From contig MWYX01000054.1 in assembly GCA_002050465.1 (NCBI GenBank), forward strand, positions 1 through 36,105: 36,105 nt of DNA, written 5' to 3'. A program made the position numbers and the translations under genes. Shown here piece after piece: positions 1 through 36,105 of the stretch. Source of the DNA: Chitinophagales bacterium 65-1 (GTDB taxonomy: Bacteria; Bacteroidota; Bacteroidia; Chitinophagales; Chitinophagaceae). Positions within the stretch are counted from its first letter, which is position 1. Every line of letters begins with the position of its first letter. The notes beneath the pieces were generated by a model that made no database searches, was not told the DNA's origin, and worked only from the letters and a program-made list of their open reading frames with translations.

Positions 1-131
1 GTTGTATACATTTGGTGAGATGCATATCTGTGCAAGAAGAACGAATGAAAAAATAAAGAGAAAAACCAGTGGCAAAGAAAAAATATAATTATGGTTAGCA
101 TGCTTATCTTTTAATAGTGTAACTTACGTTT

Positions 132-150
132 AAATCCTCATATAGGATTT
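132..150. repeat. Small perfect inverted repeat downstream of the polX remnant
   Basis: AAATCCT and AGGATTT flank a 5-base loop (CATAT). It lies 55 bases past the stop of the polX remnant, so it could be an old terminator, but neither strand has a convincing T-run after the stem. The word also resembles the right arm of the inverted repeat at 5620-5641, so it may be a relic of the same intergenic repeat family. The rest of 1-204 shows nothing I can call, apart from one isolated TACATTTG box. Confidence 0.35.
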
Positions 151-204
151 ACCTGGAATAATGTTTAACTTATTACAAAAAATTTAGCTATCTGAAAATC
201 AGTT

Positions 205-465
205 TTACAGAGCAAATGTATCATCTTTTTCCCTTTCTTTAATATACGCTTCAAACTCTTCCAAATTAAAACTGCTTACATTTTTATTTTTGGTAACACC
301 TCCTTTTTGTGCTGCATATATTCCATATTTTATATAATCAAACTCCGGTATTAAATGGGCATTAGGGGTAATAGAAATAAGTACATTTTTTTCTAAACAA
401 TAATCAATAAATCTCCAATCAATATCCAGCCTGGGGGGTTGCTTATCAGCGGGAACCTCACTCAA
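205..465 (-). pseudogene. polX: 3' remnant of polX (DNA polymerase/PHP exonuclease X), C-terminal end only
   Basis: The open frame gives 86 residues from a TTG. From PPRLDIDWRFIDYCLEK (about residue 10) to the end it reads like the extreme C-terminus of the PHP domain of bacterial PolX (known family end: RLDLDWR, SINPDAH, KYG, ARKGG). Full PolX is about 570 residues, so nucleotidyltransferase, helix-hairpin-helix and most PHP segments are missing. The frame upstream closes at a TAA about 45 bases before the TTG with no PolX-like sequence. The usual metal-ligand motif D-A-H reads N-A-H here, consistent with loss of selection. No good start or ribosome site is visible. I infer a deletion relic; a short expressed protein is possible but unlikely. 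Confidence 0.68.
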
Positions 466-544
466 CTGTTGCGGCAGTTGCTGAATTGCTGATCTGCCAT
501 AAAATAATTATCTACCCGCATACAAAAATTCTTCTTTACCAACT

Positions 545-2194
545 TTATTTATTTATTCTCACCCTTCTTAATTCTAATAAATTTAATCCGTTTGCTATAA
601 ATCCGGTAACATGTGGATGTACAAGATGCACAACCATATCATACCATAAAGGCACTACCGGTGCATCTTCTATAACATACCTATCCGCATCCTGGTAAAT
701 TATATTTCTGAGAGAATCATTTTTCTCCGCCAATGCTTTTTCATACAAGGCATCAAACGCAGGGTTTTTATACCTGGTATAATTTGGCGGAGCAGGATTT
801 TTACTATAGAATACACTTAAGTAATTTTCTGCATCAGGATAATCTGCTATCCAGCTGCCCCGAAAAAATAATGCCTGCGATTTAGATGTTTGCTCAAGCA
901 ATAGACTTTTTTGAATAGCCTCTACCTGAACTTTAATACCGATCTGTTGTAATTCATTGGCAATATAACTTCCAAGGTCAGCATACTGCGGAATGGTTAA
1001 TAATTTTATTCGTGGCAAACCTTCGCCATTTGGATACCCTGCTTCTTTTAATAACTGCAGGGCCTTAGTTTGGTTATAAAGATAGCCCTTTACTTTAATT
1101 GAATCAAAGGAAGGAAGCCCCGCAGGAACAAAGCCGCTTTCTGCTGCAATGCCTATTGAATTGCGAACGTATAACATCATTTTTTTTCTGTCAATTCCAT
1201 AATTAATTGCCTGGCGTAATTTTTTATTTCGTAAGGGAGAATTTTTTAAAAGATCGTTTGTACTATCAAATAAAATTCCCAGGTATTCAATATTTAAATA
1301 AGGATGTTTTTGCAATATTATTTTTCCCTCCCATTCTTTTCTTAATTCTCCTTTTTTAGTTAATACTTCATCTTTAAAAGAGACATCAATATCATTTATA
1401 AAATCCAACCTCTTCTGTTGAAATTCTAAAAATTCGGTTGCCTTATTATCATAAAAAGTAATCTTTATTCCATCAAGATAAGGAAGTGGCTCCCCGGTAC
1501 TATCCTTTTCAAAATATTTTATATTTTTTGTAAGAATTAATGCCTGGCCTTCTTCCCATGCTATAAATTGAAATGGGCCGGTACCACAGGGATGACTACG
1601 AAAATCTTTGCCATATTTGTTAACCACTTCCTGCGGAACAACTGAACAATATTGCATACTTAAAATACCGAGAATAGGATTGAATGGTTTTAATAATTTT
1701 AATTGAAAAGTAGTATCATCAATTGCTCTGAATCCTTCTGCAGTATCTATCCTATCATTAAAAATCCATGCACCACTGCTTGCAACATTTTTATCAATAA
1801 TTCTTTTAAAACTATATTCAACATCGCTGGCTGTCATCAATCTTCCTTTACCATTAACAAATGCATCATTATCATGAAATACAACATCATTCCGAAGGTG
1901 GAAAGTAAAGGTTAAATTATCCGCAGAAATCTCCCACGACTTTGCAAGTGAGGGAACCATATTTAGATTATTATCAGTCTCTACCAATGTATTATATATT
2001 TGGTGAGCAGCCCACATTACAGATTGACTCTTTGCAAATGCAGGATCAAGCGTAGCAATACCTGAAGACTCGTTGTAATGGAAAATATTTTTGTTACGAT
2101 TTGGTTTAGAACACGAACCGAGGATATATAATGCAATAATACATGCACATAATTTATGGAAAGTTACCAGGTAATTATGATTTCTTTTTGGCAT
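545..2194 (-). CDS. ABC transporter substrate-binding lipoprotein, family 5 (oligopeptide/dipeptide type)
   Basis: This 549-residue protein should bind peptides or similar small ligands outside the inner membrane and hand them to an ABC permease. A lipoprotein signal ends in LGSC (Cys28 lipidated). The mature part has the family-5 layout: TLDPAFAKS and YNTLVETD near the start, SWEISADNLTFTFHLRNDVVFHD (first lobe entry), GTGPFQF around residue 205, the RQAINYGIDRKKM hinge region around 330, then SWIADYPDAENYLSVFYS near 450. Length is typical. No permease or ATPase gene is adjacent, so it is an orphan here and its partners must be elsewhere. It is divergent from the M1 peptidase, with only 43 bases between starts. 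Family call firm; ligand unknown. Confidence 0.88.
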   Translation of the reverse strand: MPKRNHNYLVTFHKLCACIIALYILGSCSKPNRNKNIFHYNESSGIATLDPAFAKSQSVMWAAHQIYNTLVETDNNLNMVPSLAKSWEISADNLTFTFHLRNDVVFHDNDAFVNGKGRLMTASDVEYSFKRIIDKNVASSGAWIFNDRIDTAEGFRAIDDTTFQLKLLKPFNPILGILSMQYCSVVPQEVVNKYGKDFRSHPCGTGPFQFIAWEEGQALILTKNIKYFEKDSTGEPLPYLDGIKITFYDNKATEFLEFQQKRLDFINDIDVSFKDEVLTKKGELRKEWEGKIILQKHPYLNIEYLGILFDSTNDLLKNSPLRNKKLRQAINYGIDRKKMMLYVRNSIGIAAESGFVPAGLPSFDSIKVKGYLYNQTKALQLLKEAGYPNGEGLPRIKLLTIPQYADLGSYIANELQQIGIKVQVEAIQKSLLLEQTSKSQALFFRGSWIADYPDAENYLSVFYSKNPAPPNYTRYKNPAFDALYEKALAEKNDSLRNIIYQDADRYVIEDAPVVPLWYDMVVHLVHPHVTGFIANGLNLLELRRVRINK

Positions 2195-2225
2195 GTTTAT
2201 AAAATGTAATTTAAATTTAGTTTTT

Positions 2226-2254
2226 CAAAACTATGATATGAGAAAAATTTCAAT
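2226..2254 (-). promoter_or_regulatory. Putative Bacteroidota promoter for the substrate-binding protein
   Basis: On the minus strand an exact -7 box TAGTTTTG (2233-2226) is preceded by TTG at 2253-2251 with a 17-base spacer, fitting the TTTG / TAnnTTTG pattern of the Bacteroidota primary sigma factor. It would start transcription about 25 bases before the ATG at 2194. The -33 element lies inside the signal-peptide codons of the divergent M1 gene. Confidence 0.42.
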
Positions 2255-3905
2255 CTTTTTATTTTTTATTTTTTATTCCTCTGTTTCAATTGGCCAATTC
2301 ACATATGCGGATACTTTGCGTGGAAGTAATGGGCCTGATAGAAATTGGTGGGATGTGCTGCATTATGATATTATTTTCAAACCAAATATGGAAAATAAAA
2401 CACTGCAAGGGATAGTTAATATACTTTTTAAAACAAATAGAGGTGGAAATAAAACCATGCAAATTGATTTACAGGATCCTTTAATTATTGACAGCATAAG
2501 TTTTGAGAATAACAAGGTTGATTTTAAAAAAATTGACATAAATACCTGGTCGTTATATTTAAAAGGTATTGAACCTAAATTGTATATTGATCGTATTGAA
2601 GGAGGAAAAGGCATAACAACAAAACAGCAAACGATTACCATTTATTATCATGGCAAACCCAAAGAAGCAAAGAATCCACCGTGGGATGGAGGGATGATAT
2701 GGAAGAGGGATAAAAATAATAACCCATGGATAAGCATTGCCTGCCAAGGCTTGGGCGCAAGCGTTTGGTATCCTTGTAAAGATTACCAGGGTGATGAACC
2801 TGATAACGGAGCTGGTTTGAATGTTACCGTACCTGATACGCTCTTTGCCGTTGCCAATGGAAATTTAAAATCCGTTAAAAAAAATAATGATAAAACATTG
2901 ACTTATGAATGGGAGGTAAAAAATCCTATCAACAATTATAACATCATACCCTACATTGGTAAGTATATAAACTTTAAGGAGATTTATAATGGCGAAAAAG
3001 GGAATCTTGAAATGAATTATTGGGTGCTTGAGTACAATCTGGAAAAAGCAAAAAAGCATTTTATAGAAGTGCCCAAAATGATGAAGGCATTTGAGTATTG
3101 GTTTGGCCCCTACCCTTTTTATGAAGATGGTTATAAATTAGTTGAAGCGCCTTTCCTTGGTATGGAACATCAAAGTGCAATTGCTTATGGAAATGATTAT
3201 CAAAATGGTTTTAAAGGCAGGGGAGACCTCTCAGGATCAGGTTGGGGAATGAAATGGGATTTTATGATAGTTCACGAAAGCGGTCATGAATGGTTTGGCA
3301 ATAACATTACTTCAAAAGATATTGCAGATATGTGGATCCACGAGAGCTTTACAGATTATTCAGAAACACTTTTTACGGAATATTATTTTGGGAAAAAGGC
3401 AGCCAATGAATATGTATCCGGATTAAGAAAAAATATCAGGAATGATAGACCGGTTATTGCCCCCTATGGTGTAAATAAAGAAGGAAGTACTGATATGTAT
3501 TATAAAGGTGCTAATATGTTGCATACTATTCGCCAGGTAATAAACAATGATGAAAAATTCAGGATGATTTTAAGAGGATTAAACAAAACCTTTTACCATC
3601 AAACTGTTACTACCAAACAGGTTGAAGATTATATCAATAAAAAATCTGGCAGGGATTTTTCAAAAGTATTTGACCAATATTTAAGAACTACTATGATACC
3701 CACACTGGAGTATAAAATAAAAAATGGAATACTTTCCTACCGTTGGATAAATGCGGTAAAAGGATTTAATATGCCGGTTAAAGTGGTGCTTACAAAAGAT
3801 CGGTACAGCTTTATTTACCCAACTGAAAATTTAAAACAAATCAATACCGGTAACAACGATTTAAAAGTTGATGATAATTTTTACATTTATTCCAAAAAAT
3901 TGTAG
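2238..3905 (+). CDS. Secreted M1-family zinc aminopeptidase
   Basis: This 555-residue protein carries the M1 (gluzincin) active site: HESGH at residues 346-350 with the third zinc ligand Glu369 in WIHESF, exactly 19 residues after the second His. The upstream substrate-binding loop reads LGMEHQSAIAYG (about 307-318), the M1 equivalent of GAMEN. A signal peptide (MRKISIFLFFIFYSSVSIGQ) supports export. I start at the ATG at 2238; the same frame is open from 2193 but that extension would bury the signal peptide. It is shorter than 850-residue PepN because the large C-terminal helical domain is absent, as in many Bacteroidota M1 enzymes. Role inferred: trimming amino-terminal residues from peptides in the periplasm, which suits the divergent peptide-binding lipoprotein. 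Confidence 0.9.
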   Translation: MRKISIFLFFIFYSSVSIGQFTYADTLRGSNGPDRNWWDVLHYDIIFKPNMENKTLQGIVNILFKTNRGGNKTMQIDLQDPLIIDSISFENNKVDFKKIDINTWSLYLKGIEPKLYIDRIEGGKGITTKQQTITIYYHGKPKEAKNPPWDGGMIWKRDKNNNPWISIACQGLGASVWYPCKDYQGDEPDNGAGLNVTVPDTLFAVANGNLKSVKKNNDKTLTYEWEVKNPINNYNIIPYIGKYINFKEIYNGEKGNLEMNYWVLEYNLEKAKKHFIEVPKMMKAFEYWFGPYPFYEDGYKLVEAPFLGMEHQSAIAYGNDYQNGFKGRGDLSGSGWGMKWDFMIVHESGHEWFGNNITSKDIADMWIHESFTDYSETLFTEYYFGKKAANEYVSGLRKNIRNDRPVIAPYGVNKEGSTDMYYKGANMLHTIRQVINNDEKFRMILRGLNKTFYHQTVTTKQVEDYINKKSGRDFSKVFDQYLRTTMIPTLEYKIKNGILSYRWINAVKGFNMPVKVVLTKDRYSFIYPTENLKQINTGNNDLKVDDNFYIYSKKL

Positions 3906-3960
3906 CTGATGGTACAAAACCACATTTACTTAATTTAGTTTAATTACCTTCTTTACCCCA

Positions 3961-4003
3961 CATACTTTATTTACTTTACATACTTTAGCTACTTATTTAC
4001 ATA
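3961..4003. repeat. Imperfect 9-bp tandem repeat before the flippase gene
   Basis: Successive 9-base words CATACTTTA, TTTACTTTA, CATACTTTA are followed by GCTACTTA and TTTACATA, ending 10 bases before the flippase ATG. The first and third words are identical. No TAnnTTTG box is evident nearby. A change in copy number would alter the spacing of the leader, but nothing in the sequence shows that this happens. Confidence 0.4.
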
Positions 4004-4013
4004 TTAACAACTC

Positions 4014-5525
4014 ATGTCCCAGATACGAAAACAAAGTATCGTTTCTACAATTTTTGTTTACCTGGGGTTTGCCATCGGCTTTCTTAACACCTATTTATTT
4101 ACCAGGATAGGTGCACCGTTTTTACCTTCTGAATATGGTCTTACTCAAATTTTTATCGCAGTAGGTAACCTCATGTTCGCTTTTTCCAATATGGGTATGA
4201 CGGCTGTTATGTATAAATTTTATCCGTATTATAAAGATAATCTTCAAAAAAAGAAAAATGACCTGCTTACATGGGCTTTGATAATGTGTATAATTGGTTT
4301 TATTCTGGTGATGATCTTCGGATTTATTTTTAAAGATCTTGTAATTAGGAAATTCAGTGCAAACTCTCCGGAATTTGTACAATATTATTTTTGGATTTTT
4401 CCATTTGGTTTTTCAATACTCTTATTTTCCATATTTGAAGTATATGCCTGGAATTTAAAAAAATCTATCGTTACAACTTTTTGTAGGGAAATTTTATTCC
4501 GTGTACTCACAACAATTCTGATCTTTATTTTATCGTTCGGGATCATTGATTCATTTGATACATTTATAAAACTATATGCATTTACCTATGGCATTGTTGC
4601 CATTGCCTTACTTATTTATTTATTATCCAGGGGACAATTAAAAATCAGCTTTACCATAAGCCGTGTTACAAAAAAATTTTATAAAAAGATACTGTCGTTT
4701 GCAACCCTTATTTATTTTGGCGGGCTTGTTTATATGATAGCGCAGTTTATTGAAACGCTCGTAATCATGTCAGTAATTGGAACCGGAGCAGCTGGTATTT
4801 TTGCATTAGCCAGTGTGATATCGGGATTAGTACAGGCACCACAAAGAGGCGCTATAGCAGCAGCTTTACCTGTTTTATCCAAAGCATGGAAAGATAAGGA
4901 TCATACCAAAATAAATTTAATTTATCAACGGTCAGGCATCAACCTTTTAATTGCTTCTTTAGGTGTATTTCTTATAGTATGGCTTAGTTATGAAGATGCG
5001 GTAAATGTGTTTGGCTTAAAACCAGCCTATCTTCAATCTGAATGGGTATTCTTTTTTATTGGTCTTGCTAAAATTGTAGATTTGGGCACCGGTGTAAATG
5101 CACAAATAATTGGTACCTCTATACATTGGAGGTTTGAATTTTTTTCAGGAATAATTTTACTTTCACTGGCGTTACCATTAAATTATTTCTTAGTAAAAGA
5201 ATTTGGGATTATCGGTGCAGCATATGCACACCTTATTTCGTTTAGTGCTTATAATGCTATTAGAATAATCTTTTTGAAGAGAAAATTTAATATGCAGCCT
5301 TTTAGTACTAAAACTGCCTATGCCATTGTATTGGCTTTTGTAGCATATACTATTTGCTATTACTCATTCATAAATCTTTATGGATTAGCAGGAATAGTTG
5401 TAAAAAGTCTGGCTTTTTTAGTTCTTTATGGAGGTAGTGTAATTTATTTTAAATTATCGCCTGATGTATTGCCAGTATGGGAAATAATACAAACTAAAGC
5501 AGGAATTAGAAAAAAGAACTTCTGA
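4014..5525 (+). CDS. Polysaccharide flippase-like membrane protein (MOP/Wzx superfamily)
   Basis: A 503-residue, very hydrophobic protein with about 12-14 membrane helices and the N-terminal pattern of lipid-linked oligosaccharide flippases (IRKQSIVSTIFVYLGFAIGFLNTYLFTR, then PSEYGLTQIFIAVGNLMFAFSNMGM). The repeat-like mid segment GTGAAGIFALASVISGLVQAPQRG resembles the start of the second six-helix half. Such proteins move undecaprenyl-linked sugars across the inner membrane for surface polysaccharide assembly. No glycosyltransferase or polymerase genes flank it, so the polymer it serves cannot be inferred, and it is not part of a visible polysaccharide locus. The stop codon lies inside the left arm of an inverted repeat. 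A different lipid substrate is possible. Confidence 0.85.
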   Translation: MSQIRKQSIVSTIFVYLGFAIGFLNTYLFTRIGAPFLPSEYGLTQIFIAVGNLMFAFSNMGMTAVMYKFYPYYKDNLQKKKNDLLTWALIMCIIGFILVMIFGFIFKDLVIRKFSANSPEFVQYYFWIFPFGFSILLFSIFEVYAWNLKKSIVTTFCREILFRVLTTILIFILSFGIIDSFDTFIKLYAFTYGIVAIALLIYLLSRGQLKISFTISRVTKKFYKKILSFATLIYFGGLVYMIAQFIETLVIMSVIGTGAAGIFALASVISGLVQAPQRGAIAAALPVLSKAWKDKDHTKINLIYQRSGINLLIASLGVFLIVWLSYEDAVNVFGLKPAYLQSEWVFFFIGLAKIVDLGTGVNAQIIGTSIHWRFEFFSGIILLSLALPLNYFLVKEFGIIGAAYAHLISFSAYNAIRIIFLKRKFNMQPFSTKTAYAIVLAFVAYTICYYSFINLYGLAGIVVKSLAFLVLYGGSVIYFKLSPDVLPVWEIIQTKAGIRKKNF

Positions 5526-5641
5526 ACCATGATTCAGAGATTATAAGATTAAAAGGAAACAAAATAATTTAAGGGAGATTGTTTGCTCCAGATTATTTAA
5601 AGATTTGGACGGTTGGCCCAATCCTATAAATCCTGGTTCAG
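5522..5641. repeat. Imperfect long inverted repeat between convergent genes
   Basis: The left arm at 5522-5550 begins CTGAACCATGATT and later has TATAAGATT. The reverse complement of 5620-5641 begins CTGAACCAGGATT and ends TATAGGATT, so 12 of the first 13 bases match, followed by a second matching block after a 7-base insertion. The arms bracket about 70 bases and lie between convergent stops. I read it as a degenerate intergenic repeat that may also act as a two-way terminator. The left arm overlaps the flippase stop codon. Confidence 0.5.
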
Positions 5642-5645
5642 ACTA

Positions 5646-6284
5646 TTATTGATTTATTCTTCCCCCACCAATAAACTTTTTAGCATAATAATTATCATCA
5701 AGGTTGCTTATTACTACTCCATTGCTTGATGATGAATGAACAAAACGATTATTGGCAAGGTAAACACCAACATGAGATACACCACCACGGGTATTAAAAA
5801 AAACAAGGTCACCTGCCAACAACTCATCTTTTTTTACACGCTCACAAATTTTATATTGCTCTCTTGCTGTTCGTGGTAAACTGAAAGAATAAATAGAAGA
5901 TAATAATGTACCACTGAAAGCACTGCAGTCAACCCCCTTTTTAGTAGTTCCCCCCATCCTATACCGTGTACCATACCATTCTTCAATAAACCTTAAAAGC
6001 CTTGGATCGCTTAATGTTTCAACCTCCACATCTAACATTATCGCATATTTAAATTGTATTCCGGATATGGTCTCAATATTATTCCCGATTGTAGTTTTAG
6101 CAGTAGAAGAATTGGTATTTGAGGAGATCGTAAATTCCTGGGTAGGAAAGCGAATATTATTTATAAAATTTATAGCAAGAAGTTTTTGTGCGTTAACAAT
6201 TTTTAAAATATTTGCTGAAATTTGAGCCTTTATACCTGTACCACATGCAAATAGCAGGGTAAATAATACTACCACATTTTTCAT
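5646..6284 (-). CDS. Secreted NlpC/P60-family cell-wall peptidase
   Basis: 212 residues from the ATG at 6284; an ATG 21 bases upstream is in frame but would extend the signal peptide awkwardly. The C-terminal half holds the NlpC/P60 cysteine peptidase site: Cys120 in GVDCSAF, His171 in VSHVGVYL and His183 in RFVHSSS, in the usual order and spacing, plus the GDLVFF strand before the first His. This family cleaves peptide cross-bridges of peptidoglycan, usually gamma-D-glutamyl-diamino acid bonds. The N-terminal 100 residues show no domain I recognise. Cys14 in LLFAC could be a lipobox, or cleavage may occur after GIKA, so anchoring is undecided. It is divergent from dnaE. Confidence 0.88.
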   Translation of the reverse strand: MKNVVVLFTLLFACGTGIKAQISANILKIVNAQKLLAINFINNIRFPTQEFTISSNTNSSTAKTTIGNNIETISGIQFKYAIMLDVEVETLSDPRLLRFIEEWYGTRYRMGGTTKKGVDCSAFSGTLLSSIYSFSLPRTAREQYKICERVKKDELLAGDLVFFNTRGGVSHVGVYLANNRFVHSSSSNGVVISNLDDNYYAKKFIGGGRINQ

Positions 6285-6357
6285 GCTTATTAGATTTTGT
6301 AACATACACGTGGGAAGACGTATATGCAGGGTTTAAAAGTATTTTCTTAAGCGTTGA

Positions 6358-6388
6358 CAAAAGTAAAGTGACATATTGTTATAAACAA
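6358..6388 (-). promoter_or_regulatory. Putative Bacteroidota promoter for the NlpC/P60 gene
   Basis: Minus-strand TACTTTTG (6365-6358) matches the TAnnTTTG box exactly, with TTG at 6388-6386 and a 20-base spacer. It predicts a leader of about 65 bases to the ATG at 6284, and this long leader is one reason to prefer that start only tentatively. Confidence 0.42.
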
Positions 6389-6521
6389 CCTAACATAGGA
6401 ATTACGTCCTTTGCAGGCATTGTAGCAACAAAATAAGTTAGTCGTGTTCATGGGGAAAAATGTAAAAATTCCCGCTTATGTTTTCACGATATTTGCAGAA
6501 ATATTTTTGAAATAAATATCT

Positions 6522-9500
6522 ATGAAGTTCTCCCATCTGCATGTTCATACACAATTCTCTTTGCTGGATGGTGCCGCATCAATAAAAAACTTATACAGTA
6601 AAGCAATTGCAGATGGAATGCCCGCAGTAGCAATTTCTGATCATGGGAATATGTTTGGTGTATTTGAATTTGTAAAGCAGGCATATAACCATAAAAATGA
6701 AGATGGCTCTTTAAAAGTAAAACCCATTGTAGGCTGCGAATTTTACATTACAGAGAACAGACATAAAAAACAATTCAGTAAAGAAGATAAAGATCCGCGC
6801 CATCACCAGATACTGCTGGCAAAAAACGAAACAGGTTATAAAAATTTAGTTAAGCTAACCTCTGCAGGATACATAGAAGGTATGTATTCAAAATATCCAA
6901 GGATTGACAAAGAATTAATTCATAAACATCATGAAGGGTTAATTGCCACCACCTGTTGTTTGGGTGCATTGGTACCGCAAACAATTTTAAAAAAAGGAGA
7001 AGAAGAAGCAGAGAATGAATTTAAATGGTGGCTTAATATTTTTCAAAAAGATTATTATGTGGAACTGCAAAGGCATGGCATACCTGATCAGGATAAAGTG
7101 AACCTGGTATTATTGAAATTTGCAAAACAATATGGAGTAAAAGTTATTGCCAGCAATGATTCACATTATGTAGATGAAAAAGATTTTAATGCTCATGATA
7201 TTTTACTTTGTATTAACACCGGGGAAAAGCAATCTACACCTGCATTGAGAGAATTTACAGATGATGACGTATCAATAAAGAATAAACGTTTTGCATTTCC
7301 TAACAATCAGTTCTATTTTAAGAACACGGCAGAAATGCAGTCAGTGTTTGATGATATTGGCGAAGCGTTGGATAATACAAATGAAATAGTTGATAAGATT
7401 GATGTGCTTGATCTGAAGAGAGATATTTTATTACCACACTTTACTGTGCCAAAAGAATTTAACTCGCAGGATGAATACCTGGAGCATCTTACATGGACCG
7501 GAGCAAAGGAACGATATAAAGAGCTGACCCCTGAAATTGAAGAGCGTTTGAACTTTGAATTGTTTACTATTAAAACAATGGGTTTTGCCGGTTACTTTTT
7601 AATTGTTAGTGATTTTATTATAGCCGGAAAAAAAATGGGTGTATTTGTTGGCCCCGGCCGTGGCTCGGCTGCAGGTTCTGTGGTTGCCTATTGTATAGGC
7701 ATTACCAATATTGATCCTATAAAATATAATCTCCTTTTCGAAAGGTTTTTAAATCCTGACCGTAAATCAATGCCGGATATTGATACGGATTTTGATGATG
7801 AGGGGCGACAGAAAGTGTTAAATTATGTTGTAGAAAAATATGGAAAGAACCAGGTAGCCCAGATTATTACTTATGGCACCATGGCCGCAAAAATGAGTAT
7901 TAAAGATGTTGCCCGTGTAATGGATCTTCCGTTACCGGAGAGTAATGCGTTGGCAAAGCTTGTACCTGACCGCCCCGGTACATCTTTGCGAAGGGTGTTG
8001 CAGGCACCCCTTACAGGAGAAAAGTCTTTGCAGGAGGAAGGTGTAGGAAGTGATGATCTTGAAAATATAAAAAAGCTCAGGGAGATATATAAAGGAAATG
8101 ATATGCAGGCGAAAGTGTTGCATGAAGCTGAAATTTTAGAGGGTTCTGTTCGGAATACAGGTATACATGCATCGGCCATTATTATTGCACCGAAAGATCT
8201 TACGGAATTAATCCCTGTTGCCTGTTCAAAAGACTCTGATTTATGGCTTACCCAAATTGATGGAAATAATATTGAGTCAGCTGGTGTTTTAAAAATGGAT
8301 TTTTTGGGTTTAAGAACCTTGAGCATTTTGAAAACAGCTTTACATCTTATCAAACAAAATCATGGAGTAGTTATTGATCTGGATACACTTTCATTAGATG
8401 ATGAACCAACCTATAAGCTTTACCAGCGTGCTGATACCAATGGAACTTTCCAGTTTGAAAGTGTGGGAATGCAAAAACACTTGAGGGAGCTTAAGCCAGA
8501 TACCTTTAACGATCTTATTGCAATGAATGCCTTGTTTCGTCCGGGGCCAATGTTATATATCCCAAGTTATATTGAACGCAAGCATGGAAGGGAGCCGATA
8601 AATTATGATCTCCCTGAAATGGAGGAGATATTGAAAGATACCTATGGCATCACGGTTTACCAGGAGCAGGTGATGTTGCTTTCTCAAATGCTTGCCAACT
8701 TTAGCAAAGGCGATGCAGATGTTTTGCGTAAGGCAATGGGTAAAAAACAACGTTCTGTTCTTGCACAGATGAAAGAGCAGTTCATTAAAGGTGGAACTGC
8801 GAATGGCCACTCTGCAGAAAAGTTAGAAAAAATTTGGCATGACTGGGAAGCATTTGCACAGTACGCATTTAATAAATCCCACTCTACCTGTTATGCATTG
8901 GTTGCTTATCAAACTGCTTATTTAAAAGCGCATTATCCCAGTGAATATATGGCTGCAGTGTTAAACCATTCAGGCAGTATTGAAAAGATCACTTTCTTTA
9001 TGGAAGAATGCAAGCGCATGGGTTTGAAAGTACTGGGGCCGGATATTAATGAATCACAAAAAGGTTTTGCTGTAAATAAAAAAGGAGAGATACGATTCGG
9101 ATTTAGTGGGATGAAAGGTGTGGGCGAAGCTGCAATAGAAGGTATTATTGAAGAAAGAGATAAACGTGGACACTTCTCATCCATTTATGATCTCATTAAA
9201 AGAGTAAATCAAAGAACAGTAAATAAAAAATCATTGGAAAGTCTTGCCTACGCAGGTGCTTTTGATTGTTTTAATAATATTCATCGGGCACAATATTTTT
9301 ATATAGCTCCCGGTGATAATGCAAATGGGCTGGAAAAAATAATCCGGTTCGGAAATCAATACCAGGCACAATTGAGCAGCAGTTCAAATACTTTGTTTGG
9401 TGATCTGCAAATGGAGGAAGTTAATCCGCCAAAATTGTATGAATGCGAGCAATGGCCCTTAATAAAATTATTGGATCATGAAAAAGATGTTATTGGCATA

Positions 9501-10124
9501 TACATCAGCGGGCATCCGCTGGATAATTTTAAATTCGAAATAAAATATTACGGTCTCACTGCTATTGCAGAATTTAATGAATTTAAAGAAGCGGTACACC
9601 TGCACCCAAATCCCGGAAGAAATTTTAGAATGGCGGGACTGGTTGCCGAAGCCCAACATCGCATATCAAAAAACGGAAATAAATATGGCGTGTTTCACAT
9701 TGAAGATTATACAGCTAAAATGGAACTTACTTTATGGAGCGATGATTATGTAAAATTCAGTAACTATTTAGAAGCAGGAAGGGTGATTTTTATTACAGGT
9801 TGTTTCAGGCAACGGTATAATAAAGCAGAATTTGAATTTAAAGTAAACAGCATTTGTTTACTTGAAAGCATGATGAAAAGCTGTACAAAGAAACTCCAGA
9901 TAGAAACTCATCCGAAATTTATTGATGGAAATATCATTGACTTTGTAGAAAAAAATGTAAAAAAATTTCCCGGAAGATCAAGCCTGAAGTTTTGTCTATC
10001 AGAACCCGCATCAAAGCTTAAAGTAGGAATGTATTCTTTGGAGAATGGATTTGAAATGAATGACGAAATGGCTAAGTTCCTGCAACAAAAGCCAGAATTA
10101 GAAGTACAGGTGGAATTAACATGA
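6522..10124 (+). CDS. dnaE: DNA polymerase III alpha subunit (replicative polymerase)
   Basis: 1200 residues, the usual size for DnaE. The order is: PHP domain with HLHVHT (residues 5-10) and SDHGN (39-43); palm with VGPGRGSAAGS (about 375-385) and catalytic PDIDTDF with Asp419 and Asp421; third catalytic Asp593 in MDFLGLRTL; fingers with YQEQVMLLSQMLANFS and KAMGKK; tandem HhH segment around GFSGMKGVGEAAIEGI; and a C-terminal OB fold (MAGLVAEAQHRISKNGNKYGVF). It polymerises both strands at the replication fork in the cytoplasm. The PHP His residues are kept, so proofreading or pyrophosphatase activity in this domain is possible. trxA follows after 115 bases with its own candidate promoter. 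No frameshift is seen. Confidence 0.97.
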   Translation: MKFSHLHVHTQFSLLDGAASIKNLYSKAIADGMPAVAISDHGNMFGVFEFVKQAYNHKNEDGSLKVKPIVGCEFYITENRHKKQFSKEDKDPRHHQILLAKNETGYKNLVKLTSAGYIEGMYSKYPRIDKELIHKHHEGLIATTCCLGALVPQTILKKGEEEAENEFKWWLNIFQKDYYVELQRHGIPDQDKVNLVLLKFAKQYGVKVIASNDSHYVDEKDFNAHDILLCINTGEKQSTPALREFTDDDVSIKNKRFAFPNNQFYFKNTAEMQSVFDDIGEALDNTNEIVDKIDVLDLKRDILLPHFTVPKEFNSQDEYLEHLTWTGAKERYKELTPEIEERLNFELFTIKTMGFAGYFLIVSDFIIAGKKMGVFVGPGRGSAAGSVVAYCIGITNIDPIKYNLLFERFLNPDRKSMPDIDTDFDDEGRQKVLNYVVEKYGKNQVAQIITYGTMAAKMSIKDVARVMDLPLPESNALAKLVPDRPGTSLRRVLQAPLTGEKSLQEEGVGSDDLENIKKLREIYKGNDMQAKVLHEAEILEGSVRNTGIHASAIIIAPKDLTELIPVACSKDSDLWLTQIDGNNIESAGVLKMDFLGLRTLSILKTALHLIKQNHGVVIDLDTLSLDDEPTYKLYQRADTNGTFQFESVGMQKHLRELKPDTFNDLIAMNALFRPGPMLYIPSYIERKHGREPINYDLPEMEEILKDTYGITVYQEQVMLLSQMLANFSKGDADVLRKAMGKKQRSVLAQMKEQFIKGGTANGHSAEKLEKIWHDWEAFAQYAFNKSHSTCYALVAYQTAYLKAHYPSEYMAAVLNHSGSIEKITFFMEECKRMGLKVLGPDINESQKGFAVNKKGEIRFGFSGMKGVGEAAIEGIIEERDKRGHFSSIYDLIKRVNQRTVNKKSLESLAYAGAFDCFNNIHRAQYFYIAPGDNANGLEKIIRFGNQYQAQLSSSSNTLFGDLQMEEVNPPKLYECEQWPLIKLLDHEKDVIGIYISGHPLDNFKFEIKYYGLTAIAEFNEFKEAVHLHPNPGRNFRMAGLVAEAQHRISKNGNKYGVFHIEDYTAKMELTLWSDDYVKFSNYLEAGRVIFITGCFRQRYNKAEFEFKVNSICLLESMMKSCTKKLQIETHPKFIDGNIIDFVEKNVKKFPGRSSLKFCLSEPASKLKVGMYSLENGFEMNDEMAKFLQQKPELEVQVELT

Positions 10125-10163
10125 TGTGTATATGTCAAAATAACTTTTTTTAAATATTGGATG

Positions 10164-10171
10164 TAATTTTG
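10164..10171 (+). promoter_or_regulatory. Putative -7 box of the trxA promoter
   Basis: TAATTTTG is an exact TAnnTTTG match 68 bases before the trxA ATG. The -33 region is only a T-run (around 10143-10151), so the match is partial. It suggests that trxA can be transcribed independently of dnaE. Confidence 0.42.
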
Positions 10172-10239
10172 CAGACTAATGAACAAGTTTACGTTCCAGT
10201 AAACTATTAAACAATTAAACCTTTAAACAATTTTAAGAT

Positions 10240-10557
10240 ATGGCACACGAATTCACAGATGCAAACTTTAAAGAGGAAGTTTTAGATTCAGAGAAATTAT
10301 CAGTTATTGATTTTTGGGCAGAATGGTGTGGGCCCTGCCGTGCAATAGGACCCGTAATTGAAGAACTTGCAAAAGATTATGATGGGAAAGTGAATGTTGG
10401 TAAGGTAAATGTTGATTCTAACCCACAAATAAGTATGAACTATGGAATTACTTCTATACCAGCCATACTCTTTGTAAAAGGCGGAAAAGTAGTTGATAAA
10501 TTAGTAGGCGCTCAACCAAAAGCTAATTTTGTAAAAAAGATTGAAGCATTGAAATAG
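10240..10557 (+). CDS. trxA: Thioredoxin
   Basis: 105 residues with no signal peptide, hence cytoplasmic. The active site WCGPC is at residues 29-33, preceded by the buried Asp24 in VIDFWAEW, and the cis-proline loop reads TSIPAIL (about 72-78). Gly-rich GGKVVDKLVG and the final helix complete the fold, so every thioredoxin hallmark is present. It reduces protein disulfides with electrons from thioredoxin reductase and supplies ribonucleotide reductase. The next gene starts 11 bases after its stop and may share its transcript. Confidence 0.96.
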   Translation: MAHEFTDANFKEEVLDSEKLSVIDFWAEWCGPCRAIGPVIEELAKDYDGKVNVGKVNVDSNPQISMNYGITSIPAILFVKGGKVVDKLVGAQPKANFVKKIEALK

Positions 10558-10568
10558 TTAAAGCCGAT

Positions 10569-10931
10569 ATGAAATTTTTATTTTCGGTAATTGCATTTAT
10601 ATTATTCCTATCTCCGGTTTTCTCTCAAAAGAAAAGTGATAGTGATTGGTTTGTAAAAATGAAGAGGGAATTGCATTTAACAAAAAATCAGGAGACACAG
10701 ATATTAAAAATAGATAAAGCAGCCCAGGCTAAAATCAAAGCCCTTAATAAAAAGCAATCACCTAAATCCATTGCTAAAAAAACCGAAGCAATAAAGGCTG
10801 ACAGAAAAAATAAGATCATGAGTCTGCTAACGCCTACCCAACAGGAAAGGTGGCAAATGATCTTGGATAATACTCCAAGACGTGGTGTAACTGATATGCC
10901 TAATGAAAGAACCACAAAAAGATCAAATTGA
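10569..10931 (+). CDS. Small exported LTxxQ-motif protein (Spy/CpxP-like)
   Basis: 120 residues. A signal peptide (MKFLFSVIAFILFLSPVFSQ) precedes a lysine-rich helical mature protein. Two LTxxQ motifs are visible, LTKNQ at 37-41 and LTPTQ at 87-91, spaced as in the periplasmic Spy/CpxP family, whose members chaperone unfolded proteins or sense envelope stress. The mature part is strongly basic (many KK pairs) and ends in an unstructured NERTTKRSN tail. It follows trxA by 11 bases, which fits co-transcription. The family assignment rests on the two motifs and helical character only, so the chaperone role is an inference. Confidence 0.65.
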   Translation: MKFLFSVIAFILFLSPVFSQKKSDSDWFVKMKRELHLTKNQETQILKIDKAAQAKIKALNKKQSPKSIAKKTEAIKADRKNKIMSLLTPTQQERWQMILDNTPRRGVTDMPNERTTKRSN

Positions 10932-11017
10932 GTATTGACCATCGTACCAATATTCTCTAAAAATTAATTGGTATTATCAGTGCTTGATCCCATAATCAGG
11001 CTCTATCAAAATATTTT

Positions 11018-12298
11018 TTAATCAACCGGTAATACAGGTTCAGGATGCGTATTTCTAATGGCACCTGGATCATGCTTATGCTTAAAAAATACCATAAAAA
11101 GAATGGCGATTATAAATGCATACATTGCAAAGGCTAACCAGATGCCATGCCAGTCTTTATCTCCATTTGGTAAAAGGTAATATTTATCAATCATGTAACC
11201 ACTTAGCTTACTGCCGAGATAGGCTCCTACCCCATTTGTCATCATCATAAATAATCCCTGTGCGCTTGACCTTATCTGGGGGCTGGTATTGGTTTCTACA
11301 AATAACGACCCTGATATATTAAAGAAATCAAATGCCATTCCATATACAATACAGGAAAGGATTATCATCCACAGCCCTTCTTCCGGGTTACCGTATGAAA
11401 ACAAACCAAAGCGCAACACCCATGCTAACATTGAAAACAGCATAACTTTTTTGATGCCAAATCTTTTAAGGAAAAAGGGAATGGTTAGGATAAAGAGCGT
11501 TTCAGAAATTTGTGAAATGGACATGATGATGGTAGAATACTTCACCACAAAAGAATCAGGTCCGTAATCTGGATCTTTTTTAAAATCGTCGAGAAAAGTA
11601 TCCCCATACATATTAGTTAGCTGCAATGCGGCGCCTAAAAACATTGAGAAGATAAAAAACAAAGCCATCTTATATTTGGAGAACAACCTGAAGGCATTTA
11701 ATCCTAATTGCTCAATTAAAGAGGCATTTTTTGAAATTGCTTTTTCCGGCGGGCATTTGGGCAGCGTAAAGGAATAGATCCCTAACACTATAGCCATAAC
11801 ACCTGCAATTATAAATTGATTGGAATTTGCCTTACTGCCCGAAAGATTGGTGATCCACATGGCAACTATAAAACCGATGGTTCCCCATACACGGATGGGA
11901 GGAAAATCTTTTATAACATCAAATTTATTATTCTTTAAAATTGTATAGGCGATGGAATTAGATAAAGAAATAGTAGGCATATAACAAATCATTGCCGCAA
12001 ATATTACATAATACAATGTATCAGCATCATTTACCTGCGGAACATAAAACAATATCAAACCATACAAAATGTGTAATATTCCGTAAAGCTTTTCAGCATT
12101 TAGCCATTTATCTGCAATTATACCTGCAATAGCAGGCATAAAAAGAGAAGAAAGTGCAAGCGTGGAAAATATAGCTCCGAATTGTACTCCGCTTCCTAAA
12201 TTATTTGTAAAAAAATAAGTAGCAATTGTTATTAACCAGGCACCCCAAACAAAAAATTGCAGGAAGCTCATTAGTGTAAGCCGGAATTTAATACTCAT
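11018..12298 (-). CDS. MFS transporter of the nucleoside:H+ symporter type (NupG/XapB-like)
   Basis: 426 residues with 12 predicted membrane helices. The N-terminus (MSIKFRLTLMSFLQFFVWGAWLITIATYF) and the segment IRVWGTIGFIVAMWITNL are typical of the nucleoside:proton symporter branch of the major facilitator superfamily, as are LQLTNMYGDTFL and SQISETLFILTIPFFLKRFGIKKVM in the second half. Proteins of this family import nucleosides using the proton gradient at the inner membrane. No nucleosidase or kinase gene is adjacent. A 16-base palindrome lies 43 bases upstream of the ATG and could be an operator. Substrate is inferred from family resemblance; other nucleoside-like ligands cannot be excluded. 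Confidence 0.85.
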   Translation of the reverse strand: MSIKFRLTLMSFLQFFVWGAWLITIATYFFTNNLGSGVQFGAIFSTLALSSLFMPAIAGIIADKWLNAEKLYGILHILYGLILFYVPQVNDADTLYYVIFAAMICYMPTISLSNSIAYTILKNNKFDVIKDFPPIRVWGTIGFIVAMWITNLSGSKANSNQFIIAGVMAIVLGIYSFTLPKCPPEKAISKNASLIEQLGLNAFRLFSKYKMALFFIFSMFLGAALQLTNMYGDTFLDDFKKDPDYGPDSFVVKYSTIIMSISQISETLFILTIPFFLKRFGIKKVMLFSMLAWVLRFGLFSYGNPEEGLWMIILSCIVYGMAFDFFNISGSLFVETNTSPQIRSSAQGLFMMMTNGVGAYLGSKLSGYMIDKYYLLPNGDKDWHGIWLAFAMYAFIIAILFMVFFKHKHDPGAIRNTHPEPVLPVD

Positions 12299-12341
12299 TT
12301 TAATCTGTTTTTAGTTTGAAATTTAATGAGAGCCAATATTG

Positions 12342-12357
12342 TAAACCTAGCGGTTTA
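12342..12357. promoter_or_regulatory. Palindrome TAAACC-N4-GGTTTA, possible operator
   Basis: A perfect 6+6 inverted repeat with a 4-base centre (TAGC) sits between the divergent nucleoside transporter and M43 protease genes, 43 bases before the transporter ATG. The size and symmetry suit a dimeric repressor site, but no regulator gene is nearby and no second copy was found, so this is tentative. Confidence 0.3.
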
Positions 12358-12512
12358 AAAATTCGTAAATAATAATACGGTTTTTTATTTTGAAAGATAT
12401 AGATTTAGTAATTCACTTTATCAGGCTAGTAAAATAAATCTTAATTTTAAAGGATAGTAAAATACCTCGTTATCTTAATTTACTTATACCGGAATTCCGA
12501 ATTAAAATATTA

Positions 12513-15500
12513 GTGTTGAAAAAAATTGTACTAACTCTTTGTTCGGTAATTCTTACCACAATAATTTTTTCTCAAACCGGCCACCCAGACGGGCAGGTAA
12601 AAAATAAAGAAGGTATCACCCGATGCGGCACTATGCTGAGGATAGAAAAATTTCTCCGGTCTGATGCGCAGGCAAGAATCGCATCGCAACAAATTTCACA
12701 GGTAACTCCATCCGGGCGTTCTGCAACTACTTATCGTACAAATGCAATTATAACAATCCCGGTTGTAGTACATATAGTTTTAAATAACCCTTATTTTGTT
12801 ACTGATGCAGATGTGGAATTTCAAATAGCCAAATTAAATTTAGATTTTTCAGGCTTTAACCCGGATAGTACTAATATACCCCCTGAATTTCAGGCTGTAC
12901 GAGGGCATAGCCAGATAAGATTTGCTTTGGCCCGAAGAACACCTTCCGGTACGATTACCAATGGTATTAACAGGGTACGCAGCAGCATCGGGTCAAATGC
13001 ATTTGAACTGGTTGATCCTATAAAACGATCTTCATTGGGCGGTGCCGATGCATGGGATCCTAATTCATATTTAAATTTTTGGGTTGGGAATGAAGCCTCA
13101 AAACAAGGAATACTAGGTTATGCACAATTTCCTACAGCAGGTAATATTGCAGATGATGGCGTTTTTATAAACGTTAGAAGCTGGGGAAATAATCCCTGTT
13201 ATACATTACCTAAATATAATTTAGGCAGAACTACGGTGCATGAAACAGGACATTACCTTGGCCTATTACATATTTGGGGCGATGATGTCTCCGCTTGTAC
13301 GGGAGATGATTTTAAAAGTTTAACTACAGTAGGATCATCATGCATTTTACCTCCATCACTTTTTAATCCTGAAGGGCAGGGCAATACTGTATCTGATGTT
13401 GGAGATACACCTAATCAGGCGTCAGAAACAACTGATTGCCCTGCCGGAATTAAAATCGATTCATGTTCTCCTGTTCCACCCGGAATAATGTACCAGGATT
13501 TTATGGATTATACCCAGGATGCCTGCTACAGCATGTTTACAAAAAAACAGGTAGAGCGAATGGAATGGATAGTTGATAACTGCAGGGCTGGATTAAAAAC
13601 ATCCGTTGCTGCTTTAAACCCACCGGGTACTGTTACAATTGATGCTTCGCCATTCCAAACAGTAAATCCCGGAGGCTTTGAAGTGGTTGGATGCACTTCG
13701 CTTTCTTATGAGTCTATCCTCTCCTGCCCGGGTAATTTTATACCAAAAGTAAGGATAAGAAATAATGGCTTAAACACTATCAATACAGTTACCGTTGGAA
13801 TGATAATAAATGGTGGAATACCAATTAATATAAATATTTCCCCGAATCTTCCTTTTGGATATACAACAGTTGTAAGTTTTCCATCTGTACTGGTAACCAC
13901 CGGAACGTATACCATTAAATTTTATACAGCAAACCCAAATGGTGTAAATCCTGATCAGGTACCTTCAAACGATACACTTATAACCACGCTGACTGTTGCA
14001 GCACCACTTCCAATTCCTGTAAGTGAAGGTTTTGAGGGCAGTACATTTCCTCCTCCGGGATGGACGATCTTCAATCCGAATGGAGATTATACATGGGTTA
14101 GGGTATCACCCGGACATAACAGTAACTTTTCGGCAACAATTGATAATTATAATAATGATGATTCAGGGCGAATTGATGAATTGAGAACGCCAAAAATTAT
14201 TTTTTCACCAACTGACTCAGCTATTGTTATTTCCTTTGATGTAGCTCATAAATATTATCCGGATCCGATAAATTATGATACATTAAGTGTCCTTATTTCC
14301 AGTGATTGTGGCGCTACCTTTACTACAGTATATAAAAAATGGGGCGCCGAACTTGCAACCGCCGATACTTCTACATTAGCTTATTTAACACCGGCAAATT
14401 CCGATTGGCGAACAGATAAAGTATCGATTTCCGGAAACCTGTTATCCTCCGGTAATATTATTGTTGCCTTTAGAAATACAAATCGTTTTGGTAATAACAT
14501 ATTTCTTGATAATATAAATATCGCTAAGTCTGGCCCCGGAGATTTGCAACTTATTTCAATAGAGCAGCCGGGTGCAATAATCTGTTCTCCATCTGTAACA
14601 CCAGTAGTAATAGTGAAAAATACGGGAAGTGAAACTATAGCAAGTGTTAATATATCTTATAGTATTGATAATGGTGCTCCTGTTATAACTACTTTAAATT
14701 CCTTAAACTTATCACCGGGCCAGCAATTGAGCGTAACATTAAATCCTCCATTTACTGTTACGCCCGGGATGCATACCATAAAAGTTTTTATCTCTGATGT
14801 TTTAACAACTATAAGTTCCAGGGATCAAAATCCCTCTAATGATACACTTACAAAAGTATTTACATTAGTGGGCAGGTTAAATATTCCGGTAACAGAAGGT
14901 TTTGAATCACCTGTATTTCCTCCCATCAACTGGGCTGTAGATAATCCTGATGGTTTAATTACATGGGAAAGAACTACCACGGCAGCCAAATCCGGAAGTG
15001 CTTCGATGGTGATAAGAAATTTTGATTACACTGTAACAAAAACCATTGATAAATTTGTTTCTCCCATAATAACAGGCATTTCGGCTTTTGACTCATTATT
15101 TATATCATTTGATCTGGCGTATGCCCTGGGAAACAATGGTGCAAATGGTAACATAGATACGTTGGAACTTCAGATTAGTAGAAATTGCGGACAGACATTC
15201 AGTACTGTTTGGAAAAAATGGGGCGCTGATCTGCGAACAACTACAGCAAATGGAAGATTTATTCCTGGCGGAAGAGATTGGAAAAATATCAAAGTTGATC
15301 TGGCACCCTTTATTAATACCCCAAGCTTCCAATTATATTTTGTAGCAAAAAGCAATAAGCAAAACAATCTTTATATAGATAATATAAATATTTTTGGAAT
15401 TACTTTACCCCAACGATTAAAAGACCAGGGTTATCTTATTTATCCAAATCCTTTTTTAAATTCTTTTGTAATTCAGCATCAATTTCCGCCCATTAATCTT

Positions 15501-15671
15501 CAAAAAATAACCCTCTATAACTCAATAGGACAAACGGTTTGGGAAAAAATAGTTGACGGGCAGGTTAGCGGTTTAATAACTGTTGATGTTGGAAATCTTT
15601 CTAAAGGAGTTTATTTATTGAATCTTACGTATAAGGATAAAATAATTGTTGAACGGGTGGTAAAAAATTAA
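12513..15671 (+). CDS. Secreted M43 (pappalysin-type) metalloprotease with T9SS sorting domain
   Basis: 1052 residues starting at GTG, with TTG as the next codon; no ATG fits. The order is: signal peptide; propeptide-like region with a lone Cys (GITRCGTM); metzincin catalytic domain with HETGHYLGLLH (zinc ligands His243, His247, His253; Glu244 general base) and Met-turn MDYTQDACYSMF; then two copies of a module made of a CARDB-like strand region (SNDTLITTL / SNDTLTKVF) and a jelly-roll region (IPVSEGFEG at about 504; IPVTEGFES at about 793). A C-terminal type A sorting domain from about 970 (YPNPF, ITLYNSIGQ, LSKGVYLLNL) predicts T9SS secretion and surface attachment. It probably degrades extracellular protein. 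No T9SS component is nearby. Confidence 0.93.
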   Translation: MLKKIVLTLCSVILTTIIFSQTGHPDGQVKNKEGITRCGTMLRIEKFLRSDAQARIASQQISQVTPSGRSATTYRTNAIITIPVVVHIVLNNPYFVTDADVEFQIAKLNLDFSGFNPDSTNIPPEFQAVRGHSQIRFALARRTPSGTITNGINRVRSSIGSNAFELVDPIKRSSLGGADAWDPNSYLNFWVGNEASKQGILGYAQFPTAGNIADDGVFINVRSWGNNPCYTLPKYNLGRTTVHETGHYLGLLHIWGDDVSACTGDDFKSLTTVGSSCILPPSLFNPEGQGNTVSDVGDTPNQASETTDCPAGIKIDSCSPVPPGIMYQDFMDYTQDACYSMFTKKQVERMEWIVDNCRAGLKTSVAALNPPGTVTIDASPFQTVNPGGFEVVGCTSLSYESILSCPGNFIPKVRIRNNGLNTINTVTVGMIINGGIPININISPNLPFGYTTVVSFPSVLVTTGTYTIKFYTANPNGVNPDQVPSNDTLITTLTVAAPLPIPVSEGFEGSTFPPPGWTIFNPNGDYTWVRVSPGHNSNFSATIDNYNNDDSGRIDELRTPKIIFSPTDSAIVISFDVAHKYYPDPINYDTLSVLISSDCGATFTTVYKKWGAELATADTSTLAYLTPANSDWRTDKVSISGNLLSSGNIIVAFRNTNRFGNNIFLDNINIAKSGPGDLQLISIEQPGAIICSPSVTPVVIVKNTGSETIASVNISYSIDNGAPVITTLNSLNLSPGQQLSVTLNPPFTVTPGMHTIKVFISDVLTTISSRDQNPSNDTLTKVFTLVGRLNIPVTEGFESPVFPPINWAVDNPDGLITWERTTTAAKSGSASMVIRNFDYTVTKTIDKFVSPIITGISAFDSLFISFDLAYALGNNGANGNIDTLELQISRNCGQTFSTVWKKWGADLRTTTANGRFIPGGRDWKNIKVDLAPFINTPSFQLYFVAKSNKQNNLYIDNINIFGITLPQRLKDQGYLIYPNPFLNSFVIQHQFPPINLQKITLYNSIGQTVWEKIVDGQVSGLITVDVGNLSKGVYLLNLTYKDKIIVERVVKN

Positions 15672-15723
15672 GTTATACTTTCTAAAGGCTGCCTCATTTA
15701 TTTTTTACCAATATTCATTAAAG

Positions 15724-15731
15724 TACCTTTG
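15724..15731 (+). promoter_or_regulatory. Putative -7 box of the mqnE promoter
   Basis: TACCTTTG matches TAnnTTTG exactly and lies 16 bases before the mqnE ATG, giving a very short leader of about 10 bases. A TTTT at 15702-15705 sits at the -33 position with an 18-base spacer. Confidence 0.48.
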
Positions 15732-15747
15732 TTGTTTAATACGATTC

Positions 15748-16923
15748 ATGAAAAAAGATATAACCGGCACTTTAATTTCAGAAGCCGTTACAGATAATCA
15801 TCTTAAAAATATCTCAGAAAAAGTTTTCCGAAAAGAAAGAATAACTGATGACGATGCGGCAGCATTATTTGAAAAAGGAAGTCTTTCTTTTTTAGGTACA
15901 CTGGCTAATTATATAAGAGAAGATCTTCATGGAGATAAAACTTATTTCAATAGAAATTTTCATATAGAACCCACCAATGTTTGTGTGTTTGCCTGTAAGT
16001 TTTGTTCTTACTCCAGGTTATATGCACACCGTGATGAGGGTTGGGAATTGAGTATGCAGCAGATGCTTGATATTGTAAAAAGCTATGATAACAATCCCAT
16101 TACTGAAGTACACATTGTAGGCGGGGTTCATCCCAAAATGAACCTTGAATTTTTTTGTGAGTTATTACAAAAAATAAAACAACACAGACCGGAGTTACAC
16201 ATTAAAGGTTTTACTGCGGTTGAGTTGGATTATATGTTTCGTAAAGCTAAACTCAGGGTTGAGGAAGGAATGAAAAAACTACACGAAGCAGGTTTGAATT
16301 CATTACCCGGTGGCGGTGCAGAAATATTTCACCCTGAAATAAGAATGCAGATCTGTAATGATAAGGTTGATGCAGAGGGGTGGCTTCACATTCACGAAAC
16401 AGCGCATAACCTGGGCATGCATACGAATGCTACCATGCTATATGGCCATATCGAAAATTATTCACATCGCATAGATCATATGAGAAGATTAAGAGAGTTG
16501 CAGGATAAAACTCATGGCTTTAATACTTTTATCCCGCTTAAGTTTCGCAATAGAAACAATGATATGAGTGATGTTAGAGAATCCTCAATTGTTGAGGATA
16601 TGAAGATGTATGCAGTTGCAAGAATTTATTTAGACAACTTTCCACACCTGAAAGCTTATTGGCCAATGCTGGGAAGGCAGAATGCACAACTTACTCTTTC
16701 GTTTGGTGTAAATGATATTGATGGAACTATTGATGATTCAACAAAGATATATTCAATGGCAGGAAGTGAAGAACAAAACCCTGCAATGACAACTGAAGAA
16801 TTAGTAACACTGATCAGGCAGGTAGATCGTACTCCTGTTGAAAGAGATACATTGTATAATGTTATCAGGGATTACAGCAAAACAGATTTTAAGAAAGAAG
16901 AATTTAATGTTGCTCTTAATTAA
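15748..16923 (+). CDS. mqnE: Aminofutalosine synthase (radical SAM, menaquinone pathway)
   Basis: 391 residues. The radical SAM cluster motif CxxxCxxC is at Cys79, Cys83 and Cys86 (NVCVFACKFCSYSR), followed by VGGVHP, the glycine-rich LPGGGAEIF and the MqnE-type C-terminus (SFGVNDIDGT, KIYSMAGSEEQNP, RTPVERDTLYN). MqnE joins 3-[(1-carboxyvinyl)oxy]benzoate and S-adenosylmethionine to form 6-amino-6-deoxyfutalosine in the futalosine route to menaquinone, in the cytoplasm. MqnC is the closest alternative, but the MAGSEEQ and PVERD signatures favour MqnE. The other mqn genes are not in the window. Its stop codon overlaps the convergent parC stop in the tetramer TTAA. Confidence 0.88.
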   Translation: MKKDITGTLISEAVTDNHLKNISEKVFRKERITDDDAAALFEKGSLSFLGTLANYIREDLHGDKTYFNRNFHIEPTNVCVFACKFCSYSRLYAHRDEGWELSMQQMLDIVKSYDNNPITEVHIVGGVHPKMNLEFFCELLQKIKQHRPELHIKGFTAVELDYMFRKAKLRVEEGMKKLHEAGLNSLPGGGAEIFHPEIRMQICNDKVDAEGWLHIHETAHNLGMHTNATMLYGHIENYSHRIDHMRRLRELQDKTHGFNTFIPLKFRNRNNDMSDVRESSIVEDMKMYAVARIYLDNFPHLKAYWPMLGRQNAQLTLSFGVNDIDGTIDDSTKIYSMAGSEEQNPAMTTEELVTLIRQVDRTPVERDTLYNVIRDYSKTDFKKEEFNVALN

Positions 16924-19427
16924 AATAATTCTTTCTGCGGATTTTCTTTTTCTTTTTTATCCCAATCCATTTCTACACTTTTATTATAATCAGTAAGCTT
17001 GGTTCCGATGGCACGCCACCCCATCACTTCAACCATTTTGTTTAATTTAATTTTTGCCTTTCTTACCTGGGAGCCCCGTCCACTTTGTACAGCAAGAACA
17101 GGTTCTTCATCAGTAGTTACTTTAATTAATTTATTGCCTTCTCCTTCTTTAATAAAATAGAATTTACTATTAAGTGTTGTTGTTTCAATTTTAAAACGCT
17201 TTATATTAAACTGTAACTTTTCTTTATCAAGGTAAACTGCAGTAACAATTTTTTCAGGATTAAATTTTTGTATCAATGCAATATTATTCACATCAAACCG
17301 CTGGGTAAGTTCCTGGTCAACTATTTCATAATGGCCATCATAATATATTACCAGTATTTTATCATCCCCGTCAAAATTACCCAGGAGACTTCCTTTTTCT
17401 TCTGTATTTAATCTTCCAAATGTTACATCAAACCAAAGCCTGCGTCCATCTAAAGTTGATTTGCCCTTTTCTTTTAACCTTACTGATTTAATTGTATACT
17501 TAGTAACCTGGTTTCCCAAACTACTTCTGCCCTTAATTTCCATTTCTTCAAAATAGAAATCAAACTCTTTATTTCTTGCAGAAGAATTAGGGCTTAAAAT
17601 AATCTTCACCACTTCTGCTTCCCCATTTGGATTTACACTCAGGTAATGTACTTTAGCCTTATCATCTCCTTTTACCACCTCATATTCTTTATCTCTTGTA
17701 ATACCGGTAACATTAAATCGTTTTGCAAAACTTTTCTGCTTCCCATCAAAATATATCATGTTGTAAGTAGTGCGTTCATCATTTTTCTTAAACACATCTA
17801 CATGAATAATGTCTTTTCCAATAAAAGTTTTATCAGCAACCTTTACAACTTTCATCTTGCCTGCTTTAGTAAAAGCAATTATATCATCAAGATCAGAAAC
17901 TTCACCAATCAATTCATCTTTCTTCAATCCTGTACCGATAAAGCCATCAGCCCGGTTTACATAAATTTTTGTATTGGCAATAGCAACATTTTTTGCCTGG
18001 ATAGTATCAAAGAGCTTAATCTCAGTTTTTCTTTCATTGCCTTTTCCATATTTTTTTAGAAGCCCCTCATAATAAGCCACTGCATAATCAGTCAGGTGTT
18101 CAATATCATACTTAACCTGCTTTATGTCTGCTTCTAAATTTTTAATCTGATCATTCAGTTCATCAATATCCAGCTTATAAATTCTGCGAACAGGTTTCTC
18201 AGTTAGCTTTACAATATCTTCCCTGGTGATCTCTCTTTTCAAAAGCTTTTTAAACGGATTGAATGCCTTATCAATTGCCAGTAAAACTTTCTCCCATGTT
18301 TCGTGTTTCTTCTCAAGCTCTTTATAGATCTTTTCTTCAAAGAATATTTTTTCCAAAGAAGTATAATGCCATTTTTCATGAAGTTCTGCCAGTTTTATTT
18401 CCAATTCTCTTTTTAATAATTCTTTGGTGTTATCTGCAGATATCTTCAGCAATTCAGGTATCGCTAAAAAAGCAGGCTTATGTGCAACAATTACACATGC
18501 ATTTGGAGAAATAGAAACTTCACAATCAGTGAAGGCATACAGTGCATCAATAGTAATATCCGGAGAAATGCCGGGTGCAAGCTCAATTGCTATTTCAACT
18601 TCAGCAGCGGTGTTATCAGTTACCTTTTTTATCTTGATCTTGCCACCGTCATTGGCTCTAACAATCGAGTCTATCAACTGCGAAGTTGTAATTCCATAAG
18701 GCACATCACGTATCACAAGATTCTTTTTATCAAGCTCCTCAATTTTTGCTCTTACCCTTATTTTGCCGCCACGCTTACCTTCATTGTAATTAGTAACATC
18801 AACCATACCCCCCGTTGCAAAATCAGGAAATAATTCAAACTTTTTGCCACGCAAATATCTTATCGAAGCCTCGATAAGTTCACAAAAATTATGAGGTAAA
18901 ATCTTTGTTGCCAAACCCACTGCAATTCCTTCTGCACCCTGTGCAAGCAATAATGGAAATTTCATTGGGAGTGTTACCGGCTCGTTCTTTCTTCCATCAT
19001 AACTAAGTTGCCATTCGGTGGTTTTATTATTGAAGGCAACGTCTAAAGCAAATTTGCTAAGCCTTGCTTCAATATACCTTGGTGCTGCTGCGTCATCACC
19101 TGTTCTAACATCTCCCCAATTTCCCTGCGTTTCTATCAGCAGGTTCTTTTGTCCCAGGTTTACTAAAGCATCACCAATACTTACATCCCCATGCGGATGA
19201 TATTGCATGCTTTGCCCAATAATGTTGGCAACTTTATTAAACCGCCCATCATCCATTTCCTTCATAGCATGTAAAATACGGCGCTGCACAGGTTTTAATC
19301 CATCTTCAATTGCAGGTACAGCCCTTTCTAATATTACGTAACTGGCATAATCTAAAAACCATGTTTTGTATTGCCCGCTTACACCGGAATCACTGTGAGC
19401 ATAATCTTCTTTTACAGTTTTAGTCAT
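16920..19427 (-). CDS. parC: Topoisomerase IV subunit A (type IIA topoisomerase A subunit)
   Basis: 835 residues from the ATG at 19427. A TTG seven codons upstream is in frame but belongs to the flanking heptamer repeat. The winged-helix breakage domain has LKPVQRRILHAM (45-55), HPHGD (77-81) and the catalytic Tyr118 in APRYIEARLS; GNWGD precedes it. A coiled-coil and DNA-gate region follows, then a C-terminal beta-pinwheel whose gyrase box is not evident, favouring a topoisomerase IV role over gyrase. With ParE it cuts and passes duplex DNA to unlink daughter chromosomes. The QRDR position usually Ser (after HPHGD) is Val82. It is the last gene of the parE operon, after the inserted four-helix-bundle gene. 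Confidence 0.92.
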   Translation of the reverse strand: MTKTVKEDYAHSDSGVSGQYKTWFLDYASYVILERAVPAIEDGLKPVQRRILHAMKEMDDGRFNKVANIIGQSMQYHPHGDVSIGDALVNLGQKNLLIETQGNWGDVRTGDDAAAPRYIEARLSKFALDVAFNNKTTEWQLSYDGRKNEPVTLPMKFPLLLAQGAEGIAVGLATKILPHNFCELIEASIRYLRGKKFELFPDFATGGMVDVTNYNEGKRGGKIRVRAKIEELDKKNLVIRDVPYGITTSQLIDSIVRANDGGKIKIKKVTDNTAAEVEIAIELAPGISPDITIDALYAFTDCEVSISPNACVIVAHKPAFLAIPELLKISADNTKELLKRELEIKLAELHEKWHYTSLEKIFFEEKIYKELEKKHETWEKVLLAIDKAFNPFKKLLKREITREDIVKLTEKPVRRIYKLDIDELNDQIKNLEADIKQVKYDIEHLTDYAVAYYEGLLKKYGKGNERKTEIKLFDTIQAKNVAIANTKIYVNRADGFIGTGLKKDELIGEVSDLDDIIAFTKAGKMKVVKVADKTFIGKDIIHVDVFKKNDERTTYNMIYFDGKQKSFAKRFNVTGITRDKEYEVVKGDDKAKVHYLSVNPNGEAEVVKIILSPNSSARNKEFDFYFEEMEIKGRSSLGNQVTKYTIKSVRLKEKGKSTLDGRRLWFDVTFGRLNTEEKGSLLGNFDGDDKILVIYYDGHYEIVDQELTQRFDVNNIALIQKFNPEKIVTAVYLDKEKLQFNIKRFKIETTTLNSKFYFIKEGEGNKLIKVTTDEEPVLAVQSGRGSQVRKAKIKLNKMVEVMGWRAIGTKLTDYNKSVEMDWDKKEKENPQKELF

Positions 19428-19443
19428 TTTTTTTAAAACAATT

Positions 19444-19478
19444 TTCAATAATCAATTCTCAATATTCAATTCTCAATG
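19444..19478. repeat. Left heptamer array (NTCAATN x5)
   Basis: Five consecutive 7-base units share the core TCAAT. The array lies immediately upstream of parC in the direction of transcription and contains an in-frame TTG at 19448-19446. Confidence 0.7.
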
Positions 19479-19489
19479 CATGGAAGTCT

Positions 19490-19867
19490 TTAATGCTCCT
19501 CATTAGATTTATTTTTATTCGCAGTTTCAATACTCTTGGCAACTATAGCAATAAGTTGCTGTGTTTCCTGAAAAATACTATCAAGATTGGAAACAGGCTT
19601 TATTAATTGCTTTTTTATAATAATTTTCAATGCAACCCTGCATTCTTTTAATTCCTTCAATACTACTTTCATCTTATGAATAAAATCATTCCTTGATTCT
19701 GCAGCCTGTACTTCTCCATAATTAAAAGCAGGTGAATGGCAAGATCTTATAAGCTGACCGGCAATATAATTTCCGGTTCTTGTAGCAGGAAGGGCTTCAA
19801 CAACATCAATCATTCTACAGACATAATCTACTAATCTATCCTCTAAGTCAAATTTTCTTTCATTCAT
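19490..19867 (-). CDS. Four-helix-bundle protein (23S rRNA intervening-sequence protein family)
   Basis: 125 residues with the clear signature of this family: FDLEDRLVDYVCRMIDVVEALP, then TRTGNYIAGQLIRSCHSPAFNYGEVQAAESRNDFIHKMKVVLKELKE, and a last helix rich in Ile and Glu. The fold is known from structures to be a four-helix bundle that assembles into a pentamer; members occur in rRNA intervening sequences and scattered through Bacteroidota genomes, with no proven biochemical activity. Here it lies between the DUF1835 gene (36 bases) and parC (62 bases) and is flanked by inverted heptamer arrays, suggesting a guest in the operon. A topology-related role is possible but less likely. Confidence 0.9.
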   Translation of the reverse strand: MNERKFDLEDRLVDYVCRMIDVVEALPATRTGNYIAGQLIRSCHSPAFNYGEVQAAESRNDFIHKMKVVLKELKECRVALKIIIKKQLIKPVSNLDSIFQETQQLIAIVAKSIETANKNKSNEEH

Positions 19868-19875
19868 AATTATGT

Positions 19876-19911
19876 CAATTGAATATTGAGCATTGAATAT
19901 TGATTATTGAA
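19876..19911. repeat. Right heptamer array, inverse of the left one
   Basis: Reading the minus strand gives five TCAAT-centred heptamers. The stop codon of the DUF1835 gene (19906-19904) and its last glutamine codon lie inside this array, so the native end of that gene may have been replaced by repeat sequence. Confidence 0.7.
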
Positions 19912-20722
19912 CATTTTCTTTCAACTTCACTTCAAAGTCTTTCATTCCTTTTATTTCTCCCTGTGCATCTATCTTTCCATTTGCTATCATCAATTTCAAA
20001 CGCCACAACAGGTAGGCATCGCCGGTAGTATTTTTTGATTTGGAAAAAAAAGAATGAAAAAGCTTATTTACTTTTTGCCAATCAGGGGTAATGAATTTTA
20101 AAACCTCATTATCATAATAATCATAATCATGTTGAATGAGTTTTTTTCCACCTTCCAATGTCCTGACACCTTTGTTCTCATTGCCCAGCCTTATCCATTC
20201 ATCCGGATCAATTTCAAATTCGCTAAGGGTAATTTGCCTGGCTAATTTCTTCGCTTTTAAAAATTCTTTAGCCGGTATTTCAAAAATGTTAGCTGGATAA
20301 AAAATATTCCCCTTATCATTAATAAAAGGGAGATTATTGAGATATAAAACATATACTCTTCCATGAAAGGGTTTCAACTGGCTGATTAACCAATAATACC
20401 CGGATACATCATGTTTATTTTGTGCCACCCATATCCATATAAACTCTTCCGGTTCATTAATTAACTTAGCAATAAGAGCAGTAACCGTTTTATTGTCATC
20501 AACTTCACCAGTATCAACTTTACCATCATAATCAGTCCCGGCCAACACCTCACGCCACCATTGCTTTCGGTTTTCAATTCCTTCCTCTGTAAAAATATTG
20601 TTGATAGTACCTACCGCATAATCATCCTTTATCTGTACTATATCTCCTTTCAAAGTTCCATCCAGATCAAAACTTTTTTTTAACGCCGCAACATCTGCTT
20701 CCTGAAAAACTATATGAATCAT
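19904..20722 (-). CDS. DUF1835/DUF3658-type protein of unknown function
   Basis: 272 residues with no signal or membrane segment. The N-terminus (MIHIVFQEADVAALKKSFDLDG, then IVQIKDDYAVGTINNI and RKQWWREVL) matches the DUF1835 pattern, and the C-terminal part (EFEIDPDEWIRLGNENKGVRTLEGGKKL, later TTGDAYLLWRLKLMIANGKIDAQG) resembles DUF3658. No catalytic motif is recognisable. It lies 26 bases after parE and ahead of parC, so it is translated from the topoisomerase operon. Whether it touches topoisomerase function is unknown. Its last two codons come from a repeat array, so the protein may have a slightly altered tail. Confidence 0.75.
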   Translation of the reverse strand: MIHIVFQEADVAALKKSFDLDGTLKGDIVQIKDDYAVGTINNIFTEEGIENRKQWWREVLAGTDYDGKVDTGEVDDNKTVTALIAKLINEPEEFIWIWVAQNKHDVSGYYWLISQLKPFHGRVYVLYLNNLPFINDKGNIFYPANIFEIPAKEFLKAKKLARQITLSEFEIDPDEWIRLGNENKGVRTLEGGKKLIQHDYDYYDNEVLKFITPDWQKVNKLFHSFFSKSKNTTGDAYLLWRLKLMIANGKIDAQGEIKGMKDFEVKLKENVQ

Positions 20723-20748
20723 TCTGAATGCTTATTATCGTTTATAAA

Positions 20749-22641
20749 TTATATGCCACTAACTTCTGCTAAATCTAATTCAACCTTTAAATTTTCAATG
20801 ATAAAATCCTGCCGAGAAGGTGTATTCTTTCCCATATAATATTCCAACAACTGTTGGATATGAACTTCAGGTAAAAGCATTACAGGCTGCAGCCGGATAT
20901 TCTCTCCGATAAAATTTCCAAACTCTTCAGGCGAAATTTCACCTAACCCTTTAAATCTTGTGATTTCCGGTTTACTTCCCAGTTTTTTTATAGCTTCCTG
21001 CTTTTCGCTTTCATCATAACAATAAATAGTTTCCTGCTTATTTCTAACTCTGAACAAGGGGGTTTCCAGTATATATACATGTCCATTCTTTACAAGGTCA
21101 GGAAAGAATTGTAAAAAGAAGGTCATCAACAACAACCGAATATGCATCCCATCAACATCCGCATCCGTTGCAAATACAATATTGTTATATCTAAGATCTT
21201 CATAACCTTCTTCAATATTTAAAGCATGTTGCAATAAATTAAATTCTTCATTTTCATAAACCACCTTTTTAGTAAGTCCGAAACAATTTAATGGCTTGCC
21301 CCGTAAACTAAATACAGCCTGCGTTTCAACATTCCTTGATTTAGTGATAGAACCGGATGCACTATCACCTTCCGTAATAAAAATCGTACTTTCCTTTTGT
21401 TTTTCAATTATTACATCTTTATGTTTTCCTTCTGCTTCGTCATTCAGATGGAAACGGCAATCTCTTAATTTTTTATTATGAAGATTAGCTTTTTTGGCTC
21501 TCTCGTTTGCAAGTTTTTTTATGCCTGCTAATTCTTTTCGTTCTCTTTCATTTTGTTCGATACGTTTTTTTAATGCCTCTGCAACAGAAGGATTCTTGTG
21601 AAGAAAATTATTCAATTCCTTTCCCAAAAAATCACCAATAAAGTTTTTTACGCTCGGACCTCCCTCAAACATTATTTGTGAACCCAGCTTTGTTTTGGTC
21701 TGGCTTTCAAAAACCGGTTCCTGAACCCTCACACTTATCGCCGCACAAATACTCCCTCTAACATCAGAAGGGTCATAATCTTTTTTATAAAATTCACGGA
21801 TAGTTTTTACAAGGCCTTCTTTAAATGCGGATAAATGAGTACCACCCTGCGTTGTAAATTGTCCATTTACAAAACTGTAATATTCTTCTCCATACTGGTT
21901 TTCATGAGTAAGGGCAACTTCAATATCTTCTGCTTTTAGGTGAATTATCGGGTAGCGTAATTCATCTTCATTTGTTTTACGTTGAAGCAGATCGAGCAAC
22001 CCGTTCTTACTTACATATCTTTTACCATTGCAATTAATTACAAGGCCTGCATTCAAAAAACAATAGTTCCAAAATTGATTATCTAAGAAGTCCGGCAGGT
22101 AATGATAGTTCTTAAAAATTTGTTCATCAGGGACGAATGTTATTTCTGTACCATTACTTTCTGGTGTTTTTTCTTCTTTTTTATCTGCCACTAAAACACC
22201 TTTTTTAAATTCAGCAGTTTTTTGTTTACCTTCTCTAAATGCAGTTACTTTGAAATAATCACTTAATGCATTTACCGCCTTTGATCCCACACCATTAAGC
22301 CCTACACTTTTTTGAAATGCTTTGCTATCATACTTTGCCCCGGTATTTATTTTACTTACCACATCCACCACTTTACCGAGGGGTATGCCCCGTCCGTAAT
22401 CTCTAACAGTAACAGTTTTATTTTTAATTTCAACATCTACATGTTTTCCAAAACCCATCGTATGTTCATCAATACAATTGTCAATCACTTCTTTCAATAA
22501 AACATAAATACCATCGTCGGGGCTGCTGCCATCACCAAGTTTACCAATATACATACCCGGTCGCAGGCGAATGTGCTCTTTCCAATCGAGACTTTTAATG
22601 GATTCCTCATTATAATCAAACAGATTTTTACTCTCTCCCAT
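20749..22641 (-). CDS. parE: Topoisomerase IV subunit B (type IIA topoisomerase ATPase subunit)
   Basis: 630 residues, ParE-sized rather than the 800 of many GyrB proteins. The GHKL ATPase domain has Asn55 in [16 protein letters not shown] (81-87) and the lid [12 protein letters not shown] (114-125). The transducer contains the QTKTKLGS loop (ParE-type Lys). The TOPRIM domain has the TEGDSASG Glu at about 422 and DADVDG at about 490-495, which bind Mg2+ for cleavage. ATP binding closes the subunit gate so that ParC can pass one duplex through another. First gene of the operon parE - DUF1835 - four-helix-bundle - parC. Confidence 0.94.
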
Positions 22642-23177
22642 TAAGAATAGTTATTTGAATTTTCGCAAATGTAATTAAAGCAGAATAAGCTACGTTTGTT
22701 GGCTTTTAACATCTGTGCATAAGTTTCCAATCGATCATGCCGCGTTCATTTTTTTAAATACTTTATTTAAACACCCCTGTGCACAATTGATTTTACAAAA
22801 AACGGGAAAATAATGCCACAGGAATTGGGGATTACCAAAAAGAAACTTGAGCAAATAATGAAAAAAAACTATTTGTAGTTGACTGCCAGAAAACCCGAAA
22901 AATCAGAAGAGAGTTGAAGAACTGGTTCAGAAATAACTCTTTTGACAGGGCTATAACAGCGGGCAAACTGCTAAACTGAAGTAATTTATTATTAATATTA
23001 CCAGTCACATGATGTTTGTAATGACAGATAGATACAATATAAAATTACAACTGGTGACAATGTGAAAAAATATTTTATTTTAAACAGATATAAGGCACGT
23101 ATATTGATAATACAGCAGGGTAATAATTCAATAAGGCATTATTACATTATCTCTTACAATAATTAAAACTTAAAAAA
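22642..23177. other. 536-bp region without a convincing gene
   Basis: It holds the parE leader, two DnaA-box-like words and short scattered frames: a 21-codon frame at 22813-22878 and, in another frame, a stretch ending NNSFDRAITAGKLLN with a stop near 22979. Neither has a recognisable family, a good start or a ribosome site. They might be pieces of a decayed gene, or chance. The part after 22980 is AT-rich and probably contains the promoter of the BON lipoprotein, but I find no exact TAnnTTTG box there. Confidence 0.5.
22666..22673 (-). promoter_or_regulatory. Putative -7 box of the parE operon promoter
   Basis: Minus-strand TACATTTG is an exact TAnnTTTG match ending 24 bases before the parE ATG. 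No clear TTTG is present at -33, so only the proximal element is supported. Confidence 0.42.
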
Positions 23178-23648
23178 ATGAAACTTAAAAAATTTTTGTT
23201 TGCCTTACTAATCTCGTCAACCTTTATTTTTGGTTGCCAGAAAAAGGACGCTGACATCCAGGCTGATGTTGAAAAGAAATTGAAATCCAACACTGAAATG
23301 GCATCTACAGTATCGGCATCTGTAACTGATGGTGTTGCTACTATTAGCGGAGAATGTAAAGATGAAGCATGTAAAGCAAAATGCGGAGAACTTGCCGCCA
23401 GTGTTAAAGGCGTAAAATCTGTTGTAAACAATTTGACCGTTCCGGCACCGGTTGAAATCAATAAAGATAATGCACTTATCACGGGTGCAAACCAGGCAGT
23501 AACTGCCTATCCCGGGGTAACCGCTGAGGTGTCTGGTGGTGTAGTAACTTTAAGAGGATCCATAAAAAGATCTCAGCTTCCTAATTTGATGCAAGCTATA
23601 AATGCTTTGCAGCCCAAAAGTGTTAATAACGAATTACAGGTTAAATAA
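23178..23648 (+). CDS. BON-domain lipoprotein
   Basis: 156 residues. A lipoprotein signal ends in FIFGC (Cys20). Two BON-like units follow: about 27-88 (VEKKLKSNTEMASTVSASVTDGVATISGECKDEA, then VKGVKSVVNNLTV) and about 96-156 (VTAYPGVTAEVSGGVVTLRGSIKR, then LQPKSVNNELQV). BON domains bind phospholipid or outer-membrane surfaces in proteins such as OsmY and DolP. Predicted location is the periplasmic face of a membrane. The BON-LysM protein starts 25 bases later, and both end at one terminator, so they form a two-gene operon. The small Cys cluster (CKDEACKAKC) in the first unit is unusual for the domain and may bind metal or form a disulfide. Confidence 0.85.
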   Translation: MKLKKFLFALLISSTFIFGCQKKDADIQADVEKKLKSNTEMASTVSASVTDGVATISGECKDEACKAKCGELAASVKGVKSVVNNLTVPAPVEINKDNALITGANQAVTAYPGVTAEVSGGVVTLRGSIKRSQLPNLMQAINALQPKSVNNELQVK

Positions 23649-23673
23649 TTATTCATATTAAAAAATTACAATC

Positions 23674-24042
23674 ATGGCATTAAAAGATAAATACAGTCAA
23701 TTAATTACTTCTGCTAAGGAATCAGAAGTGAAAAATCTTGAGGTTCGTGAACAGGATAATATTTTATATATAGATGGTACCACTACCGAAGAGGTAAAGG
23801 ACAGGCTTTGGCAGGTATATAATACCATTGATCCTGATTACAGAGCCGGTGAAGTGGTTTTAAATCTTACAACATCAGGTGGTACAGGTCAACAGGAATA
23901 CGAAGTTGTTAGCGGGGATACATTATCAGGGATTGGGCAAAAATTTGGCAAAAACTGGAAGGATATTTATGAAGCAAACCGGGATAAAATTAAAGACCCG
24001 GATATGATTCACCCAGGATGGAAATTAAAAATTCCGTCTTAA
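23674..24042 (+). CDS. BON-LysM protein (Kbp/YgaU-like)
   Basis: 122 residues without a signal peptide. The N-terminal half (about 5-66; NLEVREQDNILYIDGTTTEEVK) reads as a BON-like unit, and a LysM domain fills 76-121 (YEVVSGDTLSGIGQKFG, then WKDIYEANRDKI and IHPGWKLKIP), joined by a Gly-Thr linker. This order matches E. coli Kbp (YgaU), a cytoplasmic potassium-binding protein of about 149 residues, so a cation-sensing role is possible. A peptidoglycan role would need export, for which I see no signal. It is paired with the BON lipoprotein 25 bases upstream. Confidence 0.85.
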   Translation: MALKDKYSQLITSAKESEVKNLEVREQDNILYIDGTTTEEVKDRLWQVYNTIDPDYRAGEVVLNLTTSGGTGQQEYEVVSGDTLSGIGQKFGKNWKDIYEANRDKIKDPDMIHPGWKLKIPS

Positions 24043-24060
24043 ATTATTTTATTAGCTACA

Positions 24061-24088
24061 AAGGCTGCTTGCAAAAGCAGCTTTTTTT
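24061..24088 (+). terminator. Rho-independent terminator of the BON/LysM operon
   Basis: A 7-bp stem (GCTGCTT / AAGCAGC) with loop GCAA, flanked by further A/T pairs, is followed at once by seven T residues (24082-24088). It lies 18 bases after the LysM stop. Confidence 0.85.
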
Positions 24089-24151
24089 ATGTTATCAAGA
24101 AAATACAAAGTGGTATTTATTGAATGGAATCTTATAGGATGAAATTGCATC

Positions 24152-25201
24152 TCATGTTATATGTGCTTTGATAAAATCACTCACTAAATAACTTATTAAT
24201 TTACCGGTGCTGCTGTGTTCATTTTCATCTTCGCTTTTTGTAGCTCCCTCGCAAATATGCAGGTAAGCTACTTTGGCATCTGTTGCAACAAAATTTAAAT
24301 ATTGCCTGGCATTGAGAGCAGATAGTCCGCAGGGAGTTATGGCGCTGGATAATGTATTTTCTATGCTGTCAAGATCAAGCTCTATTGCTGTATAAGTCTC
24401 CTCGGTAAACCCGGTAGCGTGGGCAATTGCCTGGGTAAAACTCTTCTTTTCATGAATAAAAATATCTTCATAAGTTATGCAATCTATAAACGGATTATTT
24501 ACAATATCTATCCATACGTTTTGTTGTAAATAGTTTTCGTGTAAGGCAATTATGCAATATTTATTTAAATAACCATCCTCATCAGCATAGCGAAATGCAT
24601 TGCCGCTGTGTCTTCCCTCGATTGGCCTGTAATCAGCATGAGCATCTAAATTGATGCAATTAAGCTGGGGTAAAGGAAGAAGATCAGCTTTATGAAGACC
24701 TTTGGCAGCACCTTTTATAGCGGGGTAAGCATTATTATGTCCTCCACCAATTATTATTGGGATCTTTTTAAACTGGGTAATTGTTTTTACTAAATACTCT
24801 ACTTCTTCATCAATTATATTTACTGCATGGCGATAAGCTTCTATTTTTTCATCAGCAGTTGCGGCATTGGATTCAATTAAAAGTTTAAGGTCTGTAAAAT
24901 CAAAATGGCCCAGTAATAAAACATTTTCGCCGCTGAAAAAATCGTTGCTCTGTATATTTAAAAAAGAAGAAAGAAAAGGGAACCATGCAGAGTCTGCGCC
25001 ACCAATACCAAGGTTGGCTTTTACACCAATATCTTCCGGTATGCCGAATAAAACATAATTGCAGTCCGTTTGCTGCAATGCTTCTTCCAGTGTTCTTTTA
25101 TCTCCAAAACATTTTATCTGCTCACCCAGTTTAGTTTCAAACCTACGAACTTTTGTAAGCGTTAGAATATCCTCCTTATTGTAATATTTAAAATGCTTCA
25201 T
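24152..25201 (-). CDS. hutG: Formimidoylglutamase-like ureohydrolase (arginase superfamily)
   Basis: 349 residues. All six Mn2+ ligands of the ureohydrolase fold are visible: His155 in IGGGHNN, Asp186, His188 and Asp190 in NLDAHADYR, and Asp276 and Asp278 in ELDLDSI. HutG-type enzymes split N-formimidoyl-glutamate to glutamate and formamide, the last step of histidine breakdown. Arginase and agmatinase share the site, but hutI lies nearby on the same strand, which favours formimidoylglutamase. The two genes are not contiguous: a small zinc-ribbon gene on the opposite strand lies between them, so they are separate transcripts. hutH and hutU are not in the window. Confidence 0.82.
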   Translation of the reverse strand: MKHFKYYNKEDILTLTKVRRFETKLGEQIKCFGDKRTLEEALQQTDCNYVLFGIPEDIGVKANLGIGGADSAWFPFLSSFLNIQSNDFFSGENVLLLGHFDFTDLKLLIESNAATADEKIEAYRHAVNIIDEEVEYLVKTITQFKKIPIIIGGGHNNAYPAIKGAAKGLHKADLLPLPQLNCINLDAHADYRPIEGRHSGNAFRYADEDGYLNKYCIIALHENYLQQNVWIDIVNNPFIDCITYEDIFIHEKKSFTQAIAHATGFTEETYTAIELDLDSIENTLSSAITPCGLSALNARQYLNFVATDAKVAYLHICEGATKSEDENEHSSTGKLISYLVSDFIKAHIT

Positions 25202-25288
25202 GGGGGGAAGTTAGGAAAATGTGCAGATATGCAAATGCTATGAATCAGTTTCAATGAGGATTTTATTACCTTACATCAAACACCAATT

Positions 25289-25477
25289 ATGAAACTCTTT
25301 AAAAAGAAAGAACCTCAAACAGTTGAAGTAAAAGGACATTCGCTTGTCTGTCCTATTTGTTCAAACAATCTTTTTATCACAAAAGATGTACGTGTACATA
25401 AAGGTTTATTATCAATAGAATGGTCAAAGACTTTTGTTTGTTCAGAGTGTACTTATGTCTTCTGGTTTTGGAGCTAG
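25289..25477 (+). CDS. Small zinc-ribbon protein of unknown function
   Basis: 62 residues. Two CxxC knuckles, Cys21/Cys24 (CPIC) and Cys51/Cys54 (CSEC), separated by 26 residues, form a rubredoxin-like or nucleic-acid-type zinc ribbon. The N-terminus (MKLFKKKEP) is basic and the C-terminus ends in the aromatic run YVFWFWS. It resembles small standalone zinc-ribbon proteins found in many bacteria, for which no function is established. It lies alone on the plus strand between hutG and hutI and is divergent from hutG with 87 bases between starts. Confidence 0.72.
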   Translation: MKLFKKKEPQTVEVKGHSLVCPICSNNLFITKDVRVHKGLLSIEWSKTFVCSECTYVFWFWS

Positions 25478-25566
25478 GGAATTAATGCTGCGGATTGGTA
25501 TGCAGTACAAGTGAGTGACACAACGATGATGCCATGAAAAACATCTGCCGGCTAACAAAAAATTTC

Positions 25567-26820
25567 TCAAATAAACTCCCCACCAATCATCACCTTATCA
25601 ATTAAATTAGTGGAAAAAGAATATGGCAGGTAAGCCAGCGAGGGAATTGGCTTTGTAAAAATGAGGTTTGCTTTTTTACCAATAGTAATGCTTCCCAGAT
25701 TGTTACCTGTTTCCATAGCATAAGCACCGTTAAGGGTTGCAGCATTAATAGCTTCTTCGGGTAGCATCTTCATTTGTATGCAACTAAGGGCTACCACAAA
25801 ATTCATATTTCCGCCGGGTGATGAGCCGGGATTATAATCTGATGCAAGCGCTACAGCACCGCCATTATCAATGAGTTGCCTTGCTGGCTGCATGGGCATA
25901 CGAAGGAAAAAGGCAGCCGTTGGCAGCAGAGTACAAAGCCCCATCCAGACTTCTTTCAGAAGAGGAGGATTATTGCCTAATACATTTATTTCGGCAGGTG
26001 ACAGTGTTTCTAAATGGTCAAGGGAAACGGCATTTAGTTTTATTCCTGTTTCAATTCCGCCGATGCTGTTTAGCTGATTTACATGCAGTTTTGGTTTTAA
26101 GCCATACTGCATTCCTGCTTTGCAAATAGTTTCTGTTTCTTCTGTAGAAAAAAAGTTTTGTTCGCAAAACACATCAATGTAATCCGCCAGCTTTTCTTTC
26201 GCAATAACAGGGAGCATTTCATTTATGATAAGGTCTATGTAACCCTGATGGTTTTCTTTGTATTCCACAGGGTAAGTATGTGCGCCTAAAAAAGTTGACT
26301 TAATGGTAAGCGAAGACTTCTCTTTTAATTTTTTTATTACCCGAAGCATTTTTAATTCACCTTGTACTGATAATCCATAACCGCTTTTTATTTCAATGGC
26401 GCCGGTGCCGAGTTTGCTTACCTCTAGCAGCCGCATCCATGCCTGGTTAAATAATTCATCCTCTGAAGTTTCGTTTAATTTTTTTGCAGAGTTTAAAATG
26501 CCGCCGCCTTTTGCTGCTATGGCCGCATAGCTCATTCCTTTTATTTTATCAACAAATTCATTTTCCCTGCTGCCTGCAAATACAAGGTGGGTGTGACTAT
26601 CGCACCAGGCGGGAAGTACGGCCCCCTCCACACCTCCCCCGGTGGGGAAGGCTTTCGGAGCATCTTTCATTTCGCCATATCCAGCGATGATCCCGTTTTC
26701 TATAATTAAATAAGCATTTCCCAATACAGGTAATTCAGCCAGTTCTGATCCTCTTAATACATGCGTTTGCTCTCTGACATTTACAAGCTGCTTTATGTTG
26801 GTTATTATCTGTGTCGGCAT
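25567..26820 (-). CDS. hutI: Imidazolonepropionase (histidine degradation)
   Basis: 417 residues from the ATG at 26820; the frame is open 39 bases further up, but that part overlaps the VOC gene. This amidohydrolase-fold enzyme opens 4-imidazolone-5-propionate to N-formimidoyl-glutamate, feeding HutG. Signatures: metal pair HTH (76-78) in CDSHTHLVFAGSRENEF, the IEIKSGYGL segment, FLGAHTYP, KLHVNQ, DHLE and the metal Asp in ASDYNPGS. The start codon follows the VOC stop by one base (TAAGATG), so translation is probably coupled. Residues 57-68 are encoded by a GC-rich palindromic stretch that looks like an in-frame repeat insertion. Confidence 0.93.
   Translation of the reverse strand: MPTQIITNIKQLVNVREQTHVLRGSELAELPVLGNAYLIIENGIIAGYGEMKDAPKAFPTGGGVEGAVLPAWCDSHTHLVFAGSRENEFVDKIKGMSYAAIAAKGGGILNSAKKLNETSEDELFNQAWMRLLEVSKLGTGAIEIKSGYGLSVQGELKMLRVIKKLKEKSSLTIKSTFLGAHTYPVEYKENHQGYIDLIINEMLPVIAKEKLADYIDVFCEQNFFSTEETETICKAGMQYGLKPKLHVNQLNSIGGIETGIKLNAVSLDHLETLSPAEINVLGNNPPLLKEVWMGLCTLLPTAAFFLRMPMQPARQLIDNGGAVALASDYNPGSSPGGNMNFVVALSCIQMKMLPEEAINAATLNGAYAMETGNNLGSITIGKKANLIFTKPIPSLAYLPYSFSTNLIDKVMIGGEFI
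26619..26650. repeat. GC-rich imperfect palindrome inside hutI
   Basis: A stretch almost wholly G and C, including ACCTCCCC-CGGT-GGGGAAGG, stands out in a gene of otherwise low GC. The arms CCTCCCC and GGGGAAGG pair with one bulged base. It encodes roughly TGGGVEGA, just before the metal-binding DSHTH, where imidazolonepropionases normally have a short non-conserved turn. I read it as an intergenic-type repeat that landed in frame at a permissive loop. Confidence 0.5.
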
Positions 26821-26821
26821 C

Positions 26822-27193
26822 TTATGCTGCTTTAAATCCGGGATTATAAATAATACCAATAATATTCTTCCACGGATCTTTTACGGTGGCAACAATAATT
26901 TCCTCTCCTACATTTTGCGGTGGTTGATGAGCGGTGGCTCCTAACTCTATTAAACGATTATACGAGGTTTCTACGTTATCAACTCCCCAGTATATTTCAA
27001 TATTTTCTGACCGTGCTTCATTTTTTTCATCCGGCTGTAAGCCTAATTCATAACCGCCAATATTAAAGCCTATGTAAAAAGGCATATCAAAATATGGAGT
27101 TGTTTCAAATACTTTAGTGTACCATTGTTTGGCTTTTTCCAGATCAGGTACTTTATAAATAGCAGTCCGTAATCCTAAAAATTCTTTTTGCAT
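26822..27193 (-). CDS. VOC (glyoxalase/bleomycin-resistance fold) family protein
   Basis: 123 residues from the ATG at 27193; 13 extra in-frame codons upstream overlap a terminator hairpin and are unlikely to be translated. The vicinal-oxygen-chelate fold is shown by FLGLRTAIYKVPDLEKAKQWYTKVFETTPYFD at the start, YIGFNIGGYELGLQP in the middle, and WGVDNVETSYNRLIELGATAH with VKDPWKNIIGIIYNP at the end. The last Glu ligand of classic metal-dependent members is not evident. Substrate is unknown. It precedes hutI by one base, so a link to histidine breakdown is possible but unproven. Confidence 0.82.
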   Translation of the reverse strand: MQKEFLGLRTAIYKVPDLEKAKQWYTKVFETTPYFDMPFYIGFNIGGYELGLQPDEKNEARSENIEIYWGVDNVETSYNRLIELGATAHQPPQNVGEEIIVATVKDPWKNIIGIIYNPGFKAA

Positions 27194-27203
27194 ACCATGG
27201 ATT

Positions 27204-27237
27204 AAAAAATAAAGATGCAGATTTCTCTGCATCCTTA
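27204..27237 (-). terminator. Terminator or attenuator hairpin before the VOC-hutI pair
   Basis: On the minus strand GATGCAG-AGAAAT-CTGCATC forms a perfect 7-bp stem followed by TTTATTTTTT. It would end the transcript of the 148-residue membrane protein. It lies only about 10-20 bases before the VOC start, so it may instead act in the leader of the VOC-hutI transcript. Confidence 0.75.
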
Positions 27238-27285
27238 CAATTATTAATTTGATAATCAGGAATCTTCCGGTAATGAAAACAACAT

Positions 27286-27732
27286 TTAAACGTTTGTGTT
27301 AATTACCTCTCGTGGCCTGTTCATCATTCCTATTACTGCTCCTATTACAGCGCCAACAATCGCGGACATTATGGTAAAAACAGCGATATCAGCTACCATT
27401 GCGCTTTTGCTGGCAATATTTGTGGTACCATACATCGTAAGGTCAAACGCTGAACATGCCAGAAGTCCCACCATGCCGCCTGTAATTAAGCCAGATGAAA
27501 GAGTAGACACTCCTGATTTTGAAAATACATAAGCCAATAAAAATCCAAATAATAGGTTACCTGCTATCAGCGCCCACCACTCCATTTGCTCCATAGGCCT
27601 ATGGACATTTGTGGCAGTACCGGGATGATCCATGAAATATTGGTTCATGAGATTCCCATAAAATAACCAGCCAAGAAGAAAATAAACTACTCCTCCTACA
27701 AGGCCACCAATTAGAAAATTTTTTGTGTTCAT
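27286..27732 (-). CDS. Small four-helix membrane protein of unknown function
   Basis: 148 residues with about four membrane segments: 7-25 (IGGLVGGVVYFLLGWLFYG), 53-70 (ALIAGNLLFGFLLAYVF), 80-98 and 115-137 (AVFTIMSAIVGAVIGAVIGMM), many rich in glycine. It has no signal peptide and no catalytic motif, and the loop after the first helix contains HPGTATNVHRPMEQMEWW. The pattern recalls small DUF1761-like membrane proteins, but I cannot confirm it. It is followed by a strong terminator and so appears to be monocistronic. Confidence 0.7.
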   Translation of the reverse strand: MNTKNFLIGGLVGGVVYFLLGWLFYGNLMNQYFMDHPGTATNVHRPMEQMEWWALIAGNLLFGFLLAYVFSKSGVSTLSSGLITGGMVGLLACSAFDLTMYGTTNIASKSAMVADIAVFTIMSAIVGAVIGAVIGMMNRPREVINTNV

Positions 27733-27898
27733 AAAAGTTGTTTTGGTTAAAGAAATAAATTTCAGAATGATTGTTTTTCTTTCAGTAACAGATGAAAATC
27801 AAAAGAGAGCGGAGCTTTGACAGGGTTTATAATTGTAACATACACTAAACATAGAAATTGAACAAAAAATCAGTTCACATTTTTCACACATACTATGC

Positions 27899-29083
27899 TT
27901 ACTTCTTTTCGTTTGCTTTGAGTATACGCAGGAAATTACCACCTAAAATTTTACGAATATCTGTTTTACTATACCCTCTTAACAATAATTCTTTTGTTAT
28001 TAAAGGAAAATCGGTAACCCCGTTTAACCCCTGAGGCATTGAATTAATACCATCAAAGTCAGAACCCAATCCTACATGATCAACACCTATTAGTTTTACT
28101 ATATAATCAATATGATCAAACAATAAATGGAAGGGAGCCCTTATTGCCTGTACCTCATCGTAATATTTTTCATATAGATATTCCTTAGCAAAGTATGGTT
28201 CAGCATTTATTTTTAAGAGGGAGTCCTTTTCAGTTTGGTGTCTCTTTGAAAAAGTAGCATCTTTCCTGGTATAAGTACTATCTAAAAATCCTGAATAAAA
28301 GTTAAGATGTATCACACCACTATTTTTTCCTACAGCTATTATCTGGTCGTCTTTTAAATTGCGGAAAGCAGGTGCCAGACTATATACGCAACTATGAGAA
28401 ACCAGAACCGGTTTTGTTGTTGTATTGATTGCATCCCAAAACGTTCTTTCACCAACATGGCTAAGATCTACCAACATGCCTAATTGATTCATTCGTTTTA
28501 CAATGTTTTTTCCAAAATTGCTTAAACCCTTTGGCTGATGCAGTAATGAATCATTTGTTTCTTCCATTGCAGATGTTGCCCATGGAGATGAATTATTCCA
28601 TGTAAGCGTCATATACCGGGCACCCCTTTTATATAAGCTATCTAATTTAGCAATATCATTTTCTATCATATGCCCGCCTTCAATGCCGATCATACCTGCT
28701 AGTTTTTTCTTTTGAACGGTTTTCAATAATTCCTGAGATGTAAAAACAACCGCCATTTTATCCGGATTACGCAAAGCAGTGGCATATAAAGTATCTATTT
28801 GCCGGTTTGCATAAGTAAAAGGATTTTTCTTCAGTCCATCACACCAGATAGAAAATATTTGTACATCAATTCCCCCCTCTTTAAATCTTTGCAGGTCAGA
28901 GTGGCTTTTGCCTGCAAGGTTCTGATCAAAACTATATCCTCTGTCAAAGCATTTATTAAGGATATCATTATGAGTGTCAATTACGATGGCTTTATCATGA
29001 ATCTTTTTATACTTCTGCGCAAACGTTACGTGCATTATAAAAAACGCCAGAAGGAAAATGCTAAATGTTTTATTAAGTTTCAA
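27899..29083 (-). CDS. Secreted M19 membrane-dipeptidase-type peptidase
   Basis: 394 residues from a TTG at 29083, chosen because it places a normal signal peptide (KLNKTFSIFLLAFFIMHVTFAQ) at the start; another TTG at 29125 would add 14 residues. M19 renal-dipeptidase motifs are complete: DTHND (first zinc pair), IEGGH (bridging Glu), LVDLSHVG and VSHS (second His pair), GSDFDG (catalytic Asp) and the GGNFLRI end. The enzyme hydrolyses dipeptides, including D-amino-acid ones, outside the cytoplasm. It is divergent from the phosphoesterase gene, with about 90 bases between starts. It fits the peptide-scavenging theme with the M1 peptidase. Confidence 0.9.
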   Translation of the reverse strand: MKLNKTFSIFLLAFFIMHVTFAQKYKKIHDKAIVIDTHNDILNKCFDRGYSFDQNLAGKSHSDLQRFKEGGIDVQIFSIWCDGLKKNPFTYANRQIDTLYATALRNPDKMAVVFTSQELLKTVQKKKLAGMIGIEGGHMIENDIAKLDSLYKRGARYMTLTWNNSSPWATSAMEETNDSLLHQPKGLSNFGKNIVKRMNQLGMLVDLSHVGERTFWDAINTTTKPVLVSHSCVYSLAPAFRNLKDDQIIAVGKNSGVIHLNFYSGFLDSTYTRKDATFSKRHQTEKDSLLKINAEPYFAKEYLYEKYYDEVQAIRAPFHLLFDHIDYIVKLIGVDHVGLGSDFDGINSMPQGLNGVTDFPLITKELLLRGYSKTDIRKILGGNFLRILKANEKK

Positions 29084-29174
29084 GAGATTAGTATTTATAA
29101 AATAAAGTAAAGCAATTTTAACCAAAGGATGCCTTTAATAATCTAAACATGCAGTAAATCCCTAACTTGCCTTA

Positions 29175-30548
29175 ATGAAAAAGCCATTGCTCCTCTTATT
29201 GATAATTATCTTTTGTTGGGATTTAACTGCGCAGATAAAACCTTTTCGTTTTGCATTTCTTTCTGACACACATATTGGATCTCCTGATGGAAAAGCAGAG
29301 GAAGATCTGAGAAGAACAGTAAATGATATAAACAGCAGAAATGATATTGACTTTGTGGTAATAACAGGTGATATTACCGAACTGGGCACTGATGAAGAAT
29401 TACCAAGAGCAAAAAAGCTATTTGATTCTTTAAGAGTGAAATATTATATTATACCCGGCAATCACGATGTTGGCTGGAGTGAAAGTGGTGGCATGAGTTT
29501 TATTTCAACATTTGGCAGCGACAGGTTTATTTTTGATCATAATGGAATACGCTTTATCGGGTGCTCTTCAGGCCCATATGTTAGAATGAGCGATGGACAT
29601 ATTCCCCGTGATGCCATGACGTGGATGAAAAAAATTCTTGATACAACTTCAGTTACTATGCCTGTAATTTTTTTAAACCATTACCCGATGAATAATTCAA
29701 TGGATAACTGGTATGAAGTGATAGACCTGTTTAAAAAACGAAACACCATTTTATTCCTATGCGGGCATGGGCATACTAATAAAGTTTTTGATTTTGAGGA
29801 TATTCCCGGTGTAATGGGAAGATCGAACCTGCGGGCAAAACAAACTGAGGGCGGATATAATTTGGTTGATGTAACAATTGATTCAATTTTATTTACTGAA
29901 AGAAAGCCTGTTAGTGGTAACATGAAAAAGTGGGCAGGAATAAAAGTTGAACAGCACAATTATGATCTTACAAAAAAATTTATAAGACCCGACTATAGTA
30001 TTAATAAAAAATATCCGCAGGTAAAAGCAAAGTGGATGTTTAGTTCAGAAGCAAATGTTATTTCTACACCTGCTGTTATAAAAGACCTTGTTGTTTTTGG
30101 AAATCAACAGGGAACAGTTACTGCATTATCGTTAAAAAACGGAAACCGGAAGTGGACTTTTAAAACAGGAGGCTCAATTTATTCATCACCCGCTATTCAT
30201 CTAAATAAAATTGTTTTAGGAAGCACAGATGGCAATGTGTATTGTTTGAATGAGAATGGCAAACTACTTTGGAAGTTTAAAACAGGCGCTGCGGTATTAG
30301 GCTCACCAACCATTGCAAGTAGTGGAACAATATATCCTCCGGGCAAATATCAACCGGCATTTGAAAACAGTGTGCTTTACATCGGCGGAAGTGATCATTT
30401 TTTCAGAGCAATAGATTTAAACTCGGGGAAAGAGATATGGAACTTCGAGGGTTTAAATGGTCCTGTTGTTAGCACACCTGTTATTTACCGGGATGCAATC
30501 ATCTTTGGGGCATGGGATACTTACTTGCTCTTCAGGCCCATATGTTAG
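29175..30548 (+). CDS. Truncated metallophosphoesterase/PQQ-propeller protein (first fragment)
   Basis: 457 residues: 451 native, then LFRPIC out of frame and a TAG. A signal peptide (LLLLLIIIFCWDLTAQ) precedes a calcineurin-type metallophosphoesterase whose metal sites are complete: Asp31 and His33 (SDTHIG), Asp66 (TGDI), Asn96 and His97 (GNHD), His169 (NHYP), His198 and His200 (GHGH). A PQQ-like beta-propeller begins near residue 285; three blade motifs (NGNRKWTF, NGKLLWKF, SGKEIWNF) are present before the break. Removing one 964-bp repeat gives a 630-residue protein, so 179 residues are lost. The propeller is probably open and unstable, although the phosphatase part may fold. Phosphatase substrate unknown. 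Confidence 0.8.
   Translation: MKKPLLLLLIIIFCWDLTAQIKPFRFAFLSDTHIGSPDGKAEEDLRRTVNDINSRNDIDFVVITGDITELGTDEELPRAKKLFDSLRVKYYIIPGNHDVGWSESGGMSFISTFGSDRFIFDHNGIRFIGCSSGPYVRMSDGHIPRDAMTWMKKILDTTSVTMPVIFLNHYPMNNSMDNWYEVIDLFKKRNTILFLCGHGHTNKVFDFEDIPGVMGRSNLRAKQTEGGYNLVDVTIDSILFTERKPVSGNMKKWAGIKVEQHNYDLTKKFIRPDYSINKKYPQVKAKWMFSSEANVISTPAVIKDLVVFGNQQGTVTALSLKNGNRKWTFKTGGSIYSSPAIHLNKIVLGSTDGNVYCLNENGKLLWKFKTGAAVLGSPTIASSGTIYPPGKYQPAFENSVLYIGGSDHFFRAIDLNSGKEIWNFEGLNGPVVSTPVIYRDAIIFGAWDTYLLFRPIC
29562..30525. repeat. 964-bp direct tandem repeat, copy 1
   Basis: Copy 1 runs from codon 130 (TGC) to the middle of the propeller. By eye it matches 30526-31489 with one difference, T at 30095 against C at 31059, which is silent (Val). 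A 2-bp microhomology (TG) marks the junction. Since 964 is not a multiple of 3, the second pass shifts the frame. Confidence 0.93.
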
Positions 30549-32031
30549 AATGAGCGATGGACATATTCCCCGTGATGCCATGACGTGGATGAAAAAAATT
30601 CTTGATACAACTTCAGTTACTATGCCTGTAATTTTTTTAAACCATTACCCGATGAATAATTCAATGGATAACTGGTATGAAGTGATAGACCTGTTTAAAA
30701 AACGAAACACCATTTTATTCCTATGCGGGCATGGGCATACTAATAAAGTTTTTGATTTTGAGGATATTCCCGGTGTAATGGGAAGATCGAACCTGCGGGC
30801 AAAACAAACTGAGGGCGGATATAATTTGGTTGATGTAACAATTGATTCAATTTTATTTACTGAAAGAAAGCCTGTTAGTGGTAACATGAAAAAGTGGGCA
30901 GGAATAAAAGTTGAACAGCACAATTATGATCTTACAAAAAAATTTATAAGACCCGACTATAGTATTAATAAAAAATATCCGCAGGTAAAAGCAAAGTGGA
31001 TGTTTAGTTCAGAAGCAAATGTTATTTCTACACCTGCTGTTATAAAAGACCTTGTTGTCTTTGGAAATCAACAGGGAACAGTTACTGCATTATCGTTAAA
31101 AAACGGAAACCGGAAGTGGACTTTTAAAACAGGAGGCTCAATTTATTCATCACCCGCTATTCATCTAAATAAAATTGTTTTAGGAAGCACAGATGGCAAT
31201 GTGTATTGTTTGAATGAGAATGGCAAACTACTTTGGAAGTTTAAAACAGGCGCTGCGGTATTAGGCTCACCAACCATTGCAAGTAGTGGAACAATATATC
31301 CTCCGGGCAAATATCAACCGGCATTTGAAAACAGTGTGCTTTACATCGGCGGAAGTGATCATTTTTTCAGAGCAATAGATTTAAACTCGGGGAAAGAGAT
31401 ATGGAACTTCGAGGGTTTAAATGGTCCTGTTGTTAGCACACCTGTTATTTACCGGGATGCAATCATCTTTGGGGCATGGGATACTTACTTGTATTCTATT
31501 AACAGAGATAGTGGAAAACTAAACTGGAAGTGGAGTAATGGCTCTCCCATAAAAAATTATTCACCTGCTGCCTGTATCCCTGTTATTAAAGATGATGTTA
31601 TTTATGTTGTTGCACCCGATAGATATTTATCCGCAATAGATATACGTACAGGTAAAACATTGTGGCGTACCAATGAATCAACCGTTCGTGAATCAATTGG
31701 TATTTCCGATGATGGTAATTTTATCTATGGAAAAACAATGAACGATACACTAACAGTTTTTTTTACAAATAAAGACAAACCGCAGGTTGCATGGAAATTA
31801 AATGTTGGATACGGCTATGAGCACACCCCTTCCATGCTGATTGAACAGGATGGCAATGTATTTTTTGGCACAAAAAACGGAGTTGTATATGCAATTAATA
31901 CTTCAGACAAAAAAATTGAATGGGCTTATAAAATTGATAACTCTATGGTAAATACAGTTAATGTGATTGACAAAAAAAATATTATTGCTTCAACCATGGA
32001 TGGAAAAGTAGTGCTGTTACAAATACAATGA
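30457..32031 (+). CDS. N-terminally truncated metallophosphoesterase/PQQ-propeller protein (second fragment)
   Basis: The frame gives 524 residues, but the first 23 are read out of frame through the end of repeat copy 1; native sequence resumes at 30526 (original residue 130). A likelier start is the ATG at 30550, one base after the first fragment's TAG, giving 493 residues. It keeps NHYP and GHGH and the whole propeller of about seven blades (NGNRKWTF, NGKLLWKF, SGKEIWNF, SGKLNWKW, TGKTLWRT, DKKIEWAY) but lacks the signal peptide and the Asp31, His33, Asp66 and Asn96 ligands. It should therefore be neither exported nor active as a phosphoesterase. The downstream membrane gene starts 4 bases after its stop. 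Confidence 0.75.
   Translation: MVLLLAHLLFTGMQSSLGHGILTCSSGPYVRMSDGHIPRDAMTWMKKILDTTSVTMPVIFLNHYPMNNSMDNWYEVIDLFKKRNTILFLCGHGHTNKVFDFEDIPGVMGRSNLRAKQTEGGYNLVDVTIDSILFTERKPVSGNMKKWAGIKVEQHNYDLTKKFIRPDYSINKKYPQVKAKWMFSSEANVISTPAVIKDLVVFGNQQGTVTALSLKNGNRKWTFKTGGSIYSSPAIHLNKIVLGSTDGNVYCLNENGKLLWKFKTGAAVLGSPTIASSGTIYPPGKYQPAFENSVLYIGGSDHFFRAIDLNSGKEIWNFEGLNGPVVSTPVIYRDAIIFGAWDTYLYSINRDSGKLNWKWSNGSPIKNYSPAACIPVIKDDVIYVVAPDRYLSAIDIRTGKTLWRTNESTVRESIGISDDGNFIYGKTMNDTLTVFFTNKDKPQVAWKLNVGYGYEHTPSMLIEQDGNVFFGTKNGVVYAINTSDKKIEWAYKIDNSMVNTVNVIDKKNIIASTMDGKVVLLQIQ
30526..31489. repeat. 964-bp direct tandem repeat, copy 2
   Basis: Directly abuts copy 1. The left junction reads ACTTG-CTCTTC, where copy 1 end (ACTTG-TATTC) and copy 2 start (GGTG-CTCTTC) share TG. 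The match continues 2 bases, to 31491, into unique sequence. Confidence 0.93.
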
Positions 32032-32035
32032 TGAT

Positions 32036-32491
32036 ATGCCTTTAAGCAAAAGAAAAGAAGTTGGCCGCTTTGTACATCGAAAACTGCTTTTCAGATTAAG
32101 AAGGCTTGCTATTATTTTTCTTATAATAACTGTAATACTTATTTACGAAATATCTCATAACTACAATGCGATTTACATTGCTGTTATTGGTTTTATTACA
32201 GGGATGATAATTGGTATATTAGTTTCGCGGCGAATGCATACTATTAGCTGGAATTCAGAAATTAATAAAGCAGTTACCAAAATGGATCGCCTTGGAATTA
32301 TAATATTAGTTCTCTATATTTTATTTGCAATAAGCCGTCATTGGATATTGAGCCATTGGTTACAGGGTTATGCTTTAACGGCTTTGTCACTCAGTATAGC
32401 ATCAGGTGGTATGCTTGGGCGATTATGGAATACACGACAAAAAATAAGACAAATATTAAAGCAGGAAGGTTTTCTTCATCCCAAAAAATAA
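32036..32491 (+). CDS. Small polytopic membrane protein of unknown function
   Basis: 151 residues. A basic N-terminus (KRKEVGRFVHRKLLFRLRR) leads into four membrane helices: about 24-41, 45-63, 84-101 and 106-126. The C-terminus is again basic (NTRQKIRQILKQEGFLHPKK), so both ends should be cytoplasmic. No family is recognised with confidence. It begins 4 bases after the stop of the broken phosphoesterase gene, so it was part of that operon and may now suffer from reduced upstream translation. A role linked to the secreted phosphoesterase is possible but not shown. Confidence 0.72.
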   Translation: MPLSKRKEVGRFVHRKLLFRLRRLAIIFLIITVILIYEISHNYNAIYIAVIGFITGMIIGILVSRRMHTISWNSEINKAVTKMDRLGIIILVLYILFAISRHWILSHWLQGYALTALSLSIASGGMLGRLWNTRQKIRQILKQEGFLHPKK

Positions 32492-32599
32492 CGAGTATTT
32501 CAAAATACATTAATAAGATATAAAGTATATTCGCTCTGATTATTACATAAAGTAAAATGTAAATATTTATTATCCTTTCTTAATTTATAAATAACAATA

Positions 32600-33907
32600 A
32601 TGAAGAAAATATTTCTGCAGACATTACTGCTGATCGCAACATCTGCTTTTGCACAAAATGATGCCTTAATAAATAAGGCCAGCCAGGCAGCTGATAAAAT
32701 TGAATCAAAAGTTATTGCCTGGCGGCGTGATATTCATGAGCATCCTGAATTAGGAAATAATGAATACAGAACAGCAGGTATTATTGCGAAGCACTTGCAA
32801 TCATTAGGAATAGAAGTAAAAACAGGAATTGCAAAAACCGGTGTGGTGGGTTTATTAAAAGGAGGCAAAGCTGGGCCGGTAGTAGCTTTACGTGCAGATA
32901 TGGATGCATTGCCTGTTACTGAAAGAACCCCGGTTCCATTTGCATCAAAAGTAAAGACACAGTACAATGGACAGGAGGTAGGCGTAATGCATGCCTGCGG
33001 CCATGATTCTCATGTTGCTATTTTGATGGGAGTGGCCGAGATATTGGCCTCAATGAAAAATGACCTGGCAGGTACAGTAAAATTTATCTTTCAGCCGGCA
33101 GAAGAAGGCGTATTACCAGGTGAGGTAGGCGGAGCCGAGGTAATGGTGAAAGAAGGTGTAATGGAGAATCCTAAAGTGGATGCCATTTTTGGTCTGCATA
33201 TAAATTCGCAAACAGAAATTGGCAAAATAAATTACAGGCCTGGAGGTATTTATGCAAGTGTAAATGACATGAAAATTATTGTAAAAGGCAGATCGGCGCA
33301 TGGTGCTGCGCCTTGGTTCTCTATTGATCCGATAGTTGTGTCGGCACAAATTATAAATAATCTTCAAACCATTATAAGCCGCAATCTTAATATCACTGAA
33401 AATGCCGGTATTGTTACAATAGGCGCTATCAATGGTGGTAACAGGTCTAATATTATTCCGGAACAGGTAGAATTGCTTGGAACTATCAGAGCCCTAAGCC
33501 TGGCAGATGAAAAATTATTGATTGAAAGAGTGAAGCAGGTAGTTACTAAAACCGCCGAAGCCGCCAACGCTACTGTTGAAATCAGAATACCTAACAGCTC
33601 ACATTACCCAATTACTTTTAATGATATTGCACTTACTGAAAAAATGCTTCCCACTCTTCGCAAAACGGCTGGCGCTGAAAATGTAATTTTAAGGCCTCCG
33701 CATACAGGTGCCGAAGATGTATCTTTTTTTATGCAAAAGGCCCCCGGCTTATATTTCAATTTGGGAGGGATGCCAAAGGGCAAGGATCCTAAAACTACAC
33801 CTTCCCATCATACACCTGATTTTTACCTGGATGAAAGTGGATTTAAGCTTGGCGTTAAAGCATTAATAAATCTCGTATTAGATTATATGGCTGGCGCCAA
33901 AAAATAA
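32600..33907 (+). CDS. Secreted M20D amidohydrolase/carboxypeptidase
   Basis: 435 residues with signal peptide (MKKIFLQTLLLIATSAFAQ). M20 (amidohydrolase/peptidase) features: RRDIHEHPELGNNEYRT near the start, ALRADMDALPV, MHACGHDSHVA (Cys133 and His135 metal-site residues), FQPAEEG with Glu168 as general base, GLHI (His200), VKGRSAHGAAPWFSIDP for the dimerisation domain, and the last ligand in PSHHTPDF. The Cys in HACGHD marks the M20D branch, which removes acyl or aminoacyl groups from amino acids (hippurate, N-acetyl- or indole-conjugates). Natural substrate is unknown. Export is unusual for E. coli members but common in Bacteroidota. An imperfect hairpin follows the stop. Confidence 0.9.
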   Translation: MKKIFLQTLLLIATSAFAQNDALINKASQAADKIESKVIAWRRDIHEHPELGNNEYRTAGIIAKHLQSLGIEVKTGIAKTGVVGLLKGGKAGPVVALRADMDALPVTERTPVPFASKVKTQYNGQEVGVMHACGHDSHVAILMGVAEILASMKNDLAGTVKFIFQPAEEGVLPGEVGGAEVMVKEGVMENPKVDAIFGLHINSQTEIGKINYRPGGIYASVNDMKIIVKGRSAHGAAPWFSIDPIVVSAQIINNLQTIISRNLNITENAGIVTIGAINGGNRSNIIPEQVELLGTIRALSLADEKLLIERVKQVVTKTAEAANATVEIRIPNSSHYPITFNDIALTEKMLPTLRKTAGAENVILRPPHTGAEDVSFFMQKAPGLYFNLGGMPKGKDPKTTPSHHTPDFYLDESGFKLGVKALINLVLDYMAGAKK

Positions 33908-33931
33908 AGCCCGCCTGAAAGCAGGAAGGCT
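33908..33931 (+). terminator. Imperfect hairpin after the M20D gene, possible weak terminator
   Basis: AGCC-CG-CCTG / CAGG-AA-GGCT pairs around loop AAAG with one internal 2x2 mismatch. No T-run follows, so termination is uncertain. Confidence 0.4.
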
Positions 33932-33991
33932 TAACGATTGCTTGCCATATGAAAATCTTAGTTACCGGGGCAATTCCGGTTTAACCATTAA

Positions 33992-34213
33992 TTATTTTTT
34001 CGCTGAATCTTTCTTTTCAACTACTTTCTTTAAAGAATCGCTTTTTCTTTCCATTTTATCTATTGCAGAATCAGCATTAGTTTGAATTTGATTTTGAACT
34101 GAATCAGTCCTGTTCTCTATTGAATCCTTTTTGTCTTCAACTGTTGAAGTTGAATTGCTATCACAAGCTGCCAACCCACCTGCAATAATTAATGCTAAAA
34201 AAATCTTTTTCAT
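33992..34213 (-). CDS. Small charged lipoprotein
   Basis: 73 residues. A lipoprotein signal ends in GLAAC (Cys17). The mature 57 residues are nearly all Asp, Ser, Lys, Glu, Asn and Gln, with heptad-like spacing (DSIENRTDSVQNQIQTNADSAIDKMERKSDSLKKVVEKKDS), predicting a single long helix or coiled coil. It resembles small helical lipoproteins that tether to peptidoglycan or membranes in other bacteria, but it lacks the C-terminal Lys-Arg-Lys of Lpp. No domain match can be claimed. It is preceded by the terminator of the upstream unit and is therefore transcribed alone. Confidence 0.72.
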   Translation of the reverse strand: MKKIFLALIIAGGLAACDSNSTSTVEDKKDSIENRTDSVQNQIQTNADSAIDKMERKSDSLKKVVEKKDSAKK

Positions 34214-34287
34214 GTTTAATTTATTTTAAGTTTATGCCTTTTTATACCACTTTTGGAAAATAGTAACCCAATTAATAAAAGTATTTT

Positions 34288-34320
34288 TAATAAAAAAGCC
34301 ACTAAATTTTAGTGGCTTTA
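34288..34320 (-). terminator. Strong rho-independent terminator
   Basis: On the minus strand AAAGCCACTAA pairs with TTAGTGGCTTT across a 3-base loop, an 11-bp stem, and is followed by a run of six T. On the plus strand the run after the stem is only TTTACG. It ends the small unit at 34356-34468 and any read-through from the response regulator. Confidence 0.88.
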
Positions 34321-34371
34321 CGCCTTTGCGTATCAGATATTTTAATGAACACCGGTTAACTTATAGTTACC
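34319..34371 (-). ncRNA. Structured 3' part of a possible small RNA
   Basis: Two further hairpins precede the terminator on the minus strand: TACGC-AAAG-GCGTA (34332-34319) and GGTAAC-TATAA-GTTAACC with one bulge (34371-34354). With the promoter at 34436-34468 and the terminator they define a transcript of about 140 nt. The second hairpin covers the stop codon of the 15-codon frame. No known RNA family is recognised. Confidence 0.45.
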
Positions 34372-34403
34372 GAAAGTGTGCATGATTGATCTGTAGATTG
34401 CAT
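34356..34403 (-). CDS. Possible 15-residue micropeptide with strong Shine-Dalgarno
   Basis: The frame reads MQSTDQSCTLSVTIS and ends in TAA. AAAAAGGAGG (34418-34409) lies 5 bases before the ATG, the only strong Shine-Dalgarno I noticed in the window, in a phylum that rarely uses one. A complete promoter match lies upstream and three hairpins follow. The peptide has one Cys and no hydrophobic segment or known motif. It may be a leader or regulatory peptide, or the sequence may simply be a structured RNA whose AGGAGG is incidental. Confidence 0.4.
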   Translation of the reverse strand: MQSTDQSCTLSVTIS

Positions 34404-34435
34404 GAATACCTCCTTTTTATTTGGTGACTGAAATA

Positions 34436-34468
34436 CAAATTTATTAAAAATGATAGAATAATTCCAAA
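34436..34468 (-). promoter_or_regulatory. Full-match Bacteroidota promoter of the small unit
   Basis: Minus strand: TTTG at 34468-34465, a 21-base spacer, then TAAATTTG at 34443-34436. Both boxes match TTTG / TAnnTTTG exactly. Transcription should start near 34429, about 25 bases before the micropeptide ATG. It lies just downstream of the response-regulator stop, so it drives a separate transcript. Confidence 0.6.
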
Positions 34469-34475
34469 TTTGCAT

Positions 34476-34859
34476 TTATTGATTCTGAAGATAATCCTTG
34501 CATTTTTGCAGTATGGCCTCTATTTTATCTACTATTTCATTTAAACCAAAAGGCTTTTCAATATAACCATCTGCACCATATACTTTATAATTAGCAAGTG
34601 CTTTTGAAGAAGCAGAGAACATTAAGATACACAAGTATTTGGTATCGTATTGTTCTCTAAGTCTTTTACAAACCTCTCTCCCATCTTCTCCCTGTAAATA
34701 AATATCAAGTATGATAAGGTCTGGTAAGAATGATTTGATCACTGGTGTGATATCCTGTGGACCTGTAATAGTTTTTACCTTATACACCTTTTGTTCAAGA
34801 AAGAATTTTAATACTTCCAGCAAATCGGTTGAATCGTCTACTATAAGAATCTTTCGCAT
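34476..34859 (-). CDS. Single-domain response regulator (receiver domain only)
   Basis: 127 residues, a lone CheY-like receiver with no output domain. Acidic pocket Asp8 and Asp9 (ILIVDDS), phospho-acceptor Asp52 (IILDIYL), Ser82 (LMFSAS) in the switch Thr/Ser position and Lys102 (EKPFG). It should be phosphorylated by a sensor kinase and act by protein contact, possibly in a phosphorelay. It has the same numbering of all key residues as the divergent regulator at 34979-35353, so the two are probably paralogues. No kinase gene lies in the window. A good promoter match lies just upstream. Confidence 0.9.
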   Translation of the reverse strand: MRKILIVDDSTDLLEVLKFFLEQKVYKVKTITGPQDITPVIKSFLPDLIILDIYLQGEDGREVCKRLREQYDTKYLCILMFSASSKALANYKVYGADGYIEKPFGLNEIVDKIEAILQKCKDYLQNQ

Positions 34860-34882
34860 AGTTTGATCTTGGGAATAGTTGT

Positions 34883-34912
34883 CAAATATATCATTACGAG
34901 GTAGATTTCAAA
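34883..34912 (-). promoter_or_regulatory. Bacteroidota promoter for the minus-strand response regulator
   Basis: Minus strand: TTTG at 34912-34909, an 18-base spacer, then TATATTTG at 34890-34883, both exact. It predicts a leader of about 15-20 bases to the ATG at 34859. Confidence 0.6.
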
Positions 34913-34978
34913 AAAAAATCTCTAATTAATATAGAAGTATGGATTGATTCTTGTGGCAAGAAAGCAGCTTTTAAATTT

Positions 34979-35353
34979 ATGAAAAGGATCTTAGTTGTTG
35001 ATGATGATATAGATATACTTACAGTAGTAAAATTAGTGCTTGAATCGAATGAATTTGAAGTGGCCGCAATATCTGACTGGCAGAAAATTTTTACTCAAAT
35101 AGAGACTTTCCATCCAGATTTAATATTACTGGATGTTTCATTAGGTACACAAGATGGAAGAAATCTATGCAAACAGGTAAAATCAAACGGTGATACAAAA
35201 CATATTTCTATAATATTGTTTTCTGCTAATCATAATGTTGAAAAAAGTGTACAGGAATGTTTAGCAAATACATTTATTTCAAAGCCATTTGACATAAATG
35301 ATCTGATAGAAAAAATTAATAACCAACTTATGGAAACTAACGGGTTTAACTAA
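34979..35353 (+). CDS. Single-domain response regulator (receiver domain only)
   Basis: 124 residues, one receiver domain. Key residues are Asp8 and Asp9 (ILVVDDD), phospho-acceptor Asp52 (LLDVSL), Ser83-region switch (Ser82 in ILFSAN) and Lys102 (SKPFD). No DNA-binding or enzymatic output is attached. It is divergent from the other receiver with 119 bases between starts. The final codons and stop form the left part of a terminator hairpin, which ties the gene end to transcript release. Signalling input and target are unknown; both receivers may share one kinase. Confidence 0.9.
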   Translation: MKRILVVDDDIDILTVVKLVLESNEFEVAAISDWQKIFTQIETFHPDLILLDVSLGTQDGRNLCKQVKSNGDTKHISIILFSANHNVEKSVQECLANTFISKPFDINDLIEKINNQLMETNGFN

Positions 35354-35370
35354 ACCCCTTTTTCTTTATT
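35342..35370 (+). terminator. Terminator overlapping the end of the response-regulator gene
   Basis: GGGTTT and AAACCC (35342-35347 and 35352-35357) pair around AACT, then CTTTTTCTTT follows. The left arm is the last codons (Gly-Phe), and the TAA lies in the loop and right arm. Confidence 0.75.
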
Positions 35371-36105
35371 TAATATTATACACAAGCGACATCCCTTTAA
35401 ATTTTTTACCAATAAAAGGAGAAATACTCAGATCATTATTATTTTTATTTTTATGCCATTCAGGTATTAATATCCCGGAAGCTGCGCCTATAGCATAGCC
35501 TAATAGATTATCGCTCAAAAAATGTAATCCTCCTTTATATCTCATATATCCTACTACTGCAGGGAGTGTTGCAGCAACTGCCCATACAAATGGCTTTGCT
35601 TTTGAATCGGGATTAAGATCGTGAAATACTTTTGCAGCAAAAAAAGTTGCGGATGCAGTAGCAGCAGTATGGCCTGCAAAAAAAGATCGCTGATTTTTTG
35701 CTTTTATTCTTTCCTCCTGCGACGCCTCACTTGGTGCATATACCAGTGGCCTGGAACGATGTATAGTTCCTGCTGCCAATGTAAAAAGAGAACTTGTTAT
35801 AGACAGGCTTTCTATATACATAACCAGTATATGAGAAGCATTCCTGCTTTCATTTTTATTAAGTACAATCATGGCAAGTGGCATTGCAAAGGAGCCAAGA
35901 AATAGAATATAACTATCCCGATCTACACTTTCTGAAAAAAAGCCAACATTCCCCCGATCAAAAAAAGGAACTTTATCTTTTGTCTTGGTTGCCAGCTCAG
36001 CTAATGTAAGAGGACTTTTATTTTTGATAAGATTATTACCCAAGTAAGTTAAGCCTAATCCTAATGCTATAATTGGCGCATCCTTTTTAAATGAGGTTTT
36101 ATATG
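35366..36105 (-). CDS. PAP2-superfamily phosphatase, 5' end beyond the window
   Basis: The frame has no stop up to the window edge; the extension reads YKTSFKKDAPIIALGLGLTYLG, which fits the start region of Bacteroidota PAP2 proteins, so the TTG at 36043 is probably internal and the gene is cut. At least 246 residues are seen. Phosphatase motifs are TIHRSRPLVY (motif 1 Arg-Pro), FFAGHTA (motif 2, general acid His) and MRYKGGLHFLSDNLLGY (motif 3 with Arg, His and Asp). About five membrane segments place the site on the periplasmic side. Typical substrates are undecaprenyl or phosphatidyl phosphates. It is convergent with the plus-strand response regulator, 12 bases between stops. Confidence 0.85.
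   Translation of the reverse strand, partial: YKTSFKKDAPIIALGLGLTYLGNNLIKNKSPLTLAELATKTKDKVPFFDRGNVGFFSESVDRDSYILFLGSFAMPLAMIVLNKNESRNASHILVMYIESLSITSSLFTLAAGTIHRSRPLVYAPSEASQEERIKAKNQRSFFAGHTAATASATFFAAKVFHDLNPDSKAKPFVWAVAATLPAVVGYMRYKGGLHFLSDNLLGYAIGAASGILIPEWHKNKNNNDLSISPFIGKKFKGMSLVYNIK

Follow-up and report, generated by a model that had tools for sequence, protein, structure and literature searches.

A tandem duplication that breaks an otherwise ordinary gene into two reading frames raises the question of whether the break exists in the living cell, as a reversible switch or as a fresh loss of function, or only in the assembled sequence. All three readings were offered for this locus in an earlier note, and assembly error alone is supported here, since four more duplications of this kind lie at unrelated places of the draft. 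The window, that is, the whole 36,105-nucleotide stretch of DNA analysed, is a complete contig (C11), one of 68 in a draft that totals 1,957,690 bases and has a completeness of 79.5% and a contamination of 2.27%; these values point to a draft that is probably of metagenomic origin. From what follows we conclude that the duplication is very probably a false one made in assembly and not a genetic switch. The features under discussion are these:

29562-30525, + strand: copy 1 of the 964-bp tandem duplication.
30526-31489, + strand: copy 2, which differs from copy 1 solely at 31059 (C, where 30095 is T).
30526-30527, also 29562-29563 and 31490-31491, strand not applicable: 2-bp microhomology TG at the junction.
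29175-30548, + strand: frame 1, 457 aa, with the metallophosphoesterase domain at residues 24-201, followed by the first part of the propeller and a short tail outside the homologous frame.
30457-32031, + strand: frame 2, 524 aa, with the later phosphoesterase part and the propeller; its first residues lie outside the homologous frame.
30315-30366, repeated at 31279-31330, + strand: stretch with an in-frame 16-codon insertion in the propeller.

The arrangement is as the earlier note had described it, with two near-perfect copies at a period of 964, which is not a multiple of 3, a gene split into frames of 457 and 524 codons, and a single silent difference (GTT in copy 1, GTC in copy 2, both Val); the 630-residue gene that it had proposed for a single copy agrees by arithmetic alone. 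The match runs to 966 bp at 99.9% identity (29562-30527 against 30526-31491), 2 bp beyond the period, because TG stands at all three borders. A near-exact repeat of this length is far outside chance expectation. The copies are adjacent, and each is flanked by different unique sequence.

The claimed phosphoesterase is borne out by a match of the N-terminal part of the gene to Metallophos (PF00149, E 1.9e-16), joined to matches of the remainder to PQQ/BamB-like propeller models. These Pfam matches refer to the two frames of the window, and their assignment to one gene comes from the mapping of both frames to a single open frame in relatives. The sole basis for calling the product secreted is a hydrophobic N-terminus judged by eye. 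The 16-codon insertion is absent from six aligned homologues and from G015, the genome with the most similar gene within the genus, and a search of the draft for another copy of these 48 bp returned only the two in the window.

Comparable repeats occur elsewhere in the draft. Near-exact direct repeats were sought in 60 further stretches, which with the window make 61 stretches and 1,165,120 bp, about 60% of the draft, at a threshold of 300 bp and 97% identity that was applied to draft and relatives alike. Five head-to-tail duplications of 615-1298 bp were found, all at least 99.6% identical (99.6-99.9%), in genes that are unrelated to one another:

Contig C11 (the window): 964 bp, junction microhomology 2 bp, in the phosphoesterase/propeller gene.
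Contig C14: 708 bp, junction microhomology 0 bp, in a fusion of an FtsW/RodA-like protein and a transpeptidase, 1597 aa in the draft, encoded at 8687-13480 of stretch L160.
Contig C7: 615 bp, junction microhomology 0 bp, in a PAPS reductase whose domain is found twice.
Contig C24: 1298 bp, junction microhomology 1 bp, in an FGE-sulfatase-like protein (presumably GldK) and the end of its neighbour.
Contig C13: 838 bp, one extra base at the junction, in a 2-phosphosulfolactate phosphatase and the end of its neighbour.

Sixty control stretches from relatives (1,016,410 bp; 20 from G023, 20 from G008, G010 and G004, and the last 20 from nine further members of the genus) held no duplication that reached 300 bp and 97% identity, and the same was true of 560,889 bp around the phosphoesterase gene in 80 public loci. 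Overall, then, there are five duplications in 1,165,120 bp of draft versus none in 1,577,299 bp of relatives. By base share, the chance that all five would fall in the draft is 0.014, or 0.030 for four when the window is left out, since it was picked for its duplication; without the 80 gene-centred loci the corresponding figures are 0.043 and 0.077. The significance of the rate comparison is only moderate, and it is the likeness among the five cases that convinces. Below the threshold, relatives do carry repeats, among them a 198-bp pair of adjacent copies at 91% (L265), 2.8-kb copies overlapping each other, at 81% (L272), and several of 65-251 bp (L276), and weaker repeats occur in the draft too (L177, L233). 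One of these draft stretches lies on contig C31, where bases 1-134 recur 5 kb inside, at 5028-5160, with 98.5% identity, possibly another assembly flaw.

Homologue lengths were compared for the window's gene and the C14 fusion only. Counterparts of the fusion occupy single open frames of 1357 (G023), 1379 (G016) and 1377 (G007) codons, and homologues are shorter in G014 (1254) and G005 (1157) and in pieces in G009. The gene in L160 joins its FtsW/RodA-like protein to a penicillin-binding transpeptidase domain, and the matches in G023, G016 and G007 are likewise single frames. Two of the five periods are divisible by 3, as expected if the reading frame is irrelevant to where the copies arise.

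The junctions and the differences between copies have common properties as well. The junctions look like random joins: at the composition of the window, 53% of such joins would share no base, 29% one and 12% two, so that about 94% fall within 0-2 bp. No recognisable recombination site was found at the copy ends in the window, where the 2-bp microhomology is the only feature. Near-absent microhomology alone does not rule out a real duplication. Across all five cases, 11 of 4,423 sites (0.25%) differ between the copies, with the extra base of C13 excluded, and seven of these differences are silent and four change an amino acid. The neutral silent share, computed on the C11 and C14 segments, is 0.21-0.28 depending on transition weighting; at a share of 0.25 the probability of seven or more silent differences in 11 is 0.008, and at 0.30 it is 0.022, in a test that takes the differences as independent, five of them coming from C24 alone. 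Given this silent excess, the differences resemble allelic variation between strains in working genes, unlike the decay that would follow a gene-breaking duplication. The window by itself contributes one difference, which is silent and carries little weight. The earlier note had taken its single difference to argue mildly against simple read duplication, a view that is reversed by these data, since a silent T/C change fits two strain variants and 7/11 silent differences compare with about 25% expected without selection. The T is found at the equivalent of 30095 in all four comparable homologues (L032, L033, L023 and L003) among the six tried, L004 having no DNA match and L005 ending before the site; the C of copy 2 is therefore probably the newer allele.

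How an assembly might produce such a structure can be outlined. Strain variants living side by side would have contributed two pieces that overlap by 964 bp and differ at one silent site, and these would have been set end to end instead of being merged; by an alternative route, a loop in the assembly graph would have been walked twice, once per allele. The cell would then most likely have one intact, ordinary metallophosphoesterase/PQQ-propeller gene. We infer the joins, their route and a mixed-population source from the assembled sequence. One point against assembly error is that no junction carries an N (the sampled draft stretches have no N bases at all), though published false duplications often have gaps. 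The join would therefore have to be free of gaps, or a graph loop walked twice; we claim no exact subtype. The ends of contig C11 share no sequence with other contigs of their own genome among the candidates scored (40 of 49 for one comparison and 40 of 80 for the other).

Comparable errors have been described. Kelley and Salzberg (2010, PMC2864568) used mate pairs to detect false segmental duplications in vertebrates, among them "duplicated overlapping contigs", which resemble the window in having side-by-side, near-identical copies with their own unique flanks and allele-like changes, and in that merging yields one ordinary locus; here, unlike there, the haplotypes would be bacterial strains, the joins are gap-free, and the case is known from assembled sequence. 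Heterotype false duplications, as portrayed by Ko et al. (2022, PMC9516828), similarly place the two alleles of a locus next to each other in a single sequence and are marked by half depth, discordant pairs, one-copy k-mers and a gap between the copies; this gap, which they list as a primary characteristic, is absent here. Among local errors in metagenome-assembled genomes, Chen et al. (2020, PMC7111523) include scaffold joins where overlapping ends were left as duplicate sequence, which, like the window's repeat on the assembly reading, was due for merging, with Ns at their join and none here. Spontaneous tandem duplications in Salmonella (PMC3411829) are likewise direct duplications with a new junction, and the verified ones in that account had at least 11 bp of junction microhomology, unlike the 0-2 bp at four of our junctions and the extra base at the fifth. 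As a comparison this carries little weight, since that study confined its tests to candidates whose microhomology was longer and scored a rearrangement as a duplication only above 5 kb, criteria that short blunt duplications would escape.

The earlier note had also proposed a comparison with related genomes, and at the gene itself the arrangement was not found there. A scan of public genomes identified as closest relatives, where a family name stands in the title, Chitinophagaceae, and matches at E <= 0.001 occurred in 20 of 59 near genomes (the genome itself included), many of them to the propeller only. The best 80 of 429 public relatives and seven loci from the near genomes give 87 homologous loci, and in 87 of 87 the best matches of both gene halves lie in one and the same open frame, with the provisos that the gene in L005 is incomplete, being interrupted by a contig break (the other half, L023, is on another contig and outside the count), that L099 is cut by a contig end and L057 ends with its contig, and that L004 and L041, both of 87,315 bases, are seemingly one contig. 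No duplicate was found inside the gene in these loci; the repeats listed, at most three per locus, are all outside it, and shorter repeats do exist in the public loci, for instance the 70-bp tandem repeat (97%) of L068. The most similar gene within the genus, in G015, is itself split over two contigs, C296 (end of L023) and C189 (end of L005), which have exactly 99 bases in common, the mark of a fork in a k-mer graph; no third match was found in a search for a third contig at this fork (40 of 57 candidates scored).

A real and recent tandem duplication that inactivated the gene in this strain is unlikely, and it is the best surviving alternative. It would account for a continuous sequence free of N, and for the newer base sitting in copy 2 while T is the state of the four comparable homologues. 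In its favour, too, the gene looks dispensable in the genus: among 19 other members, which include incomplete drafts, matches over most of the gene or to both of its halves came from G005, G014 and G015 only. In G008 (1440-1626 of L013), roughly 20 codons from the start of the gene run directly into roughly 40 from its end, a remnant of an internal deletion beside the same dipeptidase gene; in that genome the match to the dipeptidase neighbour (L115) spans one in-frame TAA. What a single inactivation leaves unexplained are the four other such duplications, which lie in unrelated genes, and the excess of silent differences, and on these grounds we rejected it as the main reading.

The recurrence within the draft could itself be biological. 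It is very unlikely, in our estimation, that the duplications are real in the sense that the lineage spontaneously makes microhomology-free tandem duplications of 0.6-1.3 kb across its genome and that some of these disrupt genes in a reversible way. A burst of real, short tandem duplications throughout the lineage, arising for example from a replication or recombination defect, is very unlikely indeed; five cases in 60% of the draft with none in the sampled relatives would be its natural outcome, but the burst would need an internal strike on the membrane core of the FtsW/transpeptidase fusion, where the C14 duplication lies, and copies that diverged mostly at silent positions although several of them break their gene. 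A reversible ON/OFF switch, in which RecA-mediated gain and loss of a 964-bp copy would phase the gene, is extremely unlikely and was rejected as the main reading. In its favour, an exact direct repeat of this length is expected to be unstable by homologous recombination, and the period would give one and two copies different reading states. Against it, no duplicate recurs within the gene in the 87 loci, the copy ends bear no marks of recombination sites, and similar duplications strike unrelated genes, in two cases with a period that leaves the frame intact. Phase-variable copy number of tandem repeats is reported in M. tuberculosis (PMC12817950).

The preferred reading, a false duplication made in assembly, was reached from sampled stretches covering 60% of the draft of one genome of the species, and from assembled sequence; recurrence in the same assembly and not in relatives is our own criterion and does not come from the papers cited. 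The approach provides a quick check, which is to seek further tandem duplications in the same draft before a fresh one is given a biological interpretation. Real duplications would suggest that an unusual process creates them, and the evidence leans against this. The assembly reading would remove what is likely a false call of a switch or a pseudogene.
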